NCBI RefSeq assembly: GCF_022637455.1
Contig: NZ_CP093341.1
Span: 558,001 to 622,000, forward strand
Reading direction: 5' to 3'
Length of the DNA stretch: 64,000 nucleotides
DNA from: Lysobacter sp. S4-A87
GTDB taxonomy: Bacteria; Pseudomonadota; Gammaproteobacteria; Xanthomonadales; Xanthomonadaceae
Shown here: positions 1 through 64,000 of the stretch, piece by piece
Layout: each line of letters begins with the position of its first letter
Position numbering within the stretch: position 1 is the first letter of the stretch
The notes under the pieces: model-generated
What the model was told of the DNA's origin: nothing
Database searches by the model: none
What the model saw: the letters and a program-made list of their open reading frames with translations, nothing else
Made by a program: the position numbers and the translations under genes

Positions 1-1159
1 GACGCTCTGCGTTCTTGCCGACTCCCCCGACGCCGTGCATATCGCGCCGATCGCGCAAACACTGGCGCGCGACGATCGATTCGACTCGACCGTGTGCGTG
101 ACGTCCGTACCCGAGCGCAATCCGACCCAGGTCATGAGCCTGTTCGATCTGGTGGCCGATGTGGAACTGGATGTGCCGCACGGCGAAGATCCCGCCGAAA
201 CCACGTCGAACGCGCTGGGTAGCCTGCAACGGGTGATGAGCGACCTGCAACCCGACCTGGTGCTGGTGCCCGGCGACACCCCGGCAACCCTGGCGGCGAC
301 GCTCGCGGCGCACTACCGCCACGTGCCGGTGGTGTGCGTGGATAGCGGGCTGGCCGGCACGGGCATCGTCGCCAATGACGATCCGGGCCGACGGATCGCG
401 CGTTCGCTGGCGGCTCTGCATGTTGCGCCGAGCACGACCACCGGCCGACAGCTCGTCGCCGAGGGCGTGCCGGCCGAGCGCGTGCTGGTCGCGGGCAACA
501 CGGCGATCGATACCTTGCGCGCCGCCCTGTCCCACCTTCGCTGGGATGGCGATCGTCGCACTGACCTGCGGCAACGCTATGCCTTCCTGCGCCGTGGCCA
601 CCCGTTGCTGCTGATGCTGGGCGGCAGTGTTTCTGCCGACCAGGCCGGGATGGTCGCTGCAGCCCTCCAGGACGTTGCGCAGGAGCGTCCGGACGTCGAC
701 GTCGTTTGCGCCGACCTCTCGTGCATGGAGGTGGCGTCGGACCTGGCGCTGCCGAACATGCACTGGATCGAGCAGCCCGATTACCTGGCATCGGTCTACC
801 TGCTCGAGCGTGCACACCTGGCATTCGTGCACCGCGATATCGAGGTCGAGGCCATGGCCATGGCCGTTCCGCTGCTGGCGTTGCAGGCCTGTCGCGACGT
901 CCAGGGCAATGGTCGCGTCCATCTGCTCGGTACCGACCCGGAGTCCATCTGCAACAACCTGCTGCACCTGCTCAGCCGGGAGCAGCCCCTTGTCGCACCG
1001 GCCGTTGCGGCCGGCGGACTGGATGAAGGCGATGCGTGCCTGCGCATCGCCGATGCCTTGGCGGTCCTGCGTCCTGCAGCTCCCATTACAAGAATCCTGT
1101 CGCAGGACGCAGGTTCGCCAAACCATGCAGGCATGAGCGGTGCCTGGGAGGCGTCATGA
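1..1159 (+). CDS. WecB-fold (UDP-GlcNAc 2-epimerase-like) protein, 5' truncated by window
   Basis: The reading frame is open to the left edge, so the true start lies outside the window. The visible part aligns along its length with UDP-N-acetylglucosamine 2-epimerase (WecB): the region around VLVPGDTPATLAATLAAHY, the segment VLVAGNTAIDTL and the C-terminal GDACLRIADAL are family-like. The catalytic and UDP-binding motifs are replaced: GTRPEA reads ADSPDA, HGDT reads PGDT, EAGLRT reads DSGLAG, PEEANR reads DDPGRR, GHRRES reads GGSVSA and DSGGIQEE reads HRDIEVEA. It is therefore probably not an active epimerase; a structural, regulatory or altered-substrate role is inference. It heads the visible EPS cluster and lies 127 bases before the wzc-like gene. 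Confidence 0.8.
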   Translation, partial: TLCVLADSPDAVHIAPIAQTLARDDRFDSTVCVTSVPERNPTQVMSLFDLVADVELDVPHGEDPAETTSNALGSLQRVMSDLQPDLVLVPGDTPATLAATLAAHYRHVPVVCVDSGLAGTGIVANDDPGRRIARSLAALHVAPSTTTGRQLVAEGVPAERVLVAGNTAIDTLRAALSHLRWDGDRRTDLRQRYAFLRRGHPLLLMLGGSVSADQAGMVAAALQDVAQERPDVDVVCADLSCMEVASDLALPNMHWIEQPDYLASVYLLERAHLAFVHRDIEVEAMAMAVPLLALQACRDVQGNGRVHLLGTDPESICNNLLHLLSREQPLVAPAVAAGGLDEGDACLRIADALAVLRPAAPITRILSQDAGSPNHAGMSGAWEAS

Positions 1160-1286
1160 CGAAGGCAACCGACCGCGCCGATCGCATTGCGCCCCGCAAG
1201 GCAGCGACGCCGACGGCGCCCAACGCGCGACGTCGCCTTCGCAGCGATGCCGCTGTTCCCCCTTTCCCCTCCAACGGTGACGACAC

Positions 1287-3545
1287 ATGGCTACCCATCT
1301 GATTACCAGGGCGGAAGCTGCCCATCCGGTGCCTGCCACCACGATCCGGGAAGACGACATCGACATCCCGACCCTGCTGACCACGCTCGGCGATCACAAG
1401 TGGTCGATCCTGTTCGGCACGATGCTGTTCTTCGCCGTCAGCGCGATCTACGTCCTGCTGGCCACGCCACAGTACGAAGCCAACGCCGTGGTGCAGGTCG
1501 AAAGCCGGCCGCCGACGGTGCCCGGCCTGAACGCCGGCAACGCCCCGCAGGCACCGCCGTCCATCGACGCCCCTGCCGCAACCGAGTCTCAGTTGCTGAC
1601 GTCGCGGCGTGTGCTTGGCGAAGCCATGGAACGCCTCGACCTCGATCTGTCGGCCAAGCCGTCGCGTCTGCCGGTGATCGGCGATCTGGCAGCCCGTGCG
1701 CAGCAGCTGATGCAGCCCGACGCGCTGGCACCTCCGCTGTTCGGCCTTGACCAGTACGGCTGGGGTGGCGAGAAGCTCGATCTGGGCCGGCTCGACCTGC
1801 CCGATACCTTGATCGACGTGCCGCTGCAGCTCATCGCCGGCGAGCGCGGGCGCTTCGCCCTGCTCGATCCAGACGGCAAGGCCCTGCTGCAAGGACGCGC
1901 CGGACAAGGCCCGGTCACCGGCGGTGGCGTCACCATCGACGTCAAGTCGATCAGGGCGAACCCCGGCATGCGGTTCGAGGTGAAGCGCCTCAATCCGATG
2001 GCGATCATGGCCGACCTCAAGAGCAAGATCACCGTCACCGAGCAGGGCCGCAATTCCGGCGTGATCGCCCTGACCTACTCCAACTCCGACCCGGTGCGTG
2101 CCAAGCAGGTGCTGGAGCAGATCACCCAGGCCTACTCGCGCCAGAACGTCGCCCGCAACTCCGCCGAGGCGGCCAAGCGCCTGCAGTTCGTCACCGAGCA
2201 GCTGCCGAACGTACGCCGTGAACTGGCCGATGCGCAGGCCGCGCTGAACCAGTTCCAGAGCCGCACCGGAACGCTAGATGTCGCCGTCCAGAACAAGGCC
2301 CTGCTTGACCAGAGCATTGCCCTGGATGCCAGCATCCAGCAGCTGCTGGTGCAACGTGCCGACATCGCCAGCCGCTTCACCACCGCCCATCCGGTCTACG
2401 AATCGCTGCAGCGCCAGATCGGCCAGTTCCAGGCCGAGAAGTCCAGGCTGATGTCGCGCCTGAGCCAGTTGCCCGACACCCAGCAGGGCCTGTTCCGCCT
2501 CAATCGCGATGTCGAGGTCACCAACCAGACCTACGCCAACCTGCTCGACCAGGCGCAGCAACTGAACATCGCCCGCGCCAGTGCGATCGGCAATGCCCGC
2601 GTGATCGATCCGGCCGACGTCAACATGGACAGCCCGGCCTGGCCGAAGCCGCTGCTGGTCGTCGCCGGTGGCACCGTGCTCGGCGCGATGCTGATGGTCG
2701 CCTTTGTGCTGCTGCGGCAGATGTTCAAGCGCGGCGTCGAGGACCCGGTCGACATCGAGCTGCTGGGCCTGCCGGTGTACGCCTCGATTCCGTTCAGCGC
2801 CAAGGGCCACCAGATCGCCACGCGATCGCGCCGGTTCAGTCGCGACAGGCAGCGCCTGCTGGCGCTGCGCTCGCCCACCGACCTGGCGATGGAAGCCCTG
2901 CGCACCCTGCGCACGAGCCTCCATTTCGCCCGACTGGAGATGAAGAACAACATGCTGATGATCGCCGCCCCGAGTCCAGGGGTCGGCAAGACCTTCGTCT
3001 GCGCCAACCTCGCAGTGACGATCGCCCAGGCCGGCCAGACGGTGCTGCTGATCGACGCCGACATGCGTCGCGGAACCCTGCACCACGCCATCGGCGTGCG
3101 CTCGGAAGGCGGCCTTTCGGAACTGATCTCGGGCCAGATCGACCTCGAGCAGGCCCTGCGCAAGGTCCCGGGCACCGACAACATGACGTTCATCTCGCGC
3201 GGCGCGGTTCCGCCGAATCCGTCGGAACTGCTGATGCACCCGCGCTTCGGCACGATGCTGGCGGAGCTGGCCAGGCTCTATGACGTCGTCATCATCGATA
3301 CGCCGCCGGTGCTGGCAGTGACCGATGCAGCCGTGATCGGGCACCACGTCGGCACCTGCCTGATGGTGGTGCGCTGGGGCCACAACCAGCAGCGCGAGAT
3401 CGCGATGGCCAAGCAGCGGCTGGAGCAGAACGGCGTCGATGTCCGCGGCGCGATCTTCAACGCCGTGCAGAAGCATGGTTCCGGCCAGTACACCTACAGC
3501 TATTACGACTACCAGCCGCTGCGCAACCCGTCGGCGGCGAGGTGA
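1287..3545 (+). CDS. Wzc/EpsB-type polysaccharide co-polymerase with C-terminal tyrosine-kinase domain
   Basis: A 752-residue inner-membrane protein that controls chain length and export of exopolysaccharide. TM1 is about residues 40-59 and TM2 about 455-478, flanking a periplasmic Wzz/coiled-coil part rich in Gln and Leu. The cytoplasmic BY-kinase domain follows: Walker A APSPGVGKT near 561, Walker A' LLIDADMRRG near 588, Walker B VVIIDTPPVL near 667, and a C-terminal tyrosine cluster, QYTYSYYDY (five Tyr), for autophosphorylation. The length suits the fused proteobacterial form. It should work with the Wza-like lipoprotein at 14551 and the flippase and polymerase between. No cognate phosphatase is visible. 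The start ATG is the first in frame after the upstream gene. Confidence 0.95.
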   Translation: MATHLITRAEAAHPVPATTIREDDIDIPTLLTTLGDHKWSILFGTMLFFAVSAIYVLLATPQYEANAVVQVESRPPTVPGLNAGNAPQAPPSIDAPAATESQLLTSRRVLGEAMERLDLDLSAKPSRLPVIGDLAARAQQLMQPDALAPPLFGLDQYGWGGEKLDLGRLDLPDTLIDVPLQLIAGERGRFALLDPDGKALLQGRAGQGPVTGGGVTIDVKSIRANPGMRFEVKRLNPMAIMADLKSKITVTEQGRNSGVIALTYSNSDPVRAKQVLEQITQAYSRQNVARNSAEAAKRLQFVTEQLPNVRRELADAQAALNQFQSRTGTLDVAVQNKALLDQSIALDASIQQLLVQRADIASRFTTAHPVYESLQRQIGQFQAEKSRLMSRLSQLPDTQQGLFRLNRDVEVTNQTYANLLDQAQQLNIARASAIGNARVIDPADVNMDSPAWPKPLLVVAGGTVLGAMLMVAFVLLRQMFKRGVEDPVDIELLGLPVYASIPFSAKGHQIATRSRRFSRDRQRLLALRSPTDLAMEALRTLRTSLHFARLEMKNNMLMIAAPSPGVGKTFVCANLAVTIAQAGQTVLLIDADMRRGTLHHAIGVRSEGGLSELISGQIDLEQALRKVPGTDNMTFISRGAVPPNPSELLMHPRFGTMLAELARLYDVVIIDTPPVLAVTDAAVIGHHVGTCLMVVRWGHNQQREIAMAKQRLEQNGVDVRGAIFNAVQKHGSGQYTYSYYDYQPLRNPSAAR

Positions 3546-3549
3546 CCTG

Positions 3550-4998
3550 ATGACCACGCAGATCACGATGTCTCCGTACTACGGCACTCCCGACTTCTCG
3601 CCGCTCACGTCGCAGGCGACGACCGCCCCCGTCGACCTGGTCTCGGTCGCGGACCTGCTCCGCAATGCCTTCGTGTACCCCCCGTTCTCGATCCTGCAGG
3701 GCGTGCGCCTGGTGACGTTCGGCTTCTGTCCGCGCGACGACATGCACCAAGCACCGGAGTTCCGTTTCAAGTTCCGCAATGCCGGTGAAGTCCCCGAGGT
3801 GGCCAGCTCCGAGCAGGACTGGGTCGCCGGCTACCATCGCCTGCTGTGCGATTCGATCCGCCGCAGCTGCGCCGGCATGCACGCCCCCTGGCTGCTGCAA
3901 AGCGGCGGCAAGGATTCGACGACGCTGGCCATCGCCATCGCCGAGGCCCGGCCCGACACGACCTGCATCACCTACCTGGGTGGCCGCGAGGAGAACGAAG
4001 TGGATTCGGCCGCGAAGGTCGCGCGTACGCTCGGCCTTCGCCACGAGACGCTGGTGTGCGACCCGGGCCGCGCCTACGACCGCTACCTCGCGGTGGTCGA
4101 CCGGATGCCGCTGTTGACCGCCGACTTCGCACTGCTGTCCTGCGTCGACCTGGGCACGGAAGTGGCGGCCACGGGCGGCGACGGGATCATTGATGGGCTC
4201 GGCGCCGACAGCTACTTCGGTACCCCGATGAGTCGACGCCAGCACCTGCTGGCGCGGCTCGCCCAGGATATCAACCTTTCGCCGCGGATTGCCGAACTGC
4301 CATTGGTCGACCGCAGCTTCCGGCTCTGCTATCTGCTCAGCACCCTGCAGATGAACCCCATCGAACGCGTCTTCCCGGGGTCGCGCTTCAGCGACGAAGA
4401 AGTCGACGAGCTGTTCGGAAGGAAGATCGCCACGCATTCGCGACAGCGCCTGGAGCTGTTCCTGGACGAAATCGGCTCGGCCACCACACCGGCCGAATGG
4501 CGCGACATGTCGACATCGATCGCCGGCTCGGCCGGTGCCTTCGCCAAGGGCCTGTACACCGCCAGCGCGCTATCGCTGCAGGCGGCGTATCCGTTCTGCG
4601 ACCTGACACTTCGGGAGTGGATCCACCGCGAGGTCCCGCGTTACGAAAAGGTCGATCCGAAGACGCAGATGAACAAGCTGCTGATCCGGCAGCACATCGC
4701 CACGCGTTTTGGTGACCTGCCCTACGTCCAGAGCAAGGGCAGCTTCCGTTTCGACCTGCGTGGTCTGGCACAGCAACGATTCGACCATGTCCTCGACCTT
4801 GCACGGCGATCGAGCGACCTGCTCCCCGGCGCCGGCACCTGGCTGGAACGCAATCGACAGCGCCTGGACAACAAGTACCATGCGTCCAAGTTCTATCTGC
4901 TGGCGATCGTGCTGCCCTGGCTGGAATCGCGGCGGCAGGCGGCGTTGCAAAGTGTTGACGGCATTCACCCGGGCGTAGCCAATGTCGCACAGCACTGA
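3550..4998 (+). CDS. Asparagine-synthase-like PP-loop ATPase without amidotransferase domain
   Basis: 482 residues. The PP-loop SGGKDST lies at about residues 118-124, followed by TYLGGREENEVDSAAKVA, typical of the synthetase half of asparagine synthase. The N-terminal 110 residues are not a class II glutamine amidotransferase: there is no Cys at position 2. It probably adenylates a carboxylate and transfers an amine from another source. Within an EPS operon this suggests amidation of a uronic acid or modification of a sugar (inference). Start chosen at ATG 3550, with GAGGTGA upstream overlapping the wzc stop; the ORF extends further upstream but those codons overlap wzc. The stop overlaps the next gene by 17 bases, indicating an operon. 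Confidence 0.85.
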   Translation: MTTQITMSPYYGTPDFSPLTSQATTAPVDLVSVADLLRNAFVYPPFSILQGVRLVTFGFCPRDDMHQAPEFRFKFRNAGEVPEVASSEQDWVAGYHRLLCDSIRRSCAGMHAPWLLQSGGKDSTTLAIAIAEARPDTTCITYLGGREENEVDSAAKVARTLGLRHETLVCDPGRAYDRYLAVVDRMPLLTADFALLSCVDLGTEVAATGGDGIIDGLGADSYFGTPMSRRQHLLARLAQDINLSPRIAELPLVDRSFRLCYLLSTLQMNPIERVFPGSRFSDEEVDELFGRKIATHSRQRLELFLDEIGSATTPAEWRDMSTSIAGSAGAFAKGLYTASALSLQAAYPFCDLTLREWIHREVPRYEKVDPKTQMNKLLIRQHIATRFGDLPYVQSKGSFRFDLRGLAQQRFDHVLDLARRSSDLLPGAGTWLERNRQRLDNKYHASKFYLLAIVLPWLESRRQAALQSVDGIHPGVANVAQH

Positions 4999-6085
4999 TC
5001 CCGACCACGGCCGCAGGGCGCTGCTGCGAGGCTGCGTACTGTCGGTGCTGTTCGTTCCCTTCGCCACCCTGGCGGTGGACATCGCGGCGCGAGGACGTGG
5101 CCCGACCCGCATCGACGTACGTGCCCGGGGTGCGTCCGGCGACGGCAGCCAGGACGACACGGCAGCGTTCCAGTCCGCGATCGATGCACTGCCCGCAGCC
5201 GGCGGAACGGTGCATGTGCCTGCGGGCGACTACCTGATCGACCCGGTGCGCAGTGTGCGGTTACGCTCCAGCATGCATCTGGAACTGGCGCCAGGTGCGC
5301 GCCTGCTGGCCAGGGCCAACGCCGCCGATCGCGCTTACGTGCTGACCGTCCAGGGCGTCAACGATGTGGAGATCTCCGGCGGCCGCATCATCGGCGAGCG
5401 CGACGCCCATCTTGGAACCACCGGCGAATGGGGCCACGGGATCATGATCCGCGGTGCCTCCGCAGTGACCGTTCGCGACGTGCACGTCTCGCATTGCTGG
5501 GGCGACGGCATCTCTATCGGCGGCTTGAAGTCCGCAGGCACCGTGACCCCCAGCCGTGATGTCGTGATCGCACGGGTGCAGTGCGTCGGCAACCGGCGCC
5601 AGGGCCTCACCATCGGTCGCTCCCGTCAGGTCCGGGTCCACGACTCCAGCTTCACCGACACGGGCGGCACGCTCCCCGGTTGTGGCATCGACATCGAGCC
5701 CGATGCCGGCGACATCGCCAGCGACGTGGTGATCGCCAACTGCCAGGTGATGCGGAACAAGGGCGCCGGCATCCAGTTGTTCAAGCGCGTGACGAACGTG
5801 ACCATCCGCGACTGCACGATCGAAGGCAATCGTGGCCACGGCGTGCTGGCGGTCGCGGCGGCCGATTGCCAGATCATGGGTAACCAGATCCAGCAGAACG
5901 GACTGGGCGGCATCGGCCTGCGCCCCGGAACGCAGGACGTGACGGTCAGCCGCAACGAGTTCGCCGACAACGGACCGGCCTACAGCACGAAGACGAAGGA
6001 GGCGTTGCCGCGCAACCGGCATGTCTCCGTCGCCGAGCGCACGCAATCGATCCGCGTCGACAGCGACAACCGCTACCGCAACTGA
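4982..6085 (+). CDS. Exported right-handed beta-helix protein, pectate-lyase-3-like (first of tandem pair)
   Basis: 367 residues. The N-terminus has a twin-arginine-like stretch (GRRALLRG) followed by a hydrophobic segment, so export is likely. The mature part begins with the Pectate_lyase_3 signature GDGSQDDTAAFQSAIDALP and GGTVHVPAGDYLI, then many parallel-beta-helix turns ([31 protein letters not shown], and repeats with N-x-G patterns). Such proteins inside EPS clusters usually cleave or trim the polymer, or act as an epimerase or hydrolase; which applies here cannot be read from sequence. It overlaps the asparagine-synthase-like gene and is paralogous to the next gene, strongest around the GTTGEWGH and [10 protein letters not shown] segments. 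Confidence 0.85.
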   Translation: MSHSTDPDHGRRALLRGCVLSVLFVPFATLAVDIAARGRGPTRIDVRARGASGDGSQDDTAAFQSAIDALPAAGGTVHVPAGDYLIDPVRSVRLRSSMHLELAPGARLLARANAADRAYVLTVQGVNDVEISGGRIIGERDAHLGTTGEWGHGIMIRGASAVTVRDVHVSHCWGDGISIGGLKSAGTVTPSRDVVIARVQCVGNRRQGLTIGRSRQVRVHDSSFTDTGGTLPGCGIDIEPDAGDIASDVVIANCQVMRNKGAGIQLFKRVTNVTIRDCTIEGNRGHGVLAVAAADCQIMGNQIQQNGLGGIGLRPGTQDVTVSRNEFADNGPAYSTKTKEALPRNRHVSVAERTQSIRVDSDNRYRN

Positions 6086-6355
6086 TGTGCCTTGCTTACG
6101 AATCCCGCGCATTCGCCCCGACAGGTTCATGAACGAATCCGCAGTCATCAACTTGAACGCGGATCAACATGAACGAATGGACCGGATTTCCTTGCGCAAG
6201 CGCACAGATACGGCATCCCGCAAGTGCAGTTAAGCAACCCTGCGCTAGATTCGCGCAAGTCACGGAAATGATCGTGGCGTGACGAATCGGGGACTTGTCG
6301 TCTTCGACCACTCATCGAACTAGGCCGGACAGGGGCTGGCCCAGGAACCCCATAC

Positions 6356-7579
6356 GTGAACGACAGACGATTCAAGCGCGCTGCGCGCGTCACCACCGAA
6401 CATGGCCTCAATGGCCGTCGCGACTTTCTGCGCCGTTCCCTCTTTGCTGCAGTGCCGGGCGTCCTGACCGCCACCGGAATCTCGCGCGCGTTCGCCGCGA
6501 CCGGCAGCACCGTGGACGCAACCTACGTGCCGCCGGTACGTGCCCGCGGCTCGGCGATTCTCAACGTCCGCAACCGCGGCGCGTACGGCGATGGCATCCA
6601 CGATGACACCACCGCCATCCAGGCGGCGATCGATGCCCTGCCCTCTGACGGCGGCACGATCCTGATCCCGGCCGGCACCTATGTCATCGACCCGACCCGC
6701 AACCTGCGCCTGCGAAGCCGCATGCACCTGCAACTGGCCGACGGCGCCAAGCTTGCCGCCAAGCGCAACAGCGCCGAGCGCGCGTATGTCGTCATGGTCT
6801 ACAAGGTCAGTGACGTCGAGATCTCCGGCGGCCAGATCATCGGCGACCGCGACAACCACCTCGGCACCACCGGCGAGTGGGGCCACGCGATCATGGTGCG
6901 CGGCTCATCGCGCGTCACCATCCGCGACATCCACCTTTCCAAGTGCTGGGGCGATGGCATCTCCATCGGTGGCGCCATGGTCACCAACCAACCGGCCGTA
7001 CCGTCGCAGGGCGTGGTCATCGCCAACGTGGTCTCCACCGGCAACCGCCGCCAGGGGCTGTCGATTGGCCGCTCCAGCGAGGTCAAGGTCTACGACTCGG
7101 AGTTCAGCAACAACACCGGTATCGATCCGGGTTGCGGCATCGATATCGAGCCCGATGCCGACGACATGGGCACCACCACGACGGTGCACATCGAGAACTG
7201 CCTGATCCGCAAGAACCAGGGCAACGGCATCCAGGTCTACAAGCGCGTCAACGGCGTCACCATCAAGCGCTGCACGGTCGAGTACAACGGCGGTTACGGC
7301 GTGCTGACGATCGCGCCCATCAGCGGCTACATCTCCCAGAACAAGTTCCAGCACAACTACCTGATGGGCGTGATGCTGCGTTCGGCCACGACGTCCTACC
7401 AGGTCAGTGGCAACACGTTCCGCAACAACCACACGCGCATGCACGGCGTGAACACGGCGACCAACCCGCTGGTCTCGATGACCGGACTTGTCGGCGGAAA
7501 CAACGGCAACGGCGCGCACATCCAGGCGACCACCGACTGCGTCGACCTGCGAGTGACCACGAACCAGTACGCAAAGTAA
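6356..7579 (+). CDS. Exported right-handed beta-helix protein, pectate-lyase-3-like (second of tandem pair)
   Basis: 407 residues from a GTG start preceded by CAGGAA. A clear Tat signal is present near residues 21-46: [11 protein letters not shown], a hydrophobic core, then an AFA cleavage region. The mature domain starts [22 protein letters not shown] and continues as a parallel beta-helix. It is a close paralogue of the preceding gene (shared [40 protein letters not shown]) with an extra N-terminal extension and a longer C-terminus. The 270-base gap in front looks less GC-rich than the genes and contains the direct repeat CATGAACGAAT, so it may have its own promoter. Probable role: periplasmic or secreted enzyme acting on the cluster's polysaccharide. 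Confidence 0.87.
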
Positions 7580-7603
7580 CTGCGCTGCAACACGCGACAC
7601 CTG

Positions 7604-7636
7604 CACGGCCGGCGAATTGCCGGCCGTGTTCGTTCT
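7604..7636 (+). terminator. Rho-independent terminator-like hairpin after second beta-helix gene
   Basis: A 10-bp perfect stem (CACGGCCGGC / GCCGGCCGTG) with loop GAATT, followed by TTCGTTCT. It lies 24 bases past the stop and separates the beta-helix genes from the glycosyltransferase block. The T-run is imperfect. Confidence 0.7.
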
Positions 7637-7854
7637 GGACTTCTCCATTGTGTCCTGAGGAACCGGATGCGCCTTGAACGCTGTGTCACAGCGGTTTTGT
7701 TCAGGCGGCGATGTGGAAAGTGATTGCATCGTTTACAGCCGGGTAAGGCGGCATCGATACAATTCCCGTCCCTCCATCGAACAGTGCCATCGGCATCGCA
7801 GATCGAGTTCAACACTTCGAGGCAGCACTGCGATGCACGGCACTCCGCTTGCCG

Positions 7855-9018
7855 ATGCGTATAGCGTTCTTCGCCAACACCGACTGGTATCTGTACAACT
7901 TCCGGTTGCCTACCGCGCTGCAGCTCAAGGCGCACGGCGCTGAAGTCGTGATGATCTCGCCGCCCGGCGAGTTTGGCGAACGGTTCAAAGGTCATGGCAT
8001 CCGCTGGTGCCAGCTGCCGATGGACCGGGCAAGTCTCAATCCGCTGCTTGAGCTGCAGACGCTGCGCGAGATGGTGCGGCTGTTGAGGGCCCTGCAACCC
8101 GACCTGCTGCACAACTTCACGGTCAAGTGCGCGGTCTACGGCGCACTGGCGGCACGGCTGGCGCGCGTACCCGCAGTAGTCAATGCGGTGGCAGGCATGG
8201 GTTACGTGTTTGCCAGCGACAGTCCCAAGGCGCGGATGCTTCGCCCCATCGTCAGCACACTGATGCGCGCAACCCTTGGGCACGGCCACTCGCGCGTGAT
8301 CCTGCAGAACCCGGACGATGCCCAGGCGCTGACCGACGCCAGGCTCGTCCCAGGCAGCAAGATCCGCCTGATCAGAAGCTCCGGCGTCGACACCGAGCGC
8401 TTCCAGCCAGGCATCGGTGCAGACGGCCCCCGGCGCTTGCGTGTGCTGCTGGCCGCGCGCCTGTTGCGCGAGAAGGGCGTGGCCGAGTTCGCTGAAGCCT
8501 CCCGGCTGCTGCGCGAACAGGGTCGCGAGATCGAGTTCCTGCTGGCCGGAACACCGGACCCCGGCAACCCCAGTTCGATCACGCGTGAAGAAGCCCAGGC
8601 CTGGCACGACCTGGGGCTGCTGCAGTGGCTGGGTCACGTCGAGGACATGCCGGGCCTGCTTTCAACCGTCGACGTCATGGCACTGCCGAGCTATTACCGC
8701 GAAGGCGTGCCGCGGTGCCTGATCGAGGGCGCCGCGGCGGGCCTGGCGTTGATCACCACCGACCTTCCGGGTTGCCGCGAGGTCGTCACCCGCCATGGCG
8801 ATGACGGTCTGCACGTGGCACCTCGCGACGCCGCCTCCCTGGCGGGGCAGCTTGCCCGGCTCGATGACGACCGCGATCTTCTGGCAATGCTCGGCACCCG
8901 TGCGCGCGAGCGCGCCCTGCGGCACTTCGATGAGCGGCTGGTCATCCGTCGCACGCTGGATGTGTACGAAGAACTGCTGACCGTGCCGCTGCAGGCACAG
9001 ACGTCCGTGGCAGGATGA
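7855..9018 (+). CDS. Glycosyltransferase family 4 (GT-B), EPS assembly
   Basis: 387 residues. The N-terminal Rossmann half starts RIAFFANTDWYLYNFRLP; the C-terminal half carries LLAARLLREKGVAEFAEA and the donor-binding segment with LPSYYREGVPRCLIEGAA, whose E-x7-E-like pattern is typical of GT4 enzymes. It should add a sugar to the lipid-linked repeat unit on the cytoplasmic face of the membrane. Start taken at ATG 7855; a TTG two codons upstream is an alternative. A 226-base leader after the terminator probably holds a promoter; TACAAT lies near 7758 but its -35 spacing is poor. The stop overlaps the flippase start (ATGA), so these genes form a tightly coupled operon. Confidence 0.9.
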   Translation: MRIAFFANTDWYLYNFRLPTALQLKAHGAEVVMISPPGEFGERFKGHGIRWCQLPMDRASLNPLLELQTLREMVRLLRALQPDLLHNFTVKCAVYGALAARLARVPAVVNAVAGMGYVFASDSPKARMLRPIVSTLMRATLGHGHSRVILQNPDDAQALTDARLVPGSKIRLIRSSGVDTERFQPGIGADGPRRLRVLLAARLLREKGVAEFAEASRLLREQGREIEFLLAGTPDPGNPSSITREEAQAWHDLGLLQWLGHVEDMPGLLSTVDVMALPSYYREGVPRCLIEGAAAGLALITTDLPGCREVVTRHGDDGLHVAPRDAASLAGQLARLDDDRDLLAMLGTRARERALRHFDERLVIRRTLDVYEELLTVPLQAQTSVAG

Positions 9019-10328
9019 AGGCGATGGTCGCGCAAGGTTGGCGCCCTGCTGCCGTGGCGATCTCCCTGCTCTGGCTGGCGACGCTGGCCGGGGCGCTGAT
9101 GGTGTTCGCCGCCCAGGTAGTCCTCGCGCGCCGGCTTGGACCGGCCGAGTACGGTCTGTTTGCCTCGTCGCTGGCCACGGTCACGATGATCGCGCCTTTG
9201 GCGGGCTTCGGCCTCTCGCAGTTCCGGCTCAAGGCCTACGGCAGCGAGGGCTGGGACGCGGACCGCTGGTTGCGGCCGGCATTGCGCTTCTCACTGGTGA
9301 CCACCTTGCTGGCGATTGCCGGCGTGGCGGCATGGGCGCTTTGGGGCGCGCCGGTCGATGCCGACACGCGCGCAACGCTGCTGCTGCTGACCCCGGTCAT
9401 CGTCGGCGTGCTCGCCGTGGACCTGGTAGGCAGCAAGTTGCGTCTCGAGGAGCGCCACCGCGCCCTCGCCGGCTGGCAGCTGCTGATGCCGTCGGGCCGC
9501 CTGGCGGTCGCACTGCTGGCGGTCGGGATCGCCACCATCGATGCGCGCGATGTCGCCCTCGGATACGGACTGGTCGCGCTGCTGATCGCAGCCACGGCGC
9601 TGCCGCAACTGGCAGCGATGAAGCGCGGCGAGATGAAGCTGATGGGCCATGGACCGCGCCAGTCGAAGCCACATCGGGCTGACGTGCCCGGCACGTGGCA
9701 ACTGTGGTCGCAAGCGTGGGCCTATGGCGTCGCGGCCGCACTGTATCCGGTGTTCTTCCAGGTCGGCACGGTGCTCCTGAAGTACCTCGGCGGCAACGCG
9801 GAAGCCGGACATTACGGCGTGGCGCTGGCGGTGATGACGGCGCTGTACCTGTTTCCGGCAACCGTCTACCAGAAGTTCCTGCTGTCGCGACTGCACCGCT
9901 GGGCGGTGCACGACCAGCCCCGCTTCTGGCGCGTGTACCGCCTGGGCAACCTGGCCATGCTCGCCAGTGGCCTGCTGACGGGACTGGCGCTGTGGCTGCT
10001 CGCGCCCTGGCTGATTCCGATCGCGTTCGGCAGCGCCTACGCCGATGTCACGGCGCTGCTGGGGGTGCTGGCGATCTGCGTGCCCATCCGCTTTCTCTCG
10101 ACCTCGGTCGGCTCGGCCCTGCTGACTGCCAACCACATGCGCTACCGCGTGCTGGCCATGCTGGCGGCGACGGTAGTGGCTGTCGCGGTCACCTGCGTGC
10201 TGATGCCACGATTCGGCGCAGTGGGCGCGGCGTGGGCAACGGTCGTGGCCGAGGCCACGCTGCTGCTGCTCATGTACCTGGGCGTTCTTCGTATCCGGCA
10301 ACCCGCAGCGGAGGCAGCATCACCATGA
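9015..10328 (+). CDS. Wzx-like polysaccharide flippase (MATE/MOP family)
   Basis: 437 residues with about 12-14 hydrophobic segments spread evenly over the protein and the N-terminal pattern LARRLGPAEYGLFASSLA, characteristic of polysaccharide-biosynthesis MOP-superfamily flippases. It would flip undecaprenyl-linked repeat units to the periplasmic face for polymerisation. Overlaps its upstream and downstream neighbours by ATGA, so translation is probably coupled. It is the only flippase candidate in the cluster. Confidence 0.9.
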   Translation: MKAMVAQGWRPAAVAISLLWLATLAGALMVFAAQVVLARRLGPAEYGLFASSLATVTMIAPLAGFGLSQFRLKAYGSEGWDADRWLRPALRFSLVTTLLAIAGVAAWALWGAPVDADTRATLLLLTPVIVGVLAVDLVGSKLRLEERHRALAGWQLLMPSGRLAVALLAVGIATIDARDVALGYGLVALLIAATALPQLAAMKRGEMKLMGHGPRQSKPHRADVPGTWQLWSQAWAYGVAAALYPVFFQVGTVLLKYLGGNAEAGHYGVALAVMTALYLFPATVYQKFLLSRLHRWAVHDQPRFWRVYRLGNLAMLASGLLTGLALWLLAPWLIPIAFGSAYADVTALLGVLAICVPIRFLSTSVGSALLTANHMRYRVLAMLAATVVAVAVTCVLMPRFGAVGAAWATVVAEATLLLLMYLGVLRIRQPAAEAASP

Positions 10329-11536
10329 CGGACGCGCTTCGGGTTGGATTTACCGGCTACTACGGCATGCGCAACTTCGGCGACGACCTGTTCGGCGTCC
10401 TGTGCACGACGGCGTCGCGACTGTACTGGCATGCGGAACCGACCCTGGTCGGCCCACCCCTGGCCGACATCGAGGGCGGCAGTACGTGGCCGAAGTCGTT
10501 CCCGCTCGACCTCTACGGGGCCGCTGGCGTCGCGGGAAAGTGCAGCCGCCTGCTGAGCTTCGTTCGCGGCATGCATGGCAACGACGTGCTGGTCATGGGC
10601 GGGGGCTCGGTCATCACCGCACGCGAGTCCTTCCGCAAGCCGCTGATGCTGTGGGCCAACCGCCGGCGCCGACTGCAGCTCGCTGCCGTGGGTGTTTCCA
10701 TCGGTCCGTTCGTCGATGAAGCCGACGAGGCGGTCGTTGCCGATTATGCGCGGCACTTCTCGTACCTCTCGGTACGAGATCGCCGTTCCTACGAGCTGGC
10801 CCTTCGCCTTGGGCTCGATCACGTCACCCATCACGGTCGCGACCTCGCGGGCCTGCTGTCCCTGCTGATGCCCACCGGCTCGGCGCGTGGCGGCATGCGC
10901 CTGGAGCATGGCGGACCGCTGCACGTCGGCATCGCCCCGTGCCGCTATACCCCTCGCAGCGACCATCCCGCTCCGACGATGGATGCATGGCGGGACGCAG
11001 CGATCGAGGCGCTCGCGGCGATCGCCGTCCGCACGCCGCTCCAGGTCGAGGTATTCAGTCTCAACGGCCATCACCGGCACGGTGACGAGGTATTGGCCGA
11101 GGCGATGCAATCGCGGCTGCGCGAACGCGGCATCAATGCCGGGCTTCGCCTTTACCGCGGTCACGATCCGCTCGCGACCGTGCGCGACATCTGCCGTTGC
11201 GACGCATTCATCAGTGCACGCCTGCATGGCGCGATCGTCGCCTATCTGTGCGGCGTGCCGTTCACGATCATCGATTACCACCCGAAGTGCCGTGACTTCG
11301 CCGATGACATCGGCTTGCCCGCATCACTGCGCATATCCGGCGGCCAGGGCGCTGACGATCTCGTCACGGCGATCACCACGATGCTGAACGATCCCGATGC
11401 ACGACCGGGCCTTTCACCGTCCGTATACGCGCAACAGGCCCAGGACATATTCCAATGTGCGCCATGGTCGAGCCGGCAGCGATCAGATCTGAATCCGGGA
11501 AACCTTCATCCGGGAAACTACGGGACGGTGCCATGA
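10325..11536 (+). CDS. Polysaccharide pyruvyltransferase family protein
   Basis: 403 residues. The N-terminus has the family pattern GYYGMRNFGDDL, and the middle has NDVLVMGGGSVIT and SIGPFVDEADEAVVADY. The C-terminal CDAFISARLHGAIVAYLCGVPF is the conserved S-x-R-L-H-G block of PF04230. Members transfer pyruvate from phosphoenolpyruvate to a sugar as a ketal, giving an acidic EPS; a few members have other roles, so pyruvylation here is likely but unproven. The start at ATG 10325 gives the usual ATGA overlap with the flippase; longer in-frame extensions upstream run across the flippase gene and were rejected. Confidence 0.9.
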   Translation: MTDALRVGFTGYYGMRNFGDDLFGVLCTTASRLYWHAEPTLVGPPLADIEGGSTWPKSFPLDLYGAAGVAGKCSRLLSFVRGMHGNDVLVMGGGSVITARESFRKPLMLWANRRRRLQLAAVGVSIGPFVDEADEAVVADYARHFSYLSVRDRRSYELALRLGLDHVTHHGRDLAGLLSLLMPTGSARGGMRLEHGGPLHVGIAPCRYTPRSDHPAPTMDAWRDAAIEALAAIAVRTPLQVEVFSLNGHHRHGDEVLAEAMQSRLRERGINAGLRLYRGHDPLATVRDICRCDAFISARLHGAIVAYLCGVPFTIIDYHPKCRDFADDIGLPASLRISGGQGADDLVTAITTMLNDPDARPGLSPSVYAQQAQDIFQCAPWSSRQRSDLNPGNLHPGNYGTVP

Positions 11537-12375
11537 ACCGCGAAGTCGCCTCGCCTTCCATTGCACCCATCTGCGTGATCGTTCCCTGCTATCGCTGCAA
11601 GGACACCATCGCCCAGGCCGTGGCATCCATTGCCGCGCAGACGGTCGCCCCCGCCCAGGTGTTGCTCGTGGACGACTTCAGCAATGACGGAACGCTCGAG
11701 ATGCTGCACTTCATCAGTGCAAGCTACCCGCGCGGCTGGATCGAGGTCATCGCCCTGCCCGACAACGGCGGCCCGTCACGTGCACGCAACGCCGGCTGGC
11801 ATCGCGCGCGGCAGGAATACCTGGCGTTCCTGGACTCCGACGACACCTGGGTACCGACCAAGATCGAGTTGCAGATGCAAGCCCTGCATGACGACCCGGA
11901 AATCGCCCTGCTGGCGCACGCAATGAAGGTGCGCGACCGCAGCCAGCCGGCGCCTGCAGCGCCACAGGCCGCGCGGGCATCGATCGTCCCGCGTGGGCGG
12001 CTGCTGCTGAGCAATCCGTTTCCGACCGCATCGGTAGTGCTGCGCCGCGACCTGCCGTTCCGCTTCAATGAAGACTTCCGCCGGGTCGAGGATTTCCTGC
12101 TGTGGGGCCAGATCGGCTTCTCGGGCTTCCGCTGCGCCAAGCTGGACCAGACCCTCGCCTACTGGCACAAGGCCAACTACGGCGCCGGCGGTCTGAGCGA
12201 AGACCTTGCCGCGATGCATCGCGCCGGTCGCGAGGCCCGACTGGAGCTGTTGCGTCAGGGCCTGGTGACGCTGCCCGAGCACCTGTTCGCCCGCTGCTTC
12301 GGGCTGGTTCGCAAGGCTCGCCAGCGCCTGTTCGCGACGATGAGGCGATGGCGCGCCGAAGGTGTTGCCGGATGA
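11533..12375 (+). CDS. Glycosyltransferase family 2 (GT-A)
   Basis: 280 residues. The N-terminal motif ICVIVPCYRCKDTIAQAVAS, then VLLVDDFSNDGT and GGPSRARNAGWHRA, with the D-x-D-like LDSDDTW, define a GT2 inverting transferase. Probably adds one sugar of the repeat unit in the cytoplasm. Start ATG 11533 overlaps the pyruvyltransferase stop (ATGA); an in-frame upstream start would lie inside that gene. Ends by ATGA overlap with the polymerase. Confidence 0.9.
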   Translation: MNREVASPSIAPICVIVPCYRCKDTIAQAVASIAAQTVAPAQVLLVDDFSNDGTLEMLHFISASYPRGWIEVIALPDNGGPSRARNAGWHRARQEYLAFLDSDDTWVPTKIELQMQALHDDPEIALLAHAMKVRDRSQPAPAAPQAARASIVPRGRLLLSNPFPTASVVLRRDLPFRFNEDFRRVEDFLLWGQIGFSGFRCAKLDQTLAYWHKANYGAGGLSEDLAAMHRAGREARLELLRQGLVTLPEHLFARCFGLVRKARQRLFATMRRWRAEGVAG

Positions 12376-13433
12376 GCAGCATCGACCACCTGACCACGTT
12401 GCCCCTGCGTTCGCGTCGTACGGCCGACACCGTCGGCGCGAGCGTTCTGAGCGCCCTGCTGCTGCTGGCGGTTGCTGCGTTCGGCTGCTGGCTGGTCGGC
12501 ACCCGCTCGCCGGAGATCGGCACCGACACGCTGACCTATGCAGGCTTCTTCGAGGGACTCGGGCGGGAGTCGATCGAGACCCGGCTCGAGCCAGGCTTCG
12601 TTTACCTGAGCATCGCACTGTGGAAGCTGGGCGCTGGCGTGACCGGATACCAGACCGCTCTTTTCGCGTTGATGCTGGGTACCGTGGCGGTGTCGACTCG
12701 CCAGTACTTCCGATCCCTCGGCGATGAGCGCGGCCATCTGACGTTCCTCGGCGTGTCGCTGATGCTGCTGTACATCTCGCCGATGTTCGTCAATGCCTCC
12801 ATCAACGCGGTGCGCCAGGGTCTGGCCGCCCTGCTGGTGTTCACCGCGCTGCTGTCGTTCCAGCAGCGCCGCTGGGGGATGTTCGCCCTGTTTGGCGCGA
12901 TCGCCGGCAGCCTGCACATGTCTTCGCTGCTGTACCTCGTGTTCGCGCCGGTGCTGTTGCTTGGCCCACGCACGCAGCGGCTGGTCGCCGTCGCCGGCTT
13001 CATCCTCTACGTCACCGGGCTGTCGATGGCGATGGTCAGGGCTGCCGTTCCCGCGCTGTACGAACTGGTCATGACCTACACCGAGAACAGCTACTACCGC
13101 TCCGGCGTGCGCATCGACTTCGCGGTGTTCTCGATCTTCTGGTACGCACTGCCGCATGCCTTGTCGCCGCTGGTGAAGCCCGAGTTCCGCGAAAAGATCA
13201 AGAGCAGCACGGCGATCTACCTGGTGATGCTGCTGCCATTCTTCGCCGTAGGCTGGGGCTTCTTCTCCAACCGCTACCTGCTGCCGGCCTGGCTGTCGGC
13301 GTCGCTGATCGTCGCCGCAGTGATCTGCCACAGTCGCCTGCCCGCCCTGCGGCACCCGTTGCTGCTGAGGTTTGGCCTGGTCCTGTCTTGCGTGGTGTTC
13401 TACTACTTCGTCAACCACGAGATCGTGATCTGA
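12372..13433 (+). CDS. EpsG-like EPS polymerase (Wzy-type), integral membrane
   Basis: 353 residues with about nine to ten hydrophobic helices. The periplasmic pattern EIGTDTLTYAGFFE followed by EPGFVYLSIALWKL, and the segment FVNASINAVRQGLAALLVF, match the EpsG/Wzy-like family (the R-Q-G-L-A motif is diagnostic). It would polymerise flipped repeat units in the periplasm under control of the Wzc-like protein. Overlap with the GT2 gene fixes the start. This is the last of the ATGA-linked block; 48 bases separate it from the next gene. Confidence 0.88.
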   Translation: MSSIDHLTTLPLRSRRTADTVGASVLSALLLLAVAAFGCWLVGTRSPEIGTDTLTYAGFFEGLGRESIETRLEPGFVYLSIALWKLGAGVTGYQTALFALMLGTVAVSTRQYFRSLGDERGHLTFLGVSLMLLYISPMFVNASINAVRQGLAALLVFTALLSFQQRRWGMFALFGAIAGSLHMSSLLYLVFAPVLLLGPRTQRLVAVAGFILYVTGLSMAMVRAAVPALYELVMTYTENSYYRSGVRIDFAVFSIFWYALPHALSPLVKPEFREKIKSSTAIYLVMLLPFFAVGWGFFSNRYLLPAWLSASLIVAAVICHSRLPALRHPLLLRFGLVLSCVVFYYFVNHEIVI

Positions 13434-13481
13434 CGTGGACCCGACCTTTCCCCGCCGCCACTTGAAGGGCCAACGCCTCGC

Positions 13482-14252
13482 ATGTCGCAAACGCTGCAGA
13501 AACTCGTAGTTGGCCTCACCTACCCGCCCGCGCTCAGCCTATGCCTGATGGCGATTGCCGCCGGCCTGTTGTTCCTGCGCCATCGCCGCATTGCCGCCAC
13601 CCTGCTCGCGGTGGCGATTGCCTGGTCGGGGCTGTGGTCAGTGCCAATGGCCTCGGACTGGTTGCGCGGAAAGCTCGAAGCGCGTTACCCACCGGTCGAT
13701 GAAGCCACGCTTCCCTCCGCAGACGCCATCGTCGTGCTCGGTGGCGGCATGCGCTACGGATGGCTGGATCGGCCCGAGGTCCGCGCCGAAGACCTCGAGA
13801 ACAGCCGCCTGGCCGCAGGGGCACGCGCATGGTTGGCCCGACGCGCGCCAATCGTGATCCTGTCGGGTGGCGGAGAGAACGGCGGCACTGGAAGTCATGG
13901 CAGCGAAGCGCGAATGATGGCCACCGCCATCACGCGCCTGGGCGTACCGACATCGGCCCTGCTGCTGGAGGAGCGCAGTCGCAACACCCGCGACAATGCA
14001 CAGTTCACCGCGCAGATCGCACAAGCACGCGGCGCGCACCGGATCCTGCTGGTGACGTCTTCTCTGCACATGCCGCGCGCCATTGAACAGTTCCGCGGCG
14101 AAGGCATCGACGCAATCGCCGTTGCCGTTCCGGAGCGCGCACGAAGAATCAGCTGGAAGGAACGATGGTTTCCGTCGCGTAGCGCACTTTGGCGAAGCGG
14201 ACGCGCTTTCAAGGAGTTCGGTGGCTTGTTGATGATTCGTATACAGAACTGA
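13482..14252 (+). CDS. YdcF/ElyC-like DUF218 membrane protein
   Basis: 256 residues. Two N-terminal hydrophobic helices (residues about 12-30 and 35-52) precede a DUF218 domain with DAIVVLGGGMRYG, PIVILSGGGENGG, EERSRNTRDNAQF and LLVTSSLHMPRA, the conserved blocks of YdcF/SanA/ElyC proteins. Members act in envelope biogenesis, notably in sparing the shared undecaprenyl carrier, which fits an EPS cluster; exact chemistry is unknown. AAGGG lies upstream of the ATG. Confidence 0.87.
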   Translation: MSQTLQKLVVGLTYPPALSLCLMAIAAGLLFLRHRRIAATLLAVAIAWSGLWSVPMASDWLRGKLEARYPPVDEATLPSADAIVVLGGGMRYGWLDRPEVRAEDLENSRLAAGARAWLARRAPIVILSGGGENGGTGSHGSEARMMATAITRLGVPTSALLLEERSRNTRDNAQFTAQIAQARGAHRILLVTSSLHMPRAIEQFRGEGIDAIAVAVPERARRISWKERWFPSRSALWRSGRAFKEFGGLLMIRIQN

Positions 14253-14550
14253 ACTGGCCGGCGGTCACACTTCTGTCGGGTTCCTGTTCGGCTCCGGTTG
14301 AACACACTGAATGCTCCTGCACCGCGCACCGCGGAAATCACACGACATGCGTCATCACGACATTACGATTCCACTGCGGTGCGCATGGATGGCGTCGTGA
14401 GCCTCGCTCCAGACGCGACAGCGTTGTGCACGCAGGCTTCCAATGCAGCACTGCGAACGAGTGATCGCCAGGTCTAGACCGGCACGTCCCGCCAAGGATG
14501 CGGGTCGAAAGCATCGACCGGATGCTTGCCAACGACGTGAGGGCCAGTCC

Positions 14551-15666
14551 TTGAACATCCAGTCATTGAGAAGCACCACCCGGAGATTCGCTTTGGCCAG
14601 TTCCATCGCAACCGTTGTGCTGGCAGCCAGTGGTTGTGTACCCGGACAGCAGATGAGCCGGCAATCGTCCGGCGCCATGCAGGTTGCCGGCGGTAGCGAC
14701 GTGCGCATGGTTCCGATCACCGCTGATCTGGTGGCACCTGCGCGGGCACGGGTGCAGGTACCGCAGGAGCTGCTGAACTATCGCACCGAGTCCTACAAGA
14801 TCCATCCCGGCGACACCATCCTGGTCACGGTCTGGGATCACCCGGAACTCACCAGCCCCGCCGGCAACCAGCAGCAGGCGGTCACCAATGGCCGACTGGT
14901 GCAGCCTGATGGCACGTTCTTCTATCCCTATGCCGGCAAGATCAACGTCACCGGCATGACCATCGAGGACCTGCGCAGCACGCTGGCCAGTCGCCTGGCA
15001 CAGTACCTGCGCAACCCCCAGCTCGACATCAACGTCGTCGGCTACGGCAGCCGCGTCGCCGTGCAGGGCGCGTTCGAGGACACGGCGCCACAAGAGGTCA
15101 CCACTGTTCCGTTGACGCTGTCGCAGGCGGTGGGCCGCGCCCGCATCAACGTCGAACAGGCCGACCTCGCCGGCTTCGTGCTCACCCGCGATGGCCGCGA
15201 CTATCCGCTTGACCTGGATGCGCTCAACCGCGACGGCAAGGTCGCACCCGACATCTACCTCAAGCCCGGCGACCGGTTGTTCCTGCCGTTCAATGATCGC
15301 AAGGAGGTCTATGTCGTCGGCGAAGTGCTGCGGCCGCAGGCGCTCACCTTCAAGACCACCGACATGACCCTGACCCAGGCACTGGGACGCACCGGCGGCC
15401 TCAATCCGGTCACGTCCAAGGGCGAGGCGGTCTACGTGATCCGCGGCATCGAGGAAATGTCGCAGACACCAGCCACGGTCTACCACCTCGATGCCCAGTC
15501 GCCAGCCGCGTTCGCACTGGGCGACCGTTTCTCGCTGCGCCCTGGCGACGTGGTCTGGGTTGGCCCGGCCGGTGTGACGCGCTGGAACCGCTTCCTGTCG
15601 CAGCTGCTTCCGCTCTCGGGCATCATCGCCAACGCCGCCGCGGCCGGGAACGACATCGGCAACTGA
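14551..15666 (+). CDS. Wza/GumB-type polysaccharide export lipoprotein
   Basis: 371 residues from a TTG start with GAGGG about ten bases upstream; the ORF is open further upstream, but this start gives a normal lipoprotein signal ending VVLAASGC, with lipidated Cys. The Poly_export domain follows (YKIHPGDTILVTVWDHPEL, then VQPDGTFFYPYAGKINVTG) and SLBB-type repeats (EVYVVGEVLRPQA, LTQALGRTGGL). It forms the outer-membrane pore through which the polymer leaves the cell, working with the Wzc-like protein. Unusually, it is separated from wzc by about 11 kb and by its own 298-base leader, in which no convincing feature was found. Confidence 0.92.
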   Translation: MNIQSLRSTTRRFALASSIATVVLAASGCVPGQQMSRQSSGAMQVAGGSDVRMVPITADLVAPARARVQVPQELLNYRTESYKIHPGDTILVTVWDHPELTSPAGNQQQAVTNGRLVQPDGTFFYPYAGKINVTGMTIEDLRSTLASRLAQYLRNPQLDINVVGYGSRVAVQGAFEDTAPQEVTTVPLTLSQAVGRARINVEQADLAGFVLTRDGRDYPLDLDALNRDGKVAPDIYLKPGDRLFLPFNDRKEVYVVGEVLRPQALTFKTTDMTLTQALGRTGGLNPVTSKGEAVYVIRGIEEMSQTPATVYHLDAQSPAAFALGDRFSLRPGDVVWVGPAGVTRWNRFLSQLLPLSGIIANAAAAGNDIGN

Positions 15667-15693
15667 CGCGGCCTGACTTCTGCCGCGACAAAA

Positions 15694-15727
15694 GCACAGG
15701 GCCGGCGAGTTGCCTCGCCGGCCGTGC
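15694..15727. terminator. GC-rich hairpin between convergent genes
   Basis: A 10-bp stem (GGCCGGCGAG / CTCGCCGGCC, positions 15700-15709 and 15714-15723, loop TTGC) extended by GCAC/GTGC after a two-base bulge. No T-run. It sits between the wza-like gene and the convergent lipoprotein gene and could stop transcription from both sides. Confidence 0.55.
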
Positions 15728-15764
15728 TCCCTCCCGGATATTCCCCGTATGTTCGCGGCGTGAG

Positions 15765-16304
15765 TTACTTGGCAGGTGCACTACCAGGCGGGAACGTCGC
15801 GAACATCTTGTCGATGCCAGCCTGCACCAGGGTATTGCCCTTCTCGACCGAGCTGGGAACCGTCGCCGACGCGGTGCCACGCCACACGGCCTGCTTGGTC
15901 CTGGTGTCGAACATGTCGACGACCAGCGTGCCGACGTCATACGTGCGCACCGTCGTCGAGGCGCTGCCCATGCCCATGCCACCCCAACCCCATCCGCCCC
16001 AGGCGGGGCCGTTGTAGAAGGTATCGATACTTTGCTTCTGCGTCGTGGCGACATTGGCAACGAGCGCGACGTCGGCCGAAGCCTCATCGGCCTGGCGCCA
16101 GCCCAGCGCCTGCAATTTCGCGTCGACGGCCGACACGATGCGCTGCTGGATTAGCGGCGAGTTGGCCTCGGGCTTCTTCAGCCAGGCATAGCTGTGGTAG
16201 TTGCCGAACTGCGCGGCCGGATCGTGATCGGTCGTCACCGTCGGCGTGGTGGCGCAACCGGCCAGCACCGCCGCCAGCAGCATGCCCAGCGCTACTTGTC
16301 TCAT
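15765..16304 (-). CDS. DUF4136 lipoprotein
   Basis: 179 residues. Signal peptide with lipobox LAGC at residues 14-17. The rest matches the DUF4136 pattern: FGNYHSYAWLKK, SPLIQQRIVSAVDAKLQALGW, an internal Gly/Trp/Met-rich loop (GWGWGGMGMG), and DMFDTRTKQAVWRGTAS. Function of the family is unknown; it is an exported, lipid-anchored protein. Not evidently linked to the EPS or amyloid-like neighbours. Confidence 0.85.
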   Translation of the reverse strand: MRQVALGMLLAAVLAGCATTPTVTTDHDPAAQFGNYHSYAWLKKPEANSPLIQQRIVSAVDAKLQALGWRQADEASADVALVANVATTQKQSIDTFYNGPAWGGWGWGGMGMGSASTTVRTYDVGTLVVDMFDTRTKQAVWRGTASATVPSSVEKGNTLVQAGIDKMFATFPPGSAPAK

Positions 16305-16448
16305 GGTCTTCTCCCGTATCTGGTAATCGGTTGTTCGCCAACCTACAGCGACGATCCACGGCCAACCTGGTCTGCCGTGGCCGCACTAGTTGCGTGGAAC
16401 GGGAAATAGCCCCCAAGCGCGTGAACTGCATGTGAAACCTTGCCGCTG

Positions 16449-16486
16449 CGCGCGACTGCAGGCCATCGAGGCCTGCAAACGCGCGG
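16449..16486 (-). terminator. Hairpin downstream of the amyloid-like operon
   Basis: Nested inverted repeat with stem TGCAGGC/GCCTGCA and an outer GCGCG/CGCGC pairing, 28 bases past the stop of the beta-barrel gene. There is no T-run, so termination is only suggested. Confidence 0.4.
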
Positions 16487-16513
16487 AGGTTCTCCCTGAT
16501 CGAAAAGGCAGGA

Positions 16514-18253
16514 TCAGAACGAGATCGGGACTCGGGCGGTGAAGGTCACGTCGGGAGTATCGCGGGTCACACCAACGCCCAGTGCGACGTTGAGCGAGAC
16601 CTTGTCGTTGAAGCGGTAGGTGCCGCCGAGCAGCATCGTGCCGAGGGTCACCCGCACCGAGCCCGGCGAATCCTTGCCGTTCTGCTCGGTCTTGCCGACC
16701 AGGCTGGTGTCGTAGCCCAGGCTGATCGATGCCTTTTCGTTCAACGCCAGGCCCATGCCGAGGTTGAATCCCCAGATGTCACCTGCTTTGACGTCGCCGA
16801 GGAATTCCTTGCCCGACAGCAGCACCGTGCGCGATACGTCGTGGCGCTCGAAGTTGTACAGGTAGCTGATGCTGCCGAAGAACACGACCGGATCGGACGG
16901 ATACAACCAGGTCACGCCCGGCTGCAGGGATTCAAAGCCTGTGCCCGTCGGCAGCTCCAGCGGCAACCCCGTGCCGGTGGCGTTGGAGACGCAGCGCGTC
17001 ACGCAGTCGGTGATGACTTCGAAGATGTCCTTGCCGGTACGACTCTTGTAGCGCAGCCAGCCGATGTAGAACGCCTTGTCGGGACCACCGCGGTTGAGCT
17101 GGTAGCGCGCGGTCGCTTCGAAGTCGCCCATGCCGCGACCGCTTGCGTTGAACACGTTGTCGACAGCAGTGCCGGTGAAGATCTCGCGGCTGACGGTGTC
17201 GGCATTGAGGTAGACGTACGGGACCTTGGCCTCGAGCTCGAATCGCCCGCCAAAGCCGTAGCGTCCGGTGATCGTGGCCACACCGGAGGTGGTCTTGACC
17301 TGGCGCACGTCGATCAGGCCGATCAGGATCGCCGGGATCACCGTGAAGCCGACCAGCGCAACACGGTCGTTGGCGGAATAGCCGTGCTGCAGCGACGGCT
17401 CCAGGATGAACTTGCCGGCCGGCGTGAGCACGCCCGGCTGGTCGAAGATCTGCGCCACTTCGGGCGGGCGCGACGAGCTCTCGGGGGCTTCGCCGACCGG
17501 CTTCTGCTGCTGCTGCGCCACTGGCTGTTGCGACTGCTGCTGCGGTTGCTGCTGTTGCTGGGGCTGTGCCTGCTGCGGTTGTTGCGCTTGCTGCTGGGCA
17601 ACCTGCGTCGGCGCCTGCTGCATCGGCACCGGCACGAACGTCTGCTGCGACAGCGAGGGCACCATCCGGCTCGGAGTCACGCCGGCACCGCGTTCGCCTT
17701 CCAGTCGTTCCTCGTCCAGGGCACGCTGCAGCTGCGCGACGCTTTGCTCCTGCTGCGCCAGCGACTGGCGAAGTTCGCCCAGGCGCTGGTTCTGCTGGGT
17801 GATCTCCCGCTGCAGGGCGTCGAGGCGCGATTCTGCCGCGGCCACGGCTTCAGGCGAAGCCGGAACGAAATTGGTCGGCGCTGGAGGGGCGGCAGCCGCA
17901 GGGGGCGAAGGCGCCCTGGCAGTCGTGACAGCTTGCGGGGCGGCAGCGGTCGCAGGGGGCGCGGCGACCACCGCCGGAGAGGGCGCGCGGGCCACTGGAG
18001 CTGCGGCAGGGGGTGCCTTGGCTGGCGCTGGGGCTGGAGTTGCAGCCGGAGCCGGCCCAAGCCTGGCAGCCGATGCGGCGGCGGCGGCCAATGCGGCCGT
18101 GGCTGATCTGGCGGCAGCCGCGTCATGCGCTGCAGGAGAGGTGCCGTCAGTACGGCCGGCCGGCTGGTCCTCGGCGCCGGCGACGCCTGCCATGCCCAGC
18201 AGCAGGCAGGGGGCGAGCATCAAGCGCTGGCGTGTGGGTGGCGTCCTTTTCAT
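16514..18253 (-). CDS. FapF-like outer-membrane beta-barrel with coiled-coil and Q-rich linker
   Basis: 579 residues. Sec signal at residues 1-27. An Ala/Pro-rich stretch spans about 40-130, a coiled coil about 135-185 (AAESRLDALQREI, then Gln/Leu heptads), and a Gln-rich stretch about 212-251. From about residue 270 to the end there are amphipathic beta strands with alternating hydrophobics, finishing in ISF (terminal Phe, an outer-membrane signature). FapF of Pseudomonas is a periplasmic coiled-coil domain joined to a beta-barrel that exports amyloid subunits; this protein has the same architecture and sits last in an operon with a C39-like peptidase, as FapF does. An alternative is a generic phenol/MetA-type transporter barrel. 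Assignment to Fap rests on architecture and context, not alignment. Confidence 0.7.
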   Translation of the reverse strand: MKRTPPTRQRLMLAPCLLLGMAGVAGAEDQPAGRTDGTSPAAHDAAAARSATAALAAAAASAARLGPAPAATPAPAPAKAPPAAAPVARAPSPAVVAAPPATAAAPQAVTTARAPSPPAAAAPPAPTNFVPASPEAVAAAESRLDALQREITQQNQRLGELRQSLAQQEQSVAQLQRALDEERLEGERGAGVTPSRMVPSLSQQTFVPVPMQQAPTQVAQQQAQQPQQAQPQQQQQPQQQSQQPVAQQQQKPVGEAPESSSRPPEVAQIFDQPGVLTPAGKFILEPSLQHGYSANDRVALVGFTVIPAILIGLIDVRQVKTTSGVATITGRYGFGGRFELEAKVPYVYLNADTVSREIFTGTAVDNVFNASGRGMGDFEATARYQLNRGGPDKAFYIGWLRYKSRTGKDIFEVITDCVTRCVSNATGTGLPLELPTGTGFESLQPGVTWLYPSDPVVFFGSISYLYNFERHDVSRTVLLSGKEFLGDVKAGDIWGFNLGMGLALNEKASISLGYDTSLVGKTEQNGKDSPGSVRVTLGTMLLGGTYRFNDKVSLNVALGVGVTRDTPDVTFTARVPISF

Positions 18254-18341
18254 GCGGCCTCCTGTGGGGGTCCTCGGATAGAACGCAGTCGGGGCGGTTT
18301 TCAGGGCGCCGGCATCAGGGCGGAGTCTCGGGGCGCCGATG

Positions 18342-18854
18342 TCACGGCGATGTCGCGGCCGCGACCGTTGCGTTCTGGAGGGCCTGCTGCAGGTTCAGGT
18401 CCTGGAACGCGCTCAGGGTGTCGACCCCGACATTGACCGTGGTCAGGGCACGGATGTCCTGGTCGTTGCGCGTGTTCTGGATCAGCAGACCATTGAAGGT
18501 GGTGGACGGCTCGACGGTATTGCCCTCGCCCACCTGGATCACCTGCCCCTGGTTGAAGCGGGCCAGTTCCTGGGCCTGGTCGGTGGTCATGTGGGTGATG
18601 TCGGGAATGTGCACCTGCGTCGACGACAGCAGCTCACCGTTGACGAACACCGCACGCTCGATCCCGAACGACAACGACATGCCGCTGGCAGTCTGGAAAC
18701 CGCCGCGCATGTCCTCCAGCAATGCCGGGTCCACGGGAACCCATTCGGCACCCAGCGGACGTTGTTCGGCTGCGTTGGCCGCGGTGGCGGCCATGCCGGC
18801 AATGACGGCGACTGCCATCAGGCCGGGTCTCAGAAGCGATGAAGGAGAGCGCAT
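18342..18854 (-). CDS. Small secreted protein with Sec signal and double-glycine DMRGG site (possible FapE/cargo)
   Basis: 170 residues. Start ATG 18854 with GAGGGGG upstream. Sec signal at 1-29 (ends ANAA). Residues 40-52 read PVDPALLEDMRGG: hydrophobic residues at -12, -7 and -4 followed by Gly-Gly, the pattern recognised by C39 leader peptidases. The remainder is hydrophilic with Asn/Gln/Thr-rich beta-prone segments, including GLLIQNTRNDQ. The gene lies just downstream of the C39-like peptidase gene and upstream of the barrel gene, the fapE position. Function unknown; a substrate or extracellular partner of the export system is inferred. Confidence 0.72.
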   Translation of the reverse strand: MRSPSSLLRPGLMAVAVIAGMAATAANAAEQRPLGAEWVPVDPALLEDMRGGFQTASGMSLSFGIERAVFVNGELLSSTQVHIPDITHMTTDQAQELARFNQGQVIQVGEGNTVEPSTTFNGLLIQNTRNDQDIRALTTVNVGVDTLSAFQDLNLQQALQNATVAAATSP

Positions 18855-18865
18855 GTCCCACCCCC

Positions 18866-19564
18866 TCAGATGTCGCCCGGCCGCTTGCGCGGCGTGACGA
18901 TGTTGTAAAGGCTGTCGCGTGCTATGCCGGCATCCAGCGGCGCCGGTGGCGCCGTGCGCCAGTCGCGGGCGAGATTGAAGCCGGCGATCTCGCGCCGGTT
19001 GTGGATCACGAACAGGATCTTGTTGTCCCACAGCTCTTCGAAGCGCGAGCGTGGCATTGCGCGCGTGCCGCGCGCGGGATCGCCAAGCAGGATGCGGCCA
19101 TTGCGCAACCCCTTGACCACTACGAAATGCTTGTAGCCGCGATCATTGAGCAGCACGATCGCCGGCAGCCCTTCCTGGAACAGTTTGTCCAGTGGCTGTT
19201 CGAAGCCATCGGCTTCGAATCCTCTCGACTTCAGGTAGCGGCGCATGTCCAGCAGCGAGAATCCGCGCTGCTTGATCTTTGCCTGGTCGCCGCTCTGGTA
19301 CATGTGCATGAACACCTCGGCCTCGGTGACCGGGATGCCGTACTGATAGGTCAGCAACGTCGCCGTCGCCGCCGATCCGCAACTGAAATCGTACTGTTGC
19401 GGCACCGTGGTCTGGAACCTCGCCTCTTTCAGGCTGACCACCTGCATGCGATAGGGTGCGCCATTGACGCGCACGTCCACCTTGCCGGCCTGGGCAAGGC
19501 CGGCGAAGAGGATCCAGACCGATGCCGCCAGCACTGCACGGCTTCGGATGTTGCGGACGCTCAT
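18866..19564 (-). CDS. C39-like cysteine peptidase, FapD-like, periplasmic
   Basis: 232 residues. Sec signal at 1-26. The C39 catalytic elements are intact: Gln57 in QQYDFSCGSAA (oxyanion), Cys62, His146 in YKHFVVVKG, and Asp162 in LLGDPARG. Unlike bacteriocin ABC transporters there is no membrane or ATPase domain, and the signal places the peptidase in the periplasm, as proposed for FapD. It starts by ATGA overlap with the preceding small gene, which carries a double-glycine site. Likely role: processing of the operon's secreted proteins (inference). Confidence 0.88.
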   Translation of the reverse strand: MSVRNIRSRAVLAASVWILFAGLAQAGKVDVRVNGAPYRMQVVSLKEARFQTTVPQQYDFSCGSAATATLLTYQYGIPVTEAEVFMHMYQSGDQAKIKQRGFSLLDMRRYLKSRGFEADGFEQPLDKLFQEGLPAIVLLNDRGYKHFVVVKGLRNGRILLGDPARGTRAMPRSRFEELWDNKILFVIHNRREIAGFNLARDWRTAPPAPLDAGIARDSLYNIVTPRKRPGDI

Positions 19565-19986
19565 GGAGTCGGGTCCGCGAACTGCACGTTCACGATCATT
19601 CCGTTCTGGATCAGCACATTCGCGCCGGTGTTCTGGATGACCGTGTTGATGCCGTTCGAATTGACGAACGAACCGCCACCCAGTGCGTTGTTGCCGGTGA
19701 CGACACGATTGGCGGTGTTGTCCTCCACTCTACCTTCCAGGAGGACATCGTTTTCGACGATGTCGGCGCCACCGCGCATGTCGGCGAGCGCTTCCACATC
19801 TATCGACTGGCCCATCGCGCTGTCCTGCAGTACCGGGGCATCGACGGGTTCAGCAGCGGGTGCGAATGCCAGCGGATCGCTGGTTTCGCTGTAGTTGGTA
19901 ACGTCCTGGGCAGCAACCGTGCCCAATGAGAACAGGCAGATCAGACCTGCTGTGCTTGCAAGAACGATGGAACGGGTCGGTCGCAC
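19561..19986 (-). CDS. Small secreted protein with Sec signal and double-glycine DMRGG site (candidate amyloid cargo)
   Basis: 141 residues from GTG 19986, chosen because AAGGAGA sits seven bases upstream and a clean Sec signal (ending VAAQ, residue 27) follows. Residues 61-73 read SIDVEALADMRGG, a double-glycine leader-like site 45 residues after the Sec cleavage site. The mature part is Asn/Gly-rich with short beta-prone repeats (NTANRVVTGNNALGGG, NSNGINTVIQNTGANVLIQ), recalling amyloid subunits. Its C-terminus aligns with that of the 436-residue Gly-rich protein encoded upstream. The stop overlaps the peptidase start. Confidence 0.75.
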   Translation of the reverse strand: MRPTRSIVLASTAGLICLFSLGTVAAQDVTNYSETSDPLAFAPAAEPVDAPVLQDSAMGQSIDVEALADMRGGADIVENDVLLEGRVEDNTANRVVTGNNALGGGSFVNSNGINTVIQNTGANVLIQNGMIVNVQFADPTP

Positions 19987-20132
19987 GGTCTTTCTCCTTT
20001 GCCATGCATCCCCGTCGCGCGCGTGGTTTCCCACCAGACCGAAGCTTCCTGCCGGCGCTTGCGGCGCCGACAGGAATTCCAGAATGCGCAAACGACGTAC
20101 CGCAGGGGTCTGCGGTACGTCGGGGGGAGCGC

Positions 20133-21443
20133 TTACGGGCCTACGGACAGGTTGGCCTGGACGGTCACACCCTGCTGGATCAGCGAGGAGAAACCGCTGT
20201 TCTGCGCAACCGTCATGATGCCGGCCGCCGACTGTCCAACGCTGGTCATGTTGCTGGACATGTTGAACGAACCTGCGTCATTGGCGACTGAGCCGCCAGC
20301 ACCACCGGCACCGCCGGTCGCACCGTTGCCGACGCCACCGTTGCCGGCACCACCGTTCCCGGTGCCACCGCCACCGCCTGCGCCGCCTGCGGCACCTGCC
20401 GCACCGACTGCGCCATCACCGGCAGTCGCCGAGCCATTGCTTGCGCTGGCATCGGCATCGCCGTTGGTGGCTGCGCCACCGCCGCCGCCGGAACCGGCAG
20501 AAGCAGTAACCGTGCCGCTCGCGCCGCCGTCACCGGCAGTTGCACCGGAGGTGCCCGTGCCTGCGCCGGAAGTTGCGGTCGAAGTGGAGGTCGAGCTCGA
20601 GGTCGAGCTCGGTGCGCCGCCAGCACCGCCCGCGCCGCCAGTGCCGCTACCGCCTGCACCGCCTGCGCCGCCAGTGTCGTCGCCGCGACCGCGAGCACCG
20701 CCGCCGTCGCCGCCGTCGTTGCCGCCGCCGCCACCACCGTTACCGCCGTCAGCACCACCGGCAAGCGAGCCGGAGCCTGCACCCGAACCGGAACCTGCCA
20801 GGCTGGCACCGCCAGCGTCGCCGCTGTCGTTGTCGGCATCGCCGCCACGACCACTGGTGTTATCCCAGGTGTCGCCGCCGCGGCCGCCACGGCCTGCCGT
20901 CGCATCGCCAATGACCGCGTCACCGGAAATTGCGCTGCCATTCTCGGCACTGCCGCCGCTGCCGCCGTCTCCGCCGTCGCCGCCGTTGCCGCCGTCTCCG
21001 CCGTTGCCGCCGTAGCCGTCGCCACCGTAGCCCTTGCCGCCGTAGCCATCACCACCGGCGCCGCCCTTGCCACCATTGGCGCTGCCATAGTTCTTGGCGG
21101 CGTTGCCGATGTCATGGTTATAGGTGTCATAGACCGAGCCTTCCAGCTTGGTCAGTGCGACGATGTGGCTGGAGGTCTTGGAGAAGGTGCTCGAATCGGT
21201 ATAGGTGTTGGTTGCGGTGCCACTGCTGGCGGCCGAGGCCGACCCTGCAGCTGCCCCGGAATCGCCGTTGTTTGCGGTGCTGCTATCGCTGTCGTTGTCC
21301 TGGCTGTTGTCGGTGGCAGTGATGTTGGCGAGGATGTCATCGCCGCCATTGCCATCACCGTTCGTCTGTTGTGCCCAGGCCTGGCTGGTAAGACCAAGGC
21401 CCAGGAGCACTGCCGTTGCCATCAAGCTGCTACGAATGCGCAT
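20133..21443 (-). CDS. Glycine-rich secreted low-complexity protein, first gene of Fap-like operon
   Basis: 436 residues, ATG with AAAGGAGA upstream and a Sec signal (residues 1-24, SQAWAQ). About residues 30-110 are Asp/Asn/Ser-rich and contain TKLEGSVYDTYNHD. About residues 110-385 are dominated by GG, GGDG and GGAGG repeats with Asp, Asn, Ser and Ala. The last 50 residues change character (SFNMSSNMTSVGQSAAGIM, then VAQNSGFSSLIQQGVTVQAN) and match the end of the 141-residue neighbour. Aromatics are almost absent from the central part. Probably an extracellular matrix or adhesin subunit exported by the operon. The reverse strand here gives long Pro/Arg-rich open frames that are artefacts. 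Confidence 0.82.
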   Translation of the reverse strand: MRIRSSLMATAVLLGLGLTSQAWAQQTNGDGNGGDDILANITATDNSQDNDSDSSTANNGDSGAAAGSASAASSGTATNTYTDSSTFSKTSSHIVALTKLEGSVYDTYNHDIGNAAKNYGSANGGKGGAGGDGYGGKGYGGDGYGGNGGDGGNGGDGGDGGSGGSAENGSAISGDAVIGDATAGRGGRGGDTWDNTSGRGGDADNDSGDAGGASLAGSGSGAGSGSLAGGADGGNGGGGGGNDGGDGGGARGRGDDTGGAGGAGGSGTGGAGGAGGAPSSTSSSTSTSTATSGAGTGTSGATAGDGGASGTVTASAGSGGGGGAATNGDADASASNGSATAGDGAVGAAGAAGGAGGGGGTGNGGAGNGGVGNGATGGAGGAGGSVANDAGSFNMSSNMTSVGQSAAGIMTVAQNSGFSSLIQQGVTVQANLSVGP

Positions 21444-21883
21444 TTTTGTTCTCCTTTACGGTACGTCGATTGGCACCCGGGGGAGGCACCGGTAAACGAC
21501 GCATGGAACTACACGCACAGGCGGTGCCAATGTTCGTTCAGCTGGGGCAAGTGATTGATCGCCAATGCGATTCCGCCTGAACAAAATTTGGTCGGCTGGA
21601 GATCGGGGTGACCGGGGCCGCAGAAGGGCCCAAGGTGTTGCATATATGAAACCGGCTTTAGTCGAATGACTTGCCGTACATCGGCATTGGCACGATGCAA
21701 ACCATTGATCCGCGGTGCTCGGTTGGTGCCGGCCGCAGATTCAGCGAGTCATTGCGAAAGTGAAACGTCCACCTTTACAGGCATCTTTCAAAAGCAATAT
21801 TCCTGTTCCCGCTCAACAGGTTGCGCTCAGGAATTGCGGCTTTGCTGGCGTTGCGAAGTGGCAACGCGCGGGCGCTGTCAGGA
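21444..21883. promoter_or_regulatory. 440-base gene-free stretch upstream of the Fap-like operon
   Basis: Lies between the rarA stop and the first gene of the Fap-like operon, both on the minus strand, so it should contain the operon promoter. It looks less GC-rich than the genes and includes a minus-strand TATATG around 21645. No -35 partner at normal spacing, sigma-54 element or clear operator could be identified. No gene, RNA or terminator recognised. Confidence 0.4.
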
Positions 21884-23278
21884 TCACTCGTTGCCCTTGC
21901 TCACACCGCGCTCACGACGGGCAGCGTCGCGAACCGTGCGCAGGCGTTCAAGTTTTTCCCTGAGCTTTATCTCCAGGCCGCGCTCGACCGGCTCGTAATA
22001 CACACGCTCGCCCATCGCATCCGGGAAGCCGGTCTGGTCCAGTGCGATGCCGCCTTCGGCATCGTGGTCGTACTGGTAGCCCTTCGAGTAACCCAGCTGC
22101 TTCATCAGCTTCGTCGGCGCATTGCGCAGGTGCAGCGGAACTTCCTGCGTTCCGTACTCGCTGACATCGCGCTTGGCCGCGTTGAATGCGGCATAGCCGG
22201 CATTCGACTTGGCGGTGCTGGCCAGGTACAGCGTCAACTGCGCGAAGGCCAGCTCGCCCTCGGGACTGCCCAGGCGCTCGAACGTATCCCAGGCATCGAG
22301 CGCCATCTGCAGGGCGCGTGGATCGGCCAGGCCGATGTCCTCGACCGCCATGCGCGTGAGCCGGCGGGCCAGGTATGAGGGATCGCAACCGCCATCGAGC
22401 ATGCGCGTCAACCAGTACAGGGCAGCATCGGGATTGGAGCTGCGCACCGACTTGTGCAGCGCCGAGATCTGGTCGTAGAACTGCTCGCCGCCCTTGTCGA
22501 AACGCCGCGTCCGGTCGGCGAGAACCTGTGCCAGCGTGGTCGCGGTGATTTCACCGTCTTCGCCTTCGGCCAGTTCCGCGGCGATCTCGAGCAAGGTCAG
22601 TCCGCGACGGACATCGCCGTCGGCGGCACGCGCGATCTGTTCCAGCGCCTCGTCGGCGACCTTGAGGCCACGCCCGCCCAGGCCACGCACGTCGTCGGCC
22701 AGCGCCTGCTGCAGTGCCAGGCGGATGTCATCGACCGAGACGGCTTCCATCACGTGCACGCGGCAGCGCGACAGCAATGCCGAGTTCAACTCGAACGAGG
22801 GATTCTCGGTGGTGGCGCCAATGAACAGGATCGTGCCGCGCTCGATGTGCGGCAGGAACGCATCCTGCTGGGTCTTGTTGAACCGATGAACCTCATCGAC
22901 GAACAACACGGTGCGATGGCCTTCAGTGAAGCGCAGCGCCGCCTCGGCCAGGACCTGCCGCACTTCCGGCAAGCCAGACAGCACGGCCGAGATCGCGCGG
23001 AATTCGGCATCGGCGTACTTGGCCAGCAACAACGCCAGCGTCGTCTTGCCACAGCCGGGCGGTCCCCACAGCACCATCGAATGCACGCGACCGGACTCGA
23101 TCGCGCGACGCAGTGCCGAGCGCGGGGACAGCAGGCGCTTCTGCCCGACCATCTCGTCGAGCGTGCGCGGACGCATGCGCTCGGCCAGCGGGCGCATGGC
23201 GTCGCGATCGACGTGCAGCAGGTCGTCGGACCTTGTCAGGTCGGAAGCGGAATTTTGCGGAGAGTTGCGCCGGGCCAC
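21884..23278 (-). CDS. rarA: Replication-associated recombination protein A (AAA+ ATPase)
   Basis: About 464 residues. Walker A WGPPGCGKTT, the sensor region FIGATTENPSFE, and Walker B FVDEVHRFNK mark the RarA/MgsA clamp-loader-like family; the start of the conserved part is RPLAERMRPRTLDEMVGQK. It acts at stalled replication forks. Start proposed at GTG 23278, giving a short N-terminal tail as in E. coli; ATG 23197 is the alternative. In Xanthomonadaceae rarA lies beside lolA and ftsK, as here. Confidence 0.93.
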   Translation of the reverse strand: MARRNSPQNSASDLTRSDDLLHVDRDAMRPLAERMRPRTLDEMVGQKRLLSPRSALRRAIESGRVHSMVLWGPPGCGKTTLALLLAKYADAEFRAISAVLSGLPEVRQVLAEAALRFTEGHRTVLFVDEVHRFNKTQQDAFLPHIERGTILFIGATTENPSFELNSALLSRCRVHVMEAVSVDDIRLALQQALADDVRGLGGRGLKVADEALEQIARAADGDVRRGLTLLEIAAELAEGEDGEITATTLAQVLADRTRRFDKGGEQFYDQISALHKSVRSSNPDAALYWLTRMLDGGCDPSYLARRLTRMAVEDIGLADPRALQMALDAWDTFERLGSPEGELAFAQLTLYLASTAKSNAGYAAFNAAKRDVSEYGTQEVPLHLRNAPTKLMKQLGYSKGYQYDHDAEGGIALDQTGFPDAMGERVYYEPVERGLEIKLREKLERLRTVRDAARRERGVSKGNE

Positions 23279-23353
23279 GAATTGGCAACCTTGCCTTGGA
23301 CCCGCACACAATACCAAGACGCCGGACTGCGGCCGCCGCCGCAGCCTGCGGGT

Positions 23354-24073
23354 TCAGCGACCGGCCACGGGCGGCAAGGCCGCTGCCGGGGGCGTCGCCA
23401 TGTCGTAGTGCAACTGCAGCCACTGGCCACTGCGACGGTCGTAGAACGCGGCGATGCGGATATTGCTGCTTCCGTCGATTCCGAAGTCCGCCAGGCCCCA
23501 GGCGTCGATCAGCAGGTAGTCCTGCCCGGTCTCGACCGACTCGATGCGATCGAGCTGCAGGCGCACCGACGTGCTTCCCAGCGTCCGTCGCAGGGTATCG
23601 ACGAGGTGATCATCCAGGCGCTGCACCATTGCCGTGTCATTGGGCACCGGCCGCGCGTCGCCCCCTACCCCCAGCACCAGCTCCGGCGGGCCGGCCTGGC
23701 CGAGCAGCACGTCGTAGCGGGTGCGGAACTGGAAGCCTATCCACGCCACATCGCCAGTGAAGCGCATCTGCCCCTCGCCGCTGACGGAGCGCTGGCCGGA
23801 TTCGCCCGGCTCGTCGCTGATCGCGCCGAAGCGCGCCTCGACCGCACGGCCATCGAACTGCGCGGCCAGCGCGCCGACGACGACGCCCGCGACGGCCTTT
23901 TCCAGTGTCGGGCGATCGTTGCTGCGCGCCATTGCTGCCCGCGAGGCCAGCTCGGCCGGCGGCATCGGCACGGCCTTGACCGGCATCGGCGAGGGCGCGC
24001 CAGGCTCAACAGCCACGGCAGCCGCCGAGTGCGCGAGCAGCAGCACCAGCGCCCATGTCCGGCAATCACGCAT
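23354..24073 (-). CDS. Conserved secreted protein of unknown function
   Basis: 239 residues with a Sec signal (residues 1-21, ending AVAVEP). No enzyme motif recognised. The second half has regular alternating beta strands and conserved-looking stretches such as VWDHPEL-free, strand-rich segments around GQDYLLIDAWGLADFGID and NIRIAAFYDRRSGQWLQLHYD. It lies between lolA and rarA on the same strand, with a terminator separating it from lolA. Role unknown; an envelope protein by its signal. Confidence 0.75.
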   Translation of the reverse strand: MRDCRTWALVLLLAHSAAAVAVEPGAPSPMPVKAVPMPPAELASRAAMARSNDRPTLEKAVAGVVVGALAAQFDGRAVEARFGAISDEPGESGQRSVSGEGQMRFTGDVAWIGFQFRTRYDVLLGQAGPPELVLGVGGDARPVPNDTAMVQRLDDHLVDTLRRTLGSTSVRLQLDRIESVETGQDYLLIDAWGLADFGIDGSSNIRIAAFYDRRSGQWLQLHYDMATPPAAALPPVAGR

Positions 24074-24126
24074 TGGTTGGGCAGGTTCCCGCGGCCAGGA
24101 ATTGGCCTCGCTGCCTATCTGATAAC

Positions 24127-24152
24127 GAAAAGGCCTGCCGAAGCAGGCCTTT
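24127..24152 (-). terminator. Rho-independent terminator of lolA
   Basis: 10-bp stem AAAGGCCTGC/GCAGGCCTTT with a TTCG tetraloop read on the minus strand, followed by TTTTCG. It lies 28 bases after the lolA stop. Confidence 0.85.
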
Positions 24153-24179
24153 GCGCGCTGGGGGTGGGTTCAGCCCCGA

Positions 24180-24800
24180 TCAGCCGCCGCCAATCACGTC
24201 CACGCCCTTGGGCGGCGTGAAGCGGAACGTACCGCTGCTGAAGGCCGGATTGCGCTTCCAGCCGCTGAAGCTGATCTCGGTGCGCTGGCCGAGCGCGTCG
24301 ACCACGTGCATCTTGACCAGGCCTGACGGGTTGAAGCCCAGGCGCGCGGATCGAAAACCGGATTCACCCTCGCCCTTGGGCGTCAGCGACAACCATTCCA
24401 GGCCAGCGTCGGCGCCAAGTTCCCTGACGTTGAACTGTGCGTCGAGGCGGCTGGGGTCGATCAGCGCCGACAGCGGGCTGTTCTGCTCCTCCTCGCCCTG
24501 CGGACGCACGGTCACCTGCTGCAGGTCGGGATCGTGGACCCAGACCTTCTTGCCGTCGGCAACGATCAACTGCGGGTAAGGCTTCACGTACTCCCAGCGG
24601 AACAGCCGCGGTGCCGACAGTGCCACCTGCCCGCTCGAGTTTTCCTTGAGCTTGCCGTTGGTGTCGAACACCTGCTGCGTGAACTCGCCGCTCAGGCCCT
24701 TGAGCCCCTTGGTGAACGTATTGAGGTTGTCGCGCGCGCCGGCAAAGGCGCTCGAGGCGGCCAGCGCGGCGATGAGGCCGGTCAGATGGATCAAGCGCAT
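24180..24800 (-). CDS. lolA: Outer-membrane lipoprotein carrier protein
   Basis: 206 residues, the usual LolA length, with Sec signal (AASSAFAGA). Contains the LolA core pattern LSGEFTQQVFDTNGKLKE, RLFRWEYVKPYPQLIVADGK and VWVHDPDLQQVTVR. It ferries lipoproteins across the periplasm from LolCDE to LolB. Downstream of ftsK with a 133-base gap, followed by a strong terminator. Confidence 0.95.
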   Translation of the reverse strand: MRLIHLTGLIAALAASSAFAGARDNLNTFTKGLKGLSGEFTQQVFDTNGKLKENSSGQVALSAPRLFRWEYVKPYPQLIVADGKKVWVHDPDLQQVTVRPQGEEEQNSPLSALIDPSRLDAQFNVRELGADAGLEWLSLTPKGEGESGFRSARLGFNPSGLVKMHVVDALGQRTEISFSGWKRNPAFSSGTFRFTPPKGVDVIGGG

Positions 24801-24933
24801 GGGAGTTCCTGCATGGTGTGGCGGCGTACGCGCGATGGACGAAGTGTGCCGTCGAAAAGATGAATGGAGGCATGAACGGGACCCGGGGACCCGGGCCGCC
24901 CAGTCCCCGATCCGGAGTCGTTCCGCGCCCGCC

Positions 24934-27288
24934 CTACTTCGGCGGTGGCGGCGCCAGCACGCTGCGGTCGCCGTTGTGCTCCGGAGGCGTGACCACGCCG
25001 GCCATCTCCATTGCCTCGATCAGGCGGGCGGCGCGGTTGTAGCCGATCTTCAGGCGGCGTTGCACGCCCGAGATCGAGGCACGACGGGTCTCGGTGACGA
25101 TGCGGACGGCTTCGTCGTAGAGCGGATCGGATTCGTCGCCACCGCCGCCGCCACTTTCCGGCAGCCCGGTCGCGCCGACGACAATGCCGTCGCCCATGGT
25201 CTGCACTTCGTCGAGCACGCCCTGGATGTAGTCCGGGCCACCGCCGACCTGCTTGAGGTGTTCGACCACGCGATGCACTTCCTCGTCGGAGACGAAGGCG
25301 CCGTGGACGCGCTCGGGCATCGCCGTGCCCGGCGGCAGGTAGAGCATGTCGCCATGGCCGAGCAGCGTTTCCGCGCCCGACTGGTCGAGGATGGTGCGCG
25401 AGTCGATCTTGCTCGACACCTGGAAGGCGATGCGGGTGGGGATGTTGGCCTTGATCAGGCCGGTGATCACGTCCACCGACGGACGCTGCGTGGCCAGGAT
25501 CAGATGGATGCCGGCGGCGCGCGCCTTCTGCGCCAGGCGGGCGATGAGTTCTTCGACCTTCTTGCCGACGATCATCATCATGTCGGCGAATTCGTCGATG
25601 AAGATGACGATGAAAGGCAGGGTCTCCAGCGGCTGCGGCGCCTCGCCGAGTTCGGCGTTGGGCTTGAACAGCGGATCCATCATCGGCTGGCCCGCTTCCT
25701 CCGCATCCCTGACCTTCTTGTTGAAGCCGGCCAGGTTGCGCACGCCCACCGCCGACATCAGCTTGTAGCGGCGCTCCATCTCGGCCACGCACCAGCGCAG
25801 GCCATTGGCGGCCTCCTTCATGTCGGTGACGACCGGCGCGAGCAGATGCGGGATGCCCTGGTAAACCGACAGCTCGAGCATCTTCGGGTCGATCATCAGC
25901 ATCCGCAGGTCTTTCGCGGAAGCCTTGTACAGCAGTGACAGCACCATCGCGTTGACCGCGACCGACTTGCCCGAGCCAGTGGTACCGGCGACCAGCAGGT
26001 GCGGCATGCGCGCCAGGTCGGCCACGGTCGGGCGGCCGGCGATGTCCTTGCCCAGCGCCAGCGTCAGCGGGCTGGTCGACTTGTCGTATTCCTTCGAGCG
26101 CAGCAGCTCGGACAGGAAGATCATCTCGCGCGACGTGTTCGGCGTTTCCAGGCCGACCACCGACTTGCCCGGGATCACGTCGACCACGCGCACCGACTTC
26201 ACCGACAGGCCGCGGGCGATGTCCTTGTCGAGCGAGCTGATCTGGCTGACCTTCACGCCCGGCGCCGGCTCCAGCTCGAAGCGCGTGATCACCGGCCCCG
26301 GATAGGCACCGACGACCTGCGCGTCGATGCGGAAGTCCTTGAGCTTGAATTCGATCTGGCGCGACAGCGTTTCCAGCGTCTCTTCGCTGTAGCCCTTGGG
26401 CTGCGGCTTGGGATCGTCGAGGAGTGCCAGCGGCGGAATGCCGGTGCCATCGCCGACGTGGAACAGCGGGATCTGCTGCTCACGCTTGGCGCGCTCGCTC
26501 TTCTCCACCACCGGTGCCGGTGGCGGTTCGATCCTGACTGGCGCGCGCTTGGCGCGCAGTTCGGTGTCGACCTTGCGTGCTTCTTCGCGCTCCTCGCGGA
26601 ACGCCCGGGTCTGCTGCCACTCGGTCGCCTGCTTCTCGCCCTGGCGGAACAGCTTGCCCAGCGTCGGCCCGAGCGCGAGCACCCACAGGCCGATGCGGTC
26701 CATCAACGCGAACCATGACAGCCCGGTGGCCAACGTCACAGATACCAGCAGCAGCGCAAGCAGGAAGAGATTGCCGCCCACGGGGCCGAAACCGCTGTAG
26801 AGCGACTTGCCGACCAGCCGGCCCAGCACGCCACCGCTACCGGCGGAGAACGCTTCAGGCGGCGCGACGCGCAGGTGCAGCAGGCCCGTGGCCGCCACCA
26901 GGAATCCGACGATCCCGATCAGGCGCAAGGCGGGGCCGAGGTCGGCATCGCCGTCACCGTCGGCATCCATCCCGAACAACGCGATCCAGGCGATTGCACC
27001 GAGCATCAGCGGCAGGAGGAATGCGACGTAGCCGCACAGGTACAAAAGGATGTCAGCGGTGTAGGCACCGACCTGTCCGCCGACGTTGTGCAGCGGCGCG
27101 GTGATGCTGCCCGAATGCGACCAGCCCGGGTCCTGCGGCGAGAACGTCACCAGGCTGGCGAGCAGATACAGCAACAGCGGCGCGATCAGGATCAGCGCGA
27201 TATCGCGCATGAGACGCTGCCGCCGCGGCGAAGGCGGCAACTTTTCGACCGTGACTTTCTTGCGGCTTGCCGCGGACGCCTGTGCCAC
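24934..27288 (-). CDS. ftsK: DNA translocase FtsK
   Basis: 784 residues. Four to five membrane helices occupy roughly residues 25-205, then a short linker. The motor domain has Walker [17 protein letters not shown] and Walker [15 protein letters not shown]. The C-terminal gamma winged helix contains [20 protein letters not shown], which reads KOPS sequences. It pumps chromosome termini through the closing septum and activates XerCD. The linker is shorter than in E. coli FtsK, as usual in this family. Confidence 0.97.
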
Positions 27289-27435
27289 CGTGATGTTCTG
27301 CCTCAGCTACGTGCCGTTAGTTGTTGAATATACGCCAGAAGAGGCGAAAACGGGGATCCGGAACCCGGGACTGCGAGGAAGCGCCGGCCATCTCCCCGGG
27401 AAAGCCTACGACAATCCCGCCCGCCCCCGCCTGAA

Positions 27436-27481
27436 GCGCACCCGGGGCGAACCGGGGTGCCGGGCGGGGCCCCGGGTGCGC
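27436..27481. repeat. Perfect 13-bp inverted repeat upstream of ftsK
   Basis: Arms GCGCACCCGGGGC (27436-27448) and GCCCCGGGTGCGC (27469-27481) are exact reverse complements with a 20-base spacer. The flanks (CTGACCCGGGCTACGG after the right arm) resemble GC-rich intergenic repeats common in Xanthomonadaceae and pseudomonads. It lies in the 305-base ald-ftsK gap, which otherwise holds only the ald terminator and, presumably, the ftsK promoter. Confidence 0.6.
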
Positions 27482-27533
27482 TGCGCTGACCCGGGCTACG
27501 GGGAGGGGCCGGCGAAGTGCGGATGCTGGATAC

Positions 27534-27567
27534 GAAACGGGGAGGACGGGTCACCCCGCCCTCCCCG
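27534..27567 (-). terminator. Rho-independent terminator of ald
   Basis: On the minus strand CGGGGAGG, G, CGGG, loop GTGA, CCCG, T, CCTCCCCG forms a 13-bp stem including one G-U pair, followed by TTTCG. It begins 27 bases past the ald stop. Confidence 0.8.
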
Positions 27568-27593
27568 CTAATCGGCCGTTGCCTGACGCTACT

Positions 27594-29904
<2,311 letters not shown>

Positions 29905-29985
29905 TGCTGGAAGACGGGGTCGTGCTGGTTGATGCAATGGACGCCGGCCCCGTCCCTTCCCGCGCACGCACTGCGCACGCCTGAG

Positions 29986-31110
29986 ATGGCTTCACCTCGC
30001 ATCATCGCCTCGCTGTCGGACATCCCCGCTTCGCAGTGGGATGCGCTGCACGACGGCCGCAATCCGTTTGTCACCCATGCCTTTCTCAGCGGGCTCGAAC
30101 AGCATGGCTGCCTGCGCGCGCAATGGGGCTGGACGCCGCAGCACCTGACGCTATGGGAGGACGAGGAACTCCTCGCCGCCGCTCCGGCCTACCTGAAAGG
30201 CAACTCTCACGGCGAGTTCGTCTTCGATCACGCGTGGGCACATGCCTATGCACAGCACGGGCTCGAGTACTTTCCGAAATGGCTGTGCGCGGCGCCCTAC
30301 TCGCCCGTCACCGGGCCGCGACTGCTGGCGCGGGATCCGTCTCTGCAGTCCGCGCTGGTCACGACACTGGCAGGGCTGTGCGCCGGCAATTCGCTGTCTT
30401 CGGCGCACGTCAACTTCCACCGCGACGACGAGGATCCTGCGTTCGACCGCGACTGGCTGTCGCGGATCGACGTGCAGTACCACTGGCGAAATGATCGCGA
30501 CTGGACGACGTTCGACGACTACCTGGCTGCATTCGACCACAAGCACCGCAAGAACATCCGCCAGGAACGCGCCAGGGTCGAGCGCGCCGGCGTGACGTTC
30601 CGCGTGGTCGAGGGGCGCGACGCCAGCGAACAGGATCTGGCGGCGATGCATGACTTCTACCTGCAGACCTTTGCCGAGTACGGCAACCGGCCCGCCCTGA
30701 CGCTCGAGTTCCTGCGCCACCTTGCACGGTCGATGCCGGCGTCGATGGTGATGTTCCTGGCGATCCGCGATGACCGCCCGATCGCCGGCGCGCTCTGCCT
30801 GCGTGGCGGCGACACCCTGTACGGCCGCTACTGGGGCGCCCACGAGACAGCGCCCGGGCTGCATTTCGAGACCTGCTACTACCAGGGCATCGACTACTGC
30901 CTGCGAAACGGCCTGACCCGTTTCGAGCCCGGCGCCCAGGGCGAGCACAAGCTCGCGCGCGGCTTCCTGCCGACGATCGTGCGCAGCCGCCACTGGGTCG
31001 CCGACGAGCAGTTCCGGGCCGCATTGCGCGACTGGTGCGCGCAGGAGTCCGACTCGGTGCGGCGCTACGCGGCGACGCTGGCCTCGCACTCACCGTTCAA
31101 GGCCACATAG
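29986..31110 (+). CDS. FemAB-like GNAT-fold acyltransferase (PF04339 family)
   Basis: 374 residues. Contains NPFVTHAFLSGLEQHGCL, FDHAWAHAYAQHGLEYFPK, FDHKHRKNIRQERARV and the C-terminal GLTRFEPGAQGEHKLARGFLP, blocks typical of the proteobacterial peptidogalycan-biosynthesis/FemAB-like family. The substrate is unknown; the fold uses acyl-CoA or aminoacyl-tRNA donors. It precedes aat, an aminoacyl-tRNA-using transferase, on the same strand; the pair is common in this group. Start ATG 29986 is preferred to an upstream in-frame ATG near the trxB stop. Confidence 0.85.
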   Translation: MASPRIIASLSDIPASQWDALHDGRNPFVTHAFLSGLEQHGCLRAQWGWTPQHLTLWEDEELLAAAPAYLKGNSHGEFVFDHAWAHAYAQHGLEYFPKWLCAAPYSPVTGPRLLARDPSLQSALVTTLAGLCAGNSLSSAHVNFHRDDEDPAFDRDWLSRIDVQYHWRNDRDWTTFDDYLAAFDHKHRKNIRQERARVERAGVTFRVVEGRDASEQDLAAMHDFYLQTFAEYGNRPALTLEFLRHLARSMPASMVMFLAIRDDRPIAGALCLRGGDTLYGRYWGAHETAPGLHFETCYYQGIDYCLRNGLTRFEPGAQGEHKLARGFLPTIVRSRHWVADEQFRAALRDWCAQESDSVRRYAATLASHSPFKAT

Positions 31111-31172
31111 GCCCTCCCGCTTCGGCCGCCGTGCGGGACGACAATGGCATCCGGCGATGACATCATCGCGCC

Positions 31173-31919
31173 ATGACCGCCCTGCCCGCCCTGCTGCCGG
31201 ACGACCCCGAGGCGCCATTCCCGCCCGTGGAGCAGGCGCTGCGCCAGCCCGACGGCCTGCTCGCGGTAGGCGGCGACCTGTCGCCGGCGCGTCTGCTCAA
31301 TGCCTACCGGCACGGCATCTTCCCGTGGTACTCGCAAGGCCAGCCGATCCTGTGGTGGAGCCCTGATCCGCGCACCGTGTTCGCCACCGGCGGTGTGAAG
31401 CTGTCATCGAAGTTCCGCCGCAGCCTGCGCAACAGCGACTGGACGGTACGCGCCGACACGGCCTTCGATGAAGTCGTCGAAGTCTGCGCACGCATCCGCC
31501 GACCCGGCCAGCGCGGCACCTGGATCACTCGGGAAATGCAGGTCGCCTATCGCCGCCTGCACGCACTCGGGCACGCGCATTCGTTTGAGGTGTTCGCGGG
31601 CGAGCACCTGGTCGGCGGCATCTACGGCGTGGCGGTGGGCCGCATGTTTTTCGGCGAGAGCATGTTCAGCGCCGAATCGGGCGGCTCCAAGGTCGCCCTG
31701 GCGGCACTCGCCTGGCACCTGCATCGCTGGGGCTGGCCCCTGATTGACGCCCAGGTCGAGAACCCGCACCTGTTGAGCCTGGGCGCCCGGTCGTGGCCGC
31801 GGCAGGCCTTCGTCGCGCGGGTGGCCGAGATGGTGGCGCTGGAGGGCCTCCCCGGCCCCTGGAGCGCCCAAGTGGGCGATTGGCCCGCGCGCCGACTGGC
31901 CGGTCTGCTGCCCGATTAA
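31173..31919 (+). CDS. aat: Leucyl/phenylalanyl-tRNA-protein transferase
   Basis: 248 residues. Typical blocks: [57 protein letters not shown]. It adds Leu or Phe to N-terminal Arg/Lys of proteins, creating N-degrons read by ClpS and degraded by ClpAP; clpS and clpA are encoded within 3.5 kb, a consistent functional neighbourhood. Confidence 0.96.
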
Positions 31920-32017
31920 CCGTTTTTTTGCAACGGCGGCGCGCGCATGGCAAAATACGGGGCTTCGTTCCGTCCCTCATCCTGAGGCACGGGCGCTCCA
32001 CGCATTTCAGGAACCAC

Positions 32018-32236
32018 ATGGCAAAAGACGACGTGATCGAATTCGAGGGCACGGTGGCGGAAACCCTTCCGAACACCATGTTCCGGGTGCGCCTCGAAAA
32101 CGGGCACGAGATCATTGCCCACATCTCCGGCCGCATGCGCAAGAACTACATCCGCATCCTGACCGGCGACAAGGTGAAGGTCGAAATGACCCCGTACGAC
32201 CTGACCAAGGGCCGTATCACTTACCGCATGAAGTAA
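32018..32236 (+). CDS. infA: Translation initiation factor IF-1
   Basis: 72 residues, exact family length, starting [19 protein letters not shown] with the OB-fold and ending KGRITYRMK. Binds the 30S A site during initiation. Follows aat by 98 bases and is closed by a strong terminator. Confidence 0.98.
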
Positions 32237-32256
32237 TGGCGGTAAGCAATTGAATT

Positions 32257-32288
32257 AAAAAGGCGGCCATTGGCCGCCTTTTTCTTTT
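32257..32288 (+). terminator. Rho-independent terminator of infA
   Basis: Thirteen-base arms, AAAAAGGCGGCCA and TGGCCGCCTTTTT, separated by one base (so the working loop is a few bases larger), then TCTTTT. It begins 20 bases after the infA stop. Confidence 0.9.
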
Positions 32289-32302
32289 GCCGAAGCAAGT
32301 CC

Positions 32303-32329
32303 CTGGATTCCCGCCTACGCGGGAATGAC
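32303..32329. repeat. Dispersed palindromic repeat, single copy
   Basis: Palindrome with arms ATTCCCGC/GCGGGAAT around CTAC, within a 27-base unit beginning CTGGATTCCCGCC. The same unit occurs as inverted pairs at 44272-44357 and 54456-54541. Confidence 0.75.
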
Positions 32330-32365
32330 GGCTTTCAGACGAAGACTGGGCAATGAATTGCCGGA

Positions 32366-32481
32366 GCGTCGTCTGCCGGGCCGGGGATTGCGCAGCAGTG
32401 GGCCATGGATGGCCCACGCCCCGCATTCGGACAGGATGTCCGACTAAGGGGCGGAGCAATCCCCGGTTCGGCGGACGACGC
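32366..32481. repeat. 116-bp structured inverted-repeat element
   Basis: Outer arms of 26 bases (32366-32391 and 32456-32481) pair at 23 positions. Inside are a hairpin GTGGGCC/GGCCCAC with loop ATGGAT (32398-32417) and a hairpin CGGACA/TGTCCG (32428-32442) enclosed by GCCCC/GGGGC (32418-32422 and 32448-32452). The whole forms a branched structure in the 303-base gap between convergent infA and clpA. It looks like a REP/MITE-type element; a structured RNA is the alternative. Confidence 0.65.
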
Positions 32482-32539
32482 CCAGCCGAAGCATCACGCC
32501 GCCTCGCCGCCTCGCCGCCAACCACGCCAACCACGCCGG

Positions 32540-34819
32540 TCACACCGTAGCCGGCAACAGCTTCTCCGGCTCGGCCTGCGCCTCGACCACCAGCTCGTCG
32601 TCCTTGACGTCGATGCTGACGCGGCCGCCGTTGACCAGCTTGCCGAACAGCAACTCGTCCGCGAGCGGGCGCTTGATCCTGTCCTGGATCACCCGCGCCA
32701 TCGGACGTGCACCCATCAACGGATCGAAACCGTGCTGGGCCAGCCAGTCGCGCGCCGTCGGCGTCGCCGACAACGTCACCTCCTTGTCGTGCAACTGAGC
32801 CTCCAGCTCGATCAGGAACTTGTCGACCACGCGCAGGATGTGCTCGAAGCCCAGCGCCTGGAACTGCACCACCGCATCGAGGCGGTTGCGGAATTCCGGC
32901 GTGAAGCTGCGGCGGATCACCTCCATCGCATCGGTCGAATGATCCTGCCGGGTGAAACCGATCGTGCGCCGCGACGCCTGCGCCGCGCCGGCATTGGTCG
33001 TCATCACCAGGATCACGTTCTTGAAGTTGGCCTCACGACCGTTGGTATCGGTCAGCACGCCGCGGTCCATCACCTGCAACAGGATGTTGAAGATGTCCGG
33101 GTGCGCCTTCTCGACCTCGTCCAGCAGCAGCACGCAGTGCGGCGTCTTGACGATCTTCTCGGTCAGCAGGCCGCCCTGATCGAAGCCGACGTAACCCGGA
33201 GGCGCACCGATCAGGCGGCTCACCGAATGCGGTTCCATGTACTCGGACATGTCGAAACGGACCAGCTCGATGCCCAGCTGCAGCGCCAGCTGCTTGGTCA
33301 CCTCGGTCTTGCCGACACCGGTGGGACCGGCGAAGAGGAAGTTGCCGATCGGCTTGTCTGGATTGGCCAGGCCCGAGCGGGCCAGCTTGATCGCGGAAGT
33401 CAGCGTGTCGATCGCCGGATCCTGGCCGAAGATCACCATCTTCAGGTTGCGCTCGAGGTTGCGCAGCACGTCCTTGTCGGAAGCGCTGACCTGCTTGGTC
33501 GGGATCCGCGCCATCTTGGCGACGATCGTCTCGATTTCCTCGACATCGATCAGGCTCTTGCGGATGTCGAGCGCCAGCAGCCGCTGCCGCGCGCCGGCCT
33601 CGTCGATCACGTCGATGGCCTTGTCCGGCAGCAGGCGGTCGCCGATATGCTTGACCGACAGGTCCACCGCCGCCTGCAGCGCGTCGTCGGCGTAGGTCAC
33701 GCCGTGGTGCGCCTCGTACTTGGGCTTGAGGCCCTGCAGGATCTCGTAGGCCTCGCCCACGGTCGGCTCGACGATGTCGATCTTCTGGAAGCGCCGCGCC
33801 AGGGCCCGATCCTTCTCGAAGATGCCGCGGTACTCCTGGAACGTGGTCGAACCGATGCAGCGCAGGTCGCCCGACGCCAGCGCCGGCTTGATCAGGTTGC
33901 TGGCGTCCATGGTGCCGCCACTGGCGCTGCCGGCGCCGATAATGGTGTGGATCTCGTCGATGAAGAGCACCGCGTCCGGCAGCTTCTTCAGCTGCGTCAG
34001 GACCGCCTTCAGGCGCTTCTCGAAGTCGCCGCGGTACTTGGTGCCGGCCACAAGCGCGCCCAGGTCGAGGGCGTAGATGGTGGCGTCGGCAAGCACGTCC
34101 GGGACGTCGCCGTCGACGATGCGCTTGGCCAGGCCCTCGGCAATGGCGGTCTTGCCCACGCCAGCCTCGCCCACGTACAGCGGGTTGTTCTTGCGGCGGC
34201 GGCACAGCACCTGGATGGTGCGTTCGACCTCGTCGGCACGGCCGACCAGCGGGTCGATCTTGCCGTCGCGGGCGAGCTGGTTGAGGTTGACCGCGAACTC
34301 GGCCAGGGCGTCTCCCTTGCCCTCGCTGTCGCCTTCACCCGATGGCGACTCGCCCTCTTCCTGCGAGCGCGAGGCCTCCTCGCCGCCCTGCTTGGCGATG
34401 CCATGGGAGATGTAATTGACGACGTCGAGGCGCGCCACGTCCTGCTGGTTGAGGAAATAGACCGCGTGCGAATCCTTCTCGCCGAAGATCGCCACCAGCA
34501 CGTTGGCGCCGGTGACTTCCTTCTTGCCCGAGGACTGGACGTGGTAGACGGCGCGCTGGAGCACGCGCTGGAAACCCAGGGTCGGCTGCGTGTCGCGGTC
34601 GACGTCTTCCGGCAGCACCGACACCGAGGTGGCGATGGCCTGCTCCAGGTCGGTGCGCAGGCGCGGGAAGTCGACCCCGCACGCCTTCAGTACGGCCTCG
34701 GCGGAAGGGTTGTCGAGCAGCGCCAGCAGCAGGTGTTCGACCGTCATGTACTCATGGCGCGCCTCGCGGGCGCGCTTGTAGCACTGGCCGATGCTGTATT
34801 CGAGATCCTTGCTGAACAT
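32540..34819 (-). CDS. clpA: ATP-dependent Clp protease ATP-binding subunit ClpA
   Basis: 759 residues, start at [17 protein letters not shown]. Has the N-domain, two AAA+ modules (Walker [15 protein letters not shown] and [15 protein letters not shown]; Walker [12 protein letters not shown] and [12 protein letters not shown]) and the ClpP-docking IGF loop (TIGF in [10 protein letters not shown]). Unfolds substrates for ClpP. Divided from clpS by 172 bases on the same strand, so they may share a transcript. Confidence 0.97.
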
Positions 34820-34991
34820 GGGGCGAGAGCCTCCGGAAACTACTGCCGTCCTAGATGGGGGTGGGACTGGCGAATTCCATGCCGCCTGCAAGGCCCGCCG
34901 CAAGTCCCTTCCACCTCAAGGTCCTGGACCGGCCACGGGAGCGGCTGGTTCCACACCCTTCCTACTGGTCGAGACGTGCTAAGCAGGACTT

Positions 34992-35312
34992 TTAGGCCTT
35001 TTCCATCGTGCACAGCAAGGGGTGTTGGTTGAGCCTTGAAAATTCGTTCACCTGCGCCACCTTGGATTCTGCAACCTCGCGGGTGAAAACCCCGCACACA
35101 CCCCGGCCGCGGGTATGCACGTGCAGCATGATCTGGGTGGCTTTTTCGGCGTTCATGGCGAAAAAGCGCATGAGCACCTCGACCACGAAATCCATCGGGG
35201 TGTAGTCGTCGTTCAGCAGCAGGACGGAATACAGGGGCGGTCGGGCGACCTCCGGCTTGCCGGTTTCCACCAGTACGCCGTGGTGATGTTCGTGTTCGGT
35301 CTGTTTGGCCAT
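34992..35312 (-). CDS. clpS: ATP-dependent Clp protease adaptor ClpS
   Basis: 106 residues. The N-degron pocket motif [16 protein letters not shown] and the helix [20 protein letters not shown] are intact. Delivers N-degron proteins to ClpA. Start ATG 35312 fits the family length; the frame is open upstream without similarity. Confidence 0.96.
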
Positions 35313-35421
35313 GGCCCGAATTATAGGGCCCGGGCGCTTTCCGGTCGTGGACGCCCATGCCCGGGCGCCGGCACAATGCCGCTCATTCACCGCCTCCACC
35401 CTTTGCCAGGAGCGAAACTTG

Positions 35422-35922
35422 ATGCGTCTGCTTGCTGCGTTGCTGATTGCGCTGTCATCGATGCCGGCGGTCGCCGCCGACACCGGCATGCCTGCTGGTG
35501 AAACGCAGCGTCCTGTTGCCGACCCGCTGGTCGCCCGGCACCTGGACAGCCTCAAGTACCGCTACGAGGTGGACGAGGACGGCGACTACAAGCTGACCTT
35601 CGAAGTCGACGACAAGCGCAGCCAGCTCGCCTACGTGCTGTCGTCGACCGAGAAGTTCGGCAACCTGGAGGTTCGCGAGATCTGGTCGCCGGCCTATCGC
35701 AGCGGCGACGGGCCGTTCCCGGTCGATGTCGCCAACCGCCTGCTCGAGGACAGCCAGACGAGCAAGCTCGGCGGGTGGGTCAAGCAGGGCAGCATGGCCG
35801 TGTTCGTGGTCAAGATCCCCGCCGATGCCGCGGCAGGCGAACTCGACGATGCGCTCGACTTCGTCCTGCGCTCGGCCGACCAGATGGAAGCGGCATTGAC
35901 CCAGGGCAAGGACGAATTCTGA
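35422..35922 (+). CDS. Secreted YbjN-like protein
   Basis: 166 residues with Sec signal (residues 1-19, SSMPAVAA) and CCAGGAGCG upstream. The body ([51 protein letters not shown]) has the alternating strands of YbjN/type III chaperone-like folds. Function unknown. Two bases separate it from the Nudix gene, whose ribosome site lies in its last codons, so they are probably co-transcribed. Confidence 0.75.
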
Positions 35923-35923
35923 A

Positions 35924-36403
35924 ATGAGTTACCGCGAAGGCCGCTTCTGGCAACCCGACGTGACCGTGGCAACGGTCGTGGTCGACGGCGGGCGCCTGCT
36001 GGTGGTCGAGGAATCGGTCGGCGGGCAGCTGGTGCTGAACCAGCCGGCCGGCCATCTCGAGCCGGACGAAAGCCTGCTCGAGGCGGCACTGCGGGAGACG
36101 CTGGAAGAAACCGCCTGGGATGTGCGCCTGACCGCGTTCGTCGGCGCCTACCAGTGGAAGGCGCCGGCCAACGGCGACGGCAGTGGCGGTCGCCACTACC
36201 TGCGCTTCGCCTTCGCGGCCGAACCGGTGAGGCACCACGCGGAACGCCCCCTCGACGACGGCATCGTCCGCGCGGTCTGGATGACGCCCAGCGAGCTGCA
36301 GGCGGCCCGGGAGCGCCACCGCAGCCCGCTGGTGTGGCAGGCGGCGGCAGACTTCCTGGCGGGGCGCAGGTACCCGCTGGAGCTGGCCCAGCACCTGGCA
36401 TGA
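35924..36403 (+). CDS. Nudix hydrolase, NudJ-like
   Basis: 159 residues. Nudix box [20 protein letters not shown] with the G-x5-E-x7-R-E and EE positions kept; the last Gly is Ala. NudJ proteins hydrolyse thiamine or nucleoside diphosphates and phosphates. Directly upstream of mnmA, the common nudJ-mnmA-hflD arrangement. Confidence 0.9.
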
Positions 36404-36425
36404 GCAAGGCCGTGAGCAAGCTGAC

Positions 36426-37550
36426 ATGAGCGCGGCACAGGCAAGGACCATCGTCGGCATGTCCGGGGGCGTCGATTCCTCGGTGGCCGCGCTGCACCTG
36501 CGCGATGCCGGCGAGCGGATCGCCGGATTGTTCATGCAGAACTGGGCCGATGACGGCAGCGGCGACTGCCGCGCCGAGGACGACCGCCGCGATGCGGTCG
36601 CGGTCTGCGGCCGGCTCGGCATCCAGATCCATTTCCGCGACTTCTCCGGCGAGTACTGGGCCGGCGTGTTCGAGCATTTCCTGGCCGAGTACGCGGCAGG
36701 GCGCACGCCCAATCCGGACGTCCTGTGCAACCGCGAGATCAAGTTCAAGCATTTCCTCGACGCCGCCCGCGAACTGGGCGCGCAGTTCATCGCGACCGGC
36801 CACTACGCCCGGGTCGAGGCATCGGCAGGCCGCCACCTGCTCCTGCGCGCGGCCGACCGCAGCAAGGACCAGAGCTACTTCCTGCACCAGCTCGGCCAGG
36901 CCCAGTTGTCGGCAACCCGCTTCCCGCTCGGCGGGCTGCTCAAGCGCGACGTCCGGCAGATCGCGCTCGACGCAGGCCTGCCGACCGCGGCCAAGAAGGA
37001 TTCAACCGGCATCTGTTTCATCGGCGAGCGTGATTTCCGCGGGTTCCTCGGCCGTTACCTGCCGGCCCGCGAAGGCGAGATGCGCACCCCCGACGGCCAG
37101 GTCATCGGCCGCCATCCGGGCGTGTTCTATTTCACCCTTGGCCAGCGCGAGGGGCTCAACATCGGCGGCGTGCGCGGCTTCGAGGCGGCGCCGTGGTACG
37201 TGGTCGGCAAGGATGTCGCCGGCAACGTCCTGTACGTCGACCAGGGCGCCGACAGCCCCTGGCTGCTGTCACAGACCCTGTGGTCCGAGCCGGCCCACTG
37301 GATCGCCGGGGGGGCGCCCTCGGCCCGCTTTGCCTGCACCGCGCAGACCCGCTACCGCCAGGCCGACGAAGCCTGCGAAGTGGCAGTGCGCGACGACGGC
37401 ACCCTGGAAGTCCATTTCGCCCGCCCCCAACGTGCGGTGACGCCAGGGCAGTCGCTGGTGCTCTATGACGGCGACATCTGCCTGGGCGGCGCCGTCATCG
37501 CCGCCACCGACGCACCGCTGGAAGAACGATTGAAGGCCCAAGCTGCATGA
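36426..37550 (+). CDS. mnmA: tRNA-specific 2-thiouridylase MnmA
   Basis: 374 residues. PP-loop [15 protein letters not shown], catalytic Cys in [13 protein letters not shown] and persulfide Cys in [13 protein letters not shown] are present. It thiolates U34 of Glu, Gln and Lys tRNAs with sulfur relayed from IscS. Stop overlaps the hflD start by ATGA. Confidence 0.97.
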
Positions 37551-38164
37551 ATCAAAGCAAATCCATGTCCACCCGTGTGCTGGCGCTGGCCGGCCTGGTG
37601 CAGGCGCTGGCGCAGGTGCGACGCGTGGCCGATACCGGCCAGGCCAATGCCGCCATCCTCGGCACGGCGATGGACTCGGTCTTCCGGATCGATGCGCCCT
37701 CGCCCGCCGCGATCTACGGCGGCATCGAGGCGGTGCGCCCGGGGCTGACCCTGCTGCGCGACTATTTCAGCAACCAGCAGCGTGACGAGCAGTTGCCGCG
37801 GCTGGTGCTGGCGGTGCTGCAGCTGGAGCGGCGCTTCGTCCGCGACGACGACATGGCCCAGCGCGTGCAGGCCGGCATCCGCGCCCAGGCAGGCAACGCC
37901 GAGCGCAGTGGCAGCAGCCACCCGGATGTGATGAACGCCCTCGGCAGCCTGTACGCCGAAACGCTTAGCCACCTGCGTCCGCGCGTGCTGGTGCAGGGCA
38001 ACCCGCACTACCTGGGGCAGGCCACGGTGGTGGCCGAAGTGCGGGCGATCCTGCTCGCCGCCGTGCGATCGGCGGTGCTCTGGCGCCAGTGCGGCGGCAG
38101 CCTGTGGGACTTCCTGCTGCGCAGGCGCGAGCTGCTGGCGGCGGTCAAGGACCGCCTCGGCTGA
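37547..38164 (+). CDS. hflD: High frequency lysogenization protein HflD homologue
   Basis: 205 residues. Matches the HflD pattern: [29 protein letters not shown], and the C-terminal [20 protein letters not shown] and [12 protein letters not shown]. It is a membrane-associated helical protein; identification is strengthened by its position after mnmA. An internal ATG at codon 7 is an alternative start. Confidence 0.93.
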
Positions 38165-38172
38165 TCACCGCT

Positions 38173-38198
38173 GCGGCAGCCGGTTTGCCGGCTGCCGC
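38173..38198. terminator. Hairpin between hflD and the convergent small gene
   Basis: 11-bp perfect stem GCGGCAGCCGG/CCGGCTGCCGC with loop TTTG, starting 9 bases after the hflD stop. No T-run on either strand. Confidence 0.55.
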
Positions 38199-38205
38199 GA
38201 TACGG

Positions 38206-38331
38206 TCATGCCAGCGGCAAGAGCGCCCCGCCGCTCTGCGCCCACGCCCAGCACACGGCCGCGATCAAAGCGAGCGCTAGCATCCAGCGAAGCGCCTGTT
38301 CGACGCGATCGGTCCCCTTGTGCGTCTTCAT
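38206..38331 (-). CDS. 41-residue single-pass membrane protein, unknown
   Basis: ATG 38331 preceded by AGGGGGACAAC. The product begins MKTHKGTDRVEQALRWM, then has one hydrophobic helix (LALALIAAVCWAWA) and a short tail ending LLPLA. The basic N-terminus and helix suggest an inner-membrane peptide with the C-terminus outside. No family recognised. It sits alone between hflD and acnB; good ribosome site and coherent topology support it being real. Confidence 0.55.
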   Translation of the reverse strand: MKTHKGTDRVEQALRWMLALALIAAVCWAWAQSGGALLPLA

Positions 38332-38476
38332 GTTGTCCCCCTGACTGCGCGCGATGAAACGACAGCATGCGACGCAAGTCCTTGACTGTTGTCACGCACT
38401 GGACGCGGCGGGTCGGCCAGGTTCGCGGTTAGCGATGGACGGCACATTCCTCGAGTAGTCCGAAGTCCTCACCCAA

Positions 38477-38502
38477 CAAAAAACCCCGGCATTGCCGGGG
38501 TT
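38477..38502 (-). terminator. Rho-independent terminator of acnB
   Basis: Minus-strand stem AACCCCGGC/GCCGGGGTT with loop AAT, followed by TTTTG. It lies 24 bases after the acnB stop. Confidence 0.85.
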
Positions 38503-38526
38503 CTTGTTCAACGCACCACGACCCGA

Positions 38527-41124
38527 TCAGGCTGCGACCGTCTCCGCCACCTGGCGGTAGTCCTCGATCTGGTCGAAGTTCATGTAGCGGTAGATCTCGG
38601 CGCCCTTGGCGTTGATCACACCGATGTCCGCCATGTACTCCTCGCGGGTCGGGATGCGACCCAGGCGCGAGCAGATCGCCGCCAGTTCCGCCGAACCCAG
38701 GTACACGTTGGTGTTGCGGCCCAGTCGGTTGGGGAAGTTGCGGGTGCTGGTGGAGAACACCGTCGCGCCCTCGCGCGCCTGCGCCTGGTTGCCCATGCAC
38801 AGCGAGCAGCCCGGCATCTCCATGCGCGCACCGGCGGCGCCGAAGGTGCCGTAGTGGCCTTCCTTGGTCAGCTCGGAAGCGTCCATCTTGGTCGGCGGCG
38901 CGACCCACAGGCGGGTCGGGATGTCGCGCTTGCCTTCCAGCAGCTTCGCGGCAGCGCGGAAGTGACCGATGTTGGTCATGCACGAACCGATGAAGACCTC
39001 GTCGATGACCGCGCCGGCGACGTCGGACAGCGTCTTCACGTCGTCCGGGTCGTTCGGGCAGGCCACGATCGGCTCGACGATCTGGTCGAGGTCAATGTCG
39101 ATCACGGCGGCGTATTCGGCGTCGGCATCGCCTTCCAGCAGCTGCGGGTTGGCCAGCCAGGCTTCCATGGCCTTGATGCGGCGCGCCAGCGAACGCGGAT
39201 CGGCATAGCCCTCGGCAATCATCCACTTCAGCAGCGTGATGTTGCTGGTGAGGTATTCGATGATCGGTTCCTTGTCGAGCTTGACCGTGCAGCCGGCAGC
39301 CGAACGCTCGGCCGAGGCATCGGACAGTTCGAACGCCTGCTCGACCTTCAGCTGCGGCAGGCCTTCGATCTCGAGGATGCGACCGGAGAAGATGTTCTTC
39401 TTGCCCTGCTTGGCGACGGTCAGCATGCCCTGCTTGATCGCGGCCAGCGGGATCGCGTTGACCAGGTCTCGCAGGGTCACGCCCGGCTGCATGGTGCCCT
39501 TGAAGCGCACCAGCACCGACTCGGGCATGTCCAGCGGCATCACGCCGGTGGCCGCGGCGAACGCGACCAGGCCCGAGCCCGCCGGGAACGAGATACCGAC
39601 CGGGAAGCGCGTGTGGCTGTCGCCGCCGGTGCCGACGGTGTCGGGCAGCAGCATGCGGTTGAGCCAGGAGTGGATCACGCCGTCGCCCGGACGCAGGGCG
39701 ATGCCGCCACGGTTGCTGATGAAGGCCGGCAGCTCGTGGTGGGTCTTGACGTCGACCGGCTTGGGGTAAGCGGCGGTGTGGCAGAACGACTGCATCACCA
39801 GGTCGGCCGAGAATCCCAGGCAGGCCAGGTCCTTGAGCTCGTCGCGGGTCATCGGGCCGGTGGTGTCCTGCGAACCCACCGAGGTCATCTTCGGCTCGCA
39901 ATAGGTGCCCGGGCGGATGCCCGGCTGGGCGCCGTTGACTTCGGCCAGGCCGCAGGCGCGGCCGACCATCTTCTGCGCCAGCGAGTAGCCCTTGCCGCTG
40001 TCGGCCGGGTTGGACGGCAGGCGGAACAGGGTCGACGGTGCCAGGCCGAGCGCTTCACGCGCCTTGGCGGTCAGGCCACGGCCGACGATCAGCGGGATGC
40101 GGCCGCCGGCGCGGACTTCGTCGAACAGCACGTCGGACTTGACCGCGAATTCGGCGATGACCTGGCCGTCCTTGAGCGCCTTGCCCTCGTACGGGCGCAG
40201 CTCGACCACGTCGCCCATGTTCATCTGCGACACGTCCAGCTCGATCGGCAGCGCGCCGGCGTCTTCCATCGTGTTGTAGAAGATCGGGGCGATCTTGCTG
40301 CCCAGGCAGACGCCGCCGAAGCGCTTGTTCGGGATGAAGGGGATGTCCTCGCCGGTGAACCACAGCACCGAGTTGGTCGCCGACTTGCGCGAGGAACCGG
40401 TGCCGACCACGTCGCCGACGTAGGCGACCAGGTGGCCCTTGTCCTTGAGCGATTCGATGAAGTTGACCGGGCCGCGCTTGCCGTCTTCTTCCGGCTCGAT
40501 GCCGTCGCGGCGGTTCTTGAGCATCGCCAGGGCGTGCAGCGGGATGTCCGGGCGCGTGGTCGCGTCCGGTGCCGGCGACAGGTCGTCGGTGTTGGTCTCG
40601 CCGGTCACCTTGAAGACGGTGATGGTCAGGCTGGCCGGGACTTCCGGACGGCTGGTGAACCACTCGGCGTCGGCCCAGCTCTGCAGCACGGACTTGGCGT
40701 TGGCGTTGCCGGCCTCGGCCTTTTCCTGGACGTCGTGGAAGGCGTCGAACATCAGCAACGTCTTCTTCAGTGCTTCGGCGGCGATGACGCCGACCTGGGC
40801 GTCGTCGAGCAGGTCGACCAGCGGATGGATGTTGTAGCCGCCCAGCATGGTGCCGAGCAGTTCAGTGGCGCGCTCGCGGCTGATCAGCGAATTGATCTCG
40901 GTACCGAAGGCGATCGCGGCCAGGTAGGAAGCCTTGACCTTGGCGGCGTCGTCGACGCCGGCCGGCACGCGGCTGGTGATCAGGTCGAGCAGGAACTGCC
41001 CCTCGCCCGCCGGCGGATTCTTCAGCAGCTCGATGACCTCAGCAGTCTGCTGTGCGGTCAGCGGCAGCGGCGGAATGCCCAGCGCGGCGCGCTCGGCAAC
41101 GTGTTGGCGGTAGCTGGAGAGCAT
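38527..41124 (-). CDS. acnB: Aconitate hydratase B
   Basis: 865 residues, start [19 protein letters not shown]. Iron-sulfur cysteines lie in [10 protein letters not shown] and [12 protein letters not shown]. The N-terminal HEAT-like domain and the AcnB domain order (swivel domain before the core) distinguish it from AcnA. Interconverts citrate and isocitrate, and as an apo-protein can bind mRNA in other bacteria. Divergent from acnA across 367 bases. In Xanthomonas an aconitase is the rpfA product. Confidence 0.97.
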
Positions 41125-41491
41125 TGAGAGTCCCGTCGGTTGAAGCGAAATAGACAACTACGAGCGCTGCATGGCGCGCCGGACGGCGGGCGTGCAGGCT
41201 GGTCAGCTGGGGTCGGAGCGCCCTCGCAAGGGACTGCCCCTCGACTGCGTATTTTGCCTTGAATGGCCCTTTCCATCAATGAGTGCGGGCAACGGGCGGT
41301 GGGCTGGCAGCCAAGTACCGCAAGGGTTTGGGCGCTATTGGAACGCTCCATGGCGGCACTGCGACCATTGTCTGCACGCTACCTGAATCCGATAGGGTGA
41401 TAATCGACGGACCGCGCCGGCCGCGCCGGCCGTGCAAGCCATAGCGCCCCTTCCCTCACGGGGCCAAGCCACACGATCAGGAGCCCCACTC
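41125..41491. promoter_or_regulatory. Divergent acnB-acnA intergenic region (367 bases)
   Basis: Should contain promoters for both aconitases. A plus-strand extended -10-like GGTGATAAT occurs near 41395, and TTGTCT with GATAGG at a 17-base spacing just before it (41367-41395). No operator or conserved motif recognised; a short GC-rich direct repeat (CGCGCCGGC) lies near 41415. Confidence 0.35.
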
Positions 41492-44248
<2,757 letters not shown>

Positions 44249-44271
44249 TCGCGATCGCATCCCGGTTGCGC

Positions 44272-44357
44272 GTCATCTCCGCACAGGCGGTGATCCAGGG
44301 AGTTGCTCTTCGCCTTCGGGGCGAAAGTCCATGGATTCCCACCTGCGCGGGAATGAC
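44272..44357. repeat. Inverted pair of dispersed palindromic repeats
   Basis: A degenerate unit (44272-44300, GTCATCTCCGCACAGGCGG) and a good unit (44329-44357, GGATTCCCACCTGCGCGGGA) face each other around a hairpin-like CGCCTTCGGGGCG centre. The layout equals that at 54456-54541. Confidence 0.7.
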
Positions 44358-44390
44358 GAAGATTCAATCGAGCGGATTGGTCGCTCCCGG

Positions 44391-44837
44391 CTACAACTTC
44401 GGCACCCACGTTGCACTTGTCAGCCGCCACTCCCCGTCTTCCTCGCGCCAGCCGGTCTCGACCTCATAGAGTTGCGCAGAATCGGGCAGCACTTCGCCTG
44501 AGCCCCCGGTCAGCGCAGCAGTGAATCGCGCCGTTGCATGACCTGGCTGGAGCTGTACCGACACCGGCCCCAGGTTCACGCCGATCTGGCTATGACGCAG
44601 GAACAACAAGCGCGCGATCCTGCCCGCGCCTTCGCGGTCTAGCGAGTCCGGGCCAACGAAATCCGCCGCCAGCACACCTTCGAGCACCGATGCATCGCGC
44701 TGCTCGATGCCCTGCTGCAACGTCGCCACCGTCTCGCGCAGACGCTGCTCCGGCGGCGTGCGGCTGCATCCCAGCATCGACATGACCAACAGCAGCGCTG
44801 TCACGCTGCACCGCACAAACGCGTTCGTCTTCCGCAT
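44391..44837 (-). CDS. Small lipoprotein, possibly NTF2-like
   Basis: 148 residues from ATG 44837. Lipoprotein signal ends SMLGC (Cys about residue 24). Pattern [19 protein letters not shown] followed by a helix-strand arrangement ending [12 protein letters not shown] suggests the cone-shaped NTF2/SnoaL-like fold; this is a fold guess only. It is transcribed opposite to its neighbours between acnA and rpfB. Confidence 0.72.
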
Positions 44838-45009
44838 CCCCTGCCCCACAACGTTCTCCCTGGACCATGCAGTCGCCACTGTAAAGGCGCCCGAGTGCGC
44901 CTTGCCAGCCTTGGGGCCCTATGCTCCAATCGCTGGAAGCACCGTACGGCGGCGCATTCGATGTACGCACCGCCGAAGGCTATCAACTGCGATTGGAGAG
45001 GGGATCGCG

Positions 45010-46698
45010 ATGAGTTTTGAACGTCCTTGGCTGGCCCAGTATCCGCAGGGGGTTGCGGCCGAGATCGATGTGGACGAGTTCCCGTCCGTCGTCGCCGTGC
45101 TCGAGAACGCGATCGACAAGTATCGCGACCGGCCGGCCTTCGCCAATCTTGGCAAGACCCTCACCTATGCGGAGATAGATCAGCTCAGCGCGCAGTTCGC
45201 CGCGTACCTGCTGGGTGAACTGCAACTCAAGAAGGGCGATCGCGTCGCGATCATGATGCCCAACTGCCTGCAGTACCCGATCGCCACGTTCGGCGTGCTT
45301 CGCGCCGGCCTGACGGTGGTCAACACCAATCCGATGTACACCGCCCGCGAGCTCAGGCACCAGCTTTTCGACTCCGGTGCCAACGTGATCCTGGTGCTCG
45401 ACAACTTCGCCCACACCGTCCAGGACGTGATCGCCGATACCCAGGTCAAGCAGGTCATCACCACCGGCCTTGGCGACATGCTCGGGCTCAAGGGCACGGT
45501 GGTGAACTTCGTCCTGAAGTACATCAAGAAGATGGTGCCGGACTACAACCTGCCCGGCGCGATCCGCTTCCGTGACGCACTGGCCCTGGGGCAGCGCCAC
45601 AACCTGCCCGAGGTCGAGATCTCGTCGCAGGACATCGCGTTCCTGCAATACACCGGCGGCACCACCGGCGTGGCCAAGGGCGCGATGCTGACCCACCGCA
45701 ACCTGGTCGCCAACATGCAGCAGGCGGCGATGTGGGTGGGCACGGGCGTCAAGTACGGCGAGGAAGTGATCATCACCGCGCTGCCGCTGTACCACATCTT
45801 CGCATTGACGGCGAACGGCCTGGTCTTCATGAAGTTCGGCGGCCTGAACTACATGATCACCAACCCGCGCGACATGAAGGGCTTCGTCAAGGAGCTCAAG
45901 AGCGTGCCGTTCACCGCCATCACCGGCGTCAACACGCTGTTCAACGGCCTGCTCAACACGCCGGGCTTCGACCAGATCGATTTCTCCCGCCTGCACCTGA
46001 CCCTGGGTGGCGGCATGGCGGTGCAGCGCTCGGTCGCAGAGCGCTGGAAACAGGTGACCGGCGTGACCCTGGTCGAGGCCTACGGCCTGACCGAGACCTC
46101 GCCGGCGGCCTGCATCAACCCGATGGACCTGAAGGATTACAACGGCTCGATCGGCCTGCCGATCTCGTCCACCGACGCCTGCGTCAAGGACGAGAACGGC
46201 GTGACGCTGCCGATGGGCGACGTCGGTGAGCTGTGCATCAAGGGCCCGCAGGTCATGAAGGGCTACTGGCGCCGGCCGGAGGACACCGCCGCGGTGATCG
46301 ACGCCGACGGCTGGCTGCACACCGGCGACATGGCGCGGATGGACGAGAACGGCTTCTTCTTCATCGTCGACCGCAAGAAGGACATGATCCTGGTCTCGGG
46401 TTTCAACGTGTACCCGAACGAGGTCGAGGACGTGATCGCGATGATGCCGGGCGTGCTGGAAGTGGCTGCCGTCGGCGTCCCGGACGAAAAGTCCGGCGAG
46501 GCGGTCAAGGTGGTCATCGTCAAGAAGGACCCGGCCCTCACCGCCGAGCAGGTCAAGGCCCACGCCCGCGAGCACCTGACCGGCTACAAGCACCCGCGCT
46601 ACGTCGAGTTCCGGACCGAGCTGCCAAAGACCAATGTCGGCAAGATCCTGCGCCGCGAGCTGCGTGACAGCCCGGCCGCGAGCCCCGCCGCCCATTGA
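45010..46698 (+). CDS. rpfB: Long-chain fatty acyl-CoA ligase RpfB
   Basis: 562 residues. AMP-binding motifs [25 protein letters not shown], and [21 protein letters not shown] with the catalytic [12 protein letters not shown] are present. Close to FadD. Called RpfB because it directly precedes rpfF; in Xanthomonas RpfB activates fatty acids, influences DSF signal turnover and recycles free fatty acids. Preceded by a 172-base gap and closed by its own terminator, so rpfF likely has a separate promoter. Confidence 0.94.
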
Positions 46699-46734
46699 CC
46701 CGGGCCGGGCCCCGGCCCGGCCATTGCCTGCCAA

Positions 46735-46770
46735 AAACGCCCGCAAGGCCCCACGGCCTTGCGGGCGTTT
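46735..46770 (+). terminator. Strong terminator between rpfB and rpfF
   Basis: 16-bp perfect stem (46735-46750 with 46755-46770), loop CCAC, ending GGGCGTTT then GCATTT. It lies 37 bases after the rpfB stop. Confidence 0.85.
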
Positions 46771-46783
46771 GCATTTACAGGCA

Positions 46784-46789
46784 TAGAAT
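46784..46789 (+). promoter_or_regulatory. Possible -10 box of rpfF
   Basis: TAGAAT (five of six consensus) 85 bases before the rpfF start and just after the rpfB terminator. TTGCGG lies 19 bases upstream, partly inside the terminator stem; spacing is loose. Confidence 0.35.
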
Positions 46790-46874
46790 CGGGCGGTCGG
46801 ACGCACCCCCTTGATCGCATTGCCGTCCCGAACAGCGCGACCGGCCGGACGGTTATATCCACGGAGGATTCGCA

Positions 46875-47747
46875 ATGTCAGCTGTTTATCCGTTCCACCG
46901 CACTGCAACCGGTCGCAACCTTCGCGTCGTCGAGGAAACCGAGCGTGGCGTCTACTGGTGCCACATGCATGCCGGTGCGGTACCGGGTCGCCGCGCCTGT
47001 TTCTCGATGGACCTGGTCGACGACATCATCCAGTACCAGAATGGGCTCGCTGATCGCCTTCGCGCGGTCGCGGCGAACAAGTCGCTGACGCACGTGGTGC
47101 TGGCCTCAGATGCCGACGCCTTCAACCTGGGCGGCGACCTGGACCTGTTCTGCCGCCTGATCCGCGCCGGTGACCGCGAGGGCCTGCTCACCTACGCCCG
47201 CCAATGCGTGCGCGGCGTGCATGCCTTCCACGATGGCCTCGGCGCGGGCGCGCACAGCATCGCCCTGCTCCAGGGTGACGCCCTCGGTGGTGGCTTCGAA
47301 GCAGCCCTGAGCTGCCATACCATCGTCGCCGAGGAAGATGTGCTGATGGGCCTGCCGGAGGTGCTGTTCGACCTGTTCCCGGGCATGGGCGCCTATTCGT
47401 TCCTGTGCAAGCGCGTCACGCCGCACGTGGCCGAGAAGCTGATGCTGGAAGGCAACATGTTCACCAGCCAGGAAATGCACAAGATGGGTCTGGTCGACGT
47501 GCTGGTCCCGCGCGGTGAAGGCGTGGCGGCGGTCGAAGACGTGATCCGCGCCAACCGTCGCATCCCGCATGCACGCGCTGCCATGCACCAGGTGCGGCAG
47601 ATGACCCAGGCCGTGACCCTGGACGAGATGATGCGCATCACCGAAGTGTGGGTCGACACCGCGCTGCAACTGGGCGACAAGTCGCTGCGGACGATGGACC
47701 GGCTGGTGCGGGCGCAGGAACGACGTGCGGCAAACGGAGCTGCCTGA
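46875..47747 (+). CDS. rpfF: DSF synthase RpfF (crotonase family)
   Basis: 290 residues with GGAGGATT upstream. Strong match to Xanthomonas RpfF: MSAVYPF N-terminus, HVVLASDADAFNLGGDLDLF, QGDALGGGFEAALSCHT and LPEVLFDLFPGMGAYSF. The two catalytic glutamates are Glu142 (GGGFE) and Glu162 (LPEV), offset by one from the Xcc positions. It dehydrates 3-hydroxyacyl-ACP and releases the cis-2-unsaturated fatty acid DSF, the quorum signal detected by RpfC. The C-terminal helices EMMRITEVWVDTALQLGDKS are also conserved. Confidence 0.97.
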   Translation: MSAVYPFHRTATGRNLRVVEETERGVYWCHMHAGAVPGRRACFSMDLVDDIIQYQNGLADRLRAVAANKSLTHVVLASDADAFNLGGDLDLFCRLIRAGDREGLLTYARQCVRGVHAFHDGLGAGAHSIALLQGDALGGGFEAALSCHTIVAEEDVLMGLPEVLFDLFPGMGAYSFLCKRVTPHVAEKLMLEGNMFTSQEMHKMGLVDVLVPRGEGVAAVEDVIRANRRIPHARAAMHQVRQMTQAVTLDEMMRITEVWVDTALQLGDKSLRTMDRLVRAQERRAANGAA

Positions 47748-48109
47748 GAAGCGAATCGGACGGCAGTGATTTACCGGGGAAACGCAGGAGCATCAGGCAG
47801 GTTCGCGCCCGCCTGACAGGAAGTACCCGCAAGACGAAAGATCGGTAAAACCAGGGGAACCAGCGCCCGCGGGAGGGGAAATCCGGCGGGCCGGATCCAC
47901 GTTGACCACCGCTCCTTCGAGCATTGCATCGAGGCTGGTTCGTGCTGATCGACGCGACAATATGGCGATCTGGGCCGGCCACCAGCCGGCCGTCGTAGGA
48001 CAATGCTGAGGAACGTGTAGCTGCACCGCCCGGACGCACGTAAGCGCCTTGTGAGCGATGAGCTGCACGTGCTGCAATCGCCCGCGACATCAAAGATGCC
48101 AAGGACGAC
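47748..48109. other. 362-base gene-free stretch after rpfF
   Basis: Contains a short hairpin TCAGGC/GCCTGA near 47793-47816 that could end the rpfF message; no T-run. No plausible gene on either strand. The start of the next, unrecognised gene follows. Base composition looks less GC-rich than rpfF. Confidence 0.4.
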
Positions 48110-49066
48110 GTGGGAACGAAGCAATCGATGCTGCTTGTCGCCATCGCGACAGCTGCGCTCCTGGCTGCATGGCTCTACGGTTTACCGCCCCATGCGGGCG
48201 CTCAACATGCCCGCTTTGGAAAGGATGAGACCGCGCCGGTAGCAGTCACTGCATTGCCTCCCGGCGTGCCGGCCCCGGCCCATCGCAACCGCACCCCTTC
48301 GCGTACATCGCTTCCAACGAGGATCGAGCCCCTATCGGACCAGTTTGCCCATTCCCGGGACCTGTACGGATTCGTCTCGAGTCTCCACGGGTCGTCGCAA
48401 CTAGGAAACGGCGAGGCGACCCGCTGGATCGCGCAAGCGTACTCCGAGTGCTGGACCTATGCGCTCGACCCCGCAGGCTTCAACAGCTCCGCTCAGGCCT
48501 TTGCGAAAGACTCGGAAGGCGATGCAGCCGGCGTTGTCGCTGCATTTGACCGCATCTCATCACGTTGCCGGCGCTTTGCCGGCGACCGCATTGGCCCTGA
48601 AGCAATCCTGGATCTCAAGATCAAAGCTGCGGCTCAGGGCGACCTGGCTTCAGAGATTGAAGTCTTTGCACAAGCGGCCCCTATGCATCCCGACAGCCCT
48701 TCGTTCACCGACGAGCGAAGATCCCTGCTCATGCAACGAGCGCTCGCTTCAGGCGACCCGGCCGCAATTGCCGCGCTGGCGTCACTGATGGGGCCATCGG
48801 CCCGTCCGGGATCCGCGGGAGCGATGCCCGCAGGCTCGGTCCGCTCGGAAGCAGCGTGGAACCTGGCTGCCTGCCAACTGGGAATTGACTGTGGCCCTAC
48901 CAGCAATCGGGTCGTGTATGCCTGCACTTTCGGCGGCATCTGCGGGTTCAACAGTGTTCGGGACCTCTACGTGCGCGGGCTCCTTGCGCCGAGTGACATC
49001 CCGTACCTCGACAAAGAGATTGCCTTGATCGTCAATGGAGCTGGACAACATGGAGTTGAGCAATGA
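48110..49066 (+). CDS. Membrane-anchored or secreted protein with C-terminal four-cysteine motif, unknown
   Basis: 318 residues from GTG 48110 (AAGGA six bases upstream); ATG 48128 is an alternative. An N-terminal hydrophobic stretch (LLVAIATAALLAAWLYG) serves as signal or anchor, then a Pro/Thr-rich linker. The rest is mostly helical, ending with a motif C-x5-C-x10-C-x5-C starting CQLGIDC. Similar cysteine-patterned hypotheticals occur in this bacterial family, but no function is known. Composition looks less GC-rich than the rpf genes, suggesting a lineage-specific insertion between rpfF and rpfC. Confidence 0.68.
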   Translation: MGTKQSMLLVAIATAALLAAWLYGLPPHAGAQHARFGKDETAPVAVTALPPGVPAPAHRNRTPSRTSLPTRIEPLSDQFAHSRDLYGFVSSLHGSSQLGNGEATRWIAQAYSECWTYALDPAGFNSSAQAFAKDSEGDAAGVVAAFDRISSRCRRFAGDRIGPEAILDLKIKAAAQGDLASEIEVFAQAAPMHPDSPSFTDERRSLLMQRALASGDPAAIAALASLMGPSARPGSAGAMPAGSVRSEAAWNLAACQLGIDCGPTSNRVVYACTFGGICGFNSVRDLYVRGLLAPSDIPYLDKEIALIVNGAGQHGVEQ

Positions 49067-49455
49067 AATCAGCCAGAAATGGAAGCGTAAGAACGTTTTG
49101 GCCATCGGCCTCGCGATTGCCTGCGGAATCGCAATCGCCGGAGCGATTGTCATCGTAGGGGGGGGGCAGACCCCTACAAAACTTGAGCAATGTCAACGGA
49201 ACCACCATCAACGCAATGGCGGAAATTCGAATTGCAGGAATGACCCAAGCGGCTGCCAAGTATCGCCAGCTCAACGGCAGGAGCACGTTGCCTGCCAACA
49301 GCACATTCACCATGAAGTGGGCAGACGGCTCGTCTGAAGGGGCATACGTCACTTCGCCAGCGTCAAGCGTTGGCGCAGGCCCACTTCCGGGCACGCAACG
49401 CGCGCGTGGCGGATCCTTCGACTGCAAAAAGTGCCACAACCCGGCTGGGTCGTGA
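49050..49455 (+). pseudogene. Small membrane-anchored protein split by a frameshift at a nine-G tract
   Basis: The first frame (ATG 49050, or 49035) encodes MELSNEISQKWKRKN and one membrane helix, reaching nine consecutive G at 49158-49166. The second frame continues RPLQNLSNVNGTTINAMA and ends at 49455 with FDCKKCHNPAGS. With eight G the two join into a protein of about 134 residues; with nine the first frame instead gives a different tail stopping at 49337. Its start overlaps the end of the preceding gene. The CKKCH near the end fits a CxxCH haem-attachment pattern but may be chance. Alternatives: assembly error, phase variation or decay. Confidence 0.6.
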
Positions 49456-49502
49456 TCACTCGGATCCCATTGCTCCGGGCGATTCGAATCGCGGCCTATT
49501 GA

Positions 49503-51704
49503 TCAGGGAGAACGCTCGCCTTCTCCACGCGAGGCCCGCTGACGCTCGCGCGCGTCCAGCGCGGCCCTGCCCTGCGCCATGCGCTCGCCCAGGCCGTTGA
49601 GGCGGGCCTGCCATTCGCGCGCCAGCTGCCAGTCCGGCAGGCGCATGATCTCGCCGCTGACGGCGGCCAGCTTGTTCAGGCCGAGGTTGCTCGCCACGCC
49701 CTTGAGCGCATGCGCCTGCTCGCGCGCGGCATCCCAGTTGGCCTGCTCGCCGGCCTGGCGCAAGGCGACCATGCAGCCGTCGGCATCACGCAGGCATTGG
49801 GCAATGAACTCGCGCTCGAAGCCGGCGCCCATGCCGAGTGCGCCCAGTTCGTCGAGCACCGAGCTGTCGAAGGTGCCATCGCCACTGGGCAGTTCGTTGC
49901 GCAGCGCGACGAGCGGCGCGCCGAAACGGGCGTTCGCGGCGATCTCGGCCAGGGTGTCGAGCAACCGCACCGTCGACACCGGCTTGGCCAGGAAAGCGCG
50001 TGCACCGGCCTGTTCGCAGGCGCGGATCGATTCGGGAGTGACGTCGGCGCTGAGGATCAGCACCGGTGTGCGACGGCCGCCACCGGCCTCCATCACGCGC
50101 AGCTGGCGCAGCAGGTCCAGGCCGCTGACGTCGGGCATGTGCAGGTCGGCTATGACCGCGTCGTAGTCCGAACCGGAAAGTGCATTGAGCGCCTCGCCGC
50201 CGCCGTCGACGCAGGTGACGCGATGGCCGGCCTTCTGTAGCAGGCGCTGCAGCACCATGCGGTTGGCGACGTGATCGTCGGCGACCAGGATGCCCAGGCT
50301 GCGGACGCGGGCACGATGGCGCAGGAACGGGTCGGAGAAGGCGATGACGTTGGGCGAAGCAGCATTGTCGGCATCGCGCTGCAAGCCACCGTCCAGCGCG
50401 TCCGCGCCGGTCGCGTCCAGCTCGCCGGTCACGCGGTCGAACGGAAGCTCCACCCAGAAGCGGCTGCCGCGCTGCTCCACGCTCTCGAAGCCGATGCTGC
50501 CGCCCATGGCCTCGGTCAGGCCCTTTGCAATCGTCGTGCCCAGGCCAGTGCCGCCGTAGCGGCGGGCCAGGCTGACGTCGGCCTGCTCGAACGCCTCGAA
50601 CAGACGCTGGCGCATCGCCATCGGCACGCCGATGCCGGTATCGGTCACCGCGAATCTCAACCGCACCTTGCCCGCAGCAGGGGTCAATCCCGTGTCGGTG
50701 TCCACGACGCTCACGTCGAGGCGGACCGAGCCCTTGTCGGTGAACTTGATCGCATTGCCGGCCAGGTTGATCAGCACCTGGCGCAGGTGAACTACATCGC
50801 CGCACAGGCTGCCGGGCACGTCCGCTGCGATCGCCGCCTCGTAGCGGATCTCCTTGGCGCGCGCCTGCGGCTGCAGGATCAGGCCAATGCTCTCGACCAG
50901 TTCCTGCGGGATGAACTCGACCAGGTCCAGCTTGACCTTGCCGGCCTCGATCGCGGAAATGTCGAGCACGTCCTCGACCAGCGCCAGCAGGCTGCGGGTG
51001 GAGGCCTGGATGGTGCTCAGGCATTCGCGCTGCTCGGCGTCCAGGCGCGTGGTTGCCAGCAGCTCGCTCATGCCGGCCAGGCCGTTGAGCGGCGTGCGGA
51101 ACTCGTGGCTCATGTTGGCCAGGAAGCGGCTTTTGGCCTCATTGGCCTTGCGCGCGTCGTCCACCGCCCGGGTCAGGGCATTGAGCAGCGAATCGAAGTA
51201 CAGCGGCACCGCAGCCAGGCCCAGCAGCAGGCCCCAGGCCAGGTACGGGTTGTCGCGCCAGTACGGCGAGATCAGGATCACCGCCAGGAACGAAGCGGTA
51301 GCCAGGGCGGTGGCGATGCGCAGGTAGCGGCTGCCATAGCGCATGCCGTTGCCGATCGTCACCCACAGGTACACGGCATACAGCGGCGCCGCCGGCTCGC
51401 CCTGGATGCACATGATCGCGCCCATCGCCGAATAGTCGGTGAGCATGCCGATCCAGCGCCGCACGTGCGACACGCCGGGCTCGAGCAGGATCGCGGCGAG
51501 CAGGCCCAGCGCGACGAGCAGCTCGCCGAGCAGGATCATCCAGGTCAGCGGCAAGGTGTTGTCGGCGCCGTCCAGGTGCAGGAAGCGCCATCCCAGGTAC
51601 GTCGAGAACAGCGCCGTGATGACGATGCGGACCAGGTCCTGGGCGTGTTCGCTGTCGGGCCGTGCGGCCAGGCGCGTCTTCAGCTTGTTCAGGACCGAAA
51701 CCAT
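49503..51704 (-). CDS. rpfC: DSF sensor hybrid histidine kinase RpfC
   Basis: 733 residues. About five membrane helices lie in the first 175 residues (sensor input), then HisKA with His200 in [12 protein letters not shown], HATPase ([24 protein letters not shown]), a receiver with Asp520 in [12 protein letters not shown], and an Hpt domain with His665 in [12 protein letters not shown]. It detects DSF and phosphorelays to RpfG; in Xanthomonas it also restrains RpfF by direct binding. Convergent to the rpfF side and downstream of rpfG by two bases. Confidence 0.96.
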
Positions 51705-51706
51705 GG

Positions 51707-52774
51707 CTACTCCATGCCGGGGCGTGCGGAAACCGTTGAATAGCGGTTACAGATATCCTCGAGCCGCTCACGACTGCGGATCAGGGCGTCGACGCAACGC
51801 GGGTCGAACAAGCGACCGCGCTGCGCATACAGGTAGCCCAGCGCCGCATCCGCGTCCCAGGCCTTCTTGTACGGCCGCGGCGAGATCAGCGCATCGAAGA
51901 CATCCGCAACGGCCACTATCCTGGCTTCCAACGGAATTTCCTCGCCCACCAGGCCGTCAGGATAGCCGCTGCCGTCGTAACGTTCGTGATGACGCAGGGC
52001 GATCAGCGCGCCGGCCTGGATGAAGCGGTTCTGGCTGCCGCTGAGCAGTTCATAGCCGATGCGCGGATGGCGGCGCATCACGGCGGTCTCGTCCTCGGTC
52101 AGCGGCCCGGACTTCATCAGCACCGCGTCGGGGATGGCGATCTTGCCGATGTCGTGCAGTGGCGCGGCCATTTCGATGACACGCACTTCGTCCTCGAACA
52201 TGCCCAGCTGCTCGGCGATCAGGCCGGCGACATGGGACATGCGTTCCAGGTAGGCGCTGGTGCCGGCATCGCGGTATTCGATCGCACGCGCCAGCCGCGA
52301 CAGCGTCTCGCGCTCGCGTTCCTCGACCTCGTGCATGCTCGACAGCAGGCGCTGCTCCAGCGACAGCGCACGCTGCTTGACGTTCTCCGACTGCTGGCGC
52401 AGCTGCAACAGGTTGCGGCAACGGGCGCGCAGTTCGCGCGGGCGCACCGGCTTGACGAGGAAATCAATGACGCCTGCTTCGAGCGCGGCCTGGCGCACCG
52501 GTTCGTCGCCGACCACGGTCACCAGGATGATCGGGATATCGCGGTGCATCGGCAGGCGGCGAAAACGCCTGGCGAACTCGAGGCCGTCCAGGGCCGGCAT
52601 GCGGTAGTCCAGCAGCAGCAGGTCGGGCTGGTTGCTCTCGCACCATCCCAGCGCCGCTTCGGGATCACCGAAGTCCGAAACCCTCAATTCGGAGGATATG
52701 TCCTCAATGATGTGGCGCAGCATGGTGCGCGCAGAAGTTTGATCATCAACGATGACGACGTTCACACCGGACAT
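51707..52774 (-). CDS. rpfG: Response regulator with HD-GYP cyclic-di-GMP phosphodiesterase, RpfG
   Basis: 355 residues. Receiver domain with Asp56 in [13 protein letters not shown], and HD-GYP domain with HD at 207-208 ([12 protein letters not shown]) and [11 protein letters not shown] at 262-272. When phosphorylated via RpfC it hydrolyses cyclic di-GMP, changing virulence-factor, EPS and biofilm output. Two bases separate it from rpfC. Confidence 0.97.
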
Positions 52775-52785
52775 CCATTAGAGCC

Positions 52786-52816
52786 GCCACCCCCTGTGGT
52801 GGCCTCGGTACCGAGG
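52786..52816 (-). promoter_or_regulatory. Hairpin overlapping the rpfG ribosome-binding site, plus palindrome
   Basis: Read on the minus strand, GCCACC, loop ACAGGG, GGTGGC (52786-52803) encloses the purine-rich AGGGGGTGG that is the best Shine-Dalgarno match for rpfG, 12 bases before its ATG. A 14-base perfect palindrome CCTCGGTACCGAGG adjoins it (52803-52816). The hairpin could limit translation or the palindrome bind a regulator; both are suggestions. Confidence 0.4.
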
Positions 52817-52886
52817 ATACCCCGCGGCGCGCTTGTCCGCAGGGTCCTTTGCGCCAGCCCGGTAAGCCGGCGTTGTCGGTTCAGGC

Positions 52887-54422
<1,536 letters not shown>

Positions 54423-54455
54423 GGATTCGTGGTCTTGCTTGGAGGATGGGGACCC

Positions 54456-54541
54456 GTCATTCCCGCGCAGGCGGGAACCCAGTGTCTTTGTTCTCTTGGG
54501 TGAAAGCAAAGTCGCTGGATTCCCGCCTGCGCGGGAATGAC
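54456..54541. repeat. Inverted pair of dispersed palindromic repeats
   Basis: Units 54456-54482 (GTCATTCCCGCGCAGGCGGG) and 54515-54541 (GGATTCCCGCCTGCGCGGGA) are inverted relative to each other, about 32 bases apart, in the lysS-prfB gap. They match 32303-32329 and the pair at 44272-44357, including the intervening GAAAG-AAAGTC-like stretch. Confidence 0.78.
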
Positions 54542-54547
54542 GAACAA

Positions 54548-54581
54548 AAGGTTCCTGGTTCCGGCTTGCGCGCGGAACCAG
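54548..54581 (-). terminator. Terminator of prfB
   Basis: Minus-strand stem CTGGTTCCG/CGGAACCAG followed by GAACCTTTTGTT. It is five bases past the prfB stop. Confidence 0.65.
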
Positions 54582-54585
54582 TGGA

Positions 54586-55714
54586 TCAAACTGCGTCGGC
54601 GCGCTTGGAGCCCGCTTCCAGGCCCGATTTCAGGCTGGCTTCGACGAATTCGTCGAGGTCGCCGTCGAGGACCTTCTGCGTGTCGCTGCGCTCGATGCCG
54701 GTGCGCAGGTCCTTGATGCGGCTCTGGTCGAGCACGTAATTGCGGATCTGGCTGCCCCAGCCGATATCGGACTTGGTCGCCTCGACCGCATCGCGCTCGG
54801 CGTTGCGCTTCTGGATTTCCAGCTCGTACAGCTTGGCGGCCAGCATCTTCATCGCGTTGTCGCGGTTCTGGTGCTGGCTGCGGCCGGTCTGGCAGGCCAC
54901 GACAATGCCGGTCGGCATGTGCGTGATGCGCACTGCCGATTCGGTCTTGTTGACGTGCTGGCCACCGGCACCGGACGAGCGGTAGACGTCGGTGCGCAGG
55001 TCGGCCGGGTTGATGTCGATGTCGATGTTGTCATCGACTTCCGGCGACACGAACACCGAGGTGAAGCTGGTATGGCGACGGTTGTCGGAGTCGAACGGCG
55101 ACTTGCGCACCAGGCGGTGCACGCCGGTTTCGGTCTTCAGCCAGCCGTAGGCGAAATCGCCCTCCACGCGCAGCGTGGCCGACTTGATGCCGGCGACATC
55201 GCCGCCGCTGACTTCCATCAGCTCGGTCTTCCAGCCACGCGATTCGCACCAGCGCAGGTACATGCGCAGCAGGATCTCGGCCCAGTCCTGGGCCTCGGTG
55301 CCACCAGCGCCGGCCTGGATGTCGACGAAGGCGTTGGCCGCGTCCATCTTGCCGGAGAACATGCGACGGAACTCGAGCTTCTCGACTTCCTTGGCGTAGC
55401 GCTCGACGTCGTCGACCACGGCCAGGGCGGTGCCCTCGTCGTCTTCCATTTCGGCCAGCTCCAGCAGCTCGCCCGCGCCGACGAGACCGTCGGTGAGGGT
55501 GCGGATGCCGTCGACGACCTTTTCCAGCGAGGAGCGCTCGCGGCCCAGGCCCTGGGCACGCTCGGAGTCGTTCCAGATGTCGGGGCTTTCGAGTTCGCGG
55601 TTTACTTCTTCGAGACGTTCGACTTTGCTGTCGTAGTCAAAGATACCCCCTAAGCGAATCCAGCCGACCGGTAAGGTCGGCGATGCGCTGGCGGACGGGA
55701 TTGAGTTCGATCAT
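54586..55714 (-). CDS. prfB: Peptide chain release factor 2, with programmed +1 frameshift
   Basis: About 375 residues after recoding. The zero frame starts ATG 55714, encodes 25 codons ([14 protein letters not shown]...) and stops at in-frame TGA 55639-55637. The main frame continues from GAC at 55638. RF2 marks are present: codon-recognition SPF in [10 protein letters not shown] and the catalytic GGQ in [10 protein letters not shown]. Residue before SGAGGQ is Ser, as in fully active RF2 rather than the K-12 Thr form. Terminates at UGA and UAA; low RF2 raises frameshifting, so synthesis is self-regulated. Confidence 0.97.
55636..55654 (-). promoter_or_regulatory. prfB programmed +1 frameshift site
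   Basis: On the minus strand AGGGGG, TAT, CTT, TGA, C: the internal Shine-Dalgarno-like AGGGGG three bases before the CTT slip codon and UGA stop at codon 26. This is the same arrangement as in E. coli. Confidence 0.95.
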
Positions 55715-55824
55715 GTCCGTGCGGTGCGGCCAAAGGAACCGCAAATTGTAGCAGCCGCGGGGCGCCCGGGTCCTGCCGGGAGCCGCGCGCCCTGCCCCTG
55801 CCCCAATGTCACGCGGCCATGCGG

Positions 55825-56454
55825 TCAGCGGAACTTGAACGGACCGGGGCGCCAGCTGTTGTCCGAGTAACGGCTGACCGGGCTGCCGTAGCCGCTGCTG
55901 GAACCGTAGCCCTGGCCGAAGCCGCGGCCGGACTCGCGCCCGCGACGGCGGTGCATCCGCTCCTGCAGCTCGTCCCGGCGCGCCTGGAGCCAGTCGGCAC
56001 GGCCGACCGTATCGGGCTGCAGCGAGCGGCGTTCGGACTCGCGCTGGCGGAAATCGCAGAAGTCGTCGTAGGCCTCGATCTCATGCGTCAGCGCACGCGC
56101 GCACAGCTCGATCATGATCGCGTCGTCGAGGAAGCCGAACACCGGGATGTCGTCCGGAATGATGTCTACCGGCGCCGCCAGGTAGTTGAGGGCGCCACGT
56201 ACGCGAAGGGCGTCCTCGTCCGACAGCGCCCATGCCTCGTCGCGCAGCATCGCGATCAGCGTGCCCAGGGCAGGCAGGCGCTGCTTCACGAAGGTCGGCG
56301 GATTGCCCTGCTGGGCTTTTTCCAGCAGCACGGTGGCCGCCGCCACGATCTCGTCGTTGCTTTTGCTGCCTGCGTCCTTGCGGGCGGATTCGATCTGGCT
56401 GCTGAACCTTTCCAGGTCCTCGTCCGACAGGTCGATAGTGAGGGTCAACGACAT
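55825..56454 (-). CDS. YkvA (DUF1232) family protein
   Basis: 209 residues, ATG 56454 with CGGAGC upstream. Core LNYLAAPVDIIPDDIPVFGFLDDAIMI is the DUF1232 signature (P-x-D-x-I-P-D). The N-terminal part is helical; the C-terminal 45 residues are Arg/Gly/Ser/Tyr-rich (GRGFGQGYGSSSGYG). Function of the family is unknown; members are membrane-associated. Confidence 0.85.
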   Translation of the reverse strand: MSLTLTIDLSDEDLERFSSQIESARKDAGSKSNDEIVAAATVLLEKAQQGNPPTFVKQRLPALGTLIAMLRDEAWALSDEDALRVRGALNYLAAPVDIIPDDIPVFGFLDDAIMIELCARALTHEIEAYDDFCDFRQRESERRSLQPDTVGRADWLQARRDELQERMHRRRGRESGRGFGQGYGSSSGYGSPVSRYSDNSWRPGPFKFR

Positions 56455-57056
56455 GGCTTGCTCCGTGGTCGGTGAATGGCGATCGCCCCAGCGTAGGGGC
56501 GCGAACGTTGAATCCGCGTCAATGCCCGGGCCCCGCCCCGCTCCGGGCTGGTCGCGCCCACAGCGCCGGCCAGGGCCCCAGTCGCTTTTCGGCCCGCCGC
56601 GACGAAGTACCCGCCACCACTGCATGGTCCGGCCCGGATTGGGGCCAGGCAGGCCCACAGGCGCCAGTTGCGAAGACGACCGATCCGACTCCGGAACCAC
56701 GGCACCGGACGAACTGGAGCAGCACCCGGTGGTCCTGCACGCCCGCGAACTGCTGCGCGAGCAGAAGGTCGCCGCGGCCGGTGTCGCTGCCACGGACGGG
56801 CGGCCCTCCGGCGACCCGGCGCCCTGATCATCGAACCCGACGGCAGCCAGTACGTCCGCTTCGACCGGCAGTTCCAGGGACTGCCGGTGATCGACGGCGG
56901 CCTGCCCGAAACCAATGTCGTCAATTCCGTCGCATCTGCATGGGAGGCGGTATCGGTGCCGCTGCCGCGCCGTTCGTCGGCCGCGCGCTGCCTGGACTGA
57001 TGCAAGTCGGATTCCATCCCGCGCCGATCCAGGCGCGGGATGGGGTCCCATCCGGA
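56455..57056. other. 602-base stretch without an intact gene
   Basis: Between the YkvA-like gene and the oxygenase gene. It should hold the YkvA promoter near 56460-56600, and includes the M4-propeptide relic described separately. Long open frames run across it on the plus strand but are Arg/Pro-rich and match nothing recognised. Confidence 0.5.
56690..56905 (+). pseudogene. Relic of an M4 (thermolysin-type) peptidase propeptide, FTP region
   Basis: Two plus-strand frames together look like a propeptide: one reads HPVVLHARELLREQ (from 56723) and stops near 56827; another, one frame away, reads IIEPDGSQYVRFDRQFQGLP then VIDGG (56824-56902), typical of the FTP domain of M4 metallopeptidase propeptides. 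No catalytic HExxH domain follows and the frame ends by 57000. It appears to be a decayed, frameshifted fragment. Confidence 0.5.
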
Positions 57057-57887
57057 TCACCGGTAAGGCTGCTGCCGCACCCACTTGGTCGCGATCCATT
57101 TCTCGCCGGCCGCCACCGGTGCACCACCGTGGAGGCTGGAAGAATCCAGCCCTCCGCGACCATCGCAGTAGGCGAAGTACAGCGCGCTGCCGCGACGCGG
57201 GACGAACGATGCGCCGGCAAGCGGGAATATCGTTTCGCCACCGGCATCGGGACTGTTGAGGTACATGATCAACGAAGCCGTCCGTTGCCCGCCGCGCGCC
57301 AGGTGGGGGACGCTGCCGGGCTGCTCCGGCGGAAAGTAGTCGTAATGCGGCCTGTACTCGCCGCCGGCCCGATAGTGCAGCACCTGCAGCCCCTCTCCGT
57401 GGTCGACCGGCACCTGCATCAGCGCGGCCAATCGCGATTCGATGGCGGCGATGGTCTCGTCGTGGCCGCGGGTGAACCAGGCGCCCTCACTGCTGCGGGC
57501 TTCGATCGTCGCCAGCTCGCCACTGTCGGGCGACACGACCGTCGAAGGGCGCATCTGCTGCGTCGACAGTGCGATCAGGTAGTCGCACTCCTGATGCGAC
57601 AGGACGTTGTCGAGCAGTACCGCAGCGGGCCGCTCGAGCCGGGCGACCACGCTGACCTGGCGGTCGCCGACGGTGGCGTGGTTCGCCAGGCGCAAGGCGA
57701 ACCGGTCGGGCCAGCACGGTCCGGTCGCACTGCGCGCGCCGTCGATCCCTGCCAGCGCATTGGCCACGGCCAGTGCCACTTCGTCGCCATCGATGTGCTC
57801 GGCGAGCATCGCCCGCACCAGCGAGTCGGGCGTGCAACCGCGCTCGAGGTTCTCTCGCACCCACGCGGTCCAGTCGTCGGAAAGCAT
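57057..57887 (-). CDS. 2-oxoglutarate/Fe(II) oxygenase, prolyl 4-hydroxylase-like
   Basis: 276 residues from ATG 57887 with GGGAGAT upstream. C-terminal double-stranded beta-helix: iron ligands His and Asp in RPHYDYFPPEQ, strands SLIMYLNSPDAGGET and GSALYFAYCDG, distal His in SSLHGGAPV and the 2-oxoglutarate lysine in EKWIATKW. The N-terminal 90 residues are helical. Members hydroxylate prolines of proteins or small substrates; the target here is unknown. It follows the pilin-like operon by 75 bases on the same strand. Confidence 0.88.
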   Translation of the reverse strand: MLSDDWTAWVRENLERGCTPDSLVRAMLAEHIDGDEVALAVANALAGIDGARSATGPCWPDRFALRLANHATVGDRQVSVVARLERPAAVLLDNVLSHQECDYLIALSTQQMRPSTVVSPDSGELATIEARSSEGAWFTRGHDETIAAIESRLAALMQVPVDHGEGLQVLHYRAGGEYRPHYDYFPPEQPGSVPHLARGGQRTASLIMYLNSPDAGGETIFPLAGASFVPRRGSALYFAYCDGRGGLDSSSLHGGAPVAAGEKWIATKWVRQQPYR

Positions 57888-57962
57888 GTGTCGATCTCCC
57901 GAGGCAGCCAGCCTCACGGTGTTGCCGGTGACCAACCGCGTCTTGCATGACGCAGTCGGCGC

Positions 57963-58478
57963 TCATCTACGCATCCGACCGGCGGCCGGATAATGGACAA
58001 ACTTCCATTCCTGGTAACTGGACTTCATCGCGAAGCCGGCGTCCTCCGGGGGAAATCCGTGCTGCTTGAGTGGGACTGCCGTGGCCGAGCTGTTGACGCC
58101 ATAGATCTCGCCTTGTGCGCCCTTGATCAACTGCCAGTCGCCGCCCGTCATCGGATCTGGATAGAGGGCGCGAAGGTGATGGCGCGGATAGGGCACGCGC
58201 GGATCGACCAGCAGGTCCTGCAGCTGCGTGGGATAGCCGCCGCCTCCATCGGCCATTGCATAGCTGCGGATCGCCTCGCGAATCGCATCGCCGTGGCGCA
58301 GCAACTGCGCTTCCTTGGACCGCTGCACTTGCAGGCTCCAGATCGTCCCCACTTGCATCAGGTAGATACCGATCAGCGCCACGCACAGCAGTGCGGCAAG
58401 GATCCCGAAGCCACCTTGCGACGCAACGCCAACGCGCGCACCCGCGCCTGGCTTACCAGCTGCTGTAGTCCGTGCCAT
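57963..58478 (-). CDS. Atypical pseudopilin-like protein
   Basis: 171 residues from ATG 58478. A basic 23-residue leader ends in QGG, then FGILAALLCVALIGIYL, a pilin-like helix. The usual Glu at +5 is Ala, as in GspK-type tip pseudopilins, though the protein is much shorter than GspK. The C-terminal part contains ADGGGGYPTQLQDLLVDPR, resembling the pseudopilin core. It overlaps the upstream pseudopilin gene by 26 bases. Confidence 0.72.
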   Translation of the reverse strand: MARTTAAGKPGAGARVGVASQGGFGILAALLCVALIGIYLMQVGTIWSLQVQRSKEAQLLRHGDAIREAIRSYAMADGGGGYPTQLQDLLVDPRVPYPRHHLRALYPDPMTGGDWQLIKGAQGEIYGVNSSATAVPLKQHGFPPEDAGFAMKSSYQEWKFVHYPAAGRMRR

Positions 58479-58821
58479 CTTTCGCCTTGCCCCGGGCGCC
58501 ACTGCGCACGTCGTAGATGCCGGCCCCGCCGTCCGCGGGCGCCACCAGCGTCCAGGTGGTGCGGCTGCCGGTGAGCGTATCCATGGGGACTTCGCGCAGG
58601 TAACGGCGTTCGACCAGTTCCTCCAGCGTCTGCGGGTAACGGCCGCTGTCGCCGTGGAAGCGGTCGATGGACACCCTCAGCACGGTCAGGTTCTCGCGCA
58701 GCACCGTTTCCCTGGCCCGGTCGGCCTGCTCGAAATAGCGCGGCACCACCAGCGTCAACAGCGCGCCCATGATGGCCAGCACCACCAGAAGCTCGATCAG
58801 GGTGAAACCTCGTCGGGTCAT
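58453..58821 (-). CDS. GspG-like pseudopilin
   Basis: 122 residues from ATG 58821. Prepilin site MTRRG followed by FTLIELLVVLAIMGALLTLV with Glu5 present; then YFEQADRARETVLRENLTVL and a GRYPQTLEELVERRYL core with a short C-terminal calcium-loop-like end. Probably the major pseudopilin of this apparatus or a close homologue. Confidence 0.85.
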   Translation of the reverse strand: MTRRGFTLIELLVVLAIMGALLTLVVPRYFEQADRARETVLRENLTVLRVSIDRFHGDSGRYPQTLEELVERRYLREVPMDTLTGSRTTWTLVAPADGGAGIYDVRSGARGKAKDGTDYSSW

Positions 58822-58828
58822 GGCGCGC

Positions 58829-59308
58829 CTACCATTGGCGATACGCCGTGCCATCCAGCGCGACGCCCTCCGAGCGGGAATACACGTCGTAGACATCCAG
58901 GCCTTCACTGGGCGAGTCCGGCGGGCTGGCATAGCTGCGCACGCCCCACGTCTGGGCATCGCCGCGGCTGGGGCAATCGCAGGTCGGATCGCGCGGGATT
59001 CGCCGGAGGAAGTAGATCCGCGCACCGTTGGCGCTGCCCTTGTCGACGGCCCCCTCCACCAGCACGTCCAGCGTTGGCGGGTAGCCACTGTCGTCCACCG
59101 ACTTGTCGACCCTGCCCTCGTCGGTCGCGGTCTTGTAATCATCGATCGCATCTCGGATCTGCCACAGCGCTCGCCTGAGTTCCTCCTCGCGCGAGCGCTG
59201 CGCGGCCACCTGGGTAAGCGGCAGCGCCACCATGGCCAGCGTGGCCATGATCGCGAGCGTGACCAGCAGCTCGATCAACGTGAATCCACGCGCCATCGCC
59301 GGCCTCAT
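58829..59308 (-). CDS. GspG/GspH-like pseudopilin
   Basis: 159 residues. Prepilin site ARG followed by FTLIELLVTLAIMATLAMV with Glu5. The core has LRRALWQIRDAIDDYKTATD and SGYPPTLDVLVEGAV, and a WGVRSY segment near the C-terminus. MARG at codon 5 is an alternative start. The first codons overlap the secretin stop by four bases. Confidence 0.85.
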   Translation of the reverse strand: MRPAMARGFTLIELLVTLAIMATLAMVALPLTQVAAQRSREEELRRALWQIRDAIDDYKTATDEGRVDKSVDDSGYPPTLDVLVEGAVDKGSANGARIYFLRRIPRDPTCDCPSRGDAQTWGVRSYASPPDSPSEGLDVYDVYSRSEGVALDGTAYRQW

Positions 59309-61257
59309 CTGCGTCTGCCCTGTGGTGACTGCTGCGGCGGCGGTGCCTGCGGTGGCGGTGACGACGGCCCTGAAGGCACCGCTGACTGCGGTGGCGTTGG
59401 CGACGGCGGTGGCACGGCCGCGGCGCCGGTCCGCGGCGGCGATGCCGCTGCACTGCCCTGCGCGGTCGCAGACCTGACTGCCGCGTCGCCGATCGCGTCG
59501 TCGCGCTGCGTGCTCAGCCGCGTTTCCGTACCCGAATAGAAGTCGGTGATGCTGTCGACCGGGACACCCTGGTTGCGGACGATGCGCGGCGTGATCAGCA
59601 GGATCAGCTCGGTCCGGCGTTTGTCGCTGCCCCTGGTGCCGAAGATGCGGTCAAGGATGGGGATGCGGCTCAGGCCGGGCAGCCCGGTGCCTCCAGCCTG
59701 CTCGTTGCGCTGCAGGAGGCCGGCCAGGGCCTGGGTCTGGTTGTTGCGCACGCTCATCACGGTCTCGGCCGTGCGCGTGCCAATCTGGTAAGCGACCAGC
59801 CCGGTGCTGGTCGTGATCGTATCGGTGACGCTCGACACCTCCAGTCGCAGCCGGACCTGGACCTCGTCGTTGCTGCTGATGATCGGTTCGGCCTCCAGTG
59901 CCAGGCCGACATCCTGGTAGTTGATGCTCTCGGTGCTGAAGTTGTCAGACAGTGTGGTGGTCACCACCGGCAGGCGATCGCCGATCAGGACCTTGGCCTT
60001 CTCGCGGTTGCGCACGCGGATGCGCGGATTGGCCAGGGTGTTGGTCCTGCCCTCGCGCTGCAGCATGTCCAGGGCCAGCGAAGGCGCTCCAAGCCGGACC
60101 AGGATGTCGCCGCTGTTGAGGCTCTTGAGCTCCTCCAGGGTCAGCAGTCCCGGCGTCTGCCGCAGCTGGCTGTCGGTACCGGACGCGGGACTGGCGGTGA
60201 ACTCGATCCGGTCCGGATACAGCAGACCGAACTGCAGCAGGTCGCTTGCCGACACCTCCAGCACCTCGGCCTCCAGCACCACCTCCGCCGGCGTCACGTC
60301 CATCGCCGCGACCAGTCGTTCCGCCACGCCGATGGCCTCTGGCGAGTCGCGCATGATGATCGCGTTGGTGCGCTCGTCCAGGACCACGTCGCGGGTCTTG
60401 ATCATCTGCTTGAGCGCGGCCAGTACCTGCGGAGCCTGAGCGTTCTGCAGGTAGAAGGTGCGCACCGTCAGGTCGCGATACTCGATCTCCTTGTCCGGCC
60501 GGCGCGGATAGATCAGCAGGGAGTTGCCGCTGACGACCTTGCTGGTCAGCTGGTTCGCCTGCAGCACCAGCGACAGCACCTGCTTGATCGGGGTGTTGCT
60601 GGCATAGATGGTGGTGGGCGTGGTGGATGCCACTTCACGATCAAAGGTGAAGTTCAGTCCGGTGATGTTCGACATCAACTCGAAGATGCTGATCAGTGGC
60701 TGGTCGCGGAACTGCACCGTAATCGGCACGTTGAGGTCGCGCGTCAGCGTCGGCGCCTCGGCGCCGCCAGGCGACTGCAGGGCATCGCGCAGGCGCCCGG
60801 CCTGCACGTTTCCCGGCTGCCTGGCCAACACGTCGGTGGCGATTGCCAGCGCTTCCTGTGGCCGCTGGGCCCGCACCGACTCCGCGTACTTCAGCTTCGA
60901 GTCGATCTGTGCCTGGTGATCCATCCACTCCAGCATCGCGTGTGGCGCCTCCTCATCCGGCGCGATCGCGATGGCCTTGCCGACCCAGTCCCTTGCCTGC
61001 GCCGGGTCGCCGGCTTCGTACGCGGCCACCGCCTTGCGCAGATGGTCGTTGAGCACCTCGCGCCGGACCTGCAGGTGCCTGCTGCGCAATGCGAGGTCGT
61101 CTGGATGCGCGGCCGCCTGGCTCGCAAGCCATTGCAACGAGCTTTCCTGCGACTGTTTGTCGAGCATTGCGTCCATCTGGTGGTGGCGCACGTCGCTGGC
61201 GCAGCCGGTCAGCAGGGCGAGCGAGGCGGTGGCAGCGAGCGTCCCGATCGTGCGCAT
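59305..61257 (-). CDS. GspD/PilQ-like secretin lipoprotein
   Basis: 650 residues. Lipobox LLTGC near residue 19. A TPR-like helical stretch (about 30-150) precedes an N0/STN domain (LNVPITVQFRDQPLISIFEL), an N1-type domain and the secretin barrel with VTPAEVVLEAEVLEV and the C-terminal RRTELILLITPRIV. The last 75 residues are Pro/Ala/Ser/Gln-rich. Forms the outer-membrane channel; the TPR-like N-terminus and Pro-rich tail are reminiscent of MshL-type secretins and unlike xpsD. Confidence 0.9.
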   Translation of the reverse strand: MRTIGTLAATASLALLTGCASDVRHHQMDAMLDKQSQESSLQWLASQAAAHPDDLALRSRHLQVRREVLNDHLRKAVAAYEAGDPAQARDWVGKAIAIAPDEEAPHAMLEWMDHQAQIDSKLKYAESVRAQRPQEALAIATDVLARQPGNVQAGRLRDALQSPGGAEAPTLTRDLNVPITVQFRDQPLISIFELMSNITGLNFTFDREVASTTPTTIYASNTPIKQVLSLVLQANQLTSKVVSGNSLLIYPRRPDKEIEYRDLTVRTFYLQNAQAPQVLAALKQMIKTRDVVLDERTNAIIMRDSPEAIGVAERLVAAMDVTPAEVVLEAEVLEVSASDLLQFGLLYPDRIEFTASPASGTDSQLRQTPGLLTLEELKSLNSGDILVRLGAPSLALDMLQREGRTNTLANPRIRVRNREKAKVLIGDRLPVVTTTLSDNFSTESINYQDVGLALEAEPIISSNDEVQVRLRLEVSSVTDTITTSTGLVAYQIGTRTAETVMSVRNNQTQALAGLLQRNEQAGGTGLPGLSRIPILDRIFGTRGSDKRRTELILLITPRIVRNQGVPVDSITDFYSGTETRLSTQRDDAIGDAAVRSATAQGSAAASPPRTGAAAVPPPSPTPPQSAVPSGPSSPPPQAPPPQQSPQGRRR

Positions 61258-61258
61258 G

Positions 61259-61840
61259 TCAGCCTCCCAGCGACATCTGCTGCCTGCGCTTCATCGGCAG
61301 GTAGACGAAGCGGACTTCGCGACTGGTCAGCTTCTCGATCCGGTAGGAGCCCAGCAGCACGTCGCCTTCCCGGTAGAAGCCCGATTGCCGGCACGCCACG
61401 CACATGGGGAACTCCTGACCCTGCGCGTTGAGCACTGCGTAGAACGCACCGCTGCCGTCCAGCCACAGCGCGCCGATCGAGAACGGCAGCGGTGGCGGTT
61501 GTGCGGGCGGCGGCGGAACGTCCGGCACCTGCGCTGGCGGGGGCGGTGGAGGTGTCCAGTCCTGCCGCGGGAACAGATCGACGAAAGGCGCCGGCTCGGA
61601 TTGCCCCGGCGGCGGTGGCACTGCGGCGCCATGGGAGGGTCGCGCAGCCCGCGCTACTGGTACGCGTCTTGCGGGAATCGGCACCTGTGCGTGCGTTGGC
61701 GGCGGCGAAGCAGCGGGCATCTCTACCGGGCCACGGTTCCACCCACCGACAATCGCCAGCGTGCACAGGACCACCGCGGCGAGCGCCGCCCACGGGGCAG
61801 CGCGCTCCAGCGCCGGCCGCCACTTCCGCGCGCGCTTCAC
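61259..61840 (-). CDS. GspC/PilP-like inner-membrane protein
   Basis: 193 residues from GTG 61840 (overlaps the upstream stop as GTGA). One membrane helix (APWAALAAVVLCTLAIVGG), a long Pro-rich stretch (residues about 45-120), then a small beta domain (SIGALWLDGSGAFYAVL, GDVLLGSYRIEKLTSREVRF) resembling the HR domain of GspC/PilP, which contacts the secretin N0 domain. Confidence 0.72.
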   Translation of the reverse strand: MKRARKWRPALERAAPWAALAAVVLCTLAIVGGWNRGPVEMPAASPPPTHAQVPIPARRVPVARAARPSHGAAVPPPPGQSEPAPFVDLFPRQDWTPPPPPPAQVPDVPPPPAQPPPLPFSIGALWLDGSGAFYAVLNAQGQEFPMCVACRQSGFYREGDVLLGSYRIEKLTSREVRFVYLPMKRRQQMSLGG

Positions 61841-62355
61841 GACGCCACCTCGACCAGCAACGAACACTGGATCCGGATCGCCAGCTGCGTCTGCCCGATG
61901 TCCTGGCGTGACAATGTCAGGTGCTCGATGCGAACCCCCGGCAGTTGCCGCAAGTCCGCAGTGAAGGCACGGAACTGGCGGTAGTCGCTGTTGAAGGAGG
62001 CCTCCACCAGGTAGCGCCGCAAGCGACTGCCATCACCCGGTTCGGCCTGGTAGACGGCGCTGGGTATGCCAAGCCCGTGGCGTGCGGCAATGGCGTGGAA
62101 ACTGTGCAGGAACACCGAGAAGCGCTGGTCCGCGCTGGCCTTGTCGCGGGCCTCTTCCGGCGTTGGCGGCGGCGCGTGGGACATCGCGGCAATGCGTGAG
62201 TCGAGCTGCTCGCGTCGCTGTGCAAGGTCCCGCCGCAGCGGCCGGACCTCCATCCAGGCGATGACCCCGGCAATGACCAGCAGGGCGACCGCCAGGCGAC
62301 CCAGGTTGCCCAGCCGCCACAGGCCACGTCGCAGTTCCCATTCGAACCGTTTCAT
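61837..62355 (-). CDS. PilO/GspM-like inner-membrane assembly protein
   Basis: 172 residues from ATG 62355. One membrane helix (LAVALLVIAGVIAWMEV), a coiled coil, then a ferredoxin-like fold with SFNSDYRQFRAFTADLRQLP and VRIEHLTLSRQ, as in PilO. Its start overlaps the upstream gene by four bases and its stop the next. Confidence 0.75.
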   Translation of the reverse strand: MKRFEWELRRGLWRLGNLGRLAVALLVIAGVIAWMEVRPLRRDLAQRREQLDSRIAAMSHAPPPTPEEARDKASADQRFSVFLHSFHAIAARHGLGIPSAVYQAEPGDGSRLRRYLVEASFNSDYRQFRAFTADLRQLPGVRIEHLTLSRQDIGQTQLAIRIQCSLLVEVAS

Positions 62356-62939
62356 CGCTGCACCGATGACGGCGGGACCGCGGCGGTCGAAGCTGCCGGG
62401 CCATCGCCCTGCACGTGCGACCCGGGCAACGGTCGCCATATCACCTGCAGGCGCGTTTCCACAGGACTCTCCTGCGGCCCCGGCTTGCCGGTCTGGCGCT
62501 TCACCAGGACGCGCTCGGTGGCGGCCTGCATCTCGAGCCAGTCGACGAACGCCAGCGCTTCCTGCGCCGACCTGGACTCGAACACCATGTCGATCTGGCG
62601 GGTATCGGTGGCCAGGTCCAGCAGCAGCAGCGCGATGCCGGGATGCCAGCCCCTCTCCAACAGATCGCGCGCCGGTTCCATCGCGTAGCGCTGCCGGGCC
62701 ATCAGTTCGCGTGCCCGCGGATCGGCGGCGCTGCGGTGGGCGATGCCGATGGAGCGGCGGGCATCCTCGCTGCGCCTGATCGCCGTTTCATGTGCATCCA
62801 GCGCCTGCCCCCGGTCGCGCAGCACATCCAGATACTCGATGACGGCCACCAGTGAAGCGATCGCAAGCAGGAGGCTGGCCATCGGCGCAGCCTGCCGCGG
62901 CCGGTGGGCCAGGTGCAGGTCGAACCGCGGGACCTTCAC
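62352..62939 (-). CDS. PilN-like inner-membrane assembly protein
   Basis: 195 residues from GTG 62939 (GTGA overlap). VKVPRFDLHLAHRPRQ precedes one membrane helix (ASLLLAIASLVAVIEYLDVL), as in PilN where the N-terminal segment binds PilM. The periplasmic part has GIALLLLDLATDTRQIDMVF and ALAFVDWLEMQ. Identity rests mainly on position and topology. Confidence 0.7.
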   Translation of the reverse strand: MKVPRFDLHLAHRPRQAAPMASLLLAIASLVAVIEYLDVLRDRGQALDAHETAIRRSEDARRSIGIAHRSAADPRARELMARQRYAMEPARDLLERGWHPGIALLLLDLATDTRQIDMVFESRSAQEALAFVDWLEMQAATERVLVKRQTGKPGPQESPVETRLQVIWRPLPGSHVQGDGPAASTAAVPPSSVQR

Positions 62940-63772
62940 GGCGCACTCCCCGCGTGCGAAGGCAGCCAGCATCCGCCGGGCAGGCCGCTCATCAGTGCCT
63001 GCATGCATGCCGGTGCGATCAGATAGGTACGTTGCAGCGACGCGGCACCGCACAGGAACGCCGCGTCGCGGACCACGTGCTCGATCGGCGCAACCGCCGG
63101 CAGCGCGATGTAACCCGTCCATTGCTTCTCATTGCGGAATCCGACGTGGGCAATCGAGCGTCGCCCGGCACGCTCCTCGATTTCGACGATCGCGATTGAG
63201 CCGTCTTCGACTTGTGCCGCATGGCGCGACAGTGCCCGGGTGAATGCCGGTTCGATCCGCCCCAGCCGCAGCGCCTGCGCCTTGCACAAGCGCGCAATTC
63301 GCGCGCACAGTGCCTCCGGCGCTGCCGCGGCCATGCGTGCGCGCCCCCACGGAGCGTCTTCGACACTGAACCGCCACGATTCCGGCGCGCCGAGACCGTC
63401 TAGCACGAACTTCGTCCGTGCCGACGCCAGCCAGTCGGCAGGTCGTGGCCACGGCGCCCATGGCAGGATGAAGTAACAGGCGAACGCACCGGAAACCACG
63501 ACTTCGACGCGGTGCAGGCCACGCCTGCGTGGCCTGGGCAGCGCTGATCCCAACAGCGTCTCGACCGCCACCAGTGCCGCGGCAACGTCGCCCGTGCGGG
63601 ACAGTGCGACCTGCGCCGGCGCCTGTCCGGTCGTAGATTGCAGGCGGACGCATTCGTCGTCGATCCACAGGACCTGGCGGCTGCAGACCGTCGCAGCCGA
63701 CGGTGCCATTGCCGCAAGCCCCCCGGCGGCCTTCGCGGGCAAAGCACGAACCCTATTCCACCAGCGTGACAC
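62936..63772 (-). CDS. PilM/GspL-like cytoplasmic actin-fold protein
   Basis: 278 residues from GTG 63772, overlapping the GspE stop by 20 bases. No membrane helix. Segments VLWIDDECVRLQ, GRIEPAFTRALSRHA and EDGSIAIVEIEERAG fit the divergent actin-like fold of PilM/GspL cytoplasmic domains; similarity is weak, context strong. Confidence 0.62.
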   Translation of the reverse strand: MSRWWNRVRALPAKAAGGLAAMAPSAATVCSRQVLWIDDECVRLQSTTGQAPAQVALSRTGDVAAALVAVETLLGSALPRPRRRGLHRVEVVVSGAFACYFILPWAPWPRPADWLASARTKFVLDGLGAPESWRFSVEDAPWGRARMAAAAPEALCARIARLCKAQALRLGRIEPAFTRALSRHAAQVEDGSIAIVEIEERAGRRSIAHVGFRNEKQWTGYIALPAVAPIEHVVRDAAFLCGAASLQRTYLIAPACMQALMSGLPGGCWLPSHAGSAP

Positions 63773-64000
63773 GGTTCACCTCCGCCAACGTGGTACGTCC
63801 GTCCGCCACGGCGCGCAGGGCAACCTGGCGTATCGGAGTGAAGCCGCTCTCGTGCGCGGCCTGCCGGAGCTCCAGCAACGGCCGTCGTTCCATGAAGCAC
63901 TGCCTGATTGCATCGTTGAACCGCAGCACCTCGGCGATCGGCTGTCGCCCCAGGTAACCCGTCCTGCGGCAGGCGTCGCAACCGGCCCCCTTGCGGAACC
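63753..64000 (-). CDS. GspE/PulE-type secretion ATPase, C-terminal end only
   Basis: The frame is open to the right window edge; about 82 codons are visible. FRKGAGCDACRRTGYLGR is the C-terminal zinc-finger region of GspE-family ATPases, and IAEVLRFNDAIRQ followed by ESGFTPIRQ is the usual tail. It energises pseudopilus assembly. The remainder, and any gspF, lie outside the window. Confidence 0.88.
   Translation of the reverse strand, partial: FRKGAGCDACRRTGYLGRQPIAEVLRFNDAIRQCFMERRPLLELRQAAHESGFTPIRQVALRAVADGRTTLAEVNRVTLVE

Follow-up and report, generated by a model that had tools for sequence, protein, structure and literature searches.

The closest described system is Fap (fapABCDEF) of Pseudomonas, in which FapD is essential for amyloid secretion. 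FapD is a periplasmic C39 peptidase, and its C38A mutation abolishes secretion; its substrate and cleavage site remain unresolved (PMC5557850). The same 2017 study reported that canonical C39 sequences are absent from the Fap proteins, and FapE was the only Fap protein whose N-terminus was missing by mass spectrometry (PMC5557850). In a 2025 review, FapD is described merely as 'thought to' process FapE and FapF (PMC12822426). The fap operon has already been expressed in laboratory E. coli. The FapA chaperone is absent from many known fap operons. Among the C39 proteases of ABC exporters, LahT accommodates V(-4), L(-7) and L(-12) of the leader in hydrophobic pockets, and ComA requires L(-12), E(-8) and L(-7) (PMC6363468).

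The window analysed here, the whole stretch of 64,000 nucleotides from Lysobacter sp. S4-A87, carries a sister system of Fap. With neither FapA nor a three-repeat FapB or FapC found, it does not qualify as a canonical fap operon. We propose as the likely mechanism that its periplasmic C39 peptidase, P0003, strips a second, double-glycine leader from Sec-exported proteins of a Fap-related secretion system; cleavage is inferred and none has been observed.

A Fap-related operon with a C39 peptidase

The first-pass annotation had described five co-oriented genes whose order and architecture resemble those of Fap. The five genes were confirmed, all on the minus strand within 16514-21443, with short intergenic gaps, which by their coordinates measure 146, -4, 11 and 88 bp going from P0001 to P0005. 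The resemblance held in part: FapD- and FapF-related proteins are present in an operon of another type. Shared with Fap are a C39 peptidase with a Sec signal, a coiled-coil FapF-type barrel, a gene order of subunits-D-E-F, a FapE-like protein with a leader that aligns to that of FapE, and a distant similarity to the FapB/FapC repeats. The gene set is beyond chance, since the complete operon is retained in 20 relatives and P0002, the C39 gene and P0004, mostly with the barrel, occur together in almost every one of 80 named loci of Xanthomonadales and Burkholderiales. Cupriavidus metallidurans CH34 is among the carriers of the operon. A scan for promoters and terminators gave nothing above chance level.

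P0001 (20133..21443, minus strand; 436 aa) is Gly-rich and secreted, has one C-terminal Fap-like repeat, AGSFNMSSNMTSVGQSAAGIMTVAQNSGFSSLIQQGVTVQANLS, and matched nothing in Pfam or NCBIfam; it is likely a fibre subunit in the FapB/C position. P0002 (19561..19986, minus strand; 141 aa) starts at a GTG preceded by AAGGAG, is Sec-exported, combines a class-II leader with one Fap-like repeat, and has no counterpart in canonical Fap. A profile of the P0001 and P0002 repeat tails aligned with FapB (hhalign prob 93, E 2.5e-7) and with FapC (prob 83). Among the operon proteins, none matched the FapB or FapC families, these two proteins having one related repeat each instead of three, and none of the five matched FapA. 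That their fibre is an amyloid is inferred from repeat similarity only. Throughout, signal peptides were called by a simple rule.

P0003 (18866..19564, minus strand; 232 aa) is a C39 peptidase with a Sec signal, which would place it in the periplasm. It matches Pfam C39 (E 3.4e-22) and, as the first-pass annotation had proposed to check, the FapD model NF058616 (E 1.1e-38), at 132.8 bits under a curated equivalog cut-off of 330. Its fold matches ComA, PCAT1 and leader-bound LahT (6mpz). The catalytic residues had been read as intact, and this held for Cys62, His146 and Asp162; the oxyanion glutamine is Q56, not Gln57. All four are invariant in an alignment of 24 relatives. In a tree of C39 sequences, those of the window type and the FapD sequences separate with weak support (63/49 and 73/99). 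Comparison of class-specific residues gave candidate P0003 positions 97, 111, 118, 121, 161, 167 and 202, and a pocket to receive the -1 residue did not clearly emerge.

P0005 (16514..18253, minus strand; 579 aa) has an N-terminal coiled coil and a FapF-type outer-membrane barrel (residues 262-578). It matches FapF in NCBIfam (NF058560, E 8.7e-44, below the cut-off) and the FapF structures 5o65, 5o67 and 5o68 (E 4.1e-27 to 5o67). Grouping of the barrel with unrelated porins would have refuted the Fap-like reading, and it did not occur.

Leaders behind the Sec signals

The proposed C39 substrates are P0002 and P0004 (18342..18854, minus strand; 170 aa), the latter Sec-exported and FapE-like. 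Both had been said to have a double-glycine motif after the Sec signal, and both do, as quoted. The leader core of P0002, SIDVEALADMRGG, lies at 19768..19806 (minus strand; residues 61-73), with the proposed cut after Gly73, and that of P0004, PVDPALLEDMRGG, at 18699..18737 (minus strand; residues 40-52), with the proposed cut after Gly52. Each is downstream of a signal-peptide-like N-terminus with basic, hydrophobic and A-x-A-like parts, and follows it by ~10-45 residues. The motif is that of a class-II (double-glycine) leader, with a hydrophobic residue at -12, L at -7, usually a hydrophobic residue at -4, and then GG, and agrees with known C39 leaders position by position.

This geometry is conserved. 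Among P0004 relatives, RGG is invariant (108/108), and positions -12 (counting Ala), -7 (L/M), -2 and -1 conform in 108/108, with -4 conforming in 91/108. Lack of DMRGG conservation among orthologues had been set beforehand as a refutation, and the motif is conserved. The only invariant residues in a 49-row P0004 alignment are R50, G51, G52, Q126 and N127. P0002 relatives have L(-7) in 105/115, G(-2) in 111/115 and G(-1) in 98/115; in a set of 110, a hydrophobic residue occupies -12 in 107, -7 in 105 and -4 in 74, and G(-1) is present in 93. The weaker hydrophobicity at -4 and the altered GG in some P0002 relatives are points against the leader reading. The sequences share ancestry, so that the counts here and below are not independent. 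Of 148 related genomes, 25 contain the close C39 homologue, and P0004 is present in all of these and in no other, so that the peptidase and the DMRGG protein co-occur perfectly. An AF2 model of P0004 predicts a helix at 43-49, a disordered link at the GG (51-54) and a folded domain from ~58, for which Foldseek and VIA-align gave no convincing match (best Z 3.3).

P0004 has no NCBIfam match, and its similarity to the FapE profile (prob 94, E 1.2e-7; prob 77, E 2e-5) is limited to ~30-36 N-terminal columns that surround the motif. Canonical FapE has the same leader in the same place, with R/K replacing G at -1. In 24 aligned canonical loci, FapE has a hydrophobic residue at -12 (24/24), L/M at -7 (24/24), a hydrophobic residue at -4 (23/24) and R/K at -1 (24/24). 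This set was chosen with the pattern G[RK][FYW]; the site is likewise present in each of the 15 FapE proteins that BLAST retrieved without using this pattern, and FapE above the NCBI equivalog cut-off reads ELKDSEMAELRGRY. The site is thus GG in the Lysobacter operon, whereas it is G[R/K] in canonical Fap. Both operons coexist in five genomes, where one carries GG and the other G[RK]. Searching plasmids for FapE turned up a single weak record, from Acidithiobacillus. Since R/K at -1 is unusual for C39 enzymes, it is possible that FapD cuts one residue earlier or elsewhere.

A leader-like site in P0005, ALDEERLEGERGA (17684..17722, minus strand; residues 178-190), lies between the coiled coil and the barrel and has a score of 14.6 in the position matrix described below. 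We put it forward as a third cut site. Among window-type barrels, 81/102 exceed the 1% control threshold in the zone between coiled coil and barrel; in canonical FapF a barrel site is above threshold in just 7/23, some of them upstream of the real gene start.

Proposed mechanism and its rivals

In the proposed mechanism, Sec and signal peptidase would bring the five proteins to the periplasm. There, P0003 would read a helical leader in which -12, -7 and mostly -4 are hydrophobic, cut P0002 and P0004 after GG, and probably also cut P0005 after GA, between coiled coil and barrel. The cut would detach a docking leader from the P0004 folded domain, and it would also open the barrel or reset it; through this barrel the repeat proteins P0001 and P0002 would be exported to form surface fibres. 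The sequences themselves show the genes, their homologies, the conservation of the leader geometry, the co-occurrence and the switch at -1; cleavage, its order and export through P0005 are all inferred. Canonical FapD would treat FapE, and in some operons FapF, likewise; with G-[R/K] at -2/-1 in the leader of its substrate, the -1 residue would therefore distinguish the substrates of the two proteases.

Two rivals accept the conservation and assign it another role. P0003 may be a chaperone or dock, the helix-GG element tethering P0002 and P0004 to it or to the barrel, with cutting secondary or absent. This is modelled, by analogy, on the inactive C39-like domains with which some type I exporters hold their substrates. 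Leader conservation would appear identical, and certain C39 relatives are chaperones, not proteases (PMC6173800). We regard tethering as unlikely, however, as Cys62, His146, Asp162 and Q56 do not vary among the 24 relatives and canonical Fap secretion needs the active-site Cys (PMC5557850). Alternatively, RGG may be a structural or sorting element of the N-terminal region common to P0002, P0004 and FapE, such as a barrel- or fibre-docking peptide, the C39 target being elsewhere. In P0004 and FapE the conserved stretch includes an aromatic residue at +1 and FG at +11/+12, so conservation does exceed the cut site. Yet several proteins that adjoin standalone C39 genes and are otherwise unrelated, namely P0002, the barrel, FilA and small AG-leader proteins, share this geometry, which fits known C39 leaders at each position, and this rival too seems improbable.

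A third possibility takes P0002 and P0004 for ordinary double-glycine peptides that an ABC-type C39 transporter exports, their Sec-like N-termini being misread; it draws on the leader class, which is that used by such transporters. We rejected it, and very little room for it remains. P0003 is the sole C39 peptidase of the genome, and there is thus no ABC-type C39 exporter able to serve these leaders; the tripartite N-termini stand ahead of the leader, and the operon encodes a FapF barrel and no ABC exporter. Removal of the leaders by periplasmic P0003 remains the preferred reading.

Other standalone C39 peptidases

C39 proteases of ABC exporters (LahT, ComA, PCAT1) share with P0003 the catalytic residues, the fold and the -12/-7/-4/GG geometry of the leader. 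Unlike them, P0003 is stand-alone and periplasmic, and its proposed substrates have already passed the inner membrane via Sec. The first-pass annotation called this a distinct maturation route, which holds in part; it is not wholly new, FapD being already known as a periplasmic C39 peptidase (PMC5557850). A search of the open-access literature for a described Sec plus double-glycine route gave only the Fap work, subscription papers and preprints being mostly outside its scope. The comparison predicts an exact site in FapE, of the ELRGR|Y/F type, together with sites in the FapE-like protein and the barrel of the sister system, which is widespread. It offers a concrete answer to the open question of the FapD substrate and a simple rule for locating what other standalone C39 peptidases cleave. 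The proposal, if true, unites two export logics, Sec and the double-glycine leader, usually seen as alternatives, and gives a defined point for studying biofilm amyloid secretion.

A bolder reading, towards which we lean only slightly, is that periplasmic C39 peptidases are a general Gram-negative maturation class. In Fap, Fap-like, Fil-like and small-peptide (AG-leader) operons, these peptidases would strip Sec-exported proteins of their class-II leaders, and in some operons they would also clip a FapF-type barrel. Each would read its own -1 residue (G, R/K, Q or A), which would allow several routes to operate in parallel within a cell.

Screening for the leader with a loose regular expression was abandoned, since it matched ~11% of control Sec-like ORFs. 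Its place was taken by a position matrix trained on P0002 and P0004 relatives only, with a 1% threshold set on 20 control stretches of 20 kb from the Lysobacter genome. The matrix marks a Sec protein in 21/25 fap loci, with FapE marked at the leader in 18, and in 7/17 other standalone-C39 loci. Further Sec-signal C39 genes, in Acinetobacter Fil and AG-leader clusters, adjoin Sec proteins with such leaders. In the Fil pilus system (FilA/FilB/FilC), FilB is a C39 relative (NF050078, E 5e-38), and the signal peptide of FilA is followed by a site with M(-12), L(-7), A(-4), G(-2) and Q(-1); Fil differs from the Lysobacter operon in having different subunits, a more distant barrel and Gln at -1.

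The operon and its Fap-like components

Five co-oriented genes occupy 16514-21443 on the minus strand, in the order P0001 (Gly-rich protein, 436 aa), P0002 (small secreted protein, 141 aa), P0003 (C39 peptidase, 232 aa), P0004 (FapE-like protein, 170 aa) and P0005 (FapF-type barrel, 579 aa). The P0002 and P0003 genes overlap by 4 bp, 11 bp separate those of P0003 and P0004, and gene order and operon are retained in 20 relatives. By reading of the sequence, genes for a polysaccharide-export (Wza-like) lipoprotein (14443-15666, plus strand) and a small lipoprotein (15765-16304, minus strand) lie downstream.

P0003 matches Pfam Peptidase_C39 (E 3.4e-22), NCBIfam FilB (E 5.2e-38) and NCBIfam FapD (E 1.1e-38, far under the curated equivalog cut-off), and its fold resembles ComA, PCAT1 and the leader-bound LahT protease 6mpz. 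The catalytic residues named in the first-pass annotation held, except that the oxyanion glutamine is Q56 rather than Gln57; Q56, C62, H146 and D162 are unchanged across 24 relatives. The window genome has no second C39 domain. P0005 matches PDB FapF (E 4e-27) and NCBIfam FapF (E 8.7e-44), the latter also far under the equivalog cut-off.

P0001, P0002 and P0004 have no family match in Pfam or NCBIfam. A repeat profile made from the P0001 and P0002 tails, about sNti-gaF-naaGi-tV-QNsG-N-liQn---V-v, matches FapB (probability 93, E 2.5e-7) and FapC (probability 83), and picks up ORFs at eight canonical fap loci. P0001 and P0002 have one Fap-like repeat copy each, whereas proteins at two compared loci (L113 4733, L113 8154 and L114 5068) have four (DNTIKDNAFQ..GITQVQQNNGSNNAMQQ..V). 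The profile match of P0004 to FapE is confined to the N-terminus (probability 94, E 1.2e-7; larger alignments, probability 77, E 2e-5), where both have a leader, an aromatic at +1 from the proposed cut and FG at +11/+12.

Leaders of P0002 and P0004

The most likely reading is that P0003 takes class-II (double-glycine) leaders off Sec-exported P0002 and P0004 in the periplasm and also clips P0005, a processing step that would license the repeat proteins for export. That cleavage occurs, in what order, and that fibres form is inferred, and signal peptides were called by rule. LahT and ComA leader geometry agrees with the window leaders (PMC6363468).

RGG, the end of DMRGG, is unchanged in 108/108 P0004 relatives, with Leu (107) or Met (1) at -7; P0002 relatives have Gly at -2 in 111, Gly at -1 in 98 and Leu at -7 in 105 of 115. 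All conservation counts come from kin sequences, which are not independent. P0004 was seen in exactly those 25 of 148 related genomes having a close C39 homologue. In an AF2 model of P0004 (mean pLDDT 77), a short helix (43-49) precedes a disordered link (51-54) containing GG and the predicted cut, and the protein is folded from about 58 (core pLDDT >90), the layout predicted for a removable leader. Structure comparison of this model matched no known fold.

At least 564 relatives turned up when genomes were scanned with the C39 alignment. The best 80 loci include Lysobacter, Pseudoxanthomonas, Luteimonas, Luteibacter, Dyella, Rhodanobacter, Burkholderia, Paraburkholderia, Cupriavidus, Variovorax, Massilia and others, and P0002-type protein, C39, P0004-type protein and barrel occur together at nearly all of them. 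The barrel gene is on the opposite strand in many Burkholderiales loci. At L160-L163, L176, L177, L198, L201 and further loci from this order it is either on the other strand or some kb off, so the operon does not always include the FapF-type barrel.

Canonical FapE and the proposed barrel site

A 14-column leader matrix, trained on P0002/P0004 relatives only, was applied to Sec-like ORFs. As control served 207 ORFs taken from genome stretches with no relation to these loci (800 kb in all), which set the 1% threshold at 2.5 bits. Among the canonical fap loci examined, all held out, 21/25 gave a match, which in 18 of the 21 is FapE at its leader. Directly after the signal peptide, 24 aligned FapE have V/I/L(-12), L/M(-7), M/I/L(-4), G(-2) and R/K(-1), followed by an aromatic residue at +1. 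Because a G[RK][FYW] pattern was used to select them, their -1 count carries a bias; the R/K-type leader is nevertheless present in 15/15 FapE proteins from BLAST, where no pattern was used. FapE frames elsewhere in the class, recovered by the NCBI model (Pseudomonas-type FapE), likewise have the leader. FapE scoring over the equivalog cut-off of this model has ELKDSEMAELRGRY and ELKDAEMADLRGRF.

FapE alone was found without its N-terminus by MS, and the active-site Cys of FapD is required for secretion (PMC5557850). Both results fit leader cleavage in FapE, which is itself inferred. The same study states that Fap proteins lack a canonical C39 sequence; against this statement, and from sequence alone, we read them as having one in which -1 is R/K. 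Both operons occur together in five genomes, where P0002/P0004 carry GG and FapE carries G[RK]; this suggests that window-type C39 and FapD have separate specificities. The C39 tree splits the two weakly.

In P0005, ALDEERLEGERGA|G at 178-191 separates coiled coil from barrel. In this zone 81/102 window-type barrels exceed the matrix threshold and 72/102 outscore >=98% of their own shuffles, with mostly GA, GG, AG or GT at -2/-1; the site is seldom seen in canonical FapF. A locus of another class (L284) has a FapF-like frame with PLAPDDLVTMRGRY and a FapE with PIADEELGSIRGKF. FapF processing at this junction has already been proposed from GG/GA motifs (PMC5557850).

Other loci with a standalone C39

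The matrix matched at 7/17 other held-out standalone-C39 loci. More leaders are found there by eye, in a scoring that was not blind: at L142 one C39 is preceded by four Sec proteins whose leaders are of LSDSALDNITAG type, L123 and L125 have three such proteins each, and leaders at L146 and L143 are of LSDQEMKNTEGA or MNDAEMAETQGR types. FilA of Acinetobacter has the leader SMDDAALSAATGQD.

At L142 (about 3698-5480), L125, L123 and L130, one to four Sec proteins, mostly short, immediately precede the standalone C39. They have AG leaders (e.g. LSDADMDGVTAG) and resemble bacteriocin-type precursors, yet they carry Sec signals. Small Sec proteins of 104-120 aa lie close to the FapE/P0004 gene at L112 7673, L113 7409, L133, L136 and L139, which include both fap and window-type loci; several have a leader-like motif (APLSAQELGEVSGAG, PLSESHLAEVYGKG), and they could be a further C39 substrate. 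The small, mobilizable Acinetobacter plasmid pTR11_4 (L269, 6.3 kb) bears a Sec-signal C39 adjoined by a Sec protein with ELSNQEMKDTQGAV.
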